Origin: Candidatus Sulfobium mesophilum
GTDB lineage: Bacteria; Nitrospirota; Thermodesulfovibrionia; Thermodesulfovibrionales; UBA6898
NCBI GenBank assembly: GCA_900302705.1
Contig: OUUY01000075.1
Coordinates: forward strand, 1-64,000
DNA length: 64,000 nt
Reading direction: 5' to 3'
The position numbers and the translations under genes were made by a program. Below the pieces are notes generated by a model. The model was not told the DNA's origin, did not search any database, and saw nothing but the letters and a program-made list of their open reading frames with translations. This document shows, in pieces, positions 1 through 64,000 of this stretch (position 1 is its first letter; every line of letters starts with the position of its first letter).

Positions 1-1
1 G

Positions 2-172
2 CCCGGGCCGGTAGCCATAAAGGACTGGTGTAAGAACCATAGGATTTGTACGAAACAAATTGGAACTGGCACGGAGCCGAAGGTTTTCTGGTCCGCTATG
101 AAGCGGAAGGGCCCTCTTTTGGGAGTGATCTCTGGGTGTGGCCTCGATCCTGATGGGCGTCTGGCACAGTGA
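2..172 (+). other. open frame running in from the left edge, unassigned
   Basis: One forward frame is open from the window edge to a TGA at 170-172, giving 56 residues that end in a Gly/Leu-rich stretch and a short polar tail. The composition (several Cys, Trp and Lys) would suit a protein C-terminus, but I recognise no family. The other two forward frames stop within 33 bases. It may be the end of a gene that starts outside the window, or chance. Confidence 0.2.
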
Positions 173-285
173 AGACTGCAGCCGAATCCCAATGAAAAAA
201 CGGCAATGGTAGCGATTGTCGGCAGCTCAATAAAAAGGGAGAAGTCGATAAACTTCGAAAGAGAGATCTTTTTTGCTCGACAGGT

Positions 286-315
286 GTCCTCTAAATGGGC
301 GTCCTCTAAATGGGC
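286..315. repeat. 15-bp tandem duplication
   Basis: The 15-base unit GTCCTCTAAATGGGC occurs twice back to back (286-300 and 301-315) with no mismatch. It is a simple tandem duplication in non-coding sequence, consistent with replication slippage. I see no function. Confidence 0.85.
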
Positions 316-462
316 GTCGGTGAATTTCTTTATATTGTGCGGCAGCAAAATTCTGTTGGTTATCAGTCACGAGCGACTCCTCGAGGATACTCCATGACAA
401 ACTATTCCAAATTTCGTAGGTATCCCTGGACGAGTTGTACATGTCGTTATTTGCAGACAGGC

Positions 463-507
463 GAAGACCGATAAGGGACTAATGACCTTCCTTATCGATT
501 GGTCTTC
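463..507. promoter_or_regulatory. long interrupted dyad over a promoter
   Basis: GAAGACC (463-469) and GATAAGG (470-476) are matched by CCTTATC (490-496) and GGTCTTC (501-507), so two 7-bp arms pair with a 4-nt bulge and a 13-nt loop. The right arm covers the -35-like element TTGGTC of the next feature. A dyad in this place suits a repressor or activator site controlling the Cys-rich gene. The regulatory role is inference. Confidence 0.5.
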
Positions 508-527
508 CATCTCATGTGTGATAAGAT
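499..527 (+). promoter_or_regulatory. sigma70-like promoter for the Cys-rich gene
   Basis: TTGGTC (499-504) and TAAGAT (522-527) are 17 bp apart and lie 65 bp upstream of the start at 592. Both hexamers are imperfect, so strength is probably modest. The -35 overlaps the dyad at 463-507. Confidence 0.4.
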
Positions 528-591
528 GAAGCTGAAAAAGGAGGACAAAAACCTTGTAACTGGAAGTGACGGATGAGATAGGAGGCAGAAC

Positions 592-975
592 ATGAAGAAA
601 GTGTCAGTTCCCTTGATATGTTTAGCAATACTGGTAATGGCGCCGGTGACATTTGCGCAGGAAGGGGGACCCTGTGTAGGGGATATAGCAAAGTTCTGTA
701 GCAACGTAAAGCAAGGTGAAGGACGGATGGCAGGATGTTTGACGCAAAATGAGGCCCAAATTTCTACGGCGTGCAAAATGCATCTTGCGTGGGTGAAAGA
801 GGCCGTCAAGGAAGCGCATCAGGCCTGTGAGGACGATATCATGATGTATTGTGTGGTAGTCCATCCCGGAGAGGGGAAGGTAATGCAATGCCTGAAGGCG
901 AATAAGTCTAACCTTTCATCTGGGTGTCAGATGAAGCTGTTTGAGGCAGAAAAAGAGATGAAGGAGATAAAGTAA
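592..975 (+). CDS. exported Cys-rich repeat protein (GLG1-like)
   Basis: Encodes 127 residues. The ATG is preceded by a good Shine-Dalgarno (ATAGGAGG, 7 nt away). Residues 1-22 form a signal peptide (MKK, hydrophobic core, cut after FAQ). The mature part has two copies of a roughly 50-residue unit of the form C-x2-DI-x2-FC..G-x-GR..CL..C, the pattern of the Cys-rich repeat of Golgi apparatus protein 1 (Cys_rich_FGFR family). Bacterial members are small periplasmic proteins of unknown role, and the cysteines probably form disulfides. The gene stands alone with long spacers on both sides and a structured element just after its stop. Family assignment is fairly secure; no function can be given. 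Confidence 0.8.
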   Translation: MKKVSVPLICLAILVMAPVTFAQEGGPCVGDIAKFCSNVKQGEGRMAGCLTQNEAQISTACKMHLAWVKEAVKEAHQACEDDIMMYCVVVHPGEGKVMQCLKANKSNLSSGCQMKLFEAEKEMKEIK

Positions 976-991
976 AGTAACAGTTAATCAG

Positions 992-1047
992 GAGGGTTTT
1001 ATATAGGGCAAGAGGTTGCCCTGCGTTTAGTTTGGCAAGAAACCCTC
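992..1047. repeat. nested inverted repeat downstream of the Cys-rich gene
   Basis: An outer 8-bp stem (GAGGGTTT 992-999 with AAACCCTC 1040-1047) encloses a perfect 7-bp hairpin (AGGGCAA 1005-1011 with TTGCCCT 1016-1022, loop GAGG). It starts 17 bp after the stop codon at 975. There is no U-tract, so it is not a classical terminator. It may protect the 3' end of the message. Confidence 0.55.
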
Positions 1048-1425
1048 GCGCCAATGAAGAATCGGGCTTTGCGGATAACTGGATGTACCTTTGATATAGT
1101 TGTGACTTTCAATACCTGCGGACTGGTCGGTGAACACCGCAAAATAGCCATGCAGAGTGCGAGGAGAACATCGGATCTGAAGAAAGTAGGGTCGCTGACG
1201 CAACATTCCTTCCCTGTATCTGACGCGTGACGCAAATCGTCAATGATGTTTGATTCTCTCGGAAATTAAACGTCCGCAAGACTATTGGCGAGTGTGAGGG
1301 AAAGACCAGGAAGACGTGGGAGGCCGCAAAGAAAAAAAATAAAAGCTGCCGGAGACTAACTCGAAGAGGCATACAATAAAGTGCGTGCCAAAATCAAGTC
1401 CGAATAAAATATCCGTGCCTATAAT

Positions 1426-1456
1426 TTGAAACAGAAGATAGTTTTTTCCGTATAAT
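1426..1456 (+). promoter_or_regulatory. promoter of the phosphoesterase leader
   Basis: TTGAAA (1426-1431) and a perfect TATAAT (1451-1456) are separated by 19 bp. Transcription would begin near 1463 and meet the hairpin at 1500-1523 before reaching the coding region. Confidence 0.45.
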
Positions 1457-1499
1457 AAAACTGTGCGAAAAATTTAAGCACAAATACAAATAAAAACAG

Positions 1500-1523
1500 C
1501 CTGCCTTCGCGGCAGGTTTTTTT
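1500..1523 (+). terminator. intrinsic terminator or attenuator before the phosphoesterase gene
   Basis: A 6-bp GC-rich stem (CCTGCC/GGCAGG, loop TTCGC) is followed by seven T residues (1517-1523). It lies between a TATAAT at 1451-1456 and the ribosome site GGGAGGTT just before 1547. It could end an upstream transcript or act as a leader attenuator; the sequence fits both. Confidence 0.7.
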
Positions 1524-1546
1524 GCGCAGGGAGGTTAAACAATCAA

Positions 1547-2464
1547 ATGAGTAAATGGAAGCAAAAAGGTTCGGGCGCAAGCCTGATAAAGTTATATATT
1601 GTAACGCTCTTCGTCGTATGTCTGACCGCTGCTGTGTCGTTTGCGGAGGTTCACGGAGCTTCAAGCCAGCAGTTAGCGACTTTGAGCAAGATTCAGGGGA
1701 GCTTGACGTTTGCCGTCTTAGGGGATACCCGTAGCGGCGGCAAAGTCTATCACGACCTTGCCGCACGTCTGATGGAGCATAAGCCGGCCTTTGTAGTAAA
1801 TACGGGAGACATGGTCTTCATGCCCGATGGGGGATTCTGGGCTACTTTCTGGGAGTTGTCAAAACCCATCACCGCTCCATACTTTTTCAGTATGGGCAAC
1901 CACGACGCCAGTGATTTGGACAACGACGCGATTTATAAGGAGCAGGTCGAGCTTCCGGGAAACAAGCTCTATTACTCCTTTTCGGCGGGTGATTCCCTTT
2001 TCGTCGTTCTCGATTCAAATGTCCCCGATCAGGATAGAAAGATAACGGGGGAGCAATATGCATGGCTTGAAAAGACGCTTTCAACATCCGATAAAAAGCA
2101 CAAATTTGTGTTCGTGCATCACCCTCTATACTCTGAGAAAGACTGTGGACACCATTACATGGGGTGTCTTGACAAGTATCAGCAGGACAGAGATCGTCTT
2201 GCCGAGCTCCTTAAAAAGAACAAGGTGGATATTATCTTTGCCGGTCATGAGCACCTCTATTTACGCAAGACCGTTGATGGCATCACGCAGATAATTACCG
2301 GCGGCGGCGGCGCCCCTCTATACACGAGTGACGAGAAGGGAGGCTTCTATCACTTTATATTGGTAACCGTGAATGGAAATGAGGTAAAGGGCGAAGTAAT
2401 TGACAACAACGGCAAAGTGAGAGATATGTTCGTGAGCACCTCCGGAGTTTACGCACGCCAATAA
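1547..2464 (+). CDS. exported calcineurin-like metallophosphoesterase
   Basis: Encodes 305 residues with an N-terminal signal/anchor at about 14-34. The five metallophosphoesterase blocks are present in order: GDTR, GDM, GNHD, HHP and GHEH, supplying the two-metal ligands and catalytic histidine. A Gly-rich GGGGAP segment follows the last block, as in purple-acid-phosphatase-like enzymes. The product should be a periplasmic phosphomonoesterase or phosphodiesterase; the substrate cannot be told. The start is chosen for the GGGAGG site about 10 nt upstream. The gene is monocistronic, and its leader contains an intrinsic terminator that may control it. No Pho-box-like repeats were seen in front of it, so a link to the phosphate module further right is unproven. 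Confidence 0.82.
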   Translation: MSKWKQKGSGASLIKLYIVTLFVVCLTAAVSFAEVHGASSQQLATLSKIQGSLTFAVLGDTRSGGKVYHDLAARLMEHKPAFVVNTGDMVFMPDGGFWATFWELSKPITAPYFFSMGNHDASDLDNDAIYKEQVELPGNKLYYSFSAGDSLFVVLDSNVPDQDRKITGEQYAWLEKTLSTSDKKHKFVFVHHPLYSEKDCGHHYMGCLDKYQQDRDRLAELLKKNKVDIIFAGHEHLYLRKTVDGITQIITGGGGAPLYTSDEKGGFYHFILVTVNGNEVKGEVIDNNGKVRDMFVSTSGVYARQ

Positions 2465-2471
2465 ATGTGAT

Positions 2472-2509
2472 AACCCTTAGAGGGGGAACTGATTCCTCCT
2501 CTAAAGGTT
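2472..2509 (+). terminator. hairpin after the phosphoesterase gene
   Basis: Arms AACC..TTAGAGG (2472-2482) and CCTCTAA..GGTT (about 2497-2509) pair with one mismatch around a loop of about 15 nt, starting 8 bp after the stop. The following bases are only moderately T-rich (TTCTTC), so termination may be weak. Confidence 0.5.
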
Positions 2510-2652
2510 CTTCTTCAACAGGCCTTGTGTTAAGTAAATAATCACTAAAAAATGAGTTCATGCTTCTAACGGCCTTTTCTAAAGACGTAGTACGGGAGTA
2601 CACACCTTTTGAGAAGGTATGCGATAGACAACCTCCTTCCTCGGCAACGGAT

Positions 2653-2670
2653 GCGGTTATTAATAACCGC
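2653..2670. promoter_or_regulatory. perfect 18-bp palindrome upstream of the histidine kinase
   Basis: GCGGTTATTAATAACCGC reads identically on both strands. It lies 63 bp upstream of the -35 of the kinase promoter inside a 344-bp spacer. The uninterrupted symmetry suits a dimeric regulator. The spacer otherwise holds only the hairpin at 2472-2509 and the promoter at 2733-2762. Confidence 0.55.
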
Positions 2671-2732
2671 GGACTTCATGTAATCCGCACATTGACAAGA
2701 TCAGGGGAACTGACTCAATAGCTTCCTCGTTA

Positions 2733-2762
2733 TTGACAGAACTCGCAAAAAAACGGTAGATT
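2733..2762 (+). promoter_or_regulatory. sigma70-like promoter of the histidine kinase gene
   Basis: A perfect TTGACA (2733-2738) and TAGATT (2757-2762) are 18 bp apart. The predicted start of transcription, near 2769, would leave a leader of about 40 nt before the GTG at 2809. Confidence 0.5.
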
Positions 2763-2808
2763 TCTCTGAAGTAAGTATAAAGAGCTCCTTGGGGATTAGG
2801 CAATCGCA

Positions 2809-4800
2809 GTGGAAATATTCAAACATAACCAAAGTGAAAGAGTCTTAGCTAACACTCAGCTATTATTGCGAAAGACTTTTGACGCCCTTCAAGAAGCAGT
2901 TTTCATCATTGACGCTAAAACTGTCCAGATTACGGACTGTAACTCAGCAGCTTCTGAGATGTTCGGTTACAGTCGCAAAGAGATATTGGGACAGACAACG
3001 AGTTTCCTGCATGTTAATGAGGCAGAACTGCAGAAATTTAGGGACCACCTGTCCCTTGCTCTAAGAGAGAGAGGTCATCTTCACCTACCTGAATTTCATA
3101 TGAAGCGCAAGAACGGGGATATCTTTACAACTGATCACAGCGTTATGCCACTGGAAGACGATCATGGAGAGCGTATAGGATGGGTAAGTGTAATACGCGA
3201 CATCACCGAGCGCATGCAGGCCGAGGAGGCACTGCGCGCTCGTGAAGCCCAACTAAGCACCTTGATAGAAAGCCTACCCTTTGAACTGTTCGGGATAGCC
3301 AGGGACGGCAGATATTTCCTTCAGAATGAGGTATGCAGAAAACATTGGGGAGACTTTATTGGGAAGACACCTAAGGAAGTTGCCAACGATCAGAATACAT
3401 TGAATATCTGGCTCCACAACAACCGGCGGGCCTTTGCCGGTGAGATTGTCAAAGGTGAGATTGAGTTGATGATAGGGGGCGAAAAAAGGTATGTGTACAA
3501 TGTTATCTCACCAATTTTGAGTAAGGGACAGGTGGATGGAATCGTGGGGTTTAATATTGACATCACCGAGCGCAAGCAGACAGAGAAGGAACTGGAAGAG
3601 CACCGTACTCATCTTGAGAAACTCGTCGACCAGCGCACGAAGGAGATTTCTGCTCTGAACGGTCAGTTACGACAGTCGCAAAAACTGGAGGCAGTTGGAA
3701 TCCTTGCCGGTGGTATAGCCCATGAATTCAGCAATATTCTGACAACGATGAAGGGATCTATGTACCTCATACAAAAAAAACTGCCTGAAGGCAGCCAAGC
3801 TATGAAGTATGCTGAACAGATTCTCGCTTCGATGAAAAAGGCTAACACGCTGAGTCAGGGGCTTCTTACTTTCAGCAGAAAACAGAAGATTACACTAAAA
3901 CCTGTGCATCTCAATGAAATTATTCGAAGTGTAGGAAAAATGTTAAGCCAGCTTATTGGTGAAGACATGGAGTTGGCAGTGACGCTCAGTGGCGAGAACC
4001 CAAAAGTGATGGCGGACGTGAACCAGATAGAGCAGGTCCTGGTTAATCTGGTTACCAACGCAAGAGATGCTATGCCTGCGGGAGGAAGACTGTCCATAGG
4101 CACTAGCGTAATGAACATGGACGAGAACTTCGCAAAACAACACGGTTACGGTGTCTCCGGGGAATATGTTGTTTTGACAGTTTCCGACAGCGGAACCGGG
4201 ATAGATGAAGCAATAAGGGGAAAGATATTCGAGCCATTCTTCACCACGAAAGTGGTGGGAAAGGGTTCGGGATTAGGACTCGCAGTTACGTACGGCATAG
4301 TGAAACAACATAAGGGGTTTATCGATGCAGAGTCTATTCCTGGAGAAGGGACAACCTTCAAAATATACTTTCCCACCGTGAAAGTAGAAGTCAACGAACC
4401 GCTAGGCCAGGATATATCTCCAACCGTAAGAGGATCAGAGACGGTCCTTCTGGCAGAAGACGATGAAGATGCGAGGACGATAATGGGTGAGATGTTGAGG
4501 ATGGGCGGATATACAGTTTTGGAGGCAGGGGATGGAGAAGAGGCGATTAGAGTGTATAGGGAGAATAAAGACAGGCCCCAACTTGTCTTTCTTGATGTAA
4601 GGATGCCAAAAAAAAATGGCAGGGAAGTCTATGAGGAGATTAAGCAGATACATCCGGCAACTAAATTCCTTTTTATTAGCGGTTACACTGCGGATATTAT
4701 GGACTCTCTTGGAGTCGGTGAGGGAGGTATCAACTTCATATCAAAGGCTGCCTCGCCGGATGAAATATTGGGAAAGATACGAGAGGTTCTCGATCAATAA
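2809..4800 (+). CDS. PAS-PAS hybrid histidine kinase with C-terminal receiver
   Basis: Encodes 663 residues starting at GTG with only a weak ribosome site. Order: two PAS domains (about 20-135 and 150-255, each ending in DITER and a linker helix), a coiled segment, HisKA with His305 in the motif IAHEFSN, a HATPase_c domain (N-box NLVTNARDAM, G1 DSGTGID, G2 GKGSGLGL), and a receiver at about 545-660 with phospho-acceptor Asp596 (FLDVRMP) and conserved Lys. No membrane segment is visible, so it should sense a cytoplasmic signal. No cognate regulator lies next to it and the receiver is not followed by an output domain; it probably phosphorylates a partner elsewhere. Identical 19-base stretches at the two PAS ends suggest PAS duplication. 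Confidence 0.93.
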   Translation: MEIFKHNQSERVLANTQLLLRKTFDALQEAVFIIDAKTVQITDCNSAASEMFGYSRKEILGQTTSFLHVNEAELQKFRDHLSLALRERGHLHLPEFHMKRKNGDIFTTDHSVMPLEDDHGERIGWVSVIRDITERMQAEEALRAREAQLSTLIESLPFELFGIARDGRYFLQNEVCRKHWGDFIGKTPKEVANDQNTLNIWLHNNRRAFAGEIVKGEIELMIGGEKRYVYNVISPILSKGQVDGIVGFNIDITERKQTEKELEEHRTHLEKLVDQRTKEISALNGQLRQSQKLEAVGILAGGIAHEFSNILTTMKGSMYLIQKKLPEGSQAMKYAEQILASMKKANTLSQGLLTFSRKQKITLKPVHLNEIIRSVGKMLSQLIGEDMELAVTLSGENPKVMADVNQIEQVLVNLVTNARDAMPAGGRLSIGTSVMNMDENFAKQHGYGVSGEYVVLTVSDSGTGIDEAIRGKIFEPFFTTKVVGKGSGLGLAVTYGIVKQHKGFIDAESIPGEGTTFKIYFPTVKVEVNEPLGQDISPTVRGSETVLLAEDDEDARTIMGEMLRMGGYTVLEAGDGEEAIRVYRENKDRPQLVFLDVRMPKKNGREVYEEIKQIHPATKFLFISGYTADIMDSLGVGEGGINFISKAASPDEILGKIREVLDQ

Positions 4801-5257
4801 GAGGCTATAAAAAGCAGATTTGTTTTGAACCTCTGATGTCCGCATGACTAAAACTGTGTTGGCTCTATCTGTTCTGATTCGTGACGATTTACACATGTAA
4901 TAGATAACAGTCTCGTTTTCTAATACCTGCGTTGTAGGTGTTATGCGCGAAAATAGCTGTTGGCAGTATGGGGGAAAAGTCTCACCTGAGAAAAAAGTAG
5001 GTTCCGGCCAACATTTCCTTCCTGAAGCCGACTCTTCTCAAAATCCTAAAAAGGGTGTAAGTTATTATCGAAAAACAGCAATGGGAATTGTTGAATTTTC
5101 GCTGACTAATATTACATCTGGTATTATTTGGCTGATCAACATCATAAAAATGAGTATTAGCAAGAAACTATCTAATAATTGGTTATCCCACTTCCTTGTG
5201 TGCCTAGGGAATGTAGACTTCTGTTTCTAAATTGCAAAAGGATCAGAGGAGGACCAG
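4801..5257. other. 457-bp AT-rich spacer, no supported gene
   Basis: A 95-residue frame at 4943-5230 has no ribosome site, no recognisable domain and biased AT-rich content, and I do not accept it as a gene. Bases 4922-4931 repeat the ten bases at 1111-1120, and AAAATAGC follows at a similar distance in both places, hinting at a shared but decayed intergenic sequence. Confidence 0.4.
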
Positions 5258-5917
5258 ATGATAAAGAAACTATTTGTAACAGCACTAGTATGCACGCTTC
5301 CCGTTTCCGCGGTCGCTCAACTTTCTGATGTACCCGACGCGCCTAAAGTTGATGTTAAGTACCTCATTTACCTTCACGGCATTGGGATCGAAAAGGTCGG
5401 CGTATGGAAAGCGAACGAGGACTACAGAGGCATTGTAAAGGCTTTCGAGAAACAGGGTTTCATCGTCATTAGCGAAGTGCGTTCATCCGACACAAAACCG
5501 AACGAGTATGGTAAGAAGGTGGCAAGCCAGGTCAAGGCTCTCAGCACCAGGGGGGTTCCGCCTGAGAATATCACCGTGGTGGGCTACTCCAAGGGAGGGT
5601 TGATTACTCTGTGGGCCGCAGCTGCGGGCGATAACCCAAAAGTAAACTATGTGGTTCTGGCTGGCTGTGTCCAAAAGGGCAGTGAGTTCTATAGCACCTA
5701 TGCAAGTAACGTTGCGCCAAAAATGAAGGGCCGAATTCTATCAATGTACGACGCGGCCGATCCAGACCGCGGTACTTGTAAGGACTTCTTTGCGGCAGCA
5801 GGGGACAAGGTCACCGGCAAGGAAATAAAGTTTGAGACGGGAGAAGGGCATGGATTGTTTAGAAAACCGGTCGACCAATGGGTGAATCCTCTTGCAGAGT
5901 GGGCTAATGGCAAATAG
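5258..5917 (+). CDS. secreted alpha/beta hydrolase
   Basis: Encodes 219 residues with a signal peptide at 1-20 (cut after AVA) and a GAGGAGG ribosome site before the ATG. The fold is visible from an oxyanion-type LIYLHGIG strand-turn, the nucleophile elbow GYSKGG with Ser111, Asp165 after a late strand (MYDAADPD) and His198 in GEGHGLF, giving a complete triad. The size and the lack of a lid fit small dienelactone-hydrolase or carboxylesterase-like periplasmic enzymes. The substrate is unknown. The gene is isolated, with spacers of about 450 and 500 bp on its sides, which suggests a single-gene acquisition or a poorly constrained neighbourhood. Confidence 0.8.
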   Translation: MIKKLFVTALVCTLPVSAVAQLSDVPDAPKVDVKYLIYLHGIGIEKVGVWKANEDYRGIVKAFEKQGFIVISEVRSSDTKPNEYGKKVASQVKALSTRGVPPENITVVGYSKGGLITLWAAAAGDNPKVNYVVLAGCVQKGSEFYSTYASNVAPKMKGRILSMYDAADPDRGTCKDFFAAAGDKVTGKEIKFETGEGHGLFRKPVDQWVNPLAEWANGK

Positions 5918-6431
5918 CCTACGAATGATGCGCTCATATCGCCCGCTAACTGCAGTAACTCGCTAGTCAAACTCGAGGGACAACTGAGTCGTTTCTTAAC
6001 CAGTTGTTTGACCCCTATCGCTGTTCAGCTGGTGAACTCAGCGTTGTCACTGTTTGTTTTTATCGCAAATCCTCACTAGTTTCGATTTTTAATAACTATT
6101 GACTGGTCGGTGGACCTCTCAACGCCCAGCAGCAGATTACTGGTCATACTCCATTTGTTTGCTTCGGAGAGGCTGTCCTGCCTGTTCATGTGAGTATCCA
6201 AGATAGCAGTGAATGCATTCATGCGACAATGCGACCTGACTGACGGGGAGGCTTGCTTGGTAGCATGGTCCCATTATGCCTTCGAAAACCGGTAGTCAAC
6301 TATTATATGCTGAGGTTCTGATTCTGTGTACCTCAAGTGGTATACCGTTCCTTCGGCACCATATATTTTATCAAAAAATGTGTGCCTGTTTTAGGTGTAG
6401 CCGTTTCAGTTGCCATGCTGTAATATTAAGT
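5918..6431. other. 514-bp spacer, no supported gene
   Basis: No credible gene is seen. A 12-base match to 1121-1132 lies at 6101-6112 (GACTGGTCGGTG) with looser similarity around it. The short frame at 6276 has no ribosome site or family. Confidence 0.4.
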
Positions 6432-6836
6432 ATGAAGAAAGGCATATCAAGAAGTTTTGTCGCTTTCTCATAGTCGCCGCTTTTAGTCTTATAACTAAAT
6501 TGGCTTTCTCCCACGGCTATTTCGACCTCCTCCTTCTAGCACCTCCTGATGAGTATGGTGACGTTCTGATGAGAGGATCTACCGCAAAAGCAGGGATACC
6601 CCTGTTATTTTCTCTCACTGGGTCCATCGGGCAAAGCATACCTGCAGGTATGCCACGGAGAACTTGAATTTGCCATGAAGGCTAATGAAACGGGTGTTGT
6701 CTACGAAAACGGGAAGATGACGAACAGGTACTGCACGGTATGCCATAACGGGAAAATTGCGTTTGCGACAAAAGACGCCGGGAATGGCATTTCCCATTAA
6801 TGATTGTAAAAAATGCCACTCTGCGATGAAGCGTTA
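6432..6836 (+). pseudogene. c7-type triheme cytochrome, broken by frameshifts
   Basis: Reading across frames recovers a signal peptide from the ATG at 6432, then a DEYG..LMRGSTAKAGIP stretch, FSHWVHRAKHTC, a CxxCH, FAMKANETG, YCTVCHNGK, and finally DCKKCHSAMKR with a stop at 6834-6836. That is the layout of a single c(7)-type triheme domain, and it resembles each half of the intact cytochrome at 7291-8091. About four single-base indels are needed: near the end of the signal core (about 6465), at the CCCC run near 6600, between AGG and TATGCCAC near 6650 (inside the first heme motif), and near 6785. The gene is inactive unless these are sequencing errors. Confidence 0.75.
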
Positions 6837-6858
6837 GAGACGAACGGGATCCTATAAC

Positions 6859-7188
6859 TTACTTCTTCTCTTTTGATTCAAGCGTAAAAACAAAAAGCTC
6901 TCTGCACATCTCTAACCTTCTTAGATAGACCTTCCTCTCTGTCTCCCCCAGTTTTTCGATGAGGGGCTTTATCTTGTCGCACCTCTCGACAAGTTTCCTC
7001 AATTCCTCCGGAGAATAAGCCATGGCATCCTGGGTCCTTCCGCAAATGTCATCGAACTCTGTCTTCCAGTCTTGCTCAGCGTACGCGGTGCCATAAAGCA
7101 TTGACACGTTGCTGCAAGGCTCCTGAATTACAGGGGATGAGAATAAGATGAGTCCCAGCAAGATAGAGAAAATTACAGATCCTTTCAT
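6859..7188 (-). CDS. small exported protein of unknown function
   Basis: Encodes 109 residues with a signal peptide (MKGSVIFSILLGLILF..) and an AAGGAG ribosome site before the ATG. The mature part is charged and helical, with four cysteines, and ends in Lys/Glu-rich sequence. I recognise no domain. It follows the hexaheme cytochrome gene in the same direction after a gap of about 100 bp, so the two may be co-transcribed and it may act in the periplasm beside it. Its 3' end faces the cytochrome pseudogene. Confidence 0.6.
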   Translation of the reverse strand: MKGSVIFSILLGLILFSSPVIQEPCSNVSMLYGTAYAEQDWKTEFDDICGRTQDAMAYSPEELRKLVERCDKIKPLIEKLGETERKVYLRRLEMCRELFVFTLESKEKK

Positions 7189-7290
7189 TCATGACTCCTT
7201 ATTGTGTAGTGGGAAGCAAAGACAAAGAGATAACGACATGGTGGTCTCACGGTCCATCCCGATCTCACTGCCTGAGACTATACCCCCTTT

Positions 7291-8091
7291 TCACTGCACT
7301 TGCTTTGTGTGACACCGCTGACAATCAGTCAACGGAAAAGCCACTGACACATGACATACGCCGCAGTATTTGCCGTCGAATATCTCAACCATGGAATACT
7401 TCGTCGTTCCCTTTTTGACGCCGACAAAGATTTCAGGGTGGCAGAGCTCACAGCCGTTCCACAGTGTGTGCTTCTTGTGAGAAAATATTATCTCGGGCAT
7501 CCCTTCCAATTTCGGCGAAAGCGCAAAATCCTTCTGGGCAGTTATCGCCTTTCTTTTTATTGAGACACCCTCCAGGTAGTCCACCGGCTTTATGACGCCT
7601 GTCTCCTCAGCCTTTTCCCAGTCAATGCCGTTGCCAAAGCGCCCTTTCGGTAGACCTGCTGTGAACTCGGCAAAGTCATACTTCGGCGTCACATTTTTCC
7701 CCAAAGAGTGGCACCGCATGCATCTTGTCTTATCGGCCGGAACCGCTGTCTTTGAACACGCCTCAAACATCTGAACGTTGTCAGCCGACTTTTTCCCATT
7801 GTGACAGGAGCCGCAATAGAAGCCGCGAGCGTTGTCCGCAGCCTTAATGCCGGTGGTGCCGGCCTTCATTGCAAAACCTACGTCAACATGGCACAGCCTG
7901 CAGGTAAACTTTGACCTATGAAGCCAGTGGTTGAAAACAACCGGTGCAAGCCCGGCCTTCTCCGAATTATTATTAATAATCACTCTGCCGAATTCATCCG
8001 GCAGAGGCCGTTTCTTCTTGACTCCCCCCTGAGCTGATACCATGGCAGCAGATACAATGACAAGAATAACCCCAAATAGCAGCCTGTTCAT
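7291..8091 (-). CDS. periplasmic hexaheme c-type cytochrome, two triheme domains
   Basis: Encodes 266 residues with a signal peptide (1-20) and a GGAGGAG ribosome site. Six CxxCH motifs are visible: CRLCH, CGSCH, CMRCH, CELCH, CGVCH and CQRCH. They fall into two units that each start with a HWLHR/SHKKH-type histidine cluster, the layout of the c(7)-type triheme domain, and the histidines would supply distal ligands. Such proteins carry electrons through the periplasm in metal-reducing and Nitrospirota-type bacteria. The physiological partner is unknown; no membrane quinol oxidase or porin lies next to it. A related single-domain copy nearby is a pseudogene. Confidence 0.88.
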   Translation of the reverse strand: MNRLLFGVILVIVSAAMVSAQGGVKKKRPLPDEFGRVIINNNSEKAGLAPVVFNHWLHRSKFTCRLCHVDVGFAMKAGTTGIKAADNARGFYCGSCHNGKKSADNVQMFEACSKTAVPADKTRCMRCHSLGKNVTPKYDFAEFTAGLPKGRFGNGIDWEKAEETGVIKPVDYLEGVSIKRKAITAQKDFALSPKLEGMPEIIFSHKKHTLWNGCELCHPEIFVGVKKGTTKYSMVEIFDGKYCGVCHVSVAFPLTDCQRCHTKQVQ

Positions 8092-8209
8092 CTCAATCTC
8101 CTCCTTGCATTTCGGTTATCCTAAAGTTACTAATATTATAGTACAACCAAAATAAAGATCAACAAAGCTGCGAACGGCTGTCTGTGGCAGCTCCCTAAAC
8201 AGACTTTCC

Positions 8210-10477
8210 TCAGGCCCCTACCGCGCTTTCTTCTTCTTTTTTGGCCATAGCTGCCTTATAGTCACATTCCTTATTCAGACAGTAAAGAAAAACGTCCCCT
8301 GCCTTGTTCCTCTTTTCTCCCAGGAATGCGGCCCCACATTTAGGGCATTTCTCAGGCACTGGTTTATACCACGTCGCGAACTTGCATTTCGGATAATTCC
8401 CGCAGCTCCAGAAGGGTTTGCCCCTCTTAGATCGCCGTTCCACAATGTCGCCGCCGTCTTCAGGACACTTAACCCCTGTAGCTACCGGTTTTGTTGTCTT
8501 ACACTCGGGATACTTGGAACACGCAAAGAACTTTCCGAACCTGCCCGATTTAAGGAGCATCGGCGAGCCGCATTTGGGGCATTTCTCATCAGTTTCAACG
8601 ACTTCGGCCGTCTGCTTTTCTTCATCGAGCGGCTTGGCATTCTTGCAAGCGGGGAACCCCGAGCATGCGAGGAACCTGCCGTGCCTTCCCCATCGAATAA
8701 CCATAGGGAGGCCGCACTTCTCACAGACGGCCTCGGTAGGGATATCCTGGGGCTTAACCTTGCCTGGAATCGCAAGCGCCTCAGTAAGCTTCTTATGAAA
8801 GGGGGAATAGAAATCCTTCACAACCTTGACCCATTTCAGCTTGCCTTCCTCAATGCGGTCGAGTTTTTCCTCCATGCTGGCCGTAAAACCTATATCCATT
8901 AATTCAGTAAATCTGTCCACAAGAAGATCGTTGACAACCGCGCCGAGTTCAGTCGGAGAGAACCTTCCATCGGCCTTATGCACATATTTTCTGTCCTGGA
9001 TGGTGGAAAGAATTGCGGCATATGTGCTTGGCCTGCCGATGCCTTTTTCCTCAAGGGCTTTTACAAGTGACGCCTCTGTATACCTTGGAGGGGGCTGCGT
9101 AAAATGCTGCTTCGGCTGGATCTGCAGAAGTTTCAGGGTTTCCCCCTCCTTGAGGCTGGGCAGGAGGGCCTCGCTCTCTTCCAGAAGTTCATCCGTGCTT
9201 TCCGTATAAAGGACCATAAATCCCTGAAATTTAATAACGCTTCCCGATGCCCTGAAGACCGTCTCCCCCTTGCACCTCTCCGTCTCACAGGCTATCTCGA
9301 AGGTTGTCTGTTCCAGTTGGGCCGGGGCCATCTGGCTGGCCACAAACCTGTTCCAGATAAGTTTGTAAAGTGAGAGCTGGTCTTTGGTCAGGTATCGCTT
9401 TATCCTCTCGGGTGGGTTGGTCATGTAGGTCGGCCTTATGGCTTCATGGGCTTCCTGGGCCGATTCCTTGCTTTTATAAACTGGAGTTCTCTCGGGCAGA
9501 TACTCCTTACCGTAGGTTGTCAGGATAAAATCCCTCGCCGCATGCTGCGCCTCAGCAGCGACCCTGAGTGAATCAGTCCTCATATAGGTTATAAGACCGG
9601 CAGCCCCCTCTTCACCCAGTTCAATACCCTCATACAGCTGCTGGGCAACAGACATCGTCTTTTTCGCCGTAAACCGCAGTTTCCTTGCTGCCTCCTGCTG
9701 AAGAGTGCTCGTAATAAAGGGAGGCGATGGCATCCTTTTCCTGGTCTTCCGCTCGATCCTGGCAAGAATGAACCTGCTTCCCTGTATGTCTTCCACCGCC
9801 GCCTGCGCTTTTTCGGCGCTTCTTATATCTGTCTTTTCGCCGTTATACTTGAATAATTTAGCCCAAAACAGAGGCTTGCTGGAGCCTTCAAACTCCGCAT
9901 TTATCGACCAGTATTCCTCGGACTTGAATGCCTCTATCTCGCGCTCTCTGTCGACAACAAGCCTTACCGCAACAGATTGAACTCTTCCTGCGCTAAGGCC
10001 CCTCCTCACCTTCCTCCAAAGAAGAGGGCTCAACTCGTATCCTACAAGCCTGTCCAGAACACGCCGTGCCTGCTGAGCATCAACCTTCTGAAGATCGATA
10101 TCGCCTGGATGTTTCATCGAATCCAGCACCGCCGCCTTCGTTATCTCGTTAAATTTTATCCGGTAAATATTTTTGGATTTCCCCTTGATCTCATCGGCAA
10201 TATGCCAGGCAATCGCCTCACCTTCCCTGTCAGGGTCAGGGGCGAGATAAATCGCTTCGGCCTCTTTTGAAGCCTTCTTCAATTCTCTGATCACTTTTTC
10301 CTTGCCCGGAATTACAATGTAGTTCGGGGCGAAGTTTTCTTCTATGTCAATCCCCATCTCCTTTACCGGCAGGTCCTTGACGTGGCCTACCGAGGCCTTC
10401 ACCTCAAACGAGCTACCAAGGATCTTGCTGATTGTCTTTGCCTTCGCCGGGGACTCAACTATAACCAGAGACTTCAT
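8210..10477 (-). CDS. topA: DNA topoisomerase I
   Basis: Encodes 755 residues. Type IA topoisomerase relaxing negative supercoils. The N-terminal Toprim domain shows the SPAKAKTI start, the catalytic Glu region and the metal motif DPDREGE. The active tyrosine lies in GLITYMRTDS near residue 300. The tail has four zinc-ribbon repeats; the third has kept only part of its cysteines (CPEDGG for CPxCG), so three are probably metal-loaded. A GGAGG site precedes the ATG. It is the last gene of a minus-strand run argG-dprA remnant-95-aa protein-topA; dprA-topA adjacency is common in bacteria. Confidence 0.97.
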   Translation of the reverse strand: MKSLVIVESPAKAKTISKILGSSFEVKASVGHVKDLPVKEMGIDIEENFAPNYIVIPGKEKVIRELKKASKEAEAIYLAPDPDREGEAIAWHIADEIKGKSKNIYRIKFNEITKAAVLDSMKHPGDIDLQKVDAQQARRVLDRLVGYELSPLLWRKVRRGLSAGRVQSVAVRLVVDREREIEAFKSEEYWSINAEFEGSSKPLFWAKLFKYNGEKTDIRSAEKAQAAVEDIQGSRFILARIERKTRKRMPSPPFITSTLQQEAARKLRFTAKKTMSVAQQLYEGIELGEEGAAGLITYMRTDSLRVAAEAQHAARDFILTTYGKEYLPERTPVYKSKESAQEAHEAIRPTYMTNPPERIKRYLTKDQLSLYKLIWNRFVASQMAPAQLEQTTFEIACETERCKGETVFRASGSVIKFQGFMVLYTESTDELLEESEALLPSLKEGETLKLLQIQPKQHFTQPPPRYTEASLVKALEEKGIGRPSTYAAILSTIQDRKYVHKADGRFSPTELGAVVNDLLVDRFTELMDIGFTASMEEKLDRIEEGKLKWVKVVKDFYSPFHKKLTEALAIPGKVKPQDIPTEAVCEKCGLPMVIRWGRHGRFLACSGFPACKNAKPLDEEKQTAEVVETDEKCPKCGSPMLLKSGRFGKFFACSKYPECKTTKPVATGVKCPEDGGDIVERRSKRGKPFWSCGNYPKCKFATWYKPVPEKCPKCGAAFLGEKRNKAGDVFLYCLNKECDYKAAMAKKEEESAVGA

Positions 10478-10511
10478 GGGCGACCTCCTGCCTTCGACTC
10501 AAAGCATATAC

Positions 10512-10799
10512 TTAATGCCATACCAGCCTTTTTCCTCCACCGAAAACCAAGGAATATATGTCTTCCCTTTCGTAGGAACTCTTTTTAAGCATAATGTAAA
10601 CAAGAAGAGACTTTAATATATCGAGTTCGTCGTCGTCAAGGCTTTCGGAAGACTCAAGAGCCGCGAGTTCTTCGCCGATATCTACAAAATCAGGTTCATC
10701 GTACTGAATAGTATTGAGTATCTCTTCAGAATAAAATTCAGTTTCCTTGAGATCCCTCGTGATCATTTTCAATATTTTTATAAGTTTCTTCGACACCAT
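10512..10799 (-). CDS. acidic protein of unknown function between dprA and topA
   Basis: Encodes 95 residues. It starts directly after the TGA that ends the dprA remnant (stop 10800-10802, ATG 10799-10797). The sequence is helical, with a very acidic centre rich in Asp, Glu and Ser (about 32-60), a basic start and a Gly-Gly-Gly-Lys near the end. There is no signal peptide or membrane segment. I do not recognise the family. Its position in a DNA-processing operon, and its survival when most of dprA was deleted just upstream, suggest a function of its own. Confidence 0.6.
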   Translation of the reverse strand: MVSKKLIKILKMITRDLKETEFYSEEILNTIQYDEPDFVDIGEELAALESSESLDDDELDILKSLLVYIMLKKSSYEREDIYSLVFGGGKRLVWH

Positions 10800-10804
10800 T
10801 CACC

Positions 10805-11153
10805 TCATGAAAGATAAAATCTTTTTCCGCTGGACTGCCGGACAACACCTTTCAGTTCGAGAGACGCCGTTTACCTCTTTTAGGACTTCCGGATAATCGG
10901 GATCATGATATCCTACGATCCTGATGCCTTTTTTCTCTGCGCCATTTACAATCTTTTCCACGCCGTCCCAGCCCACAAAGGCCCTTATGCTGGCCGCCTT
11001 TTCCTTGCCCAGCCCTCTGATCGCTAGAATGTCGTCAACGCCGGCCCGGAATATATTTTCAGGGGTTCCCAGTTCCGAAAGCAACTTCCTGGACAGGAGC
11101 GGGCCTACCTCAGGGACCAGCGAAAGGCCGATCCAGTATCTTATATCAGTCAT
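10805..11153 (-). pseudogene. dprA: dprA with an internal deletion
   Basis: The first ~95 residues are a good DprA N-terminus: a helix-hairpin-helix region (RGLGKEKAASIRAF) leading to GYHDPDYPEVLKEV, where the Rossmann fold should begin. The reading then leaves the family. In another frame, bases 10861 down to 10805 encode LELKGVVRQSSGKRFYLS and a stop, the typical DprA extreme C-terminus (winged helix). So about 240 residues (roughly 700 bp) appear deleted, with the ends joined out of frame near 10862-10880. The open frame itself runs to 10800 (117 residues). It overlaps the end of argG by 4 nt. The product cannot load RecA. Confidence 0.8.
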
Positions 11154-12349
11154 ACTTTCTTCCTGAGGGTCCTGTTTGCCTTCAGCCTGAGAGCAAGCAG
11201 CTTTATGAACCCTTCGGCGTCTTTTTGATCGTACACGTCCTCTTCTTCGAACGTGGCGAGCCTTGCATCATAAAGGGAACCAGGTGATTTTCTTCCGGTC
11301 ACCAGACAGTTGCCCTTGTAAAGTTTCATCCGAACAGTACCGTTCACTGCCTTTTGCATATCGTCGATCATGTTCTGAAGAGCAAGACGCTCGGGAGAAA
11401 ACCAGTATCCATAATATATAAGTTCGGCATATTTCGGCATAAGTGAGTCGGCAAGATGTTTCACTTCCCTGTCCAAAGTTATCGACTCAACAGCCCGCCT
11501 GGCCATGTGAAGCAGGGTCCCTCCAGGGGTCTCGTACACTCCGCGGGACTTGATGCCGACAAGCCTGTTTTCGACCATGTCAACCCTGCCTATGCCGTGT
11601 CTGCCTCCTGTTTTGTTCAGCGCCTCAAGGAGCCCGGCAGGAGACATCCTCTTGCCGTTGACGGCGACAGGATCTCCCTTTTCGAAGGTTATCTCGATGT
11701 AGGCCGGCCTGTCAGGGGTCCGGTCAAGCGGCTGCGTCATTGTATACATATCGGACGGCGGTTCTTTCCAGGGGTCTTCCAGGATGCCCCCTTCATAGCT
11801 TATATGCAATATGTTCCTGTCCGTGCTAAATGGCTTCTTTTTAGTAGCAGTCACGGGAATGCCGTGCTTTCTGGCGTAGTCCATCAGAGATTTCCGCGAA
11901 TCAAAAGTCCATTCTCTCCACGGAGCTATAATCTTTATATCTGGCTTTAGCGCATAGCAAGTCAGTTCAAACCTTATCTGGTCATTGCCCTTCCCGGTTG
12001 CTCCGTGTGCAACAGCATCTGCCCCTTCCCGCTTCGCTATCTCGATCTGTCTTTTCGCTATAAGAGGCCTAGCGATGGACGTCCCCAACAGGTAAAATCC
12101 TTCGTAGACGGCGTTGCCCCTCAGCATGGGAAATATATAATCCCTGACAAATTCTTCCCTGAGATCCTCGATATATACTTTTGAGGCCCCTGTTTTAAGC
12201 GCCTTCTTTTTGGCCTCACCGAGGTCCTCTCCCTGCCCGAGGTCGGCGCAGAAGGCGATGACATCAGCCTTGTAAGTCTCTTTAAGCCACTTTATTGCGA
12301 CAGAGGTATCAAGACCACCTGAATATGCAAGAACTATTTTTTTGATCAT
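11150..12349 (-). CDS. argG: argininosuccinate synthase
   Basis: Encodes 399 residues, the usual length. It joins citrulline and aspartate with ATP in arginine synthesis. The PP-loop ATP site AYSGGLDTS is at residues 8-16, and the citrulline/aspartate-binding stretches ([13 protein letters not shown], and the region around [13 protein letters not shown]) are intact. A GGAGG lies 6-8 nt before the ATG. It is first in a minus-strand unit and its stop overlaps the dprA start by 4 nt. It is divergent from fur, with 155 bp between them. Confidence 0.97.
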
Positions 12350-12468
12350 AGCGAGCCTCCATAGGAATACTGTTCAGCGCGGCGTCCCGTCATTAATAAC
12401 AAAATACCTGCCCGCAATTTGTAAACATAGCACAAAAACAAAATAAATGTAAAATTGCGTAATCCATC

Positions 12469-12501
12469 TAATTGCAATTAAGTCTCAATTTCAGTTAGAC
12501 T
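12469..12501 (+). promoter_or_regulatory. fur promoter with palindromic operator over the -35
   Basis: TTGCAA (12472-12477) and TAGACT (12496-12501) are 18 bp apart. The perfect palindrome TAATTGCAATTA (12469-12480) covers the -35. The -10 ends 6 nt before the ATG at 12508 and 3 nt before the ATG at 12505, so the message should be leaderless. The operator position suits autoregulation by Fur; it is not a textbook Fur box. Confidence 0.5.
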
Positions 12502-12507
12502 AGCATG

Positions 12508-12930
12508 ATGGAAAATATAATCTTCCGCAATTTTCTGGGGGGAAAAGGACTGAAACTTACTAAGGAACGCACTGCGGTCCTAAGCGAGGTCTATTCCTTT
12601 CACGGCCATTTTGAGCCGGAATACCTATATTCAAGGATAAAGGGCTCCGGATCGAAGGCTTCGCGAGCATCGGTCTACAGAACATTAAGCCTGCTTGTGG
12701 AGTGTGGTCTTGTCAAAAGGGTCACAAGGACTGATAAGGGCAATATTTACGAGCATACCTACGGTCATTCTCATCACGACCACATGATTTGTGATATCTG
12801 CGGTGAGATCATAGAATTTTTTTCCGAGAAACTGGAAAAACTTCAGGATGAGATATGCGAAAAAAATAGTTTTATTGGGTCTAGCCATGCGCTTGAGATA
12901 AGGGGCCGCTGCAAAAAATGCAGAATGTGA
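12508..12930 (+). CDS. fur: Fur-family ferric uptake regulator
   Basis: Encodes 140 residues from this ATG; a second ATG at 12505 adds one Met. Winged-helix DNA binding is at about 10-85 (YRTLSLL recognition region), followed by the HxHHDHxxC metal motif (GHSHHDHMICDICGE) and a second CxxC (CKKC) at the C-terminus, the two cysteine pairs of the structural zinc. It is a metal-dependent repressor. Its gene overlaps feoB, so iron (Fur) rather than peroxide or zinc control is the likely role. I prefer 12508 because it lies 6 nt after the -10 hexamer and neither ATG has a ribosome site. Confidence 0.88.
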   Translation: MENIIFRNFLGGKGLKLTKERTAVLSEVYSFHGHFEPEYLYSRIKGSGSKASRASVYRTLSLLVECGLVKRVTRTDKGNIYEHTYGHSHHDHMICDICGEIIEFFSEKLEKLQDEICEKNSFIGSSHALEIRGRCKKCRM

Positions 12931-14888
12931 AAGTTTCAAAAGAGGAAAAGAAAAAACATAAATACAGCAAGATAGTCCTGGTGGGCAATCCAAATGTTGG
13001 CAAAAGCGTTATCTTCGGGCTTCTGACCGGGAAATACGTCACCGTCTCCAACTATCCGGGCACTACCGTGGAGGTTTCCAACGGCAACCTTAGCCTCGAC
13101 GGCAAAAGATTGCTCATAATCGATTCTCCTGGCGTAAACAGCTTTGTGCCGATGAGCGAGGATGAGCGCGTTACCAGGGATATTCTGCTTGCTGACAGGC
13201 CGGAAAATATTGTCCTTGTGGCAGATTCAAAAAATCTCAAGAGGGCCCTTATGCTTCTGCTCCAACTGGCAGATATGGACCTGCCTTGCATCCTTACGCT
13301 GAACATGGAAGACGAAGCTGCCGCAAGGGGGATTGAAATAGATTATAAAAAGCTTGAACAAATCCTTGGAGTCAAAGTCATAGGCACGGTAGCCCCGCAG
13401 CGAAAGGGGATCCAAAAACTGAAGGAGGCGTTACTATTCCCCACAAAGCCTAAAATCAGCATGCATTACGGGGAGAAAATAGAATACTATCTTAGCAGGA
13501 TTTCGGCCCTTCTTCCGGATGCCAGCATATCGAAAAGGTCACTGGCCCTTATGGTTCTTTCCGGCGACGACAGCATGAGAGGCTGGTTCGTCGCCAATCT
13601 GGAAGCTGATAAGATCAAAGAGATTGAGGATATCAGAGACGAGGCCCAGGCTAAGCACAAAGAGCAGTTGGCAACTCTTATCTCTAAGGAAAGAATAGGG
13701 ATGTCGGAAAAAATAGTTCGGGATGTCATGAAAAAAAGTCAGGCTCAGTCGGGATTCGCAGCCCGGTGGCTCGGCAAGTGGTCCATGCATCCGCTGTGGG
13801 GCTTCCTTTTTCTCTTGTTTGCCCTATTTTGCTTTTATGAGTTTGTCGGCAAATTCGGCGCCGGCACACTGGTCAATTTTTTCGAACAGGTTATATTCGG
13901 GAAATACCTAAGCCCAGGCATAGAAAAAGTGGTCCGAAGCGTTATCCCATTCACCCTTCTGCAGGACTTCCTTGTCGGCCAGTATGGTATGTTTACTATG
14001 GCAATAACTTATGCCGTGGCTATAATTCTTCCGATAACAGCTACATTCTTTATTGCCTTCGGTTTTCTTGAAGACAGCGGATATCTGCCGAGGATTGCGG
14101 TCCTTGCTAACAGCGCTCTTTCGAAAATAGGGCTCAACGGCAAGGCGGTCCTACCGATGGTGCTTGGACTGGGGTGCGGGACAATGGCTACTATGACGAC
14201 AAGGATACTTGAGACAAAAAGAGAGAGGATTATCGCCACATTTCTGATTGCGCTGGCCATCCCCTGCTCTGCCCAGCTTGGCGTTATAATGGGAATGCTT
14301 GGGCCTTATCCGCTTAAAGTTACTGTCTGGTGGCTTGGAGCGGTAATTTCTGTCCTGATGCTCACAGGTTACATCGCATCAAGGGTCATCCCCGGAGAAA
14401 AAGCCGACTTTTTCCTTGAGATCCCCCCGATCAGACTCCCCAGGATGGGCAATATCCTGATGAAGACTGTGGGAAGAATCGAGTGGTACCTGAAAGAGGC
14501 TGTACCCTTATTTATCCTCGGCACATTTGTTCTTTTTGTCCTGGATAAGTCAAATATTCTAAGATGGCTTGAAAACGCCGCTTCTCCTGTAGTTGTCAAC
14601 TTTCTTGGCCTGCCTGAAAAAACAGCAAGCGTACTGATACTGGGTTTTCTCAGGAGGGACTATGGTGCCGCTGGCCTCTTTCAACTCTCTAAACAGGGTC
14701 TTCTCAGCACCAATCAGGTGATAGTAAGCATTATAACACTTACACTCTTTGTCCCATGCCTGGCGAGTTTTTTCATGATCATAAAGGAGCGGGGGACAAA
14801 GAGCGCCCTTTTAATGTTTTCCCTTATAACAACATTCGCCTTACTCATCGGTGGAGGGGTAAACCTCATTCTGAAGCTTGTCGGCTGA
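12918..14888 (+). CDS. feoB: ferrous iron transporter FeoB
   Basis: Encodes 656 residues. The N-terminal G domain has G1 GNPNVGKS, G2 in NYPGTT, G3 DSPG and G4 NMED. A helical GDI-like region follows, then a membrane part with about 8-10 helices holding two Gate repeats, including the cysteine motif LGLGCGTMA. It imports Fe2+ across the inner membrane. The gene overlaps fur: the ATG at 12918 overlaps by 13 nt, and an in-frame GTG at 12927 would give a 4-nt GTGA overlap. Either start is possible. No feoA or feoC lies beside it. Co-transcription with fur implies iron-responsive control. Confidence 0.95.
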   Translation: MQNVKVSKEEKKKHKYSKIVLVGNPNVGKSVIFGLLTGKYVTVSNYPGTTVEVSNGNLSLDGKRLLIIDSPGVNSFVPMSEDERVTRDILLADRPENIVLVADSKNLKRALMLLLQLADMDLPCILTLNMEDEAAARGIEIDYKKLEQILGVKVIGTVAPQRKGIQKLKEALLFPTKPKISMHYGEKIEYYLSRISALLPDASISKRSLALMVLSGDDSMRGWFVANLEADKIKEIEDIRDEAQAKHKEQLATLISKERIGMSEKIVRDVMKKSQAQSGFAARWLGKWSMHPLWGFLFLLFALFCFYEFVGKFGAGTLVNFFEQVIFGKYLSPGIEKVVRSVIPFTLLQDFLVGQYGMFTMAITYAVAIILPITATFFIAFGFLEDSGYLPRIAVLANSALSKIGLNGKAVLPMVLGLGCGTMATMTTRILETKRERIIATFLIALAIPCSAQLGVIMGMLGPYPLKVTVWWLGAVISVLMLTGYIASRVIPGEKADFFLEIPPIRLPRMGNILMKTVGRIEWYLKEAVPLFILGTFVLFVLDKSNILRWLENAASPVVVNFLGLPEKTASVLILGFLRRDYGAAGLFQLSKQGLLSTNQVIVSIITLTLFVPCLASFFMIIKERGTKSALLMFSLITTFALLIGGGVNLILKLVG

Positions 14889-14903
14889 CTCGCCTGTCAC
14901 TTT

Positions 14904-14933
14904 TTGACAGCCTTTCAAACGCAGGGGTATAAT
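14904..14933 (+). promoter_or_regulatory. strong promoter placed 10 nt before the PBP gene
   Basis: Perfect TTGACA (14904-14909) and perfect TATAAT (14928-14933) are 18 bp apart. The ATG is at 14944, so the leader would be only about 3-4 nt with no ribosome site. The -35 is part of a small hairpin (CTGTCA 14894-14899, TGACAG 14905-14910) just after the feoB stop. Confidence 0.75.
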
Positions 14934-14943
14934 CAAAATCGGT

Positions 14944-17244
14944 ATGAAATTCAGATTAGTTATCATCTTTGCAGTCCTCTCGCTTTTGCTTGGGGGCATC
15001 GCCGGCGGCTATATCGCAATATCAAAGGGGATACCCTCTATCGAAGAACTAAAACAGTACAACCAGGCTGCAGGTACCCGGATTTACGCTGACGACGACG
15101 TTTTGATCGGTGAGTTAAAGATAGAGAAAGGCATATTCGTTTCGCTTGATAGAATGCCAAAAAATATAGTCAACGCAATCGTGGCTGTTGAAGACTCGAG
15201 GTTCTGGAAACATAAGGGAATTGATTATATTGCTATCGCGAGGGCTGTAGTCAAAGACATAATCCATGCCAGCCTAAAGGAAGGTGGCAGCACGCTCACC
15301 CAGCAGCTGGCCAAAGTTGTTTTCCTGAGTCCGGAGAAAACGGTAAAGAGGAAATTGATGGAAGCCTCGCTTGCCATTCAGATAGAGAATAACCTCAGCA
15401 AGAAAGAAATCCTCGAACTGTATTTGAATAAAGTATATTTCGGTCACGGGGCTTATGGGGTAGAGATGGCCTCCAAGGTTTATTTTGGCAAATCGGTTAA
15501 CCATCTTACTCTTGCCGAGGCCTCCCTGATAGCCGGTCTTGTCAAGGCGCCTACGCTCTATTCGCCTTTCAACGACCTTTCAAGGGCAAAAGACAGGCAG
15601 GCTATTGTTCTGGCCCGGATGGAGGAAGAAGGGTACATAAATAAATCAGAGAGGACAACGGCCTTTGCCCAGCCTCTTTATCTCGCCAGTCCAAAGAAAG
15701 GCATAGAGGCAAACAGCTACTTCATCGATTATATAAAAAAATATCTGGAAGAGAAATATGGCCTTGATACTGTATATAAGGGCGGGATGAAAGTATACAC
15801 AACCCTCAACAGGGGCATGCAGAGTTCTGCTGTGGCCGCGGTACAAGCGGGACTTAAAGATGTGGATAAAAGAAGGGGGTGGCGAGGTCCGTTAGAAAGA
15901 AAGAAAGATGTGGACTTCGAAAAAGAACTCAAAGCAAAAGAACTTACAGGGACGGTAGCGATAAATCCGGGCGACATTTATTCCGGTCTGGTTCTGAAAG
16001 TCTCTGATAAGGAAGCCTTTATTAAGACGAGGGGGGTCGTAGGAAGACTCGCGATAAAAGACGCCATGTGGGCTTCAAGGACCATTATGAAGGAGGGCGC
16101 TGCAAAGACGATACAGAACTTTTCCTTGTCGAAGATATTGAGGCCGGGCGATGTCATAAAGGTGAGCATAAAGAGCATCCAGAACAAGAACATACAACTC
16201 GCGCTCGAACAGGATCCTGAAGTGGAAGGCGCCCTTGTGTCTGTTGAGCCTTATACCGGCTTTATAAGGGCTATGGTGGGGGGCTATGATTTCACCAGAA
16301 GCGATTTCAACAGGGCCATACTGGCAAAACGGCAGCCTGGCTCTGCATTTAAACCTGTCATCTATGCAGCTGCAATGGACAATGGATTCACTCCGGCCAG
16401 CATAATTAATGACGAGCCGGCATCCTACGTTGGGGGGCTAAAAGGCGAATGGAACCCTGAAAACTATGACCACAAATTCTACGGACCAACCCGACTGCGC
16501 GAAGCACTCGCTTATTCAAGAAACGTAGTGACGGTCAAGCTTGTCGACTCAATGGGGATAGATAATCTCATAAATTTCGCCAGGACTGTGGGCTTTGATG
16601 GAGAAATACCGCGCAACCTTAGCATAGCCCTCGGGTCTCTGAATATCACACCCTTCCAACTAGCGCTGGTCTACGATGTTTTTGCCAGCAACGGGATGAA
16701 GGTCAGGCCTATTTCCATAAAATACATCACCGACAGGAAGGGAAGGGTACTTGAGAGCAACGAACCTAATCCCGAGCAGACCATAAGCCCTCAGACGTCT
16801 TTCCTCATAACCTCGATGATGCAGGATGTCATCAAGTATGGAACGGGCTGGCGGGCCAAGGCGCTAGGGGTTCCTGTTGCGGGAAAGACCGGAACTACCA
16901 ATGATTACAAAGATGCCTGGTTTGTCGGATACAGTTCAGGTCTTGTCTCCTGCGTTTGGGTAGGTTTCGACAGCTTTAAGACTCTGGGGTCATTGGAGAC
17001 AGGAGCGAGGGCCGCCTCTCCGATATGGGTTTCCTTTATGCAAAATGCCCTTCACGGCAACTCCGAAGGATTTTCACAACCGGAAGGCATTGTCACAGCA
17101 GTGATAGACCCTAAAACAGGGCTTCTGTCGCGTGATGAATCCGGTATTAGGGAATTTTTTAAGGACGGCAGCCAGCCGAAACAGTTATCCCCGTCAAAGT
17201 CCATTTGGGAGGTCAAGGAGCCTCAGCAGATAGATTTCGACTGA
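14944..17244 (+). CDS. mrcA: class A penicillin-binding protein 1A
   Basis: Encodes 766 residues. It is a bifunctional peptidoglycan synthase anchored by one N-terminal helix (about 5-27). The GT51 glycosyltransferase carries its catalytic Glu in VEDSRFWKHKGID, with GGSTLTQQLAK and the later LYLNKVYFGHGAYG motif. An OB-like insert lies at about 300-430. The transpeptidase has Ser467 in GSAFKP, a YSRN motif and Lys648 in GKTGT. All catalytic motifs are intact. It acts on the periplasmic face. It is a single gene with its own strong promoter and convergent with the MerR gene. The start is fixed by the membrane helix and the promoter, not by a ribosome site. Confidence 0.95.
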   Translation: MKFRLVIIFAVLSLLLGGIAGGYIAISKGIPSIEELKQYNQAAGTRIYADDDVLIGELKIEKGIFVSLDRMPKNIVNAIVAVEDSRFWKHKGIDYIAIARAVVKDIIHASLKEGGSTLTQQLAKVVFLSPEKTVKRKLMEASLAIQIENNLSKKEILELYLNKVYFGHGAYGVEMASKVYFGKSVNHLTLAEASLIAGLVKAPTLYSPFNDLSRAKDRQAIVLARMEEEGYINKSERTTAFAQPLYLASPKKGIEANSYFIDYIKKYLEEKYGLDTVYKGGMKVYTTLNRGMQSSAVAAVQAGLKDVDKRRGWRGPLERKKDVDFEKELKAKELTGTVAINPGDIYSGLVLKVSDKEAFIKTRGVVGRLAIKDAMWASRTIMKEGAAKTIQNFSLSKILRPGDVIKVSIKSIQNKNIQLALEQDPEVEGALVSVEPYTGFIRAMVGGYDFTRSDFNRAILAKRQPGSAFKPVIYAAAMDNGFTPASIINDEPASYVGGLKGEWNPENYDHKFYGPTRLREALAYSRNVVTVKLVDSMGIDNLINFARTVGFDGEIPRNLSIALGSLNITPFQLALVYDVFASNGMKVRPISIKYITDRKGRVLESNEPNPEQTISPQTSFLITSMMQDVIKYGTGWRAKALGVPVAGKTGTTNDYKDAWFVGYSSGLVSCVWVGFDSFKTLGSLETGARAASPIWVSFMQNALHGNSEGFSQPEGIVTAVIDPKTGLLSRDESGIREFFKDGSQPKQLSPSKSIWEVKEPQQIDFD

Positions 17245-17256
17245 TGCTGTAAGGCC

Positions 17257-17676
17257 TTATTTCTTGGTCTTCTTGGAGATGTAGACAATACAGTCTTCAC
17301 AAATGCGGCCGGACTGGGTATTACAGATCATCCTGTTAAGTTCCCAGCACGGTTTTGTCCTGTCAATATAGGCCGAACACTTGCTCTTTCTGTCGTCGGA
17401 GCAAGCCGTAATTTCCCAGCACGGAGCATAGTCGAGAAGTTTTTTTATCCCCTCGATGCTGATCTTCTTGTTATGGATCAGTTCCCTCAAGCATCTGAGC
17501 CACTTTATGTCATTCTCGGAATAAAACCTGTTTTTGTTTCTCCTTGCAGGCTTAATGAGTCCGTGCTTTTCATAAAGTCTGAGGGTCTGGTCCGTAGTCC
17601 CTATCAGCTCGGCAACAATACCTATCGGGTAAAGCGGCATCTCCTTTTTTTCTTCTTCATTTAAGTCTCTTCTCAT
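17257..17676 (-). CDS. MerR-family regulator with PCWE cysteine tail
   Basis: Encodes 139 residues. Residues 15-82 are a MerR winged helix (YPIGIVAELIGTTDQTLRLYEKHGLI, with the Arg-Tyr hinge). The short effector part is unusual: it carries two copies of a PCWE motif (APCWEITAC and KPCWELNRMIC) and a final CxxC, seven cysteines in about 50 residues. This suggests a metal, Fe-S cluster or thiol-redox sensor. A ribosome site AGGGGAAAT precedes the ATG. The gene is divergent from atpBE and an AT-rich dyad lies between them. The regulatory target is unproven; autoregulation and atp control are the simplest possibilities. Confidence 0.8.
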   Translation of the reverse strand: MRRDLNEEEKKEMPLYPIGIVAELIGTTDQTLRLYEKHGLIKPARRNKNRFYSENDIKWLRCLRELIHNKKISIEGIKKLLDYAPCWEITACSDDRKSKCSAYIDRTKPCWELNRMICNTQSGRICEDCIVYISKKTKK

Positions 17677-17716
17677 ATTTCCCCTTGCATATTATATTCA
17701 ATTTTGTTCAAATAGT

Positions 17717-17739
17717 GTATTAATTTTAATTATTAATAC
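17717..17739. promoter_or_regulatory. perfect 8+8 dyad between merR and atpB
   Basis: GTATTAAT (17717-17724) and ATTAATAC (17732-17739) are exact inverted repeats around a 7-nt centre, in a strongly AT-rich intergenic stretch. The size and position suit a MerR-type operator between the divergent genes. Confidence 0.55.
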
Positions 17740-17779
17740 ATTATCAAATTATAAAAAGCAAGTTTTTTTATTTTTAGTG

Positions 17780-17809
17780 TTGACATTTGTCGTTTGCCTC
17801 TTGTAACAT
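17780..17809 (+). promoter_or_regulatory. atpBE promoter
   Basis: A perfect TTGACA (17780-17785) is followed after 18 bp by TAACAT (17804-17809). Transcription would start about 25 nt before the atpB ATG, leaving room for its TTAAGGAGG site. Confidence 0.6.
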
Positions 17810-17839
17810 TACACCGATTTTTGATTAAGGAGGCCCCTC

Positions 17840-18526
17840 ATGCACGAAGAAAAACTCTTGATGGATATATTCTTCAATCCCGAAGTGGTCCCACATTTTG
17901 TCTCTTACGCATTCCTTGCTTCCATTCTTTTGATTGTGCTCGCGCTGATAGTAAGGAGTTCGCTGAAGCTTGTTCCGAAAGGCACACAAAATGTCGTGGA
18001 AACTATTATTGAGGCTCTTCTGAATCTTGCCGAGGACAATATCGGTCATCACTGGGCCAGGCCGCTGTTTCCGCTAATCGCAACGCTGGCATTATTCATT
18101 GCCACGTGTAATTTTATGGGACTTATACCTGGGTTCTCGTCTCCCACAAGCAACATAAACACAAACGCTGCGATGGCCATACCAGTTTTCCTTGCCACTC
18201 ACGTCTACGGCATTTGGGTCCACGGTTTTGGATATGTCAAGCATTTCCTGGGCCCTATAAGGTCGATATTTGCCCTTCCTTTGATGATCCTTATGTTTGT
18301 CATTGAATTTATCGGCCACATCGCAAGGCCGCTTACCCTTTCGGTGAGACTTTTCGGCAACATGAGCGCAAAGCATTATATACTTGGCGTGCTGGGTATC
18401 CTGGCACCGGCTGTTGTGCCGGTGGCTATATTGGTGCTTGGCGTTTTAGTCAGCGTAATTCAGGCGTTCGTCTTTACTCTTTTGACAGCGCTTTATCTTG
18501 CTGGTGCCGTTGAAGAGGCACATTAA
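17840..18526 (+). CDS. atpB: F0F1 ATP synthase subunit a
   Basis: Encodes 228 residues and 5-6 membrane helices. Subunit a forms the ion half-channels next to the c ring. The essential arginine is in the helix motif [12 protein letters not shown], and the later [16 protein letters not shown] helix supplies the polar residues facing it. A strong AAGGAGG site precedes the ATG. It is followed after 31 bp by atpE and then a terminator, so this is a two-gene unit; subunits b, delta, alpha, gamma, beta and epsilon are not in the window. Confidence 0.95.
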
Positions 18527-18557
18527 TTCAAAGTCCTTGAGAAAGGAGGAAAGTAAC

Positions 18558-18911
18558 ATGAAGAAAACCGTTTCATTAATCCTTCTGGCATTATCGCTGG
18601 TAGTACTGCTCGCACCTGTTGCATTTGCAGAAGAGGCAGCAGCCGCTTCTGCACCGGGTGATGCAAAACTTAAGTACTACGCAGTGGCTGCCCTCGCATG
18701 CGGTATCGCGATTGGTGTTGCCGCCTTCGGGGCAAGTATCGGCCAGGGAATGGGTCTGAAGGGAGCAACCGAGGGTATTGCAAGAAATCCCGGCGCATCC
18801 GGAAAGATCACGACGACCCTGATCATCGGTCTCGCCATGATCGAGTCCCTTGCGATTTACGCCCTTGTTGTGGCATTGATCCTGCTCTTCGTAAATCCGT
18901 TCAAGGTCTAG
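18558..18911 (+). CDS. atpE: F0F1 ATP synthase subunit c with signal-like leader
   Basis: Encodes 117 residues from the ATG behind AAAGGAGGAAAG; an earlier in-frame start would run through that site. Ordinary c subunits have 70-90 residues. Here residues 1-24 look like a cleavable signal peptide (KK, hydrophobic core, AFA), followed by an Ala-rich linker and then the two-helix hairpin with the GARNP-type loop (IARNPGASG). The ion site has Gln63, Glu96, Ser97 and Tyr101, in the same spacing as the Na+-binding set of Ilyobacter tartaricus (Q32, E65, S66, Y70), but with Leu98 where that protein has Thr67. Whether the ring moves Na+ or H+ is open. Confidence 0.95.
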
Positions 18912-18931
18912 TTTAAGTTTTGTGGTTTTTA

Positions 18932-18959
18932 AAGGCCGTGGCAACACGGCCTTTTTTTT
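18932..18959 (+). terminator. strong intrinsic terminator of atpBE
   Basis: A 9-bp stem (AAGGCCGTG 18932-18940 with CACGGCCTT 18945-18953) closed by a GCAA tetraloop is followed by T residues to 18959. It starts 21 bp after the atpE stop. Confidence 0.92.
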
Positions 18960-18993
18960 GCGAATTAACCGCTCCTCCTCGCCGCCAGTACTT

Positions 18994-19021
18994 TTGACAA
19001 CCATGCAAAACCCGCTATACT
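18994..19021 (+). promoter_or_regulatory. near-consensus promoter of the treZY unit
   Basis: Perfect TTGACA (18994-18999) and TATACT (19016-19021) are 16 bp apart. The predicted start near 19028 is about 255 nt before the treZ ATG, an unusually long leader that includes the small frames described next. Confidence 0.7.
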
Positions 19022-19058
19022 GAGATTAAATGGGGTCGAGTCGCATATAACAGGAGGC

Positions 19059-19291
19059 ATAATCTTTTTCACCGCTCGGGGCGCACCTTGGAATCAACTG
19101 ACCGAGAGGATACAACCAAACGAGTTTATGGAAAAAGCAGGAGCACATGAGAGTTATGGGTTCAGTGAGTGGATAAATCGTCTGAAGGCCATAGGGAAAA
19201 GGCCATGCCCCTGGCAGAACTAATCACCCCAGTAAATGACAAATCGATTCTGCAACACATCTGCAAGCGAGAAACGGTCTCATGCAGATAG
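19059..19291 (+). other. short protein-like frames in the treZ leader, possibly a decayed gene
   Basis: AGGAGG (19052-19057) is followed by a frame open to a TAA at 19221-19223. It lacks a canonical start at the right distance (ATA/ATC) but reads like protein (GAPWNQLTERIQPNEF, then GFSEWINRLK). From 19205 a second frame (start MPLAELITPVNDK) runs to 19291, overlapping the treZ start. Together they could be one short gene with a frameshift and a damaged start. I recognise no family. Confidence 0.3.
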
Positions 19292-21123
19292 GGCCTCATT
19301 ACCGCGCCCGTGGCGGCTGCACATTCAGGGTCTGGGCTCCTCTCCGCAATAAAGTTGACCTGAGAATACTCTTGCCCGAAGAGCGTGTCCTGCCCATGGA
19401 GAAGGATGCAAGAGGTTACTGGTGGATTTCCTTGGAAGACGTTTTGCCGGGAACTACCTATAGGTACAGGCTCGACGACAAGCTCGAACGACCAGATCCA
19501 GCATCCCGTTTCCAGCCGGATGGCGTTCACGGTCCTTCCGGGATCATCGATCCTGCAGCGTTTCGATGGGACGATGGGAACTGGCGCGGCCTGCCGCTTG
19601 AGGAGATGATCATCTATGAGCTCCATGTCGGAACCTTTTCACCGGAAGGGACCTTCGATGCTGTATCCTCGCGACTGGATGATCTTAAGGATTTGGGGAT
19701 CAATACTATAGAGTTTATGCCGGTGGCCCAGTTTCCGGGAGAACGAAACTGGGGATACGATGGCACATATCCCTTTGCTATTCAGAACTCTTACGGCGGC
19801 CCTGAGGGGCTGCAGCGGACAGTTAACGAATGTCATGCAAAGGGGCTGGCTGTTATTCTGGATGTGGTATATAACCATCTCGGTCCCGAGGGCAATTACC
19901 TGAGGGATTTCGGCCCCTATTTCACCTCAAAATATAAAACACCGTGGGGCGATGCGGTGAACTTCGACGACGCCTTCAGTGATGAGGTACGTCTTTTTTT
20001 TATCGAGAACGCGCTGCACCTGTTTTGTGATTATCATGTCGATGCCCTCAGGATCGATGCGGTGCACGGCATTGTCGACACGAGCGCGATGCCCTTCCTG
20101 CAGGAGCTTGCTGAAAAGGTCGATGCAATTTCCTCGCTTTGTGGCAGACGACTCTACCTCATTGCCGAGAGCGATCTCAATGATGTAAGGATTATAAAAC
20201 CTCAGAAGTTGGGAGGATTCGGCATCGACGCCCAGTGGTGCGATGACTATCATCACGCAGTCCATGCCCTCATTACAAACGAACGGCAGGGGTATTATGA
20301 CGACTTCGGCGAGCTGAGTCATCTTGCGAAGGCCTTAAGGGAAGGATATGTATATTCGGGCCAATACTCTTCTTTCAGAAGGAAAAGGCATGGAAACTCT
20401 TCGCTTGAGAGGCCGGCGCATCAGTTCATCGTTTTTTCTCAGAACCACGATCAGGTCGGCAACAGGGCCGGCGGCGAGAGACTCTCGTCCATTGTCTCTT
20501 TTGAGTCGCTCAAACTCTCCGCCGGGATCATCCTGCTGTCTCCGTATATTCCGCTTCTTTTCATGGGCGAAGAATACGGAGAAGACAGCCCTTTCCTATA
20601 TTTTATAAGCCATTCAGACCCCAGTCTCATCGAGTCGATTAGGGAGGGAAGAAAGGAAGAGTTCAGGGAGTTTATGTGGGATGCAAAACCTTACGACCCC
20701 CAAGAGAAAGAGACCTTTCTGAGATCAAGGGTGCACTGGGGAAAAAGAACATCCGGTAAACATGGCATTCTCCTGGCTTTCTACCGGCAACTGATAGGCC
20801 TGCGAAAGGAATTACCCGCCCTGGCAACGCCTGATAAGGAGAGCCTTGATGTTGAAGAAAACGACTATACAAAGATCTTATCTATGAGAAGATGGAAAAA
20901 CAGCTGCCAGATTTTTTTGCTGCTTAATTTCAGCAAGTCCCAGCAAGAAACCGCTGTATCTCTCCCGGAAGGTCTGTGGGTAAAAATTCTGGATTCGGCG
21001 GACGAGAGATGGTCCGGACCCGGAGCAATGCTGCCGCCCATCATAAAAACAGGCGATGAGCTTACGATGCCGAAGGAGAGCTTCGCACTGTTTCGCTCCA
21101 CTGAAACTGAAAGGGGGAAATGA
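19282..21123 (+). CDS. treZ: malto-oligosyltrehalose trehalohydrolase
   Basis: Encodes 613 residues. It releases trehalose from maltooligosyltrehalose, the product of TreY. An N-terminal E-set/CBM48 domain (CTFRVWAPLRNKVDL) precedes a GH13 barrel with region 1 DVVYNHLG, nucleophile Asp in ALRIDAVHG, acid Glu in LIAESDLND and region 4 FSQNHDQVGNR. The YELHVGTFSPEGTF entry motif is typical. It acts in the cytoplasm. The gene abuts treY (stop TGA immediately followed by ATG). The start is supported by the domain beginning a few residues in; the ribosome site is weak. TreX and glycogen genes are not in the window. Confidence 0.94.
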   Translation: MQIGPHYRARGGCTFRVWAPLRNKVDLRILLPEERVLPMEKDARGYWWISLEDVLPGTTYRYRLDDKLERPDPASRFQPDGVHGPSGIIDPAAFRWDDGNWRGLPLEEMIIYELHVGTFSPEGTFDAVSSRLDDLKDLGINTIEFMPVAQFPGERNWGYDGTYPFAIQNSYGGPEGLQRTVNECHAKGLAVILDVVYNHLGPEGNYLRDFGPYFTSKYKTPWGDAVNFDDAFSDEVRLFFIENALHLFCDYHVDALRIDAVHGIVDTSAMPFLQELAEKVDAISSLCGRRLYLIAESDLNDVRIIKPQKLGGFGIDAQWCDDYHHAVHALITNERQGYYDDFGELSHLAKALREGYVYSGQYSSFRRKRHGNSSLERPAHQFIVFSQNHDQVGNRAGGERLSSIVSFESLKLSAGIILLSPYIPLLFMGEEYGEDSPFLYFISHSDPSLIESIREGRKEEFREFMWDAKPYDPQEKETFLRSRVHWGKRTSGKHGILLAFYRQLIGLRKELPALATPDKESLDVEENDYTKILSMRRWKNSCQIFLLLNFSKSQQETAVSLPEGLWVKILDSADERWSGPGAMLPPIIKTGDELTMPKESFALFRSTETERGK

Positions 21124-24072
21124 ATGGACGACGGGAACCGACCACCTTCAAGAATACCGGTTTCGACCTATCGCCTTCAGCTTAATAATTTTTTTAGGAT
21201 CGCCGATGCGTCGAGAGTAGTGGGCTATCTCAGCGAACTGGGAATTACCGACATATATTCTTCGCCTTATTTCAGGTCAGGGCCGGGAAGCACCCACGGT
21301 TATGATGTCGTCGATCATAACAGCCTGAACCCGGAACTCGGCACGGAAGATGAATATGAAGATTTTTTCGCCGAAATCCGGAACCGCGGCATGGGGCAGA
21401 TACTGGACATTGTCCCAAACCACATGTGTATCTCCTGCAATGGAAACGCCTGGTGGATGGACGTCCTTGAAAGCGGACAGGCCGCGCGTTGCGCAGAGTA
21501 TTTCGACATCGACTGGGACCCGGTGAAGACCGAACTCAAGGGCAAGGTCCTGCTGCCGATGCTGGCCGACCAATACGGCAAGGTCCTGGAAGCGGGCGAA
21601 CTGGTTCTGAAATTTGAAGAGGGTGCATTCGTTCTCTGCTACGGTGAATTGAAACTGCCGCTTCTTCCGGAGACTTACGTGGACGTCCTGAAGCATCGAA
21701 TATCTTCTTTGGAGCTGCTGCTCAAGGCGGAAGACCCGTACCTCACCGAATATCTGAGCATCATAACCTCACTGTCCCACCTGCCAGGCTGCGCCGAGCA
21801 GGACGCGGAAAAAATCAGTGAGAGATACAGGGAAAAAGAGATCGCGAAAAAGCGCCTGTTCACACTCTGCAGCAACAATGGGGATATCGCAAAATTCGTC
21901 GATGAAAATGTAACGATAATAAACGGCGTCAAGGGTGACCCTAAGAGCTTCGATCTATTGGACGAATTGCTCAGCAGGCAGGTTTACCGCCTTGCTTATT
22001 GGCGCGTTGCTGCGGATGAGATCAATTACAGGAGATTCTTCGATATCAACTCTTTCGGAGCGATCAGGGTCGAAAATCCTGACGTCTTCTGGGGTATCCA
22101 CGGCCTTGTCCTGAGGCTCATAAAGGAAGGCAAGGTGACCGGACTGAGAGTTGATCATCCCGACGGTTTATACAACCCAACCGAATATTTCGCCCAGCTC
22201 CAAAGAGAATGCCTTTATCTTCTTACAAGCGGAACGCAGCCTGGACAGGCAGAGGTCTTGCAAGCCGGGGCAGATCATCATGAGCAACAGGAAAAAGCGA
22301 CTTTGTCTTTTTACGTCATCGGCGAAAAGATCCTGATGAAGGGAGAAAAGGTCCCGGATGAATGGCTTGTATCCGGAACCACAGGCTATGCCTTCATGAA
22401 CAAACTCAATGGGATCTTCGTAGATGCCGATGCCGCAAAAAAATTCACCCGCATTTACACTGACTTCACGGGATCAAGATCCACTTTTCAGGAGATCGTC
22501 TATGAAAAGAAAAAACTGATCATGGAAGCGGTAATGTCCGGAGAGATAAACACCCTTGCTCATGTGCTCAGTCGCATAGCCGACAAGGACAGACACACCA
22601 GGGACTTCACACTGAACAGTCTCAGGAAGGCGATCATTGAGGTAATCGCTTTCTTCCCTGTTTACAGGAGCTATATCAGCACCGACTCCGTAACTGAAAG
22701 GGACAGACAATACATTGAACTCGCGGTTTTGAAAGCGAGAAGAAAAAACCTCTCCCTCAGCGGATCGGTCTTCGATTTTCTCAGGGACATCCTCCTGCTG
22801 AGGTTTCCCGAAGGCATCTCCGATGGCGAACGAAAAACGCGTCACGACTTTGTGATGAGGTTCCAGCAGATAACCTCGCCGGTGACGGCAAAAGGGGTCG
22901 AAGATACAGCCTACTATGTATACAACCGGCTTGTTTCCCTCAATGAGGTAGGCGGTGCCCCAGAAAGGTTCGGGTCACCTGTGGATGCCTTCCACGGCCA
23001 TAACATCGGCAGGCTCAAGTCTTTCCCGCATACGCTTAACGCAACGTCCACTCATGATACAAAGCGCGGCGAGGACGTGAGGGCCCGCATAAATGTCCTA
23101 TCCGAGATGCCGGCCGAGTGGAAAAAACATCTAGCCCTCTGGAGCCGGCTAAACAGGAGGAAAAAGGCACTGGTCGACGGCAACCCGGTTCCGGACGCCA
23201 ACGAGGAGTACCTGTTCTATCAGACCCTCCTCGGCACATGGCCAACAAGCCCGATGGACGCTGAGAAATACGTTTCCTATAAGAAAAGGATTGTGTCATA
23301 CATGCAGAAGTCGATTCGTGAGGCAAAAGTGAACTCCACTTGGATCGACCCTGATATTGCCTATGAGGAAGCGATGACTGCGTTCATAGATTCTGTTTTG
23401 GAGAACGGCCATGATAACCACTTTTTAAAAAGTTTCAGCCCATTCCGTAATGTAGTCATGCATTTGGGAATCTTCAACTCCCTTTCTCAGACCCTGATGA
23501 AGATCGCCTCACCAGGTGTACCTGATTTTTATCAGGGTACGGAGTTGTGGGATCTCACCCTTGTAGACCCCGACAACAGGGGGGCCGTTGACTACGAAAG
23601 CAGAATCCGCATACTTGCCGACATCAAAAAAAGGGAAGAACAGATTGGCCCCATGGAACTTGCAAGAGAGTTTGCAGCCGGCAGGGAAGACGGACGGATA
23701 AAATTCTATGTTACCTATAAGGCGCTCGCATACAGAAAGGCCAACCGGGAGATATTTGAAACCGGGGACTACCTTCCTCTGGAAGCATCCGGAGAGAGGG
23801 CGGATAATATCTGCGCCTTTGCTAGGAGATTGGGAGAGCGGACAGCAGTAATAGTTATTCCGAGGCTGCTCGGCCGGCACATTTCGGAGCCGGCTGAACC
23901 TTTTTCCTGGAGGGACATATGGGGGACCTCTGCAGTTCTTATCCCTTTTGCCACTGCTGGCGATAGTTACAGGAACGTCTTTACAGGCGAGACGATGAAG
24001 GTCGACTCTGCGGCCATAAGTCTCTCCAAAGTTTTTGCGGACCTACCCGTTACACTACTTGAGAGGATATGA
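21124..24072 (+). CDS. treY: malto-oligosyltrehalose synthase
   Basis: Encodes 982 residues, longer than many TreY proteins (720-950) because of extra helical inserts. It isomerises the reducing-end alpha-1,4 bond of maltodextrin to alpha,alpha-1,1. The GH13 motifs are clear: STYRLQLN start, DIVPNHM, GLRVDHPDGL (nucleophile Asp), VIGEKIL (acid Glu) and NATSTHDTKRGEDVR (third carboxylate). The C-terminus has the PDFYQGTELWDLTLVDPDNR signature. It begins right at the treZ stop and overlaps the MOSC gene by 4 nt, so all three genes are probably translationally coupled. Confidence 0.95.
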   Translation: MDDGNRPPSRIPVSTYRLQLNNFFRIADASRVVGYLSELGITDIYSSPYFRSGPGSTHGYDVVDHNSLNPELGTEDEYEDFFAEIRNRGMGQILDIVPNHMCISCNGNAWWMDVLESGQAARCAEYFDIDWDPVKTELKGKVLLPMLADQYGKVLEAGELVLKFEEGAFVLCYGELKLPLLPETYVDVLKHRISSLELLLKAEDPYLTEYLSIITSLSHLPGCAEQDAEKISERYREKEIAKKRLFTLCSNNGDIAKFVDENVTIINGVKGDPKSFDLLDELLSRQVYRLAYWRVAADEINYRRFFDINSFGAIRVENPDVFWGIHGLVLRLIKEGKVTGLRVDHPDGLYNPTEYFAQLQRECLYLLTSGTQPGQAEVLQAGADHHEQQEKATLSFYVIGEKILMKGEKVPDEWLVSGTTGYAFMNKLNGIFVDADAAKKFTRIYTDFTGSRSTFQEIVYEKKKLIMEAVMSGEINTLAHVLSRIADKDRHTRDFTLNSLRKAIIEVIAFFPVYRSYISTDSVTERDRQYIELAVLKARRKNLSLSGSVFDFLRDILLLRFPEGISDGERKTRHDFVMRFQQITSPVTAKGVEDTAYYVYNRLVSLNEVGGAPERFGSPVDAFHGHNIGRLKSFPHTLNATSTHDTKRGEDVRARINVLSEMPAEWKKHLALWSRLNRRKKALVDGNPVPDANEEYLFYQTLLGTWPTSPMDAEKYVSYKKRIVSYMQKSIREAKVNSTWIDPDIAYEEAMTAFIDSVLENGHDNHFLKSFSPFRNVVMHLGIFNSLSQTLMKIASPGVPDFYQGTELWDLTLVDPDNRGAVDYESRIRILADIKKREEQIGPMELAREFAAGREDGRIKFYVTYKALAYRKANREIFETGDYLPLEASGERADNICAFARRLGERTAVIVIPRLLGRHISEPAEPFSWRDIWGTSAVLIPFATAGDSYRNVFTGETMKVDSAAISLSKVFADLPVTLLERI

Positions 24073-24722
24073 TGAAAAAGATGATAATTGACTCGCTCAA
24101 TATCGGCCGGCCGAAAAAGGAGGTATTCGGGGGCCTGGAAATATTGACCGGGATATGCAAAACACCTGCCCGCGGCCCCCTGAACCTTAAAAAGCTTGGC
24201 TTTGAGGGTGACGGTGTAGGCGACGTCAAACATCACGGAGGGCCAGACAAGGCCGTTTGTCTCTATTGTTCGGAGCATTACACTTACTGGGAGAAGGTGC
24301 TGGGCGTAACATTGCCGGTGGCACCGTTTGGCGAAAACCTCGCCATTGGAGGCATCACTGAAAAGGACGTATGTATCGGTGATATTCTTCAACTGGGCTC
24401 CGCAATCGTTCAAGTCACACAACCGCGGCAGCCATGCAAAACACTGGCAGCCCGTCACGGCAGAGCAGACATAGTTAAGCTTGTGGTGGATTCGGGACGC
24501 ACAGGTTTTTACTGCAGGGTACTTGAAGAAGGCATAGTGTTGCAAGACAGTCCTATTGCTTTTAAGGCTAGAGACCCCCATGGGATAACCGTTACTTTCG
24601 CAAATAATATCTATCATCACGACAAAAAGAATTGTGGGGGTGTCAAAAGAGTCCTTGAGGTAGTAGCCTTGTCAGGATCCTGGCGCCGTTCCTTTGAGGA
24701 ACTGGCAGAAAAATGCAAGTGA
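24069..24722 (+). CDS. MOSC domain protein (YiiM-like)
   Basis: Encodes 217 residues. The MOSC core is at about 25-165, with the KHHGGPDKAV loop, GENLAIGG and the conserved cysteine in QPRQPCKTLA. MOSC proteins bind molybdopterin-type cofactors or handle sulfur; YiiM relatives reduce N-hydroxylated bases. A 3-alpha-like C-terminus follows. The ATG overlaps the treY stop (ATGA), so it is the third gene of the trehalose unit, but I see no biochemical link to trehalose. The function is inferred from the fold only. Confidence 0.85.
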   Translation: MMKKMIIDSLNIGRPKKEVFGGLEILTGICKTPARGPLNLKKLGFEGDGVGDVKHHGGPDKAVCLYCSEHYTYWEKVLGVTLPVAPFGENLAIGGITEKDVCIGDILQLGSAIVQVTQPRQPCKTLAARHGRADIVKLVVDSGRTGFYCRVLEEGIVLQDSPIAFKARDPHGITVTFANNIYHHDKKNCGGVKRVLEVVALSGSWRRSFEELAEKCK

Positions 24723-24748
24723 GCTTATGAAGTCGCAAGGGGGTGCAG

Positions 24749-24952
24749 ATGCCTTACGTTAATATCAAAATTACGAAAGACGGCACATCGCCCGAAAAGA
24801 AGGCGGAAGTTATTCGTGGAGTGACTAAGCTGCTGGCTGAAGTTCTTGGGAAGAACCCCCAGACCACGGTGGTTGTGATCGAGGAGATTGAAACAGACAA
24901 CTGGGGGATTGGGGGAGCGACCGTTACGACAAGAAGAAAGCAGGGCCGCTGA
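24749..24952 (+). CDS. 4-oxalocrotonate tautomerase family protein
   Basis: Encodes 67 residues. I chose the ATG at 24749 rather than the GTG at 24743 because the family uses Pro1, exposed when Met is removed, as catalytic base (MPYVNIKIT). The first strand, the GVTKLLAEVLGKNPQ helix and the TVVVIEEIETDNWGIGG segment are typical of the 4-OT/DmpI fold; members form hexamers or trimers and tautomerise enols. An AAGGGGG site precedes it. The substrate is unknown. The HNH gene follows after 7 bp. Confidence 0.88.
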   Translation: MPYVNIKITKDGTSPEKKAEVIRGVTKLLAEVLGKNPQTTVVVIEEIETDNWGIGGATVTTRRKQGR

Positions 24953-24959
24953 AGAATTC

Positions 24960-25286
24960 ATGAGGCAAAGAAGACTCAGAAATTTAAGGAAGATACAGGG
25001 CACCGAAAAAACCGCAGAAGAGATCGCACGTGAACTGAAACAGGCTGTCGGTCCGTCAGCTGATTACAGGGAACAGTCTCTGAAAATACACGGCCTTATA
25101 TGCGCAAAATGCGGACGGGAATTTGAATATAAGGACCGTCATCTCCTGACAGTGCACCATAAGGACGGCAACCACAGGAATAATCCGCCGGATGGCTCCA
25201 ACTGGGAAAATCTCTGCATTTACTGTCATGAGGACGAACACAGCAGAGGTATGCTTGGAGATTATCTGAGTCGTAAGAACAAATAA
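24960..25286 (+). CDS. HNH nuclease domain protein (YajD-like)
   Basis: Encodes 108 residues from the ATG at 24960; an upstream in-frame ATG at 24888 lies inside the tautomerase gene and is unlikely. A basic N-terminal helix region is followed by the HNH/zinc module: CAKCGREF, TVHHKDGNHRNNPPDGSNWENLC, YCHEDEHS. The order and spacing match E. coli YajD (DGSNWE..LC.YCH..EHS). These proteins are putative endonucleases of unknown role. It is co-directional with the tautomerase and convergent with the GAF sensor. Confidence 0.85.
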   Translation: MRQRRLRNLRKIQGTEKTAEEIARELKQAVGPSADYREQSLKIHGLICAKCGREFEYKDRHLLTVHHKDGNHRNNPPDGSNWENLCIYCHEDEHSRGMLGDYLSRKNK

Positions 25287-25410
25287 CCTGAAAACCTGCC
25301 GGCTAATCTGCGTACATGCATTCTAGTTGCCCACTATAACCAACTTCTGACTCTCGAAAACAAAATCCTTCCAGACATCCTTCAACCCCAAGTTCAGGAA
25401 GGTTTTCAGG
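25287..25410. repeat. 11-bp inverted repeat flanking 100 bp in a convergent spacer
   Basis: CCTGAAAACCT (25287-25297) and AGGTTTTCAGG (25400-25410) are exact inverted copies around about 102 bp, filling most of the gap between two convergent genes. It could be a long-range terminator-like fold or a small mobile-element relic. No target duplication is visible. Confidence 0.35.
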
Positions 25411-25452
25411 CAGCCTGTCGACGCCCAGGTCAGGAGGGATGGCTACAGCCCC

Positions 25453-27525
25453 CTAGAGTCGGCCGGCGGTTCTGATCTTCTCATACATCTTTGCATTTTC
25501 AATGGCTATGCCGCCCTGCTCAGCAAGCGCAATTGCAAACTCTATCTCCTCCTGACGGAACAGACGAAATTCTCCGGTAAGGAGCCGCATGATTCCGATG
25601 ATTCTTCCCTGCACAACTATAGGGACAACGAGCATGCTCTTTATTCCTTCTTCCTTAGCAGCGTCGCGGTAAGAAATCCTTGGATCAGTAGTGGCGTCAT
25701 AGATAGCCAGCGGACTTCCTTCCAATGCTACAGATATGTTTTCCTCGGCGTCTACCGGTCCCCGGCTGAGGTAGCGCTCGCTGAGCCCGAAGGAGGCGAC
25801 AAGTTGAAGTTTGTTGCCGGAATCATCAAGCAGCCTGATCGTTGCAGCCTTTGTATTCATTATAAGGGGTATTTTCTTTACGATCATGTCAAGTACTTCC
25901 CTTACGTTAAGCGTCGAACTAATCGCTCTGGATACCTCCTGTATTGTTTTAAGGTACTCTATTTCGCGGTGTTGTCCCTCATACAAACGGGCGTTTTCTA
26001 TTGCGGTGCCGCACTGCTTTGCAAGCGACGCAGCAAAATCAATCTCTTCAGGAGAAAAATTCCTTGGATATCCGGTCAGCAGCCTCAGGACACCGATAAC
26101 CTTGCCCCGGGCAATGATCGGCAGCGTAAGCATGCTCTTAATGCCCTCTTCCTCAGCCTCTTTCTTATATCTTATCCTTGGGTCAGTGGCAGCGTCGCTG
26201 ATCGCAACGGGGTTCTCATTCAGGGCAGTCCTGACATTCTCCTCCGTATCAACCGGGCCCTTATTAAGGTATTTCTCGCTTAGGCCGTGCGCTGCCACAA
26301 GTTTCAACTCGGTGCCGGTTTCATTGAGGAGTCGGATTGTCGCCCCTTTCAGGTGCAAGACCTCCGGGATCTTCCTGACAATCAGATCAAGGACCTCACC
26401 GACGTTCAGGGTTCCGCTCACCGCATCGGTCACCGTCTGAAATACATTCAGGTATTCCCTCTCCTTTGAAACAGATTGTTCGAACATGCGGGCGTTGACT
26501 ATTGCAATGGCGGCCTGCTCAGCTATCGCCGCAACGAAGTTGAGGTCTTCATCTGAATATTCGACAGGTTCGCCTGTATACATCCTGAGCACGCCAATTA
26601 CCTCATCTTTGAACCGAAGCGGAATAGAAAGAATGCTCCGTATGCCCTCCCTTTCAGCATCCTTCCTGTACCTGGCGTTCCTGTCGGCCGTGATATCATA
26701 GATCGATACGGGCTTACCAGAGAGGGCGTCATCTATGCTAGCGTCATATTCTACCGGACCTTTGTTCACATATGCCGGGCTGAGGCCATGGTATGAGGCG
26801 ATTTCAAGCTGGTTTGTCTCCCTGTTGAGAAGTCTCAGGAGGCTCGCCTTGACGTTCATGACCCTTACCACGTTTGTTACGATGAGCTTCAGGACTTCTC
26901 CGAGGGAAAGGCTGGTACTTATCGCCTTACAGATGTTCTGGTAGTTCTCCAGATATATCTTCTTGGTGAATATCTTTTCTGCGCATATCGGGCACATTGA
27001 ATGGGTGAAATCTCCAAAGCCCTCATTGCTTAAAAAAACCTCAAGTTGCTCCCATGCTCCGCCATCTTGTCTGATTTTTTTGCACCATCCGCAGATCGGG
27101 ATAAGGCGTTTCAGTTTCTCTGACCTGAGTTGGAAGGGCCTGAGCCCCATAAAGGCCGAGACTTCCCTGAAAGCTATGACCACTCCTGCCAGCTTACCCG
27201 CCTGGTAAAGGGCAGAAATATTCTCCTCAACGAGAATCTTTCTGCCATCCTTTGTCCTGAGAAAAAGGTTTCTCCTGAGATGGCCGCTTTCCATACCGAC
27301 AGTCAGCGGGCACCCCAAATCACACAGAACATTGCCTTTTTCATCTTCATGGCCAAGAATATCAGTATAACAGTTTCGGCCAATCATTTCTTCCGGAGAG
27401 AACCCGGTAATGGCCGCAGCCCCCTGATTCCAGTAAAGGATCTTCCGGTTGCTGCCGACGAAGTATATGCCGTCGGCAATGTGGCAGAGTATCTGAGAGT
27501 GCATTTTCAGTTTCTTGTCGAACAT
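25453..27525 (-). CDS. PAS / Cys-motif / triple-GAF sensor protein without output domain
   Basis: Encodes 690 residues. A PAS domain (about 5-125) is followed by a cysteine motif (CGWCKKIR, then HSMCPICAEK) often found after sensor domains in delta-proteobacteria and Nitrospirota. Three GAF domains of about 165 residues then repeat almost the same sequence, each with LNxxEVLxxIV, RLL, the GLS..Y(V/L)..GPV(D/E) linker and a V/I-IGVLRLLTG strand. No kinase, GGDEF, HD or DNA-binding part follows, so the protein may act through protein contacts. No membrane segments are visible. The ribosome site is weak. It is transcribed alone. Confidence 0.85.
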   Translation of the reverse strand: MFDKKLKMHSQILCHIADGIYFVGSNRKILYWNQGAAAITGFSPEEMIGRNCYTDILGHEDEKGNVLCDLGCPLTVGMESGHLRRNLFLRTKDGRKILVEENISALYQAGKLAGVVIAFREVSAFMGLRPFQLRSEKLKRLIPICGWCKKIRQDGGAWEQLEVFLSNEGFGDFTHSMCPICAEKIFTKKIYLENYQNICKAISTSLSLGEVLKLIVTNVVRVMNVKASLLRLLNRETNQLEIASYHGLSPAYVNKGPVEYDASIDDALSGKPVSIYDITADRNARYRKDAEREGIRSILSIPLRFKDEVIGVLRMYTGEPVEYSDEDLNFVAAIAEQAAIAIVNARMFEQSVSKEREYLNVFQTVTDAVSGTLNVGEVLDLIVRKIPEVLHLKGATIRLLNETGTELKLVAAHGLSEKYLNKGPVDTEENVRTALNENPVAISDAATDPRIRYKKEAEEEGIKSMLTLPIIARGKVIGVLRLLTGYPRNFSPEEIDFAASLAKQCGTAIENARLYEGQHREIEYLKTIQEVSRAISSTLNVREVLDMIVKKIPLIMNTKAATIRLLDDSGNKLQLVASFGLSERYLSRGPVDAEENISVALEGSPLAIYDATTDPRISYRDAAKEEGIKSMLVVPIVVQGRIIGIMRLLTGEFRLFRQEEIEFAIALAEQGGIAIENAKMYEKIRTAGRL

Positions 27526-27625
27526 CGTTAAAAGAGCCCTTTCCCGAAGGTCTCACAAATGATCAGGAAAACAGCGCCCGGAAATGATTATAATTATATA
27601 TCAGATTGCAGGATTGTGAATTATT

Positions 27626-28378
27626 TTGTTAAAAGACCCTATTTATCCGGCTTTAAAGAAAAAGGCTACAGCCGTAGCCAGGCAGATAGGCCCGCCCTCC
27701 TTTTACCGGGCTCATAAAAAGCAGCTTGACAGTTCGCTGCGCTTCTTTTCTGAAAGCAAGGTGCTTTCACGGTGCAGGACTTACCTGGATGAATCAAGGA
27801 TGCATCCTGCGCATGGTATTCAGCACGCAGAGATGGTGGCTATAGAGGCGGGGGCTATTCTTGAGATCGAGTGTGCAGCGGCTGGGAAGGCGCAGCGGAA
27901 TGAAGAACTTACACTATGCGTTCAGATCGCGGGACTTTTTCATGACATCAAGCGCAATGAGGAAGACCATACGATCAAGGGCAGCAAAGAGACCGAAAAA
28001 ATCCTGGCTGATTTCGATCTTCATGATAAATATAAGCGTTACATATCCGCCGCTATAAGAAATCACGAGGCCTTCAAGGAGGTTATGTCCTCTGAGAACG
28101 AAGAAGCGAAACTGGTTAGCGACTCCCTTTACGACGCTGACAAGTTCCGCTGGGGTCCCGACAATTTCACTACGACCCTCTGGCTGATACTGGAATGCTC
28201 AAAGATATCTGCAAAAACGCTCTACGGCAATTTTATCGAAAAAATGGAGGGAGTGGAAAGGATAAAAGGCACGTTCAGAACAGATACAGGGCGGAGATTC
28301 GGTCCTGAATTTATCGATATCGGTATTAACATCGGAAATGAAATCTACCGTGAGATGGGCAATCTGCTAAGAGAATGA
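27626..28378 (+). CDS. HD-domain phosphohydrolase
   Basis: Encodes 250 residues from a TTG start; no ATG or GTG lies in frame upstream before a stop. HD-type metal ligands appear as HGIQHAEMV, LFHDIKRNEEDH, RNHEAF and the final DADKFRW, the layout of the HD superfamily acting on phosphate esters or nucleotides. The substrate is unknown. It ends 4 bp before ribF, so both are probably in one unit. A TATAAT-like element lies at about 27590. Confidence 0.75.
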   Translation: MLKDPIYPALKKKATAVARQIGPPSFYRAHKKQLDSSLRFFSESKVLSRCRTYLDESRMHPAHGIQHAEMVAIEAGAILEIECAAAGKAQRNEELTLCVQIAGLFHDIKRNEEDHTIKGSKETEKILADFDLHDKYKRYISAAIRNHEAFKEVMSSENEEAKLVSDSLYDADKFRWGPDNFTTTLWLILECSKISAKTLYGNFIEKMEGVERIKGTFRTDTGRRFGPEFIDIGINIGNEIYREMGNLLRE

Positions 28379-28382
28379 CAAG

Positions 28383-29333
28383 ATGATATTGATCACCGAC
28401 CTTAAAAATATAGAGAAGAAATTTAATAAAAGTATTCTGACCCTTGGAAACTTCGACGGTCTGCATATTGGACACCAGGAACTGGTGAGAATGATAATCA
28501 GCCGTGCAAAAGAGGTTGGGGCACTCAGCATGGTCGTCACCTTCAGACCCCATCCTCTTAAAATACTCGCTCCGGAGAAATGCCCTCCCCTGATAAGCAT
28601 CTACGAGGAAAAAATCAGGCTATTTGAGAAACTCGGCATTGATGTCCTTGTCAAGATACCCTTCACCGTCGAATTTTCGACCATGTCTCCGGAGGACTTC
28701 GTGAGAGATATATTATGCGGCATACTCGGAGCCAGCGAGATATTTGTTGGGTACAATTACCGCTTTGGAAAAGGAAGGGAGGGAGACATCAGAAAACTTA
28801 GGAGTCTCGGCGAAAAATATGGCTTCGCAGTGAGGGAGGTTACTCAGGTCGCAGTTGACGGCGAGGTTATCAGCAGCACGAAGATCCGAACTCTGATAAA
28901 GGAGGGAGACGTCGAGCATGCGGCAAAACTTCTCGGAAGGGCCTATGCGATTGCCGGCATAGTTGTAAGAGGGGACGGGAGGGGAAAGGGCCTCGGATTC
29001 CCCACCGCAAATATAGCGCCGAAGCATGCGTTGGTGCCTCCCGACGGGGTGTATGCGGTCAGGCTCCTCGTTCGAGAAAAGGCATATGACGGAATAGCAA
29101 ATATAGGCCTGCGGCCTACATTTAACAAAAAAACGCTGGCGATCGAGGTCAATATCTTCAATTTTAATGAGGACATCTACGGAGAGGACATCTCGCTATA
29201 CTTTATAAAAAAATTAAGAGATGAGAAAAAGTTCAAAGGAGCCGAGGCGCTCGTGACCCAGATACAATCCGATATAGAAATTGCCAGGGAGATTCTTGCC
29301 TCCCATCCCGCAGAGAACGGTTTTCCTCTATAA
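28383..29333 (+). CDS. ribF: bifunctional riboflavin kinase / FAD synthetase
   Basis: Encodes 316 residues. The N-terminal adenylyltransferase has LGNFDGLHIGHQEL and GYNYRFGKGREGD; the C-terminal flavokinase has GRGKGLGFPTANI and the NIGLRPTF motif. It turns riboflavin into FMN and then FAD in the cytoplasm. The length is typical. It lies 4 bp after the HD gene. No FMN riboswitch is seen before the unit. Confidence 0.95.
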   Translation: MILITDLKNIEKKFNKSILTLGNFDGLHIGHQELVRMIISRAKEVGALSMVVTFRPHPLKILAPEKCPPLISIYEEKIRLFEKLGIDVLVKIPFTVEFSTMSPEDFVRDILCGILGASEIFVGYNYRFGKGREGDIRKLRSLGEKYGFAVREVTQVAVDGEVISSTKIRTLIKEGDVEHAAKLLGRAYAIAGIVVRGDGRGKGLGFPTANIAPKHALVPPDGVYAVRLLVREKAYDGIANIGLRPTFNKKTLAIEVNIFNFNEDIYGEDISLYFIKKLRDEKKFKGAEALVTQIQSDIEIAREILASHPAENGFPL

Positions 29334-29401
29334 AACAGACCCGGACATTGTTGCCAATTCGTGCGTCTCAAGATACGTATACGGTAGGCTGATTTGCTGC
29401 C

Positions 29402-29430
29402 TTGATATTCGATCCGCTTGAGGCTAAGCT
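29402..29430 (+). promoter_or_regulatory. leaderless-type promoter of the CysC-like gene
   Basis: TTGATA (29402-29407) and TAAGCT (29425-29430) are 17 bp apart, and exactly 6 nt separate the -10 from the ATG at 29437. The only GAGG is 14 nt before the ATG, too far for a ribosome site. Confidence 0.5.
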
Positions 29431-29436
29431 TTCAAT

Positions 29437-29964
29437 ATGAGCGGTATTGCAGTTTGGATAACAGGTCTTCCCGGCAGTGGCAAAAGCAGTATAACCGATG
29501 CCTTAAAAGAGAGACATCCGGAGTTTATAGCCCTTAGAATGGACGAGGTGAGAAAGATCATAACACCCAGTCCCACGTACTCTGATGCGGAGCGCGATAT
29601 TGTTTATCGTTGTCTGGTGCTGTTGGCAACAAATCTGACTGAAGCCGGACATAACGTAATCATAGACGCCACCGGCAACCTCAGGAAATGGCGTGAACTT
29701 GCAAGATCCGTCATCCATAGTCTTGTTGAGGTCTATTTAAAGTGTGATATTGAGGAATGCAGGAAACGGGAGGCCCGCAGGCAGGACCCGCGGGGAGCGC
29801 CGCGGGACATCTACAAAAAAGGTGAATCCGGATGGCCAGTTCCAGGCATGAATGTGCCGTATGAAGAGCCAATTAGTCCTGAGATCATTATTGAAACAAG
29901 CAGCACATCAGTTGAGGCCGCAACAAATATTATCAGCGAACATATAAAAAAATTACTACGGTGA
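29437..29964 (+). CDS. cysC: adenylylsulfate kinase-like protein
   Basis: Encodes 175 residues. P-loop GLPGSGKSS at 10-18, the MDEVRK segment that replaces the usual LDGD, an IDATGN motif, and the YLKCDIEECRKREARRQDPRG lid region support APS kinase, which makes PAPS from APS and ATP. No ATP sulfurylase or other sulfate gene is near. Some CysC-like kinases instead act on sugars or metabolites in surface-polymer pathways, so the substrate is uncertain. It is a single gene, convergent with pilZ 11 bp away. Confidence 0.75.
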   Translation: MSGIAVWITGLPGSGKSSITDALKERHPEFIALRMDEVRKIITPSPTYSDAERDIVYRCLVLLATNLTEAGHNVIIDATGNLRKWRELARSVIHSLVEVYLKCDIEECRKREARRQDPRGAPRDIYKKGESGWPVPGMNVPYEEPISPEIIIETSSTSVEAATNIISEHIKKLLR

Positions 29965-29975
29965 GGCAGACCGTC

Positions 29976-30254
29976 TTAGTCAACGAACATAAGCCCCATC
30001 TTGTAGAGGTTATCGACATCTTTTTTGACCCATCTCACAGTCGCCCTCGTGAAAGGCACGGGAAGAGAACTCCTGACTTCCATGTTATCGCCTTCGTGAG
30101 GGCAGGAGTCAGAATAAACGCACATACCGGAATCGCTAATATTTGAGGTCACACCGATGAGGATTTCAGAGGATCGTCCTGGGAACCTGTAGGCAAAGGC
30201 ACTGACGTAAATCTTCCGATGATGTCTTCTTTCCTTTCCTTCATAGGATCCCAT
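29976..30254 (-). CDS. single-domain PilZ protein
   Basis: Encodes 92 residues that are almost entirely a PilZ domain. The c-di-GMP contact motif RRHHR (about 9-13) and NISDSG (about 38-43, matching D/NxSxxG) are both intact, so nucleotide binding is likely. Such stand-alone proteins act as adaptors for motility, type IV pili or polysaccharide output. The protein could serve the pilMNOPQ system in this window, but they are 23 kb apart. No ribosome site is visible; a promoter ends 5 nt before the ATG. Confidence 0.82.
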   Translation of the reverse strand: MGSYEGKERRHHRKIYVSAFAYRFPGRSSEILIGVTSNISDSGMCVYSDSCPHEGDNMEVRSSLPVPFTRATVRWVKKDVDNLYKMGLMFVD

Positions 30255-30259
30255 ACATA

Positions 30260-30288
30260 AATTTACCCGAGTGTAAGAAGATTGTCAA
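30260..30288 (-). promoter_or_regulatory. leaderless-type promoter of the PilZ gene
   Basis: On the minus strand, a perfect TTGACA (30288-30283), a 17-bp spacer and TAAATT (30265-30260) are followed by 5 nt and the ATG at 30254. Confidence 0.6.
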
Positions 30289-30334
30289 ACCGGCATAATG
30301 AAATAACTGATAGTATTTCAAAAAAGGAATATCG

Positions 30335-30541
30335 TTACCAGGTAAGCGAAAGAAGACAGCCTATGTCGGACTGCATTCGGTTGAATTTGCATTTTAAAAC
30401 CATACAGTCCTCAGAACGGTAGCAATATCCGTCTTTAATCACAACATGCACATCGATGCCTGTACTTTTCCTGTGCGGGCATGAAATGTGAAGTTTGCCC
30501 GTCGCTTCTGAAAAATGCTTTTCCAGGTAGACGGCTTTCAT
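30335..30541 (-). CDS. small Cys-containing protein of unknown function
   Basis: Encodes 68 residues with five cysteines (SCPH, GYC, EDC, LKC, GC) spread through a basic sequence; there is no signal peptide. I recognise no family. Support for a real gene is the promoter placed 5 nt before its ATG, like that of its neighbour pilZ. The cysteine spacing could bind a metal. It lies between pilZ and lptD, all on the minus strand. Confidence 0.5.
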   Translation of the reverse strand: MKAVYLEKHFSEATGKLHISCPHRKSTGIDVHVVIKDGYCYRSEDCMVLKCKFNRMQSDIGCLLSLTW

Positions 30542-30546
30542 GTTTT

Positions 30547-30573
30547 ATTATACATTTTCCTGGCGACTGTCGA
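30547..30573 (-). promoter_or_regulatory. leaderless-type promoter of the 68-residue protein gene
   Basis: On the minus strand, TCGACA (30573-30568), a short 15-bp spacer and a perfect TATAAT (30552-30547) are followed by AAAAC and the ATG at 30541. Confidence 0.5.
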
Positions 30574-30615
30574 TAAGGAAAGAAGACCGCAGGCTCCCCG
30601 AGACAAATTCCAGGC

Positions 30616-32592
30616 TTAAAGCGTGGGAGAATACTCCCGCATTTTCATCTGGGAACGGGATGAGATTCCTGCAAGATCGAATAGGACCTTCATCGTAAAG
30701 TCCCCCGGGCTTTTAACAGCCTCAAGTCGCAACCCCCAGCATTGTTTTTCGTACTTCACATCCACTCTGACATCCCTGAGGCCCGGCCCCTTTGCGTCGT
30801 ACCACGCCTGCCCGGCTATCTGCAGAGCTTTAAAGGGGCTGAACGCGACATAGGTCGTAAACATCATAATCTCATCTTTTCTGTTATACCTTTGACCAAA
30901 CACGAGGTTTGCCTCAAAGACTTTGAAATTAACGGAGGAGGTCACGGTATCGAGGCTCCCGGAGTATACGTCATAGGTCGCCTCCATCGTAAGAGGCACT
31001 GGTGACCTGACAACAACATCGAGTTTCAGAGGTTGAAATGGCCTTCCGCTATAGGTGTCGACCGGCTGGGTAAGCCGTATCGCAAACAATTCAGTGCCCT
31101 TCACCACAGCCCTGTTTAATATACTTAGTTCTATGTTCGAGGTCTTCCGGAAAAGCTCCGTAGAATCCAAAAGGGGGATATCGTTACTTGAACTGTAAAT
31201 AAAGTGGTACCTTACAGACGGCTCAACAATATGGGTAAAAGCAGAATAACTTCTGTAAAGCCTTGTATGGATGATCCCATCGTATTCGAACGCGCCTCTC
31301 TGTTTGAAGTTGTCCGTCTCCTCGTCCTGGTAGAAAGAATACGCAGTCCCCCTCAGCGCGGCCGTCTGGGTCAATACCACGTCCTTGCCCAGTGAATGCA
31401 GAATTCTCGGATAAATGTCCACTCTTCCGGCGGATGGCCCGCTCTCCCTCCAAATGTTGGCCGCGTTCATTGATGCAGAAAGCAGAAAGTCGCCAACGGG
31501 AGTATAATGCAATACGTAGCCTGCCTCCGGGAGTTTCTGGGGAGTCAAAGATGTATCGCCTTTGAGGTCCTGCCAGTACTGGGAGAGGAGGTAGAGCCTC
31601 GAGTCATTCAGATTTAAGTTCAACTCGCCGGTTGATTCGAGATAACGGAGAGTACGAATGTCCCTTCGGGTGCTGAATTGCTGATAGAACTCTTTGTCGT
31701 TGACATAATTAACATTGAGATACCCTCCAAGGCCTTCTGAATGACGGTTTTCGTAAAGCCCCCTGACCTCCCAAAAATCCTTTTCAAGCTCGGTATCATA
31801 TATGTGATAAGCCCACCAGTTGCCGGTCGCACCGCCCGGTTCAACGAAGCGATATTCAAGTCCGCTCCCTATCCCTCGCTTACTGTAGGCGTCTAAAACA
31901 ACCGTCAAGTCTCTGTTTTCGGCAAACGCCCAATAAAAAGGAAGGGTGAGCGATACCCCGCGTTTTTTGCTGTTTGAAACAAGAGGCATCAAAAAACCAG
32001 TTTGACGGTCTTTTAAAAATGGAGCCCATAAATATGGAGTATAGAGAACTGGGAGGTCTTTAATCCGGAAAGTCGCATTAGTTGCTATGACCTTTTTTTC
32101 TGCAATTGCATTAACGTCCTTGCCCTTAAAGCACCACTCAGGCACAGGCGCGTCACAGGTAGTAATGGTGGCATCCGGGCTGTAATAGTAATCTTCAGCC
32201 CTCTTCTCTATCTCTTTCCCGGAGATGTGATAATTATATTTCTTATAAAACACCTCGGCATCAAAGAGAGTGCCGGTTTTGGCGTCCAGGTTCATCTCGG
32301 CCTTGCCCGCCTTTATTGAAGCATCGGCGTCATTATATTGCACATGGCCAAAAGCAACAGCCTCGGAAGAGTCTTCATAGAAAGTGATTTCATCGGATTT
32401 TAGGATGGCCCCGTCACGTTCAACGCTCGCGGATCCCGTGGCAACGTACTTCTGAGTCTCGCCGAAATATTCGAGCTTATCGGAAGTTATGACTGTATTA
32501 GCGGCAAGACAAAATGTAGTGAATAGTGAACAGGAAAAAAAGATCAGCGAAACAAAAAACAACAGACAGTTGCGTGTTATATTGCCCTTCAC
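30616..32592 (-). CDS. lptD: LPS assembly outer-membrane protein LptD
   Basis: Encodes 658 residues with a signal peptide (about 1-30) and a GTG start behind AGAGG. An OstA/LptA-like N-terminal domain (ITSDKLEYFGETQKYVATGSA) is followed by a large beta-barrel with the conserved KDLPVLYTPYLWAPF and GFLMPLV segments. Cysteines near TTCDAP and PEWCF and one near the C-terminus could form the stabilising disulfides. With LptE it inserts LPS into the outer leaflet. It shows that the organism has a diderm envelope with LPS. It lies 61 bp after folC. Confidence 0.92.
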   Translation of the reverse strand: MKGNITRNCLLFFVSLIFFSCSLFTTFCLAANTVITSDKLEYFGETQKYVATGSASVERDGAILKSDEITFYEDSSEAVAFGHVQYNDADASIKAGKAEMNLDAKTGTLFDAEVFYKKYNYHISGKEIEKRAEDYYYSPDATITTCDAPVPEWCFKGKDVNAIAEKKVIATNATFRIKDLPVLYTPYLWAPFLKDRQTGFLMPLVSNSKKRGVSLTLPFYWAFAENRDLTVVLDAYSKRGIGSGLEYRFVEPGGATGNWWAYHIYDTELEKDFWEVRGLYENRHSEGLGGYLNVNYVNDKEFYQQFSTRRDIRTLRYLESTGELNLNLNDSRLYLLSQYWQDLKGDTSLTPQKLPEAGYVLHYTPVGDFLLSASMNAANIWRESGPSAGRVDIYPRILHSLGKDVVLTQTAALRGTAYSFYQDEETDNFKQRGAFEYDGIIHTRLYRSYSAFTHIVEPSVRYHFIYSSSNDIPLLDSTELFRKTSNIELSILNRAVVKGTELFAIRLTQPVDTYSGRPFQPLKLDVVVRSPVPLTMEATYDVYSGSLDTVTSSVNFKVFEANLVFGQRYNRKDEIMMFTTYVAFSPFKALQIAGQAWYDAKGPGLRDVRVDVKYEKQCWGLRLEAVKSPGDFTMKVLFDLAGISSRSQMKMREYSPTL

Positions 32593-32653
32593 CCTCTGTG
32601 TTTATCCTTTCACATTTTCGGTCTGACTTCTCAGATCTTACCGCTTAGTGTCT

Positions 32654-33961
32654 CTATTCCCTGAGCTTAGTGAGCACGCCTTTGTTTCCGAAAAATTCCT
32701 TCGCCTCGCCGATGGTATAAAAGGATCCTGTAATTACAATAAGGTCCCCCGGAATGCAAAGTTCTTCTGCCTTTTTTACAGCCTCAGCAACGTTTGATAC
32801 AACAATGGACTCATACCCTTTGGCTGTTGCAAGCGCAGCCAACCGTTCCGGAAGGGCAGACCGCCCATACGCAGGCGCGGTAAACAATATTTTAGATGCA
32901 ACCGGCAGAAGAGGATCCAATATGCCTTCGACATCCTTATCGCCCATTACGCCTGCAACCAGGATGATCCTTTTATATTTCTTAAGAGCGGTCTTTCCAA
33001 GATACTCCGAGAGGGCAGTTGCGGCCTGGGGATTATGGGCACCGTCAATCAGGACCGGCGGCTCATCATTAATTATTTCCAACCTGCCGGGCCACTGAAC
33101 AGTAGACAGTCCCCTTCTTATATCGCACTTCATACGGGGATATTTGGCCATAAGTATCTCAACCGTTTTCATCGCCATTGAAGCATTATCAGCCTGATAT
33201 CTGCCTGCCAAAGGAACGTCAAGGTCTTCATAGCACCCTTCGCCGCGATAACTAAATGATATCCCGTCCAGAGATTCTGATACAACCTCTGCCATAAACG
33301 ATTCCCCGTGAGTATATAACATCGATCCTCGCTCCTTTGACGCCTTTTCGATGACCTTGATTGCCGCTGCCTCCTGCAAGGCTGACACAACAGGAACTCC
33401 TGTCTTTATGATGCCCGTCTTTTCGGAAGCTATCTCTGCCAGCGTTTTACCGAGAAACTCGCAATGATCAAGGCCTATCCTCGTAATAACAGAAACTTCC
33501 GGGATTATAATGTTCGTTGCGTCAAGCCTTCCGCCTAATCCTGTTTCAATCACGGCCCACTCAACACCCATCTTTCTGAAATGGAGAAAGGCCATTGTGG
33601 TAACTACTTCGAAAAAGGTAGGAGAAAAATCCTCGGTCCTTTCCGCTGCTGTCCTGACTTCTTCTGCAAGAGAGATGACATCGCTTTCTGAAATTTCCTC
33701 ACCATTGATTCTGATCCTTTCAGTAAAACTGACAAGGTGGGGCGATGAAAAAAGACCGGTCCTCAGGCCAGCGGTCTTGAGGATGGAAGCAATCATAGCT
33801 GAGGTGGAACCCTTCCCATTGGTGCCGGCCACATGGACTGACCTAAAGGAGCGCTGCGGATTATCAAAGGCAGACATGAGCTTCCGGATATTATCAAGGC
33901 CGAATTTCATGCCGTGCTTTTGAAGGCCGTAAAGATATTCGATCGCCCGCGAGTAACTCAT
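32654..33961 (-). CDS. folC: folylpolyglutamate / dihydrofolate synthase
   Basis: Encodes 435 residues. ATP site HVAGTNGKGSTSAM (about 43-56), the folate loop region and the DGAHNPQA motif are conserved, as in Mur-ligase-related FolC. It adds glutamate to dihydropteroate and folates. The ATG overlaps the accD stop by 4 nt, a common accD-folC coupling in bacteria. Confidence 0.94.
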   Translation of the reverse strand: MSYSRAIEYLYGLQKHGMKFGLDNIRKLMSAFDNPQRSFRSVHVAGTNGKGSTSAMIASILKTAGLRTGLFSSPHLVSFTERIRINGEEISESDVISLAEEVRTAAERTEDFSPTFFEVVTTMAFLHFRKMGVEWAVIETGLGGRLDATNIIIPEVSVITRIGLDHCEFLGKTLAEIASEKTGIIKTGVPVVSALQEAAAIKVIEKASKERGSMLYTHGESFMAEVVSESLDGISFSYRGEGCYEDLDVPLAGRYQADNASMAMKTVEILMAKYPRMKCDIRRGLSTVQWPGRLEIINDEPPVLIDGAHNPQAATALSEYLGKTALKKYKRIILVAGVMGDKDVEGILDPLLPVASKILFTAPAYGRSALPERLAALATAKGYESIVVSNVAEAVKKAEELCIPGDLIVITGSFYTIGEAKEFFGNKGVLTKLRE

Positions 33962-34791
33962 ACAAGCAATTCTATGATCTTTGCGACGGTTTTCCTGATA
34001 TCTTTTCTGTCGACGATTTTATCTATAAAACCATGCTCAAGCAAAAATTCAGCCCGCTGGAAGTCTTCAGGCAGTTGCTGCTTTATGGTCTGCTCTATGA
34101 CACCCTTGCCCGCAAAGCCTATAAGGCTCTTTGGCTCGGCTAATATCACGTCCCCAAGCATGGCAAAACTCGCAGTGACCCCGCCGAATGTCGGGTCTGC
34201 AAGGACCGAAATGAACAGCATCCCACTGTCCTTTAATCTTCCCACCGCGGCCGATACCCGCGCCATCTGCATCAGCGAAAAGATCCCCTCCTGCATCCTT
34301 GCTCCGCCGGAAGAAGCAACAGTAATGAGAGGCTTGCCAGTTTCGGTAGCTGCCTCTGCAGCCCTCATTATCTTTTCTCCTACTACCGATCCCATGCTGC
34401 CGCCTATAAAGGAAAAATCCATGATTACGAGGACGACCTGATGTCCCTCCACCGTAGCTTCTCCTGAAATTGCAGCATCTTCAAGACCTGTTTTTATCTT
34501 GTTTTCTCTAAGCTTATCCTTATATAAGGTCTTGTCCTTAAAATTGAGCGGGTCTCCGGAAGAAAGCCCTGCATCCATCTCAACAAAGCTGCCTTCGTCA
34601 ACAAGGAGTTCCAGGCGCTCCTTGGCACTAATCCTGAAGTGGTAATTACACTTGGGGCATATTCTAAGGTTCTTATCTATCTCTTTCTTATAGATGATCT
34701 CCCGACAGCTCTCGCACTTTACCCATAGCCCCTCGGGTATCTTAACCTTCTTGTCGGTCTTTATCTCTTTGCTTTTCTTAAACCACGCCAT
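33958..34791 (-). CDS. accD: acetyl-CoA carboxylase carboxyltransferase subunit beta
   Basis: Encodes 277 residues. The N-terminal zinc ribbon (VKCESCREI and RICPKCNYHF) and the crotonase-like core (SGGARMQEGIFSLMQMA, PTFGGVTASFAMLGD) are intact. With AccA it moves carboxyl from biotin to acetyl-CoA for fatty acid synthesis; accA is not in the window. It overlaps folC and follows trpA and a possible 42-residue frame. Confidence 0.95.
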   Translation of the reverse strand: MAWFKKSKEIKTDKKVKIPEGLWVKCESCREIIYKKEIDKNLRICPKCNYHFRISAKERLELLVDEGSFVEMDAGLSSGDPLNFKDKTLYKDKLRENKIKTGLEDAAISGEATVEGHQVVLVIMDFSFIGGSMGSVVGEKIMRAAEAATETGKPLITVASSGGARMQEGIFSLMQMARVSAAVGRLKDSGMLFISVLADPTFGGVTASFAMLGDVILAEPKSLIGFAGKGVIEQTIKQQLPEDFQRAEFLLEHGFIDKIVDRKDIRKTVAKIIELLV

Positions 34792-34803
34792 TTATTTACC
34801 CTA

Positions 34804-34932
34804 TTATTTCTTAAGACATATTATGAGCAGCAGTGAACGACGGTGCTCACCTGTCTCTTTGATGGATTCAAAGACCGAAAGCCCCCCGAGGTCACTTGGC
34901 TTCAGGCACATCCTCTCAAAATAACCTCTCAC
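34804..34932 (-). CDS. possible 42-residue protein coupled to trpA
   Basis: A GTG at 34932-34930 overlaps the trpA TGA (GTGA, 4 nt) and opens a frame to a TAA at 34806-34804, filling most of the gap between trpA and accD. The protein starts [17 protein letters not shown] and ends in a short hydrophobic-basic tail (LLLIICLKK). The overlap style is that of translationally coupled genes, and trpB-trpA are coupled in the same way. I know no family; it may be chance. Confidence 0.35.
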   Translation of the reverse strand: MRGYFERMCLKPSDLGGLSVFESIKETGEHRRSLLLIICLKK

Positions 34933-35708
34933 CTGATCGCCTTTCTGAGTGCAATAAGATAATCCTTCAGGTTTTCATTAGAATCACTCACCCTTTTTAC
35001 GATCGCGCTTCCCACTATAACGCCGTCGGCGATTCGGGCGATCTCCGAGGCCTCATGGGGAGTTGAAATACCGAACCCGACCGCAACTGGCTTACCGCTC
35101 ATCTGCTTTATCTTTGCGATATGTGAACCAATTGATGGATCCACAGACAGTTTTGAGCCCGTTATCCCTGTAATGGACACGTAATATATAAAACCCCTGG
35201 AAGCCCTGGTCACTTTTTTTATTCTCTCGTACGTGGATGTGGGAGCAACAAGGAAGATTATATCAAAGCCGGGGTCTTTCGAAAGCGATAGCAAAGAGCC
35301 AGCCTCGTCAGGCGGAAGGTCAGGGACTATCATCCCGTCTGCGCCGGCCAAAGAGGCGTCCCGCACAAACTTCTCTTCCCCATATCTGAATATCAGATTA
35401 TAGTATGTCATCAGCACAATCGGTATCTGGGTGGATTGCCTGAGAGAGCCTATAAGGTCAAGAACCTTGCCAAGGGTAACGCCCTCGCCAAGCGCACGCT
35501 GAGCAGCTCCCTGTATCGTCGGCCCGTCTGCAAGCGGGTCTGAGAAAGGCACACCGAGTTCGATGATATCTGCCCCGCATTCCTCCAATATAGCAACCAT
35601 TTCCCGAGTCCTTTCGAGACTGGGATCTCCTGCCATGACATATGGGATAAAGGCCTTCCCCCTTCGCCTGAGCACCTCTTTGAATTTCTTCTCTATGCGG
35701 GACATCAC
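34929..35708 (-). CDS. trpA: tryptophan synthase alpha chain
   Basis: Encodes 259 residues, a TIM barrel that cleaves indole-3-glycerol phosphate. The catalytic Glu is in [21 protein letters not shown] (first residues) and the Asp in [14 protein letters not shown]. The phosphate-binding VGFGISTP and GVIVGSAIV loops are present. It overlaps trpB by 4 nt. Confidence 0.96.
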
Positions 35709-36925
35709 AATTCTATCCCCTTGATTTTGGCGACATGCTGCACGTCCTTGTCGCCGCGGCCGGAGAGATTGACGATGACCACCTTATCTTTTGAAAGTCT
35801 GCTGGCCACTTTGAACGCCTCGGCAAGAGCGTGGGAAGATTCCAGCGCGGGGATGATGCCCTCTGTCCTTGAGAGACGCTCAAAGGCGCTGAGGGCTTCT
35901 TCATCAGTGGCATAGGTATATTCAACCCTGCCTGAATCCCTGAGGAAGGCGTGCTCCGGTCCTACAGCTGCATAGTCGAGACCAGCCGACACAGAATGGG
36001 TGCTCAGGATATTACCGTCATCGTCCTGCAGAAGAAAACTCTTGGTGCCCTGGAGGATGCCGATAGATCCGCCTGCAAAACGCGCTGCATGCTCACCCGG
36101 AACAATTCCTCTGCCTCCTGCCTCCACCCCGATCATACTAACGCCTTTATCCCCAATAAAAAAGTGGAAAAGCCCCATTGCATTACTGCCCCCTCCGATA
36201 CAGGCTATGAGATAGTCAGGCAGTTTTCCTTCAGCCTCGAGAATCTGCTTCCTTGCCTCTTTACCTATCACAGACTGGAAGTCTCTGACAATCAACGGAA
36301 AGGGATGAGGGCCGAAGACGGTGCCCAGGACATAATGCGTAGTCGCCACGTTAGTTGTCCAATCCCGCATAGCCTCGTTGATAGCATCTTTGAGGGTCCT
36401 TGAACCTATCGAGACCTCTGCCACCTCAGCGCCCAGCAGTTTCATCCTGAAGACATTCAGAGACTGCCTGGCTATATCATCAGAACCCATGTAGATTTCA
36501 CACTCAAGACCGCAGAGGGCCGCCCCTGTGGCCGTCGCAACACCATGCTGGCCGGCCCCGGTTTCAGCAATAAGCCTTTTCTTCCCCATCTTTTTTGCAA
36601 GAAGCGCCTGGCCGAGTGCGTTATTGATCTTGTGCGCCCCGGTATGGGCCAGATCTTCGCGCTTGAGATATATCTTCGCCCCACCTATGGACTCGGTCAA
36701 CCTCTTTGCAAAATAAAGCGGGGTAGGCCTTCCAACATAATTCTTAGTAAGATATGAAAGTTCCTGCTGAAATGCCTTATCCTTTTTGAACTCATAATAG
36801 GCCTTCTCAAGCTCATCAAGTGCCGGAATAAGCGTCTCTGGCGCAAAACGTCCGCCATACGCCCCAAAGTAGCCTCTTTTGTCAGGTAATTTCTTAATCG
36901 CAGGCGCCCCTTTCCTTGCAGTCAT
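35705..36925 (-). CDS. trpB: tryptophan synthase beta chain
   Basis: Encodes 406 residues. PLP-dependent condensation of indole and serine. The PLP lysine is in [13 protein letters not shown], with the substrate motif [14 protein letters not shown] and the phosphate loop GGGSNAMG. It is first in the unit trpB-trpA-accD-folC. No other trp genes are present. A TATAAT (minus strand, 36972-36967) lies about 40 bp upstream; the ribosome site is poor. Confidence 0.97.
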
Positions 36926-37042
36926 TGTTTATTTGCATGGCCTTATTTGATTATAAAGAACTGTGTATTATATCCCAAAATCGGCAAATATGGACAGGGG
37001 GCGGGTCATCAGAGAGAATTCAGGTTAAGCCTTCGTTCAGTC

Positions 37043-37063
37043 AAAAAAGTCGCGTAACGTGAC
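37043..37063 (-). terminator. intrinsic terminator of the pst-phoU operon
   Basis: On the minus strand, GTCACG and CGCGAC (37063-37049) pair with one mismatch around a TTA loop, directly followed by six T residues (37048-37043). It lies 7 bp after the phoU stop. Confidence 0.6.
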
Positions 37064-37069
37064 AGGCTG

Positions 37070-37738
37070 TTATATATTTTCCGGCGGCAAAACCATATGC
37101 CTGATTATTTTCCCTTCAGTGAGGTATATGACCATTTCGGCTATGTTGGTCGCATGGTCTGCGACGCGTTCCAGGTAGGTAGCAACGAAACTGATCTTCA
37201 TCGCCCTGGTTACGGTTGTGGGGTCCTGGACCATAAAAAAGGCCAGTTCCTGCAAAACTGAATGCTTGAGGTCGTCGACCTCATCATCACGCATAATTAC
37301 ATCCATCGCGAGTTTCCTGTCCTTTCTAACAAAAGCGTCCAGAGCGTCCCTTGTCATCCCCTGAGCGATTTCTCTCATTTTAGGGATGTCGATATAGGGT
37401 TTCAGTATGGGCTCCTGGTTCAGTTCAATCGCCCTTTCCGCTATATTTACCCCCAAGTCTCCCATTCTTTCCAGATCAGTTGTTATCTTCATGGCTGTGG
37501 TGATAAACCTGAGATCTCCTGCCTTTGGCTGCCTTAAGGCGATCAGCCTAATCGACTCTTCGTCGATCTCGACATCCAGAGTGTTCACTAATCGGTCATT
37601 ATCGATGACTCTCTGCGCAAGGTCGTTGTCCCGCTCCACAAGTGAAATAACCGAATTCTTGATGGCGTCCTCGACAAGAGATCCCATCTTTAGCAGTTTA
37701 TCCTTCAGGTGCTGCAATTCTTCGTCAAAAACAGTCAT
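37070..37738 (-). CDS. phoU: phosphate signalling protein PhoU
   Basis: Encodes 222 residues forming two PhoU three-helix bundles, each with the E/D-rich metal motif (MGDLGVNIAERA and RVADHATNIAEMV). It links PstSCAB activity to PhoR, keeping the Pho regulon off when phosphate is ample. It is last in the operon, touching pstB by 1 nt. Confidence 0.96.
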   Translation of the reverse strand: MTVFDEELQHLKDKLLKMGSLVEDAIKNSVISLVERDNDLAQRVIDNDRLVNTLDVEIDEESIRLIALRQPKAGDLRFITTAMKITTDLERMGDLGVNIAERAIELNQEPILKPYIDIPKMREIAQGMTRDALDAFVRKDRKLAMDVIMRDDEVDDLKHSVLQELAFFMVQDPTTVTRAMKISFVATYLERVADHATNIAEMVIYLTEGKIIRHMVLPPENI

Positions 37739-38502
37739 CAGCCGAACCTCCCTGTAACGTAATCTTCCGTCAGTTTCTCCGAAGGCGCAGTGAATATCTT
37801 GTCGGTCCTGTCAAATTCTATCAACTCGCCCAGCATTAGAAATCCCGTCCGGTCTGATATCCTAGCGGCCTGCTGCATGTTATGCGTCACTATAACTATA
37901 GTAATCTCTTTCTTCAAGGACGTGGCAAGTTCCTCTATCTTTGCGGTGGAAATCGGATCGAGTGCAGAAGTCGGTTCATCAAAAAGCAACACCTCGGGAT
38001 TCACTGCAAGGGCCCTGGCGATAACGAGTCTCTGCTGCTGTCCTCCCGAAAGATCATAGGCACTCGCGCCAAGCTTGTCTTTCACCTCATCCCATAGCGC
38101 GGCATGCACAAGGGCCTTTTCCACCCTTTCAGCCAGATCCGATCTTCTGTTCACTCCGTTAAGTTTAAGGCCATATGCAATATTATCAAAGATGCTCATC
38201 GGAAACGGCGTAGGTTTCTGAAAAACCATCCCAATCCGGCTCCGCAGATTGATCAGGTCCGTCTCTTTTGAAAGTATGTCACGTCCATGAAAAAGTATCT
38301 CGCCTTCATATCTGTTCTTAGGATAGAGGTCATGCATCCTGTTGAAGCACCGGAGCAGGGTCGTCTTGCCGCACCCGGATGGACCGATTAAAGCGGTCAC
38401 AGAGTTTTTACTGACCGATAAATTTATTTTTTTGAGGGCATGAATATTTCCCGCATAATAGAAATCCAGGCCCTTGACTTCAAGTTCAATCGACTCCGCC
38501 AC
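37738..38502 (-). CDS. pstB: phosphate ABC transporter ATPase PstB
   Basis: Encodes 254 residues. Walker [10 protein letters not shown], signature LSGGQQQR, Walker [14 protein letters not shown] and H-loop VTHNM are intact. It drives phosphate import through PstCA. It shares one base with pstA and one with phoU. Confidence 0.97.
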
Positions 38503-39341
38503 TATTTATACCTCAATCTAATTATTAGCCGTCCGGTTATCGTAAGAAGAAGAATGAATAGCGTAATCACGAACGATGCAGCCCAGGCCTGCTCGTGCCA
38601 GCTGTCATATGGACCCATGGCATATTGAAAGATTGTTACAGTGAGAGATGCAATAGGCTGTTTCATGTCGACCGAAAAAAATGAGTTGTTAAATGATGTA
38701 AATAGAAGCGGCGCGGTTTCTCCCGCTACTCTCGCTATGGAGAGCAATATGCCTGTCAGAATGCCGGTCGCAGCTCCGCGATATACGACCTGAGTTATCA
38801 CTTTATAATAGGGCGCCCCGAGCGCAAATGCGGCCTCGCGCAATGTCCATGGGACGAGCGAAAGCATGTCCTCTGTGGTTCGCAATACCACCGGGATCAT
38901 GATGATGGCCAGAGCGGCGGCCCCTGCCCAGCCGCTGAAATGCCCAAAAGGCCTAACGAGCAATGCGTATATGAAAGTCCCTATAACAATTGACGGGACA
39001 CTGACCATAATATCGGCAAGTACGCTTATAAGCCGGGCGATCTTTCTGCCCCTTGCATATTCTGCAAGGAAGGTGCCGCCCAGCACGCCGATCGGCACCC
39101 CGATCAATGTGGCGCACAGGGTGATCAGCAATTGGCCGACAAAGGCGTTTCGCAGTCCGCCGCCCTCTGCTCCCGGAGGAACTGGATCGTTCATGAACAG
39201 AGAAGGATTGAGTGCCTTTATACCATGGATAAGCACGTCCCCAAGGATAAAAACAAGCCAGAAGAGGCCGAAAAAGGCCGCCATAGTGCTCAGAAAAAGT
39301 GCGACGGACCCTTCGATTTTTCTTTTTTGCTCTCTTGTCAT
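38502..39341 (-). CDS. pstA: phosphate ABC transporter permease PstA
   Basis: Encodes 279 residues with six membrane helices and the ABC permease EAA loop ([21 protein letters not shown]). It pairs with PstC as the inner-membrane channel. It overlaps pstC by 4 nt. Confidence 0.96.
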
Positions 39342-40279
39342 CGTGAATATTTCCTCTCCGCCCTTATCAGAAAAAATTTCGCCATTGCCAGGGTAATAAA
39401 GCTCATCACAAAGAGCACAAGCGCCAGATAAAAAAGGGCCGAAAGGTAAATGTCCTTGTCCGCTTCTGCAAATTCATTTGCAAGCGTCACAGTAATCGTT
39501 GCGGCAGCATCGAGGAGTGAAGTGGTTATTCTGTGGTTGTTCCCAAGTACAAAGGCGACAGCCATGGTTTCTCCTATCGCCCTTCCGAGGGAAAGGACGA
39601 CGCCCCCGAATACGCCCAGCTTCGAATAGGGGATCACGACGTTTTTCACCACTTCCCATTTGGTGGCGCCGATCGCATATGCCGACTCCTTCACCACCGC
39701 CGGCGTGAGATCAAATGAATCCCTCGAAATACTCGCAGTAAAGGGGATGATCATGATGCTCAGTATCACACTTGCCGTTAAGATATCGATCCCCATCGGC
39801 GTGCCTTGGAAAAGTATCCCTATAAGGGGGACGGACCCGAAAATCTTCTTGAGGAAAGGCTCTACATGATTGCTCATTATCGGCGAGAGGGTGAAAAGAC
39901 CCCACATGCCGTAAATAATGCTCGGGATCGCCGCAAGGAGTTCTATCGCCACCCCAATCGGCCCTTTCAGGAAGTTCGGGGATATTTCTGTGACAAATAT
40001 CGCAATTCCTATGGCAACCGGGATTGAGATAATGAGGGAAAAAATAGTCGTGACAACCGTCCCGTAAATATTGGTCAAGGCGCCGAAAGATTCTTTTACC
40101 GGGTCCCAGTCTGTTGAAGTAACGAACTTAATAACTCCGAATTTTCCAATCGCGAGGGATGATTCAGAAATAAGCACATAGAGAATTCCGATGATAAAGA
40201 CGATGACAGAAAAAGAGGCGACGGCGGTAATGAATGAGAATGACATATCCACCGGATTCTTCTTTGCGGTCCTCGCCAT
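39338..40279 (-). CDS. pstC: phosphate ABC transporter permease PstC
   Basis: Encodes 313 residues with six helices and the EAA loop (VVKESAYAIGATKWEVVKNVV). The first helix is followed by a periplasmic insert usual for PstC. It follows pstS after 75 bp containing a stable hairpin. Confidence 0.96.
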   Translation of the reverse strand: MARTAKKNPVDMSFSFITAVASFSVIVFIIGILYVLISESSLAIGKFGVIKFVTSTDWDPVKESFGALTNIYGTVVTTIFSLIISIPVAIGIAIFVTEISPNFLKGPIGVAIELLAAIPSIIYGMWGLFTLSPIMSNHVEPFLKKIFGSVPLIGILFQGTPMGIDILTASVILSIMIIPFTASISRDSFDLTPAVVKESAYAIGATKWEVVKNVVIPYSKLGVFGGVVLSLGRAIGETMAVAFVLGNNHRITTSLLDAAATITVTLANEFAEADKDIYLSALFYLALVLFVMSFITLAMAKFFLIRAERKYSR

Positions 40280-40311
40280 TTATAACCTCATCATGTATTA
40301 ACCTGCAACAA

Positions 40312-40341
40312 GAAGGACAGGCAGTTATTCTGCTGCCCTTC
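40312..40341 (-). promoter_or_regulatory. pstS-pstC intergenic hairpin
   Basis: On the minus strand, GAAGGGCA plus GCAG pairs with CTGC plus TGTCCTTC around an AATAA loop, giving about 12 bp with one G-U pair and one bulge, 14 nt after the pstS stop. Only a weak T-run follows. Such hairpins let PstS be made in excess over the permeases by partial termination or 3' protection. Confidence 0.6.
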
Positions 40342-40354
40342 TTCAAAGAATCTA

Positions 40355-41362
40355 TTACAGTCCGTTTGTCTTCCAGTAACCCCGTACCTTGTCCTTGAGA
40401 GCGGCTGGAAGCGGCACGTAAATCAGCTCCTGCGCCTTCCTATCTCCATTTTTGAACGCCCAGTCGAAAAAAACGGTCACCTTCTTGTTTGAAGCTGTCT
40501 TTTCTTTTGCCAGGAGGATGAAGGTTGCCCCTGCTATCGGCCATGAATTTTTGCCAGGGGCATTTACAAGCCAGAGGTTGAAATCCTCTTTAGGATTAAA
40601 ATTAGCCGTAGCCGCGGCGTCCTCGAAGGTCTTGAAACTCGGTTCCACAAAATTGCCTGCAGGGTTCTTCAAAAGTACATATACAAGTTTGTTCTGCTGG
40701 GCATAGGCAAACTCGACATATCCGATAGAGGCTGCCGTTCTCTTTGTATAGTTCGAAACACCCTCATTTCCTTTGCCGCCGATGCCGGCGGGCCAATTGA
40801 CCGAGGTGCCCGCCCCCACCTTACTTTTCCATGCAGGGCATATGCCGCTCAGATAATTCGTAAATATGGCCGTTGTACCCGAGCCGTCGGACCTGTGGAC
40901 AACAGTAATATCGCTGTTGGGCAGTTTGATCTGGGGATTAAGTGCTTTGATCCTGGGGTCATCCCATTTCCTTATCTCTCCCAGATATATCTTGCAGACA
41001 GCGTCAGAGTCGAGCTTCAGCTGACCATCCTTTACACCGGGAAGATTTACCACCGGAACCACTCCGCCTACGACCGCAGGAAACTGCAACAGTCTATCCT
41101 TATTAAGCTGTTCCGGCCTGAGGGGCGCATCGGAGGCGCCGAAATCCACTGTCCTCTCTGTAATTTGCCTGATTCCGCCTCCTGAACCGATGGACTGATA
41201 ATTGAGCCGTATCCCGGTTACCTTGTTATAGTCAAACGCCCATGCCGAATAAACAGGGTAGGGGAACGTCGCCCCTGCCCCGTTAAGTGACTCGGCAGCA
41301 TAACCATGAGTGAATGAAAAGACTAATGCCAATGTCAAGGCAAACTTCAAGAAAGTTTTCAA
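40355..41362 (-). CDS. pstS: periplasmic phosphate-binding protein PstS
   Basis: Encodes 335 residues from a TTG at 41362, chosen because GGGAGG lies 6 nt upstream and a signal peptide (FLKFALTLALVFSF, cut near GYA) follows at once; the longer frame to 41428 would place it behind 22 extra residues. Phosphate ligands appear in GAGATFPYPVY, GSGGGIRQI, DFGASDAPL and HRSDGSGTT. It feeds phosphate to PstCA in the periplasm. PhoB-type repeats lie 66-104 bp upstream. Confidence 0.95.
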   Translation of the reverse strand: MKTFLKFALTLALVFSFTHGYAAESLNGAGATFPYPVYSAWAFDYNKVTGIRLNYQSIGSGGGIRQITERTVDFGASDAPLRPEQLNKDRLLQFPAVVGGVVPVVNLPGVKDGQLKLDSDAVCKIYLGEIRKWDDPRIKALNPQIKLPNSDITVVHRSDGSGTTAIFTNYLSGICPAWKSKVGAGTSVNWPAGIGGKGNEGVSNYTKRTAASIGYVEFAYAQQNKLVYVLLKNPAGNFVEPSFKTFEDAAATANFNPKEDFNLWLVNAPGKNSWPIAGATFILLAKEKTASNKKVTVFFDWAFKNGDRKAQELIYVPLPAALKDKVRGYWKTNGL

Positions 41363-41427
41363 TGTTTCCTCCCTTATTATCTGTCTGGATAATGCTAATG
41401 CATCCTGACAATAGTCTACTGGACACA

Positions 41428-41466
41428 TGTTACCGCAGTATTAAGGGAATGTTAAATCTGTGTTAC
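41428..41466 (-). promoter_or_regulatory. Pho box: four hexamer repeats at 11-bp spacing
   Basis: On the plus strand, TGTTAC (41428), TATTAA (41439), TGTTAA (41450) and TGTTAC (41461) start exactly 11 bp apart; read toward pstS they are GTAACA, TTAACA, TTAATA and GTAACA. Two or more direct repeats at 11 bp are the hallmark of PhoB/PhoP boxes. The outermost repeat overlaps the phoR stop codon. A TAGACT -10-like element follows 9 bp after the innermost repeat. Confidence 0.75.
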
Positions 41467-43199
41467 AGCGTAATTTTGACCTTCGTGCCCTTGCCTTGCA
41501 CGCTTTCCACCTTCATGCTCCATCCGTGAGCCTTGACCAGATGCTTTACGATCGCGAGGCCTAAACCTGTGCCACCCATCTTTCTTGAACGGGCAGGGTC
41601 GACTCTGAAGAACCTCTCCCCAAGTCTCGGCAGGAATTTGGCCGGCACTCCTATGCCGGTATCCTCGACAAACAGGAAGGGCCGCCCATCTGACCCGCGA
41701 TCGATGCCGAATGTCACGCCGCCGCTTTCGGTGAACTTGATCGCGTTGTCCACCAGGTTGGTGAGTATCTGCAGAAGACGGTTCTTGTCTGCCTCGACCT
41801 GTGGAAAAGACGAATCCGCGGCAATACTGAGGAAAAGGTTCTTTGCAACGGCTTTTGTCTTAAATAGTTCGGCAACATTGTCGAACACCCCCTGGACATC
41901 GGTCAGGGTCTTTTCGACCTTTATGACGCCAAGTTCTATTTTCGATATAGTCATAAGGTCGTCGACCAGAGCATTGATGCGTTCGCTGTTAGATCTTATT
42001 GTCTCGATGAACCTGACAGCGTTTTCGCGGTCCACAAGCGCGCCGTCAAGGAGCGTGTCTGCGAATCCCTTTATGGCTGTAATCGGGGTCTTCAGTTCAT
42101 GGGAGACATTTGCTACAAAGTCCTTTCTTACCTGTTCGAGTTTTTTAATCTCGGTGATGTCATGGAAAACTGCGACAAAACCCGAAAGTTCGTCTTTCCC
42201 GTAAAACAGCGGGGACACCCTGACCGCCAGAAACTTTTCGGATGGCGACTCTATCGTGAACTGTGCCATTCCGGCAGCACGGTCTTCTCTCACTTTCTCG
42301 ATTAGTGCGGTGAACTCATGGTTTCTTACGACCTCGGCAAACCGTGCACCTGCCGCATAAACATCTCCGAAGAAATCCCTTACAGATGTGCTCGAAAGCG
42401 CCACTCTGCCCCTGGCATCAATGATAAGGAGTGCGTCTGGCACGCTTCTTAGGATGACGTTGAGACGGTTTTTCTCCTCTTCGCTTCTGGCCATCATCTC
42501 CTGTAGCTTCACGGACATCGCAGTAAGATTGTCCGCGATTTCGGTGAACTCGCCAGCCTCCTTCAGAAAAAGTCTCTTTTCTATTTCCCCTTTCGACAAA
42601 GATCGTGAAAAATCTACGATCTGGCGAAGCAGCCTTCTGAGATGATCGGTCTGCCATACAGATACCCCCCAGGTCACGAGCAAGACTATCAGCACAACAA
42701 GGATTATTTTTACCCGCAGAAGATTAATCGAGTGATCGACATCCCGCAGGGGTACTGCTAGCCTTATAAAGCCCTTGTCAATGCCGTTCTGCGTCACCTG
42801 TGTTGCAACATAGAGAAAGTCATATTTGAAAGTGTCGCTGTAGCGAATCACCATCCCGGCACCGAAGTTAGCCGCTTGCTCAATTTCCGTGCGGTTTGAA
42901 TGGTTGTCCATCGTTGCGGATTCGCGGTCTGAATCGCCTACAACTTTTCCATCACTTAATATGATAGTGACGCGGGCGTGTATTTTGTCTTTTATTTCTT
43001 TGCAGAATCCATCGAGATTCTTCCTGTCAAAGGATAAGTCGTTCGCTATCAGTCTGCTTTCACCGGCAAGGTGCTCTCTCAGATTGCCAATATAATTATC
43101 TCTGACGGTGGATGTGATGTATATCTCTGTGAAAAAACCTGCGATCAGAACTATAACAGCGTAGATTATGAAGATTCGTCTGAAGAGCTTATTATTCAT
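41463..43199 (-). CDS. phoR: phosphate sensor histidine kinase PhoR
   Basis: Encodes 578 residues. Two membrane helices (about 7-28 and 165-185) flank a periplasmic domain, followed by HAMP, a PAS domain (about 245-345), HisKA with His in FVANVSHELKTPITA, and HATPase (NLVDNAIKFTE, DTGIGVP, GTGLGLAIV). It phosphorylates PhoB when phosphate is scarce. The large periplasmic domain resembles Gram-positive-type PhoR more than the E. coli protein. It overlaps phoB by 4 nt. Confidence 0.94.
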   Translation of the reverse strand: MNNKLFRRIFIIYAVIVLIAGFFTEIYITSTVRDNYIGNLREHLAGESRLIANDLSFDRKNLDGFCKEIKDKIHARVTIILSDGKVVGDSDRESATMDNHSNRTEIEQAANFGAGMVIRYSDTFKYDFLYVATQVTQNGIDKGFIRLAVPLRDVDHSINLLRVKIILVVLIVLLVTWGVSVWQTDHLRRLLRQIVDFSRSLSKGEIEKRLFLKEAGEFTEIADNLTAMSVKLQEMMARSEEEKNRLNVILRSVPDALLIIDARGRVALSSTSVRDFFGDVYAAGARFAEVVRNHEFTALIEKVREDRAAGMAQFTIESPSEKFLAVRVSPLFYGKDELSGFVAVFHDITEIKKLEQVRKDFVANVSHELKTPITAIKGFADTLLDGALVDRENAVRFIETIRSNSERINALVDDLMTISKIELGVIKVEKTLTDVQGVFDNVAELFKTKAVAKNLFLSIAADSSFPQVEADKNRLLQILTNLVDNAIKFTESGGVTFGIDRGSDGRPFLFVEDTGIGVPAKFLPRLGERFFRVDPARSRKMGGTGLGLAIVKHLVKAHGWSMKVESVQGKGTKVKITL

Positions 43200-43900
43200 G
43201 CGCCGGCATCCACATAATAGCCGATGCCCCTCTTGGTTCTGAGGTACTTCGGATTTGCAGGGTCATCTTCGATTTGGGTTCGCAACCGCCGCACGTGCAC
43301 GTCGACGGTCCTGGGTTCCACGAACGCTTCATCTTTCCACGCTGCGTCAAGCAACTGGTCGCGGTTAAAGACCTTGCCCTTCCTTTCGACCAGATAAAGG
43401 AGCAGCCTGAATTCCGTCGAACTGAGCGAAAGCGTGACACCCCGTTTCGTCACAGAATAGGTTTCCTTATCGATCGTGAGTTCGCCTATGCGAATCGTCT
43501 TGTCGTCTTCTTTTTTTTGCTCCAATGTCCTTCTCAGGACAGCCTTCACCCGCGCAACGAGTTCGCGCGGACTGAAGGGTTTCGCAACGTAGTCGTCTGC
43601 CCCCATTTCAAGACCCAAGACCCTGTCGACTTCCTCTCCTTTAGCGGTGAGCATGATGATAGGCAGGCTTTTTGTTTCAGTTTCGTTCCTGAGGACCCTG
43701 CAGATCTCCATACCGGACATTCCCGGAAGCATAAGATCCAGTATAACGAAGTCGAACGTCGTCGCCCTGATCTTTGCAAGCGCCTCTTGGCCGTCCGCCG
43801 CCGAATAGACGTCAAACCCCTCTTTGTTTAGATTGTAGGAGACAAGTTCTACGATATCGGCCTCGTCATCGACCACAAGTACCTTTCTCCGGCTGGTCAT
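43196..43900 (-). CDS. phoB: phosphate response regulator PhoB
   Basis: Encodes 234 residues. The receiver has DDEAD, phospho-Asp in DFVILDLMLPGMSG and Lys in DDYVAKPFSPREL; an OmpR-type winged helix follows (LSSTEFRLLLYLVERKGKVFNRDQLLDAAW). It should bind the 11-bp repeats before pstS. It is first in the seven-gene phoBR-pstSCAB-phoU run. No ribosome site is present; a TATAAA ends 6 nt before the ATG. Confidence 0.96.
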   Translation of the reverse strand: MTSRRKVLVVDDEADIVELVSYNLNKEGFDVYSAADGQEALAKIRATTFDFVILDLMLPGMSGMEICRVLRNETETKSLPIIMLTAKGEEVDRVLGLEMGADDYVAKPFSPRELVARVKAVLRRTLEQKKEDDKTIRIGELTIDKETYSVTKRGVTLSLSSTEFRLLLYLVERKGKVFNRDQLLDAAWKDEAFVEPRTVDVHVRRLRTQIEDDPANPKYLRTKRGIGYYVDAGA

Positions 43901-43906
43901 AGATAA

Positions 43907-43936
43907 TTTATACCACGACTCACGGGAAAGTTTCCA
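43907..43936 (-). promoter_or_regulatory. leaderless-type promoter of phoB
   Basis: On the minus strand, TGGAAA (43936-43931), an 18-bp spacer and TATAAA (43912-43907) are followed by TTATCT and the ATG at 43900. The -35 is a partial match; the -10 is good. Confidence 0.5.
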
Positions 43937-43990
43937 GGAAGCACAGGACCCGGTGGTGGTCAGTTTACAAAAAAGGAAAGTTATAGGATT

Positions 43991-44058
43991 GTCATTCCCC
44001 GACTTGATCGGGGGATCTGGTAATATTCTCCGGATATTTGGTCGAGCCGGGGTGTGAC
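43991..44058. repeat. REP-like imperfect palindrome between pit and phoB
   Basis: The left end GTCATTCCCCGACTTGATC (43991-44009) is mirrored with several mismatches by the right end (44040-44058, revcomp GTCACACCCCGGCTCGACC). The left half also folds on itself (CCCCGA/TCGGGG). This resembles the GTCATTCCCG-type dispersed palindromes found in many copies in some genomes. It lies between the phoB start and the pit end. No second copy was seen in this window. Confidence 0.55.
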
Positions 44059-44114
44059 GGCATTTAAGAATATCTCATATTGACCCACTACCCGGATCCC
44101 TGGGGATGTGGTAT

Positions 44115-45107
44115 TTATATTATGAAATGCGCGGCCTTGCAGATAACCCAGGCCAAGATAGCGCATGCAGGAAGCGTAAAGACCCACGCCAGGACGATCC
44201 TGCCGGCAACCCCCCAGCGCACAGCAGACAACCTCTTTGTCGCGCCCACCCCCATGATAGTGGAAGAGATTATATGGGTAGTCGAAAGGGGAAGGCCAAT
44301 CCTGGAGGCTATTTCGATAACAGTCGCTGCAGAGGCTTCGGCGGCAAAGCCATGAATGGGCTGCAGATGAACAAGCTTTACTCCAAGGGTCTTTATCACC
44401 CTCCAGCCGCCAAGGGCAGTACCCAGGGCCATCGCCGTAGCACAAAGAAGCATGACCCAGTGCGGCACGCTGAAGGTGGGAAGTTTATAGTAACTCACCA
44501 ACGCGAGAGTTATAATGCCCATTGTCTTTTGAGCGTCATTGTTGCCGTGACTGAATGCCATATACGCCGCCGATGCCATCTGAAGCCTGTTAAAGAGAGT
44601 AGTGACAACCGAAGGCGCTGTTCTTCCGAAAAACCACATAAGGAAAAGCATCAAAAGAAAGCCTAAAATAAAACCGACAATTGGTGATACGATCAGGCCT
44701 ATGAAGACCTTATAGACTCCTTTTTGGATGATGATCTTTGTTCCTGCGGTCGCAACCCCGGCCCCGAGTATACCGGAGAGGATAGCGTGACTCGATGAAG
44801 TAGGCAGCCCGAAATACCACGTTACTAGATCCCAGATAATCGCAGACAAAAGAGCAGAGATAACGGTCAGCTGCGTTACAGCAGCGGCTTCCACAAGACC
44901 GACGCCGACTGTTTTTGCAACAGCCGTGCCCGTCAGAGCACCCACAAGGTTTAAGACTGCAGCCATCCCAACCGCAGCCTTAGGAGAAAGGACCCGTGTT
45001 GAAACAGATGTAGCGATTGCGTTCGCCGTGTCATGAAAGCCGTTGATAAAATCAAAAATGGTGGCGAGGACTATGACGGATACAAGCAGGAAATATGTAT
45101 CATGCAT
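44115..45107 (-). CDS. pit: low-affinity phosphate transporter Pit
   Basis: Encodes 330 residues with about ten membrane helices. Both inverted PHO4 repeats are visible: GFHDTANAIATSV in the first half and AFSHGNNDAQKTMGI in the second. It exchanges phosphate (usually as metal-phosphate) with protons or Na+. It overlaps the DUF47 gene by 8 nt, the usual DUF47-Pit pairing. Confidence 0.94.
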   Translation of the reverse strand: MHDTYFLLVSVIVLATIFDFINGFHDTANAIATSVSTRVLSPKAAVGMAAVLNLVGALTGTAVAKTVGVGLVEAAAVTQLTVISALLSAIIWDLVTWYFGLPTSSSHAILSGILGAGVATAGTKIIIQKGVYKVFIGLIVSPIVGFILGFLLMLFLMWFFGRTAPSVVTTLFNRLQMASAAYMAFSHGNNDAQKTMGIITLALVSYYKLPTFSVPHWVMLLCATAMALGTALGGWRVIKTLGVKLVHLQPIHGFAAEASAATVIEIASRIGLPLSTTHIISSTIMGVGATKRLSAVRWGVAGRIVLAWVFTLPACAILAWVICKAAHFII

Positions 45108-45717
45108 ATTTGAGGACTATGGCTTCCAGGATGTTGGCAACATCCTCGCATCTGTCGGAGGCATCTTCAAGGTGCTCGTATATCTCTTTCCATTTTATAA
45201 TGAGTATGGGGTCTTTGACATCATCGAAGAGTTTCCCCAGGGCATCCCTGAATCCTCTGTCTACAGTGTTTTCCAGCCTGTTTATCTCGATGCAGTATTC
45301 CTGGACATGCGCATAATTCTTCTCTTTGAGTTTTTTGACCGCCTTATGCATGACTTCGGCGGTCGTGAGAATGTCCTTAGACATCTTGATCGCCTCCCGC
45401 ATGGGTTCCTTGAGCTTGAACACGGCTATCCTGTCGGCGACGGCCCATATCAGGTCAATGACATCATCCATTCTTGAGGCCAGGCTGTATAGGTCTTCCC
45501 TGTCAATCGGGGTGATAAAAGTCTTATTGAGTTTTTTCATGATATCGTGGGTAAGCATATCGCTGTCCTGTTCAATTTCGTGGATTTCTTTTGCTCTGGC
45601 CTCGGTGTCATCGAAGATTTCCATGAGATCCACAAGACGTGAAGCAGCCTTTGTGATGTTTAAAGAGGTTTTATCGAATATCTCGAAAAAATCTATTTCT
45701 TTCGGAAAAAGCCTCAT
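45100..45717 (-). CDS. DUF47 (PhoU-like) Pit accessory protein
   Basis: Encodes 205 residues, all-helical, of the PhoU_div/DUF47 family, with the E-x-D helix motifs (EIHEIEQDSDMLTHDI and SRMDDVIDLIW) that bind metal in PhoU relatives. It is found beside Pit in many bacteria and tunes its activity. It precedes and overlaps pit, with its own promoter. Confidence 0.92.
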   Translation of the reverse strand: MRLFPKEIDFFEIFDKTSLNITKAASRLVDLMEIFDDTEARAKEIHEIEQDSDMLTHDIMKKLNKTFITPIDREDLYSLASRMDDVIDLIWAVADRIAVFKLKEPMREAIKMSKDILTTAEVMHKAVKKLKEKNYAHVQEYCIEINRLENTVDRGFRDALGKLFDDVKDPILIIKWKEIYEHLEDASDRCEDVANILEAIVLKYA

Positions 45718-45738
45718 GACGTTCTCGCCAGTTGATAG

Positions 45739-45765
45739 ATTATAGGATTTCGGGGACTATGTCAA
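45739..45765 (-). promoter_or_regulatory. promoter of the DUF47-pit unit
   Basis: On the minus strand, a perfect TTGACA (45765-45760) and perfect TATAAT (45744-45739) are only 15 bp apart. The ATG is 21 nt after the -10, with a GGCGAGAA ribosome-site-like sequence. No Pho-box repeats are visible here. Confidence 0.55.
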
Positions 45766-45867
45766 ATAAACCCGTATGCCAAAATCCGCCTCACAGTTAC
45801 GTCGGGCCGCATTCAAACAGCTTCTCCGGGCCGCATTATTTTGTATAAGAAGCCTTCAATATCCCTC

Positions 45868-46953
45868 TTAGTCTCCGCTGATGAGTATCTTTTCTATCTC
45901 TTTCACAGAGAAACCCTTTTGTATCCTAACGCTTCCGATCTTCTCAGGCAGGATAAAAGTAAGATCTCCTGATATAGTCTTTTTGTCCAGCTTCATTGAT
46001 GAAAGAAGCAGCGAAAAATCAACCCCTTCCGGCAATGAGGACGGAAGGCCATATGCCTCTATTAGCGTTTTTATCCGAATAAGATCTGAATCATCCAGCA
46101 GGCCAATCGCCCTGCCTAGTTTTGCCTCTGCATACATGCCGATAGAGACCGCCTCGCCGTGCAGATATTTCTTATAACCGGTTGCGGTCTCGATCGCGTG
46201 CCCCACGGTGTGGCCGTAATTCAATATCGCCCGCAGTCCGGACTCTCTCTCGTCCTCAGATACCACGTTCGCTTTGATCTCGCAGGATAGCTGCACTACT
46301 TGGGAGAGCGTATCGTTATCAAGGCCCAGCACCCTGTCCCTGTTTTCTTGGAGAAAACGAAAGAACCCTTCATCGCGGATAATGCCGTATTTTATGACCT
46401 CTGCAAGACCGGAAATAAATTCCCTGGTTGGCAGGGACCTCAGCGTATCAATATCTATCCATACCAGTCTCGGTTGCCAGAAGGTCCCGATCATGTTCTT
46501 CCCCATCGGGTGGTTGACGCCGGTCTTACCTCCCACTGAACTGTCGACCTGCGCAAGGAGTGTAGTGGGAATCTGAATAAAATCAATCCCGCGCATATAT
46601 GTCGATGCGGCAAATCCCGTGATGTCACCTATGACCCCGCCGCCGAGAGCGATAAGAGCGGATTTCCTATCCAGCGGTGCAGTCAGCATCTCGCCATAGA
46701 CCCGCTCAACTGAAGACAGATTTTTATATTCTTCACCGTCGGGCAATACTATCACAGTAACCTCGAACCCGACATCTCTCATCGATTCGACCACGCGGCT
46801 TCCATAAAGATCAAATACAGTAGTGTTGCTCACAACTGCCGTCTTCCTGCTGAAGCCGAATCCTTCAAGACTTTTTCCCAGATTTGCAAGTATCCCGGAG
46901 TTTATAGCAATGCGATAGCTTCTTTCGCCGAGTTCTACATTTATTTCGTGCAT
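45868..46953 (-). CDS. aroB: 3-dehydroquinate synthase
   Basis: Encodes 361 residues. NAD+ loop GGGVIGDITGFAAST, the metal/phosphate stretch TTLLAQVDSSVGGKTGVNHP and zinc ligands in GLAEVIKYG and NYGHTVGHAIE are intact. Second step of the shikimate pathway. It overlaps aroK by 13 nt. Confidence 0.97.
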   Translation of the reverse strand: MHEINVELGERSYRIAINSGILANLGKSLEGFGFSRKTAVVSNTTVFDLYGSRVVESMRDVGFEVTVIVLPDGEEYKNLSSVERVYGEMLTAPLDRKSALIALGGGVIGDITGFAASTYMRGIDFIQIPTTLLAQVDSSVGGKTGVNHPMGKNMIGTFWQPRLVWIDIDTLRSLPTREFISGLAEVIKYGIIRDEGFFRFLQENRDRVLGLDNDTLSQVVQLSCEIKANVVSEDERESGLRAILNYGHTVGHAIETATGYKKYLHGEAVSIGMYAEAKLGRAIGLLDDSDLIRIKTLIEAYGLPSSLPEGVDFSLLLSSMKLDKKTISGDLTFILPEKIGSVRIQKGFSVKEIEKILISGD

Positions 46954-47450
46954 CTGAATATCTCAACTATCTCTTTTGCTACTTCAAGAGGCGTCTTTCC
47001 GTTTGTGTCTATCATAGTACCCGCCCTTTCGTAAAAAGGCATCCTCAGGCTCAGAAGCTCCCTGATCCTGGCCAGTGGGTCTTCAACATTCAAAAGTGGT
47101 CTGTCATTACTGCCTGATGTGCGCGCAATAATCGTCTCAGGATCTGCGAAGAGACAGAAGATGACCCCTGTTTCCCTCAGGGCAGCCATATTCTCTTCCC
47201 TCAATACGGCCCCTCCTCCTGTGGAGATCACGGTGTTTTCCGCCCTGGCCAGTTTCTTTATTATTTCTGTCTCGATGTCACGAAAATAAGGCTCGCCGAA
47301 ATTTCTGAAGATGTCAGTGATCTTCATCTTTCTGCTTCCCTCGATCTCCGAGTCGACATCAACAAGTCTCATCTTCAGGAGCCGCGAAAGCTCCCTGCCG
47401 ACAGCTGTCTTTCCTGCGCCCATAAAACCGGTCAAAACAATGTTCCTCAT
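46941..47450 (-). CDS. aroK: shikimate kinase
   Basis: Encodes 169 residues from the ATG at 47450, chosen because shikimate kinases begin (M)xNIVLxGFMGxGK; a TTG at 47468 would add six residues. Walker A GFMGAGKTAVG, the shikimate-binding DSEIEG and GGGAV motifs and the LLNVEDPLARIREL lid are present. It makes shikimate-3-phosphate. It sits between aroC (35 bp upstream) and aroB (overlap). Confidence 0.94.
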   Translation of the reverse strand: MRNIVLTGFMGAGKTAVGRELSRLLKMRLVDVDSEIEGSRKMKITDIFRNFGEPYFRDIETEIIKKLARAENTVISTGGGAVLREENMAALRETGVIFCLFADPETIIARTSGSNDRPLLNVEDPLARIRELLSLRMPFYERAGTMIDTNGKTPLEVAKEIVEIFRCTK

Positions 47451-47485
47451 CTCATCAGGTCTATGCAATTATTTCCCATGGTACA

Positions 47486-48697
47486 TTAGAAGCCGTTCAC
47501 ATAAGAAACAAATGCTTTGTAGTTTCTTCTCACTTCTTTTTCACAATCTCCACCGAATTTTCTCAGGAATGCGTCAGCAAGGACCAGCGCGGTCATCGCC
47601 TCCGCAACAACAGCTGCTGCCGGCACAGCGCAGACATCCGAACGTTCATATGCTGCCTCGAAGGGCTTTTTTGTCCTGATATCTACGGACATCAGAGGCC
47701 TTCTGAGTGTTGGAATCGGCTTCATTGCGGCCCTGATTATGATGGGCATACCATTTGACATGCCCCCCTCTATGCCTCCCGCATTGTTTGTTTTCCTGTA
47801 AAACTTGCCACTGCCGGATTTAGCCCTGGCCCTGTCGTAATAAATTTCGTCCATGACATGGGACCCGAAATCTCCGGCCATCTTAAACCCTGAGCCAATC
47901 TCCACGCCCTTGATGGCCTGTATGCTCGCAATTGCCTGCGCGAGCACCCCATCAAGCCTCAAGTCCCACTGAATATGACTGCCCAGTCCGACCGGAACAC
48001 CGGTAACAAAAACTTCGAATACCCCTCCAAGGGAATCCCCTTCGCTTATCGCCCTGTCGATAAGTTTCTTCATCTTCTTTGAAGCATTTTCATCCGCGCA
48101 TCGGACAGAAGATCGTTCGGCTTCTTCAAAAATCTTCATTAAGTCGTTTGTATTTATACTTGCCAAAGTGGCCTTGTGGCTGCCAATCTGTACCACATGG
48201 CTGCCGATCATTATCCCGAACTCTGATAGGAACTTCTTAGCAACAGCGCCAAGACCTACCCTCATCGCGGTCTCTCGCGCGCTCGAACGTTCAAGTATAT
48301 TTCGTACATCTTGATGGTCAAACTTAAGAGCGCCTGCAAGATCAGCATGCCCCGGCCTTGGGCGGGTGACAGGTTGCAGTCTCTTGTCCTTTGTAGCGGA
48401 CCGGCTTCCGGTCGGTTCAGGACACATAACCTCCTGCCAGTTCGCCCAGTCCCTGTTTTCGATAAGGAGGCTTATCGGTGAGCCGATTGTTTTGCCATGC
48501 CTGATACCGGATATGATCTGCGCATGGTCGTCCTCTATCTTCATCCTCCCGCCCCTGCCATAGCCTCCCTGTCGCCTCCTGAGTTCCCTATCGACGTCGT
48601 CAGAGCAAAGAGACAGGCCCGAGGGTATGCCTTCGATGATCCCTATCATTGCCCTGCCATGAGATTCACCTGAAGTAAGAAATCTTAGATTAGTCAT
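47486..48697 (-). CDS. aroC: chorismate synthase
   Basis: Encodes 403 residues. N-terminal TSGESHGRAMIGIIEGIPSG, RPGHADLAGALKFDHQDVRN, RSSARETAMRVGLGAVA and the C-terminal motif around MPIIIRAAMKPIPTL are typical. FMN-dependent last step to chorismate. First of the aroC-K-B unit; a GGAG site precedes the ATG. Confidence 0.97.
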   Translation of the reverse strand: MTNLRFLTSGESHGRAMIGIIEGIPSGLSLCSDDVDRELRRRQGGYGRGGRMKIEDDHAQIISGIRHGKTIGSPISLLIENRDWANWQEVMCPEPTGSRSATKDKRLQPVTRPRPGHADLAGALKFDHQDVRNILERSSARETAMRVGLGAVAKKFLSEFGIMIGSHVVQIGSHKATLASINTNDLMKIFEEAERSSVRCADENASKKMKKLIDRAISEGDSLGGVFEVFVTGVPVGLGSHIQWDLRLDGVLAQAIASIQAIKGVEIGSGFKMAGDFGSHVMDEIYYDRARAKSGSGKFYRKTNNAGGIEGGMSNGMPIIIRAAMKPIPTLRRPLMSVDIRTKKPFEAAYERSDVCAVPAAAVVAEAMTALVLADAFLRKFGGDCEKEVRRNYKAFVSYVNGF

Positions 48698-48735
48698 TGC
48701 GCAGCTCCATGAAGAAATTATCCGGTATTATCGGT

Positions 48736-48754
48736 GTTTGATTATATATCAAAC
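48736..48754 (-). terminator. hairpin between the subtilase and aroC
   Basis: GTTTGAT (48736-48742) and ATCAAAC (48748-48754) pair perfectly around five bases. Outer TCCGG/CCGGA arms could extend the fold. It starts 19 bp after the subtilase stop. There is no clear U-tract; its TATAAT could also serve as a -10 for aroC. Confidence 0.35.
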
Positions 48755-48772
48755 GGGGTTAAGCCGGAAATA

Positions 48773-50605
48773 CTATTTTTTGTCCCTCCGACGCAGTATC
48801 AGTATAATCGAAGCACCAGGCATCAATAAAAGCAAGATGTCCACGTGGCCGTAGTCAGTATGCCTTGTGCCTACCGAACATCCCCCTCCACCTGATGAAG
48901 GCACCGGCGTTGGAGACGGCCCGGATAATGTTGTAGCGGACGCTTCATTGGAATAATAAGGGGAATCGACCGGGACAGTATTAAAGGCCCGCACCTTATA
49001 TATATATTCAGTGGAGGGGGCAAGACCTTTGCTGTCGGTATAACTTGTGATATCAGGCCCTGTACTGTCTATTTCTTTGAAATCGCCAGTGGATGTCCTC
49101 CTCTCAATCTTATAGCCGTTCTCCCCGGTGGCGTTATCACTCCAGTTCAGAACGACCTGGGTTGAAGACAGGGCATTTGCTGTCAGTCCTGTTGGGGGCA
49201 GCAAGGCCGATATGGTCTTATATGCGTTTATCCTGCCCCCGCTTATAATAATCCCCTGAAGAGTCGGCAGTGTATCGACATACCTCATAATCATTGTTCT
49301 CAATTGTAAGGGTGTGAGATTTCCATAGTAGCCCAAGATTAATCCTGCAAGTCCGGTGACATGCGGGGCAGACATCGAAGTGCCATCGCAATATTCATAG
49401 CCGGAAAAAGGAGACCCTCCGCAAAACAGAGAATGCAGGGCAGGAGGGACAGTGCTTAGGATCGATACGCCCGGCGCCGCGACATGAACGGTATGGGCGC
49501 CGAAGTTGCTGAATGAAGCGATATGGTCATACTGATTCGTTGCCGCGACCGAAATAATGTTGGGCAGATTGTAATTTCCGGGATAGACTGGGAATGAATC
49601 GTTGTCTCTTCCAAAAGAACCAGTGCCGACGTTTCCAGCGGCAGTCACAAACAGAATACCTGCCGAACTGGCCTCAGCGATGGCGTCCCTCTCGAAATTG
49701 GAAAAAGCGTCACCTGCGAAGCTAGCATTTATTATTCTTGCGCCATTGGCAATAGCGTACTCTATGCCGGCAACCTCATCCGTGACAGTCCCGTTACCCA
49801 TGTCATCCAGGAATTTCAAAGGCATGATCTTGACATCCCATATCATCCCTGCGATACCGAGACCGTTATTACCGGCTGCGCCTATTATGCCGCTGATATG
49901 AGTTCCATGTCCTTCATCATCCATTGGATTATTATTAGAACCCACAAAATTCCATCCCCTGCAGTCTGCCGGATATCCGTTATTGTCCCTATCAGTAGTC
50001 CCTGCGCAACTTGGCTCATTGGGATTGCTCCAGATATTGGCCGCAAGATCGGGATGAGTGTAATCCACACCCGAATCGAGAATAGCAATGATGAGTCCGC
50101 CATCCCCTCTGATGATATCCCATGCAGAGGTCATGCTAATGTCAATGCCCGGGGTGACAGTATTTCTCAGCTGCCACTGCAGGGGAAAAAGTTGATCGTC
50201 AGGCAGCGTAAAACGGGCAGATCTGATGTAGTTGGGTTCTGCGTATTCGACGTCAGGGTCCTGCATGTAACGTATTATCGCATCTCTGACTGTCACCCCC
50301 TGCGGCAGTCTGACCTGCTCCGCATTCAGAATCCTGAACCTCCTGAGCACTGACGACCCCATTGCCTGATGCGCACGCAGGGATGCGCTCATACGAACAC
50401 CGTGCCTGAACTTAACAATTATGTCGCCTTCCTTATGCCGGCTGTTTTCCACACCGGCAAGTACGGATTGCAGCGACCGCCTTTGCGCCGGTGTTTCATT
50501 AGCCGCAGTTCTGCCATCGCCTGGCGACAGGGCTGCGGTATTTTCATTTCCGCAGGAAGCAAGGAATATCGCAAGAAGTACAAAAAATAATCTCTTCATC
50601 AACAT
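48773..50605 (-). CDS. S8 subtilase with FnIII domain and Gly4-Cys sorting tail
   Basis: Encodes 610 residues. The N-terminus has a lipoprotein-like signal (LASC, Cys18), then an I9-like propeptide (about 55-125), and a peptidase S8 domain with Asp177 (ILDSGVD), His233 (GHGTH) and Ser410 (GTSMSAP). A fibronectin III domain (about 475-560) follows. The C-terminus is SSGGGGCSVG (Cys576), a hydrophobic segment and RRRDKK, the plan of the JDVT/Synergist-CTERM type sorting signals in which the Cys region is cut and anchored. A CPBP membrane protease gene lies 55 bp upstream on the same strand. The protein is an extracellular or surface serine protease. Confidence 0.9.
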   Translation of the reverse strand: MLMKRLFFVLLAIFLASCGNENTAALSPGDGRTAANETPAQRRSLQSVLAGVENSRHKEGDIIVKFRHGVRMSASLRAHQAMGSSVLRRFRILNAEQVRLPQGVTVRDAIIRYMQDPDVEYAEPNYIRSARFTLPDDQLFPLQWQLRNTVTPGIDISMTSAWDIIRGDGGLIIAILDSGVDYTHPDLAANIWSNPNEPSCAGTTDRDNNGYPADCRGWNFVGSNNNPMDDEGHGTHISGIIGAAGNNGLGIAGMIWDVKIMPLKFLDDMGNGTVTDEVAGIEYAIANGARIINASFAGDAFSNFERDAIAEASSAGILFVTAAGNVGTGSFGRDNDSFPVYPGNYNLPNIISVAATNQYDHIASFSNFGAHTVHVAAPGVSILSTVPPALHSLFCGGSPFSGYEYCDGTSMSAPHVTGLAGLILGYYGNLTPLQLRTMIMRYVDTLPTLQGIIISGGRINAYKTISALLPPTGLTANALSSTQVVLNWSDNATGENGYKIERRTSTGDFKEIDSTGPDITSYTDSKGLAPSTEYIYKVRAFNTVPVDSPYYSNEASATTLSGPSPTPVPSSGGGGCSVGTRHTDYGHVDILLLLMPGASIILILRRRDKK

Positions 50606-50660
50606 CTACAGGTCTGATGCACTTTGCATTTTTTCATCTTCATCGCAGCAATAGAGTATA

Positions 50661-51197
50661 TCACATAGACGCCAGGTACAAGACGTTTGAGAGGAAATGA
50701 AAGATTGTCGGGGGGATAACGTTGGACGTACGCATATAGAGGATACCCATGACAAGTGACGGAATAAATGTCAGAGGTGCATAGACATCTCCATAGAAAA
50801 ACAAACCGGGCAGATGCGCTCCTGCAAACAGCAGACTCACCATTACAACGCTGCTGATATTGTTTCCAAATGCCTCCTGCAAAAAACCCCTGAAAAAGAC
50901 CTCCTCAGGAAAGGATACGCAAAGGAGCTGAAATATTGCTGTGCCGGCTCCCATGGCCGCGAACTTTTTCCCGTGTAAAAAAACTGCAAAAAAAGGCGCC
51001 AGGACCATAAGAGACACTATCAGGCTCATTAGAATCTGCCGCAAAGAGAAATTGATATTGATCTTTCCTTCCAAAACCAAAGGAACCGCAACCAGATAAA
51101 GGGGTATGAGATAATCAGAGAAAGGAAGATGAAGCGCATGCGCAGGGAAGACTATCCCAAGAAGTATGGCATACGCAAAAAGGGCCTTCTTTTTCAT
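50661..51197 (-). CDS. CPBP glutamic intramembrane protease, MrtJ-like
   Basis: Encodes 178 residues and about five to six membrane helices. Catalytic CPBP motifs are present: EEVFFR (Glu98, Glu99, Arg103), AGAHLP (His128) and FHFLSN (His167). The short length and the position next to a protein with a GGGGC-TM-RRR tail match the glutamic proteases assigned to C-terminal sorting systems (MrtJ, MrtS, MrtX). It would cut the tail within the membrane. No ribosome site is obvious. Alternatives are a CAAX-like or immunity-type CPBP protease. Confidence 0.8.
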   Translation of the reverse strand: MKKKALFAYAILLGIVFPAHALHLPFSDYLIPLYLVAVPLVLEGKININFSLRQILMSLIVSLMVLAPFFAVFLHGKKFAAMGAGTAIFQLLCVSFPEEVFFRGFLQEAFGNNISSVVMVSLLFAGAHLPGLFFYGDVYAPLTFIPSLVMGILYMRTSNVIPPTIFHFLSNVLYLASM

Positions 51198-51223
51198 GTC
51201 AGTTGCAGGGAATAACGGCTAAA

Positions 51224-51253
51224 TAAAGAGAGGGGCATATGCCCCTCTCTTTA
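51224..51253 (-). terminator. 30-bp perfect palindrome after the Ig-like lipoprotein gene
   Basis: Bases 51224-51253 form an uninterrupted palindrome (TAAAGAGAGGGGCAT and its reverse complement). On the minus strand the stem is followed by TTTAT, so it should end transcription of the lipoprotein genes, and perhaps work in both directions. It lies 56 bp after the stop at 51310. Confidence 0.75.
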
Positions 51254-51309
51254 AATATCTTCATTGCCTTTGGACGGAGATTAACGCCCGCTTCTGTATA
51301 TTACCTCCA

Positions 51310-52734
51310 TTAAGGGCACGTAACTGCCATGGTGAAGAGCTTTACCAAACTTCCACTTGTTCCAGCAACAGAGAACGAAGCCGTTCCAGTGGTTGTCCCA
51401 CAACTGTAAGTTAGCGTGCTGATAACACCGCTAGTGTTCGGCGTAACCACTGTTGGTGCAAAAGAACAGGACGAGCCAGTGCCTGTTGGAGCGGCAGGAC
51501 TACAGCTCAACACAACGGGGCTATTAAAACCACTTAGCGCCTTAAGCGTACATGCGCTGGTAGTAGTTGAACTGACGGTAGTCGGCGTGCAAGAAATAGT
51601 AAAATCAGGCGTAGGTGTGGGTGTAGGCGTAGGTGTGGGTGTAGGAGTAGGTGTGGGTGTAGGAGTAGGTGTAGGCGCGATAATCGATAAACTGGTCGTG
51701 GCTGATTTGCCTGCGACAGAGGCCGTTATCGTCGCGGTTTGGCTGCTGCCCGTAATGGTAGGGGCGGTAAGTGTTGCCGTTGCCACGCCCTGGTTAGTTT
51801 GGGCAAAGGGTGTTATAGTACCTTTGCTTGTTGTGAAATTGACTGCTGTGCCATCAGGGACAAAACTTCCAGCGGCAGTCGTTACCATCGCGCTGATGGT
51901 GGAATTGCCGCCCGAATTGACAGACTGAGGGTTAGCAGTAACCGTCACCTGACCGATTGTTATGGGGCCGATAAAAAGAGTTATTACGCTAGAAGCACCG
52001 GTTAAAGACTGTGCAGTCACATTAACGGGGACCGTAACATTCGTTAGTTCGCTTGGAGTAATTTTGATACGAACAAATGCCTGTCCGTCAGAGTTTGTCT
52101 TTTTTTCAAATCCATCGGGGAAAGTCACAACCGATGGGTTGTCTGTGTCAAATGTGACCGTATCACCCGCATCAGGGAACCCCGATCCATTCAAAACAGT
52201 CGCTCTGACGATAGCTTCGTCGTGAGGAGCGGCAGGGTCGAAGAAGTTGAAATCGCTGGGATCGTTGAAACTGTTGTCGTTATTATTGTCGACCGCAAGA
52301 TTCAAAGTGAAACCGCTAGTAAGGTCGGAGACCGTAAAGAAGACGATTTTTTTGTCCCTCAGCTTTCCTCCTCCCGAATTCACTTCTACCTGCACGTTGG
52401 CAACGCCTTCGACTGCCGAAAAAATCGAGACTGTCGCGAATCCCAGAGTATCGGTCACGGCCTGGTTGGAACTGAGCTCGCCGATGGAGGAGAGGTTTGT
52501 AAAGGCAACCGGCACGTTAGGCACAGCCCTGCCGTTTCCGTCAAGGACCTTAGCTTTCAGATTGATAGTTGAATTCGTCTGGGCTGTCTGCTGAACTGCC
52601 TGTAACTGTACGATGGAAGGCTGGCCGGCGCCAACGCCAACCGGTTCGCTCGACTTACCCGCGCCGTCGCCACAGTAGGCCAGCAAAGCCAGGGCCATTA
52701 AAAGTGCTATCGGGAATAAAATCTTTCTTATCAT
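51310..52734 (-). CDS. Ig-like repeat lipoprotein with Thr-Pro linker
   Basis: Encodes 474 residues from the ATG at 52734, behind GGAGGCGAA; a GTG at 52752 would place the ribosome site inside the gene. Signal peptide with lipobox LAYC. Two to three bacterial Ig-like (invasin/Big_1-type) domains at about 40-335 (NSTINLKAKVLDGNGRAVPNVPV), then a (Thr-Pro)n stretch of about 22 residues and a final beta domain of about 95 residues with paired cysteines. It should be an outer-surface or periplasmic adhesion or structural protein. It follows a smaller lipoprotein gene by 8 bp and lies downstream of pilQ. Confidence 0.8.
   Translation of the reverse strand: MIRKILFPIALLMALALLAYCGDGAGKSSEPVGVGAGQPSIVQLQAVQQTAQTNSTINLKAKVLDGNGRAVPNVPVAFTNLSSIGELSSNQAVTDTLGFATVSIFSAVEGVANVQVEVNSGGGKLRDKKIVFFTVSDLTSGFTLNLAVDNNNDNSFNDPSDFNFFDPAAPHDEAIVRATVLNGSGFPDAGDTVTFDTDNPSVVTFPDGFEKKTNSDGQAFVRIKITPSELTNVTVPVNVTAQSLTGASSVITLFIGPITIGQVTVTANPQSVNSGGNSTISAMVTTAAGSFVPDGTAVNFTTSKGTITPFAQTNQGVATATLTAPTITGSSQTATITASVAGKSATTSLSIIAPTPTPTPTPTPTPTPTPTPTPTPDFTISCTPTTVSSTTTSACTLKALSGFNSPVVLSCSPAAPTGTGSSCSFAPTVVTPNTSGVISTLTYSCGTTTGTASFSVAGTSGSLVKLFTMAVTCP
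51610..51676 (-). repeat. hexanucleotide repeat encoding (Thr-Pro)n
   Basis: Imperfect 6-bp units (GTAGGT/GTGGGT/GTAGGC variants on the plus strand) repeat about 11 times, with an 18-bp higher-order pattern. Slippage would change linker length in steps of two residues without breaking the frame. It is not a CRISPR array. Confidence 0.85.
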
Positions 52735-52742
52735 TTCGCCTC

Positions 52743-53294
52743 CTACGGACAACTGAAATTAGCCAGCCAAATGTCCACCTCGGCGTGAAAACCACCCGTC
52801 TTCCCGAAGGACGACATGTATCTACAGTTATAGGCCGCAACATAGTGGGTAGGTATTTCCGCCGGCGTGAAAACCCCGCCGTTAACATCATTAAACCATT
52901 TCACCTTTCTCGATTGGTCAATGAGCGTAACATCGCAAGAAGTCGATCCATTGACCAATGGGCAGTTCGGAAAAATTGTCAGCGTCTCTATTATCGGTGC
53001 ACCGGGGTCTTCGTTGGCTTTCTTATAAGTAATCGTACATTCCTCAATGCTGGCCCCGTTAAACGGGTCATCAGTCGAACCGGAGACAAGTGGCGCCGCA
53101 CTGACATTTAATGTTGCGCTTTCCCTACCACCACATACATCAATATCCGGGCTGCCAATAGTCAGCGTCGCGGATTGGATAACTATCCCTGTATTATCAC
53201 TTCCGGAGGACCCGGGGGCACCCACCCCCCCGCCGCACCCGGAAAAAATAAATGCGGATAAAAGCATCAACGCAATAATAATTAGTCTCCTCAT
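52743..53294 (-). CDS. lipoprotein of unknown function
   Basis: Encodes 183 residues with a signal peptide and lipobox FSGC, followed by a Gly/Ser-rich spacer. The mature part is beta-rich with about seven cysteines (DVCGG, EECTI, NCPL, SCDV, NCRY, FSCP), probably disulfide-bonded. I know no family. A strong AAGGAGG site precedes the ATG. It lies 59 bp after pilQ and 8 bp before the Ig-like lipoprotein, so it may be part of a pil-linked transcript. Confidence 0.7.
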   Translation of the reverse strand: MRRLIIIALMLLSAFIFSGCGGGVGAPGSSGSDNTGIVIQSATLTIGSPDIDVCGGRESATLNVSAAPLVSGSTDDPFNGASIEECTITYKKANEDPGAPIIETLTIFPNCPLVNGSTSCDVTLIDQSRKVKWFNDVNGGVFTPAEIPTHYVAAYNCRYMSSFGKTGGFHAEVDIWLANFSCP

Positions 53295-53353
53295 AATGCC
53301 TCCTTAAGCTCCAATTCCATATAAAAAATCTTTTTCACGTCCCCGACCCATGT

Positions 53354-55579
53354 TTACAGCGGTTGAGACACAATTGTCGGTGTGATAAAAATAAGTAGTT
53401 CCTTGATATCGTGTGTACGGTTTCTTGTCTTAAAGAGCCAACCCAAGCCCGGTATCTTGCTAAGCGCAGGCACACCATCACTGCTCTCAGAATCGTCCAA
53501 CCTGTAAATGCCCCCTATGACAAGCGTCTCTCCGTTTTTCACGAGGGCCTGAGTCTTCAGGCTCTTGGTATTGACGACTGCATTAGCACCCGCCGTACCA
53601 GGCTGAAGGCTGTTGTCGCTGGCATTTACCTTCAACTGTATAAACCCATCAGGCGTAATCTTTGGAGTGACATCGAGGCTAAGAGTTGCGGTCTGCGACT
53701 GGGTCTGGGTGCCTGCCTGGCTTACCGTAGGGATGTAAAATGTAGTACCCTGCTGGATATTTGCGGCCTCGTTGTCCATTGTCAGGATCTTCGGGTTTGA
53801 CAATGTTTTAGTCTGCCCGATGGATTCAAGCGCCGACAGCGACAGGTTGACACTGAGCGTGTTTGCATGCCCAAATGTCAGATTCATGGTGCCTCCGGGA
53901 TTTGTTGTGGCGGGGCCGGCGGCCACCGTAGGCGTATTGACTGAGAAGTTACCTCCGACGTTATTAGGGAAAGCCTGCGATGAAAAAGAACCTCCCCACC
54001 TTATCCCAAGATTTTCAGCGTAGGTCGTACCCACCTCAACAAGCTTTGCTTCTATCAGGACCTGCGGCTTCGAAACATCCATAATCTTCACAAGCTCTTT
54101 TATCTTATCTATGCTAGTCTGCGTGTCTTTAATTATCAGGGTGTTCATTCTGCTATCAATTGTAAAACTGCCCCTTGAACTAAACAGTTTCGCACTATTG
54201 ATCGCCGACTGGATTTCCGCCGCAGAAGCGTAATTGATCCGCACCACTTCTTGGACAAGGGGCTCGTTTTCCTGCTGTGCCTTCTCCATCTTAAACTGGT
54301 CTTGCGCCAGCTTCTCAAACACCGAGGTCGGTGCCACATATAGAATGTTCCGCTCGACGCGGTACGCAAGATTGCTTTGCCGTGCGACGATGTCTAGAGC
54401 CTGGTCCCAGGGAACATTCATGAGCTTGATAGTGATCTTACCCTTCACACCAGGGTCGAGTACAAGGTTATAATTGTTCACGTCTGCCAAAAGCCTGAAT
54501 ATAGGGCCTACATCAGCATCCTGAAAATCGAGTGATATTCTTTTCCCTTTAAGTTCTTCAGGCCTGGACTCCTGCACTGCAGGCGGCTGAGCCTCTTTTG
54601 GCAGTTGCTCATTTGCAATCGTATCTTTATGGACAGCCTTGGATTTCTTACGGGCTTTCGGCGCAACCTGGGCAATCTGCGATTCACCGGCTTTCAATGA
54701 AATCTCTATAGTATTCCCGGCAGCTGTAACATCAAAAGTTGTTTTTTCTTTCAGATCAAGTACAAGTCTCACCTTCCCTTTGTGTTTCCCTGCCCTGATC
54801 CCCTTCAAAGGCGGCATAACAGATGAAGGAAGTGTAGCGTGCATCGAAACTCCGGGTATGTCGATCACTATTTTCCCATGCACGGGAAAGACATCAGGCT
54901 TCATTGCCCCGTCACCTGCTATCAGAACCTTGAGTTCCCCGGCAGACTTTTTCAGCTCGATGCGGTCAATCGAAGTGGCATTTCCCGCTGCAGCAGCTGC
55001 AGTATCAGCATGCTTTATTTCAGGCGTTTCAGTCTCCATTGCCGCCCCAGTCCCGGCGGACTTCCCTTCGGCTACAGTGTTTGACGTGCTGGCACTAACA
55101 GATACCCCCGGTGCTTCTTTGGCCTCAACAGTTTCTTCTGTTTTATCCTGCTTGAGGGCAAGCGGCTCTTCTGGTTTGGTCAAAAGAGTCAGGGTATTGT
55201 CTTTATAGAGCGGCACGACTGCGGAAGGGCTCTGAAGTAAGATATCCAGTCTTACTGACGGCCGAGAACCGTCAATTTGCTGGGGATATATTTCAGAAAT
55301 GCCTGCCCTGTCCCAAACGATCTTGTTTTTAAAATTACCCAGTCGCATCTCCGGAATCTCTATGGTAACCTTGTAAGGATCATTCCCCGTATAAAGTGTA
55401 TAAGTAAAATTCCTGCTTCCGACGATTGAGATGCCATTTTCCTGCTGCCTGATATCTGCAAGGACCGGAAGATCATCGGCCTGAGCGATCTCCGCGGTTC
55501 TCGCCTGCGTCGCACAGCCAAGAAACAATGTCAATAAAAGCAATGATAAGAAAAATTTTGATATCGGATATTTTTTCAT
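53354..55579 (-). CDS. pilQ: type IV pilus secretin PilQ
   Basis: Encodes 741 residues. Lipobox FLGC at the signal peptide. Two AMIN domains (about 35-120 and 200-300) bind peptidoglycan, an STN/N0 domain with KRISLDFQDADVGPIFRLLADV follows, then an N1 domain and the secretin barrel with the VPALSKIPGLGWLFKTR signature near the C-terminus. It forms the outer-membrane pore for the pilus. It shares a base with pilP and ends the pilMNOPQ run. Confidence 0.95.
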   Translation of the reverse strand: MKKYPISKFFLSLLLLTLFLGCATQARTAEIAQADDLPVLADIRQQENGISIVGSRNFTYTLYTGNDPYKVTIEIPEMRLGNFKNKIVWDRAGISEIYPQQIDGSRPSVRLDILLQSPSAVVPLYKDNTLTLLTKPEEPLALKQDKTEETVEAKEAPGVSVSASTSNTVAEGKSAGTGAAMETETPEIKHADTAAAAAGNATSIDRIELKKSAGELKVLIAGDGAMKPDVFPVHGKIVIDIPGVSMHATLPSSVMPPLKGIRAGKHKGKVRLVLDLKEKTTFDVTAAGNTIEISLKAGESQIAQVAPKARKKSKAVHKDTIANEQLPKEAQPPAVQESRPEELKGKRISLDFQDADVGPIFRLLADVNNYNLVLDPGVKGKITIKLMNVPWDQALDIVARQSNLAYRVERNILYVAPTSVFEKLAQDQFKMEKAQQENEPLVQEVVRINYASAAEIQSAINSAKLFSSRGSFTIDSRMNTLIIKDTQTSIDKIKELVKIMDVSKPQVLIEAKLVEVGTTYAENLGIRWGGSFSSQAFPNNVGGNFSVNTPTVAAGPATTNPGGTMNLTFGHANTLSVNLSLSALESIGQTKTLSNPKILTMDNEAANIQQGTTFYIPTVSQAGTQTQSQTATLSLDVTPKITPDGFIQLKVNASDNSLQPGTAGANAVVNTKSLKTQALVKNGETLVIGGIYRLDDSESSDGVPALSKIPGLGWLFKTRNRTHDIKELLIFITPTIVSQPL

Positions 55580-56103
55580 TATTCCCCCTCCTTGCGGAGT
55601 TTCAATATTGTCTCTTTCGTCTTAGGCTGCCCCTTGTAGTCCTTCACATGCTCCCTGATAAGCACCTTATCTTTTGTAATATCCTCAACCTTCCCTCCGT
55701 ACAGCCCGACTGTCGTCCCTTTTCTGATCGTATAAGATTTATTGTCGGGGAGCATGATAAGGGCATAATACTGTCTGTTGTCCCACAAAATAGCAACCAG
55801 CTTTATTTCGTCAACGTCGAAGTCCTCAATTGGCTTTCTACCCGCCACCCTTTTGGGCTTCTCCTTGCTTATCTGCACCAATGACATGAAAGGGTCCCTC
55901 CTGCCCTTCTGTTCATAGACATACACTTCTTTTTCCGCTTTCAGCTCCTCCTTCGTCAAAGGAGGAGGAAGGGAAACCGCTGCTTTAGGCTGCGGAGCAG
56001 CAGATTTGGAAGGTGACGCCTTTTCTTTACATCCGGCAAATACAAGTATTGTAATCCCAATGAAAATTGCGAGTGCCCTCTTTATAAAGGTAATTATTGT
56101 CAT
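55579..56103 (-). CDS. pilP: type IV pilus lipoprotein PilP
   Basis: Encodes 174 residues with lipobox VFAGC, a disordered Lys/Ala/Pro-rich segment and the PilP beta-sandwich with GRRDPFMSLV and VDEIKLVAILW. It bridges PilNO and PilQ in the periplasm. It abuts pilO (next base) and overlaps pilQ. Confidence 0.93.
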   Translation of the reverse strand: MTIITFIKRALAIFIGITILVFAGCKEKASPSKSAAPQPKAAVSLPPPLTKEELKAEKEVYVYEQKGRRDPFMSLVQISKEKPKRVAGRKPIEDFDVDEIKLVAILWDNRQYYALIMLPDNKSYTIRKGTTVGLYGGKVEDITKDKVLIREHVKDYKGQPKTKETILKLRKEGE

Positions 56104-56700
56104 TTATTTTTTCTTCTCCTTCTTGTCTTCCTCAGTTACCGATGAAAAAGTGGTAGCCGTGAAGCTGATCTGAAGGAGGGCCCTGCTTTTGCTTATCTGC
56201 GGAGAAGCCATCTTTATATCTGTAATATTGACTATTCTGTTAAGCCTTGTCAGGCTGCTTAAAAATGCCGCAAAATCGTGATATGTGCCACTCGCTGAAA
56301 CAGCAACCGGTATTTCAGACACGATTCCGCTCGAGTGCATCTTCTTTGCACCCGGCCTCCAGGATTTTACTTCGAGACCCGCTGCGACCGATAGGTCAGA
56401 GATCTGTTTGAGCAGACTCGAAATCTCTTTTTCTTCGGGAAGTTGCTCCTTTAATTCGTTTAATCTGATGAGTAATTTTTCGTTTTCCTGCTTCAGAGTT
56501 TCGAGTTTGGCCGCCTTGGCCTGATCGGTTGCTATTTTATTGTTCTGCTGGTCGATCTGCGCATCCAGTTTTTTGATCTCATTCTGCTTAGGCGATATCA
56601 ACAAATATCCTCCCGCAATAAATATTATCACGGCAGGAAGCACCGCTATGATCACCTTTACATAAATCGGTAAATTCTTGACATCCAGTTTAACTGCCAT
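56104..56700 (-). CDS. pilO: type IV pilus assembly protein PilO
   Basis: Encodes 198 residues with a short cytoplasmic start (DVKNLPIYVKV), one membrane helix (about 14-33), a long coiled coil and a ferredoxin-like periplasmic domain (HDFAAFLSSLTRLNRIVNI). It pairs with PilN. It shares a base with pilN. Confidence 0.93.
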   Translation of the reverse strand: MAVKLDVKNLPIYVKVIIAVLPAVIIFIAGGYLLISPKQNEIKKLDAQIDQQNNKIATDQAKAAKLETLKQENEKLLIRLNELKEQLPEEKEISSLLKQISDLSVAAGLEVKSWRPGAKKMHSSGIVSEIPVAVSASGTYHDFAAFLSSLTRLNRIVNITDIKMASPQISKSRALLQISFTATTFSSVTEEDKKEKKK

Positions 56701-57239
56701 CAGGATTTCACCTTGCAGCTTATTCTAAAGTTATATACGGAAAAACCCGATACATTAGCCTGAACGGATTCCTGCAGATACACGTCTGTCAATAACTTAG
56801 ACCCTTTAAGACTGTTAACGAAATTGACGACGTCTGTATTATTGAATCCTGTACACGCTAATGTTATACCGCCGCCCGTTATATCCAAAGAATTGAGCCA
56901 TACGCCATCGGACAAAAGTCTGCTTATCTCATCAAGTAATTTGACAGGCAACGCTTTGTTCTTGCCAAGTTCTTCTATAATCCCCTTGCGTTTTTTGAAA
57001 TCTGCGTTGCGTTTTTCATAATCATCAACTGCCTTGATCTTCTGCGCCAGCTCTGCAAGCCTTTTCTCATTTTCGGCCACCTGCGCCTTTTTTGCGTTTA
57101 TCCGCCCCTGAAAAAAGAAGTTCAGGTAGATCATCACCGCAACCGCAGCGAAAGCAATGCCGATGGTGGCAATTAGAAAAGTCGGTAAAGGCTTTGCCTT
57201 TTTCCTCTTCTTTGAAGGAATAAGATTGACTTTTATCAT
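56700..57239 (-). CDS. pilN: type IV pilus assembly protein PilN
   Basis: Encodes 179 residues. The PilM-binding start MIKVNLIPSKKRK is typical, followed by one membrane helix (about 20-42), a coiled coil and a ferredoxin-like domain. It links cytoplasmic PilM to PilO. It overlaps pilM by 4 nt. Confidence 0.94.
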   Translation of the reverse strand: MIKVNLIPSKKRKKAKPLPTFLIATIGIAFAAVAVMIYLNFFFQGRINAKKAQVAENEKRLAELAQKIKAVDDYEKRNADFKKRKGIIEELGKNKALPVKLLDEISRLLSDGVWLNSLDITGGGITLACTGFNNTDVVNFVNSLKGSKLLTDVYLQESVQANVSGFSVYNFRISCKVKS

Positions 57240-58288
57240 CGGTCACCCAGCCTTCTTAAGGCCAGTCCGACTGCAACAGCCATTAACGGGGCGATTTCTT
57301 CTATATTGATCCCCTCGAATTTCCTGGGTATCTTTATGTTCCGGAATGGTTCAGCTACCCTTGTCTCGATGCCCGTCTTCTCCGCAATCATGGATGAAAA
57401 ATTACTAAGAAGAGCGCAGCCTCCGCTGAATATCACCTCAGCGATTTCCTCATGGGTCGTTGTGCTCCTGTAATAATCAAAAGACCTGATGATCTCGCCA
57501 AGTATCTCCTCGGATGCCGATTCTATAACAGCACCAGCATCTTCGTGAGAAATATTCTCTACCGTTTCGCCTCTCTTGAGTTTTTCGGCAATTTCATAGG
57601 TAATGTTAAATTCCCTCTGGAGTGCTTCCGTATGCAGGTTGCTTCCAAGGGAGCTATCCCTTGTGAAAACAGATATGCCCCCCTTTAGGATGCTCATATT
57701 GATAGTGCTGGCACCGATATTTAGCAATGCAACATTTTTCCCGGGTTCTATCTCATAATTGATGCCGTACATATTTTCAAGGGCAAATGCGTCAATGTCA
57801 ACTATGATCGGATTGAGGCCAGCTTCCTTGATTACCGATATATACTCGTTGATAATGTCTTTCTTAACGGCCACGAGGATCACGTCCATCTGACCAGGTT
57901 CCTCTTTCGGCCCGATTATCTGAAAATCGAGATTAACATCCTCAATATCGAACGGGACATACTGTTCGGCTTCGAATTTTATCGATTCTGAAAGGTCCTC
58001 CTCAGACATCTCCGGAAGAGAGATCCTCTTGATGATTACCGAGGAATGCCCGGAAATAGATATAACAGCATCCTTTGTCTTTATTCCGGCCTTTCCAATC
58101 ATGTCTTTTATAGAATCTACGAGCCTGATAGAATCTATGATTGAGCCGTCGACTATTAATTCCGGAGGAAGAGGGTAGAGATTAAATAGGTCGAGTTCAT
58201 AGCCACCTTTCGATTCATTCAGCTTTATCGTCTTGATATAGCTGGATCCGAGGTCTAAGCCTAATGAACCCTTCCCTTTGAAAAGCAT
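57236..58288 (-). CDS. pilM: type IV pilus actin-like ATPase PilM
   Basis: Encodes 350 residues with an actin/FtsA-like fold: GLDLGSSYIKTIKL phosphate loop, the KDAVISISGHSSVIIKR strand, VDIDAFALEN and NIGASTINMSILKGG. It scaffolds the inner-membrane part of the pilus machine. It is first in the pilMNOPQ operon. No ribosome site lies before the ATG; a promoter -10 ends 6 nt upstream. Confidence 0.95.
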   Translation of the reverse strand: MLFKGKGSLGLDLGSSYIKTIKLNESKGGYELDLFNLYPLPPELIVDGSIIDSIRLVDSIKDMIGKAGIKTKDAVISISGHSSVIIKRISLPEMSEEDLSESIKFEAEQYVPFDIEDVNLDFQIIGPKEEPGQMDVILVAVKKDIINEYISVIKEAGLNPIIVDIDAFALENMYGINYEIEPGKNVALLNIGASTINMSILKGGISVFTRDSSLGSNLHTEALQREFNITYEIAEKLKRGETVENISHEDAGAVIESASEEILGEIIRSFDYYRSTTTHEEIAEVIFSGGCALLSNFSSMIAEKTGIETRVAEPFRNIKIPRKFEGINIEEIAPLMAVAVGLALRRLGDR

Positions 58289-58294
58289 AGGATA

Positions 58295-58323
58295 TGAATA
58301 CCAGAAAAAAATTATATTGTCAA
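58295..58323 (-). promoter_or_regulatory. leaderless-type promoter of pilMNOPQ
   Basis: On the minus strand, a perfect TTGACA (58323-58318), a 17-bp spacer and TATTCA (58300-58295) are followed by TATCCT and the ATG at 58288. The -10 is weak (3 of 6), the -35 perfect. Confidence 0.5.
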
Positions 58324-58407
58324 GGTTTTTTTAAAAAATATTACTGTTATATCAAATAGTTCAATCTTTCCCCTTAGAAATTAGTTTAACAATTTGGTTT
58401 TATGCGC

Positions 58408-59295
58408 TTATATATTTAATATCCTTTCGATTCGTATATGATCGGAATTTATTCGACCTATTCCGAACAAATTCCCGAGTGGACCCTTCAATTTCACAAA
58501 GTCTCCACTGGATAAGTCATTTATTTTATTGATTTTTATCGCACTGCCATTTTTTGCACTCCGATAATCTCTCTCATCAAGCTCTATTTGTTTTAATGCC
58601 GAAAGTGCCTGGTCTATCGAACAATAAGATTTATTGAAGACCTCAAAAAAATCCTTTTTTGCCAATTCTTCCTGCCTAGCTGAATCTTTTACATCAAAAG
58701 GACCTATCGCTGACCTTTCAAGACAATATAGATGGGCCCCTGTGCCAAGAACATTACCGATATCATCGCACAAGGTTCTGATATAAGTGCCTTTGGAACA
58801 TGATATAGCCAGATCGACGTACGGCAAATCAAAATTGAGGACTTTAAGCTCGTATATGCTGACATGCCGCTCCAGCCGCTCAATTTCAATGCCTCTTCTG
58901 GCAAACTCGTAAAGTTTCCTGCCCTGCACTTTTACCGCAGAAAACATAGGTGGTCTCTGGGTTATGCTTCCCTCAAACATCCTGACAGCTCTTACGACAT
59001 CTTCTTCAGTAAGCTTAGATGCATCCCTTTGTTCAATGACATTTCCCTGCGAATCGTAAGTATCGGTCCTTTCGCCAAGTTTAACCCTTGCAAGATATCG
59101 CTTATCCATGTCTAGCAGGAATCTGGTCACTTTGGTAGCTTCGTTAAGACATACCAGAAGTACGCCTGTGGCCATAGGGTCGAGGGTTCCCGTATGCCCC
59201 GCCTTTCTGATATTAAGGAGCCGCTTAACGGCTGCTACTGCCTGATGAGAAGTTATGCCAGCGGGTTTATTTAAGTTGATTATAAGGTCCATCAT
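58408..59295 (-). CDS. truB: tRNA pseudouridine-55 synthase
   Basis: Encodes 295 residues. Start LNKPAGITSHQAV, catalytic Asp in HTGTLDPMATGVLL, RPPMFSAVKVQGRKLYE and SKGTYIRTL are conserved, with a PUA-like tail. It makes the T-loop pseudouridine in tRNA. Last in the infB-rbfA-nrnA-truB order, 42 bp after nrnA. Confidence 0.96.
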   Translation of the reverse strand: MMDLIINLNKPAGITSHQAVAAVKRLLNIRKAGHTGTLDPMATGVLLVCLNEATKVTRFLLDMDKRYLARVKLGERTDTYDSQGNVIEQRDASKLTEEDVVRAVRMFEGSITQRPPMFSAVKVQGRKLYEFARRGIEIERLERHVSIYELKVLNFDLPYVDLAISCSKGTYIRTLCDDIGNVLGTGAHLYCLERSAIGPFDVKDSARQEELAKKDFFEVFNKSYCSIDQALSALKQIELDERDYRSAKNGSAIKINKINDLSSGDFVKLKGPLGNLFGIGRINSDHIRIERILNI

Positions 59296-59337
59296 AACTT
59301 ATGTTGCTCAGTAACAGAGGACCGGAAGATAAATCAC

Positions 59338-60288
59338 TTACTTCTTTGAGCTGCCAACCGCCTTAAAAAGAAGCTCCCTTACAACTTTCAGATCGGCCGT
59401 TATCTTAAAGCCTGCTGCGTTTTCATGCCCGCCACCGCCGAATTTTTCGGCAATTCTGGCCACATTTAGCCCGCCCCTGGACCTCAGGCTTGCCTTCCAC
59501 TGCCAGTTGTCGAGTTCCCGCAACAAAACAGCCATCTTGATCGACCCGATCATACGGGGGAAGTTGGAGAAATGTTCTGTATCTTCAGCACTCGTCCTCG
59601 TCTCCCTGAACATATCTTGCGTAACGTGGATCATAGCAATTCGGTTTCTCACTTCAAGGGTATTAAGGGCCATGACCAAAAGTCTGAATCTCTTATACTC
59701 CCAGGACTCATAGAGATTAACAGCAACAAGATTCGGGTCGGCACCCATTGCCACAAGCTCCCCGCTTACACGCAGGACATCCGAAGTTGTATTGCTGTAG
59801 CGGAAAGTCCCCGTGTCCACAGCGATGGCAGTATAGAGATTCATGGCAATTTCTTTTGTGAATGCAGTGCGAAGTGTCTTAAGCAGATGAAATATCATGA
59901 CCCCGGTAGCAGCGGCTTTGTGATCGATCCACCTTATGTCTCCAAAGTCTCTTTCTGTCTCATGATGGTCGATTACTAATGACTTCCTGAATGAGTACCC
60001 GTCGATAGCAGCCCTTGCCGGAGTGTTGCAGTCGACGAGCACGAGCACCGGGTCTTTTTTTCGGATTTCCTTTATTCTGGTTGAGAACTTGTCATGTCCC
60101 GGAAGAAAACGGTAATATTTGGGGACAGGATCCCGGCTGAAAATAAATGTCTTCTTCCCCATGGACTCAAGAGCGGACGAAAGCGCCAGAGCAGAGCCTA
60201 TCGCATCCCCATCGGGGTCAATGTGCACAGCCATCAGGAAAGTATCCTCACTTCTAAACGCAGCAAGGAGATTCCTAGGTATCCTCAT
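59338..60288 (-). CDS. nrnA: DHH/DHHA1 oligoribonuclease NrnA
   Basis: Encodes 316 residues. DHH motifs HIDPDGDAIGSALAL, VDCNTPARA, IDHHETE and a C-terminal DHHA1 GGGGHENAAGF are intact. It degrades nanoRNA and pAp. The gene overlaps rbfA by 14 nt, a frequent rbfA-nrnA-truB order. Confidence 0.93.
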   Translation of the reverse strand: MRIPRNLLAAFRSEDTFLMAVHIDPDGDAIGSALALSSALESMGKKTFIFSRDPVPKYYRFLPGHDKFSTRIKEIRKKDPVLVLVDCNTPARAAIDGYSFRKSLVIDHHETERDFGDIRWIDHKAAATGVMIFHLLKTLRTAFTKEIAMNLYTAIAVDTGTFRYSNTTSDVLRVSGELVAMGADPNLVAVNLYESWEYKRFRLLVMALNTLEVRNRIAMIHVTQDMFRETRTSAEDTEHFSNFPRMIGSIKMAVLLRELDNWQWKASLRSRGGLNVARIAEKFGGGGHENAAGFKITADLKVVRELLFKAVGSSKK

Positions 60289-60631
60289 CGGGGCCCTTGA
60301 TTTCCTTCAATAATTTATCTATCTTGAAGCCGTATTCTATAGAGGTATCCTGCCTGAATTCGATGCTTGGGATGAATTTCATCTTGAGTCTCTTCGTGAG
60401 TGAGGACCGAATAAAATATTTTGAGGAATTAAGGATCTCGAGTGTCTGTTCTCGGTCTTTTTCGTTTAGAATACTTACATATACCTTGGCTAATTTCAGA
60501 TCGTCGCTGAGATCAACGCCTGTGACCGTTACAAACCCAATTCTGGGGTCCTTTAATTTATACATTATAATGTCAGCAACTTCTTCTCTGATAAGATCGC
60601 TGACCCTGTCTGAACGTTTGTAAGGAAGCAT
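60275..60631 (-). CDS. rbfA: ribosome-binding factor A
   Basis: Encodes 118 residues. KH-like fold with RVSDLIREEVADII, DPRIGFVTVTGVDLSDDLKLAKVYVS and the C-terminal IEFRQDTSIEYGFKIDKLL. It helps 30S maturation. A GGGTGG site precedes the ATG. It follows infB by 162 bp, a gap with no clear gene (a 22-residue frame only). Confidence 0.95.
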   Translation of the reverse strand: MLPYKRSDRVSDLIREEVADIIMYKLKDPRIGFVTVTGVDLSDDLKLAKVYVSILNEKDREQTLEILNSSKYFIRSSLTKRLKMKFIPSIEFRQDTSIEYGFKIDKLLKEIKGPDEDT

Positions 60632-60793
60632 TTTCCACCCGAAATGTTTAGTATTCTGAGAATGTGCTCAGTAAAACCGCCTGTCTGGCAATAATGCGAC
60701 CGGTTTGAATTCTTACTTCAAAATCTTTCTTCGGCTTGGCAGCGTCTTGTACAATCCATGTCCGAAAGAGGGCAGGAACATGGAAAGCCGTTG

Positions 60794-63226
60794 TTATAAT
60801 TTCGCCGCTATTTTCTCGATGATATAATTTTCAAGGATATCCCCGACTTTCAGGTCGTTATAATTCTCTATGAGGATTCCACATTCATAGCCGGTCTGCA
60901 CCTCTTTGACGTCGTCTTTAAATCTCTTTAGAGTGCTTAGCTTCCCCTCATATACTACTATGTTGTCCCTTAAGACCCTGATGCCGTCACACGCTCGCGA
61001 CATATATCCGTCGACGACATAGCAACCGGCAATCGTCCCCAGTCTCGACACAGGAAAGAGTTGCCTGACCTCCGCCCGGCCAAGCACCTTTTCTTTGAGC
61101 GTAGGCTCAAGCATGCCCTCAAGGGCTTTTTTGACATCCTCTATAGTTTCGTAGATCACGTTATATAACCTGATGTCGACCCCTTCTTTCTCAGCAGTCT
61201 GCGACGCCTTAGTCTCGGGCCGCACGTTAAAACCTATAATGATCGCGTTTGATGCGGTAGCGAGCATCACGTCTGACTCGTTGATGCCGCCCACCGAGGT
61301 ATGTATGACCTTCACCTTTACTTCCGGATGGTGAATATTTTCAAGGGCGTCCTTAAGCGCCTCTACAGACCCCTGGACATCTCCTTTTATGATGATGTTG
61401 AGTTCCTTTATTTGTCCTTCCTTAATTTTTGTATAAAGCTCATCAAGGGTCAATTTTTTCGCCTTAGCGATCTCAAGCGACCTCTGCTTTTGGAACCTTG
61501 CCATAGCGATTTGGCGAGCCCTTTTTTCATCCTCTACCACTGTAAATACATCGCCGGCGGCAGGCACTTCGGAAAACCCGATCACCTCGACAGGCGTCGA
61601 AGGTCCTCCAGTCAGGATCCTCTTGCCCGAGTCGTCAATCAATGCCCTCACCTTTCCGACATGCACGCCGGACAATATCGCATCTCCCACCTTCAGAGTT
61701 CCAGTCTGAACAAGAAGTGTGGCGACAGGGCCTCTGCCCTTATCAAGCTTGGCCTCAATAACCGTGCCTTTGGCCTCCCTGTCTGGATTTGCCTTCAGTT
61801 CCATAATCTCGGCCTGTAGGAGTATCATTTCGAGGACGTGTTCAATGCCTATACGCTTTTTTGCCGAGACCTCCACGAAGATATTGTGCCCTCCCCACTC
61901 CTCCGAGATAATACCATGCTCCGAAAGCTCGCTCTTCACTTTAGCAGGGTTTGCCTCGGGTTTATCTATTTTGTTCACCGCCACAACAATAGGTACGTTG
62001 GCAGCCTTCGCATGATTTATAGCTTCAACCGTCTGTGGCATCACCCCGTCATCAGCAGCAACGACAAGGACAACAATGTCTGTGACCTTTGCGCCCCTGG
62101 CCCTCATCGAAGTAAACGCCTCATGCCCAGGCGTATCAAGAAAGACAATGTCCTTACCCTTAAGATTTACTTTATAAGCGCCGATATGCTGGGTTATTCC
62201 TCCCGCCTCGGTCTCAGTAACCTTTGTCTCTCTGATAGCGTCAAGAAGAGATGTCTTGCCATGGTCTACGTGGCCCATAATGGTCACCACGGGCGCCCTC
62301 GGGGTCAGTTTTGTAACATCCTCCTGAATTTCCTCAACATGCGTATCTTCTTCAACAGATGCAAGTTCAAGCTTAATCCCGAAACTCTCCGCGACAATGA
62401 GGGCTGCATCCGAGTCCACCGGCTGGTTGATAGTGGGCATGTAGCCAAGCTCCATAAACTTCTTGATAACGTCTGAGAATTTCAGACCAATAAGTTCGGA
62501 AAACTCCTTTACAGTAGTCCCTTCCCTCAGTTTCAGGTTCTTCTTTCTGGGCATAGTGGAAAGAATTTGACCCTTCGTTTCCTGCTTTTGGCCGAACCTT
62601 CCCCTGTCGCCTTTATGTTTACCACCCTTTATATCCCATCTTTTGGGCTCTATCTTCCTGATGGCCTGGAAAGCGCGCTGCAGCCCGGGTTTGGCCTTGA
62701 ACTTCTCAATCTTTTCGGCCTCTATCTCTTTCTTGAACTTATCAGGCAACTTCAGGTCTTCCTCTGTTTCGGCCGCAGGAAGAGCGTGGACCACGGGTTC
62801 TTCACCAGCAGAAGTATCTTTTTCTGCTGTTTCAGCAACAGCACCTTGCGCTTCTTTCTGCTCCGGCTGCAGGCCCTCGGCGCGATCCTTTTTAGGAGAT
62901 GCAGGACGTGCAGCTGCAGCCTCTGAAGCGACCTTCCCTTCATAGGCCTCCCCGGCTTCGGCCTTCTGCTTCAGGGCGACTTTCTGAGGCTCCGCCATTT
63001 TCTCTTCCGCTTTCACTGCAGCTTTTTGAACAGGCTTCTTCACTACAGCGTCAGTTGCAGACGGGGGCGGGGCCGTCAGCGCTTTAGTTATTTTTTCGGC
63101 AACGTCAGCTTCTATGCTTGACGAGTGTGTCTTGCCTTCTATGCCGAGTTTCAAAAGCTCGTCAAGAACCTCTTTATTGTGTCTATTCAGCTTCTTTGCT
63201 AATTCGTATATTCTTACTTTTGACAT
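60794..63226 (-). CDS. infB: translation initiation factor IF-2
   Basis: Encodes 810 residues. An IF2_N helix ([20 protein letters not shown]), a disordered Ala/Lys/Glu linker (about 55-165), a second IF2_N region and the GTPase with [20 protein letters not shown] and [10 protein letters not shown], then domains II-IV. It positions initiator tRNA. nusA and rimP, its usual partners, are not upstream; the gene is divergent from rpmB instead. Confidence 0.97.
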
Positions 63227-63354
63227 TGTTCCGGAACCTGACTGAAAACGTTCTTTGTAAAATGTTTGGACGGTCTTAGTTCTTGTATCATTGATCTCGA
63301 AATGTTATCATAAAAGACCATTTTTTTGCAATTCTGAAAGGAGGAAATCTACAA

Positions 63355-63543
63355 GTGGCAAGCTGTGTTGCATGCGGAAAGAAAAAATCAGTAGGGAATA
63401 ATGTCAGTCACGCCAACAACAAGACCAAAAGAAAGATTATGCCTAATCTGCAGAGTACTCGCATCGCTACTGCAAAGGGAGAAAAAAGGGCTTACGTCTG
63501 TACCAGATGCCTTCGCTCAGGCCTGGTTCAAAAGATCGTATAA
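63355..63543 (+). CDS. rpmB: 50S ribosomal protein L28, zinc form
   Basis: Encodes 62 residues from a GTG behind AAAGGAGG. Zinc-type CxxC pairs are present (CVACGKK and CTRCLRSG), with the [16 protein letters not shown] core of L28. It should be the iron/zinc-replete paralogue type. Its stop overlaps the next start (TAATG). Confidence 0.93.
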
Positions 63544-63986
63544 TGGAAAAGGCGGGCTCCCTGCTCGAACCGCTAGTTAAAAGGCTCGGCATCGAGTCCG
63601 GCGTCCGCCTTTCGCGTATCAGGGCTGATTGGAACACCCTCTTTGACAAGACTCTTTCACTGCATATGTCCCCGTCAAGACTGTCTGATGGCGAGTTGCT
63701 TCTGAACGTCGATTCCCCCGTATGGCTTCAGCAGCTCAATTTTTATAAGAGTCAAATAACTGCAAAACTAAGCGCATACGGGATCCGGGGAGTCCGTTTC
63801 AGGATTGGAAAAGTCTCCCCTGTAAGGGTGGATAAAGAAAAAAGCCCAAGACTACCTGAGCTATCATCAGAGGAAGCCTATTTTATCGAAGGACTGGTTA
63901 ACACCATCAGCGACGCTGAAATAAGAAACGCTGTGCGCGGGGCCGCTGAAAAATCACTGAGAACAAAAAAAAAGGAGCAGACTTAA
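63543..63986 (+). CDS. DUF721 (DciA-like) protein
   Basis: Encodes 147 residues from the ATG at 63543, which overlaps the rpmB stop in TAATG; an earlier start at 63507 would run deep into rpmB. A DUF721 core (LLEPLVKRLGIESGVRLSRIRADWNTLFDKTLSLHMSPSRL..GELLLNVDSPVWLQQLNFYKSQI, ends quoted only) matches the KH-like DciA family that loads DnaB helicase in many bacteria. Whether it acts in replication here is inference. Confidence 0.82.
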   Translation: MEKAGSLLEPLVKRLGIESGVRLSRIRADWNTLFDKTLSLHMSPSRLSDGELLLNVDSPVWLQQLNFYKSQITAKLSAYGIRGVRFRIGKVSPVRVDKEKSPRLPELSSEEAYFIEGLVNTISDAEIRNAVRGAAEKSLRTKKKEQT

Positions 63987-63998
63987 ACCGCTCCTTTT
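63970..63998 (+). terminator. intrinsic terminator after the DUF721 gene
   Basis: AAAAGGAGC (63970-63978) and GCTCCTTTT (63990-63998) pair perfectly around an 11-nt loop containing the stop codon. The U-tract continues only to the window edge, so its strength cannot be judged. Confidence 0.7.
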
Positions 63999-64000
63999 CA

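Follow-up and report, generated by a model that had tools for sequence, protein, structure and literature searches.

The question raised by this locus is whether a subtilase that ends in a cysteine, a hydrophobic segment and a basic stretch forms a sorting pair with the short CPBP protease encoded beside it. Both genes lie in the window, that is, the whole stretch of 64,000 nucleotides of Candidatus Sulfobium mesophilum DNA that was analyzed. A first-pass annotation had called them a likely sorting pair, and this reading is upheld here, since the pairing of the genes, their genome-wide co-occurrence, the modularity of the tail and the family ranking of the CPBP protein all agree and indicate, with good confidence, that enzyme and substrate form a dedicated sorting pair resembling the myxosortase systems.

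Organization of the locus

The open reading frames and residues were re-derived and gave the following features.

48773..50605, minus strand: subtilase (S8), 610 aa, proposed substrate (ORF and Pfam)
50552..50605, minus strand: signal peptide with lipobox LASC, Cys18 (sequence)
50231..50464, minus strand: Fervidolysin-type prodomain, residues 48-125 (PF22148, 51 bits)
49277..50098, minus strand: Peptidase S8 domain, residues 170-443, catalytic Asp177/His233/Ser410 (PF00082, 198 bits)
48974..49198, minus strand: FN3 domain, residues 470-544 (PF00041, 32 bits)
48776..48892, minus strand: candidate C-terminal sorting tail GGGGC(576)SVG, hydrophobic helix, RRRDKK, residues 572-610 (tail profile E 7e-14; JDVT-CTERM 20.8 bits)
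50661..51197, minus strand: CPBP (Rce1-like) intramembrane glutamic protease, 178 aa, proposed sorting enzyme (PF02517, 63.4 bits, cut-off 22.4)
50889..50906, minus strand: CPBP motif 1, Glu98-Glu99...Arg103 (invariant in 45 orthologues)
50814..50816, minus strand: CPBP His128 (invariant in 45 orthologues)
50685..50699, minus strand: CPBP motif His167...Asn171 (invariant in 45 orthologues)

By sequence and Pfam the subtilase is laid out as lipobox signal, Fervidolysin-type prodomain, S8 domain, FN3 domain, glycine linker and cysteine tail. Its end is as first described, with four glycines and Cys576, a hydrophobic stretch starting at about residue 588 and RRRDKK at the C-terminus; the lipobox is present, and the CPBP gene, with the length and the Glu, Arg and His residues noted earlier, lies 55 bp upstream on the same strand. 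On the other side of the CPBP gene a mere 112 bp (window 51198-51309) separate it from the gene of an Ig-like lipoprotein. Two putative lipoproteins (window 51310-58288) separate the pair from the pilMNOPQ genes; one of them has Big_1/invasin domains together with a long Thr-Pro repeat.

The CPBP protease

The genome comprises 2.77 Mb in 151 contigs and is 83.8% complete. Its one PF02517 match is the CPBP gene of the window, a statement which, like that on the single tail below, is limited by the missing ~16% of the genome. Thirteen columns are invariant across the 45 orthologues, including E98, E99, R103, H128, H167 and N171, and all the catalytic residues are kept. The AlphaFold2 model of the protein (mean pLDDT 96.5) has its best PDB fold match in MmRce1 (4cad; prob 1.00, E 2e-3, TM-score 0.54 to the query), which is alike in CPBP fold and glutamate active site but targets prenylated CAAX C-termini.

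Neither partner is named in NCBIfam 20.0. The top five matches of the CPBP protein are MrtS, Mrt_core, MrtP, MrtJ and MrtC, and ABC_perm_CPBP and other CPBP families rank lower, so a better fit to non-sorting families was looked for and not found. The comparison with the MrtJ and MrtS models that had been put forward as a check places MrtS first, but no family model, of enzyme or of tail, reaches its cut-off: the protein scores 66.4 bits for MrtS (NF040589, cut-off 130), 43.3 for MrtJ (NF033192, cut-off 75), 47.1 for Mrt_core (NF040914, cut-off 100) and 25.3 for MrtX (cut-off 180). Judged by best E-values, the 45 orthologues also fit MrtS (3.5e-22) better than MrtJ (1e-13) and are below both cut-offs. 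In a tree which took in no reference MrtX, MrtC or MrtS proteins, the CPBP proteins of the order and of the same class group together, except for two Chlamydia long branches, and away from the Dadabacteria relatives and the MrtJ proteins of family f29.

The C-terminal tail and known sorting systems

A genome search for other proteins with the same tail, proposed earlier as a check, was run with a tail profile, and in the entire 2.77 Mb (~84% complete) the subtilase alone was matched. A second genomic candidate, on C42, scored a weak 12.3 bits for JDVT-CTERM and was taken as noise. Tails were called by profile, a plain regular expression for cysteine, transmembrane segment and basic end having been dropped after false matches on antisense frames. 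Profile A3 extends into the FN3/Gly region, and matches over positions 1-30 alone were not scored as tails, which excluded the partial matches in genomes G147, G071, G131, G059, G332 and G355. Across 57 tails Gly-Cys is invariant. The tail consensus reads GGGGGCSIGxRQNxxTAxAD.

CPBP sorting enzymes were discovered only recently, and to our knowledge MrtX is the sole case shown experimentally; MrtJ and other Cys-type sorting signals are reportedly described in a 2024 paper. The pair could be an ordinary MrtJ/JDVT-CTERM or MrtS/Synerg-CTERM system lying just under the curated cut-offs, and so already known. It has the same parts and layout as MrtJ/JDVT-CTERM (NF033192/NF033191; described in PMC11980579), namely a short CPBP protease and one target encoded by two neighbouring genes, the target having a tail with an invariant cysteine ahead of a helix and a basic end, and the 20.8 bits of the window tail come near the JDVT-CTERM cut-off of 27. 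In two genomes of f29, another family of the phylum, JDVT-CTERM above cut-off (32.4 and 41.0 bits) is moreover found on a subtilase of this type, which adjoins an MrtJ gene also above cut-off (102.8 and 104 bits). However, the JDVT-CTERM cut-off (about E 5e-6) is reached by none of the 57 tails and a match at E 0.1 by 10 of them, the orthologues are nearer to MrtS than to MrtJ, and the MrtJ proteins of genomes G427 and G330 are distant in the tree, on a branch 2.9 long. The MrtS/Synerg-CTERM system (NF040589/TIGR04564) is alike in providing the top enzyme model, but Synerg-CTERM matches a single tail of the 57, and that weakly. We regard this alternative as unlikely. Because enzyme and tail are both under every NCBIfam cut-off, the pair is placed, on the evidence of its sequences, with CPBP C-terminal sorting systems of the myxosortase/MrtJ type, as a variant that has not been catalogued.

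The pair shares a CPBP enzyme and a Cys-TM-Arg tail with MrtX/MYXO-CTERM, for which cleavage has been shown by experiment in Myxococcus xanthus (PMC11980579). It differs in the enzyme score, in a Gly-rich tail with a single cysteine, which the MYXO-CTERM model does not match in the window, and in having one to three targets per genome against dozens in Myxococcus. In the rhombosortase/GlyGly-CTERM system a secreted serine protease likewise has a Gly-rich tail that includes a helix and ends in basic residues, and it is described as a type II secretion effector retained at the cell surface (PMC6219818), but the processing enzyme there is a rhomboid serine protease instead of a CPBP protein.

The tail on other proteins

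The tail behaves as a module. In genus g9 the same tail ends four non-subtilase proteins, and in both of those scanned a choice-of-anchor U domain of NCBIfam stands just ahead of it (95 and 99 bits, cut-off 32). In the CPBP-less genome G147 a homologous subtilase built of the same three domains (prodomain, S8, FN3) ends instead in CFI-box-CTERM (L219:625-3396; 107 bits, cut-off 40), and this natural swap with the sorting tail suggests that CFI-box-CTERM may be an anchoring signal too. The S8 proteins of three other CPBP-less genomes (G146, G148 and G169) are all more distant and none has the tail. A Dadabacteria protein (L143:9987-11288) ends in GGCAISGTRN, a transmembrane segment and KRR; it has no NCBIfam match, and an MrtP-like CPBP gene is located about 3.7 kb away.

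Proposed mechanism and anchoring

In the sorting-pair reading the N-terminal lipoprotein signal would export the subtilase, and the C-terminal helix would halt it in the inner membrane with RRRDKK on the cytoplasmic side. The CPBP protease would recognise the GGGGC-SVG/SIG motif, cut at or just after Cys576 and remove the helix. If MrtX is a guide, Cys576 would probably be lipidated by a general enzyme, and with this C-terminal lipid anchor the subtilase would move to the cell surface, probably via type II secretion, which MrtX targets use for their export. The secretin gene gspD is present in the window's genome (529.9 bits, cut-off 351); type II secretion was judged by GspD alone, T2SSK (PF03934) also matching Bacillus and other controls.

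Counting against this reading is the lipobox, which would offer a second and independent anchor. It is found before the prodomain in 46 of the 48 full-length tailed subtilases and hence is not incidental. The first-pass annotation had supposed that the enzyme may be tethered at both ends, and this idea can be refined. Subtilase prodomains are normally removed at maturation, and as Cys18 precedes the prodomain, that side would be cut off with it and an N-terminal lipid would no longer tether the mature form; the C-terminal anchor, not Cys18, may be what holds the mature protease on the cell. A possible though somewhat doubtful extension is an exchange of anchors during maturation, in which the N-terminal lipid would hold the precursor and remain on the prodomain after self-cleavage, and the CPBP-processed C-terminal cysteine would hold the mature, active protease. 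The arrangement in family f29 is consistent with such an exchange, being split into a lipobox-prodomain gene and a JDVT-tailed subtilase. There the three-gene unit (L229:1065-3780 and L239:412-3148) consists of the small lipobox-prodomain gene, the subtilase and then MrtJ; the small gene overlaps the subtilase gene in another frame, and the subtilase brings a prodomain of its own, a signal peptide that looks ordinary by eye, and the JDVT tail. The separately encoded prodomain may serve as an inhibitor.

The CPBP protease could instead act as a sheddase, its cut serving not to anchor the subtilase but to release it to the medium or free one of its ends. The N-terminal lipobox alone could anchor the precursor, and in Myxococcus, where C-terminal cleavage of TraA requires MrtX, TraA and MXAN_4924 are partly found in the medium (PMC11980579). 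The Cys residues are required there, lipidation being proposed and still unproven for the MrtX pathway (PMC11980579). The invariant Gly-Cys of the tails studied here, however, is what anchoring by a lipid after cleavage would call for, and it has no obvious role in release. With the choice-of-anchor U domain on other users of the tail also speaking against it, release is rather improbable.

Linkage and co-occurrence among relatives

Named relatives put the window in Nitrospirota, within or near the order Thermodesulfovibrionales. Of the 177 genomes of the order, 48 have a CPBP orthologue, always as one copy. In this set, with profile A1, both CPBP and tail are present in 39 genomes, CPBP only in 9, tail only in 4 and neither in 125 (Fisher p 6e-26); across 396 genomes sampled from the phylum, with profile A3, the counts are 40, 3, 5 and 348 (Fisher p 1e-45). 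These genomes are not phylogenetically independent, and most of the tails that went into the profiles had initially been spotted next to CPBP genes. Better evidence than the Fisher counts comes from joint absence among members of one genus, as in g10, where three genomes have both and five have neither.

In most of the neighbourhoods fetched a tailed subtilase adjoins the CPBP gene, usually 15-250 bp off. In the window's family and in f13 it shares the strand of the CPBP gene and lies upstream or downstream of it; in f10 and f5 it is on the opposite strand. In genus g9, and in f9 and f6, the tailed proteins are mostly away from the CPBP gene. Three genomes of the window's genus have two tailed subtilases flanking CPBP, of which the window retains the downstream one only.

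CPBP genes without a recognised tail, in 3 to 9 genomes depending on set and profile, count against the pair. Among the exceptions, the tailed subtilase of G159 runs past the contig end (L199) exactly at the expected CPBP position, G153 and G010 are 80-82% complete, and G052 has a partial tail match alone, at a contig edge; G008, G037 and the f23 tails lacking CPBP have no such account. The FN3 subtilases of f23 (L226 and L227 in genomes G204 and G195; also G217) end in GGGGCGVIDxNKN, a transmembrane segment and RR, with no matching CPBP found, and a different enzyme may serve these tails.

That the CPBP gene is an unrelated neighbour and the tail a plain membrane anchor is very improbable: CPBP proteins do have many roles, and some relatives retain the flanking pil and aro genes, so that linkage could be synteny, but the linkage persists across varied gene orders and orientations, the co-occurrence persists where the two genes occupy different contigs, and tail and CPBP are absent together.

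Significance

The sorting pair, if correctly read, adds a conserved CPBP sorting system, found in Nitrospirota, whose substrates number one to three per genome. Being simpler than Myxococcus with its dozens of targets, it would be easier for studying the cleavage, the role of the cysteine and the lipid-transfer step.
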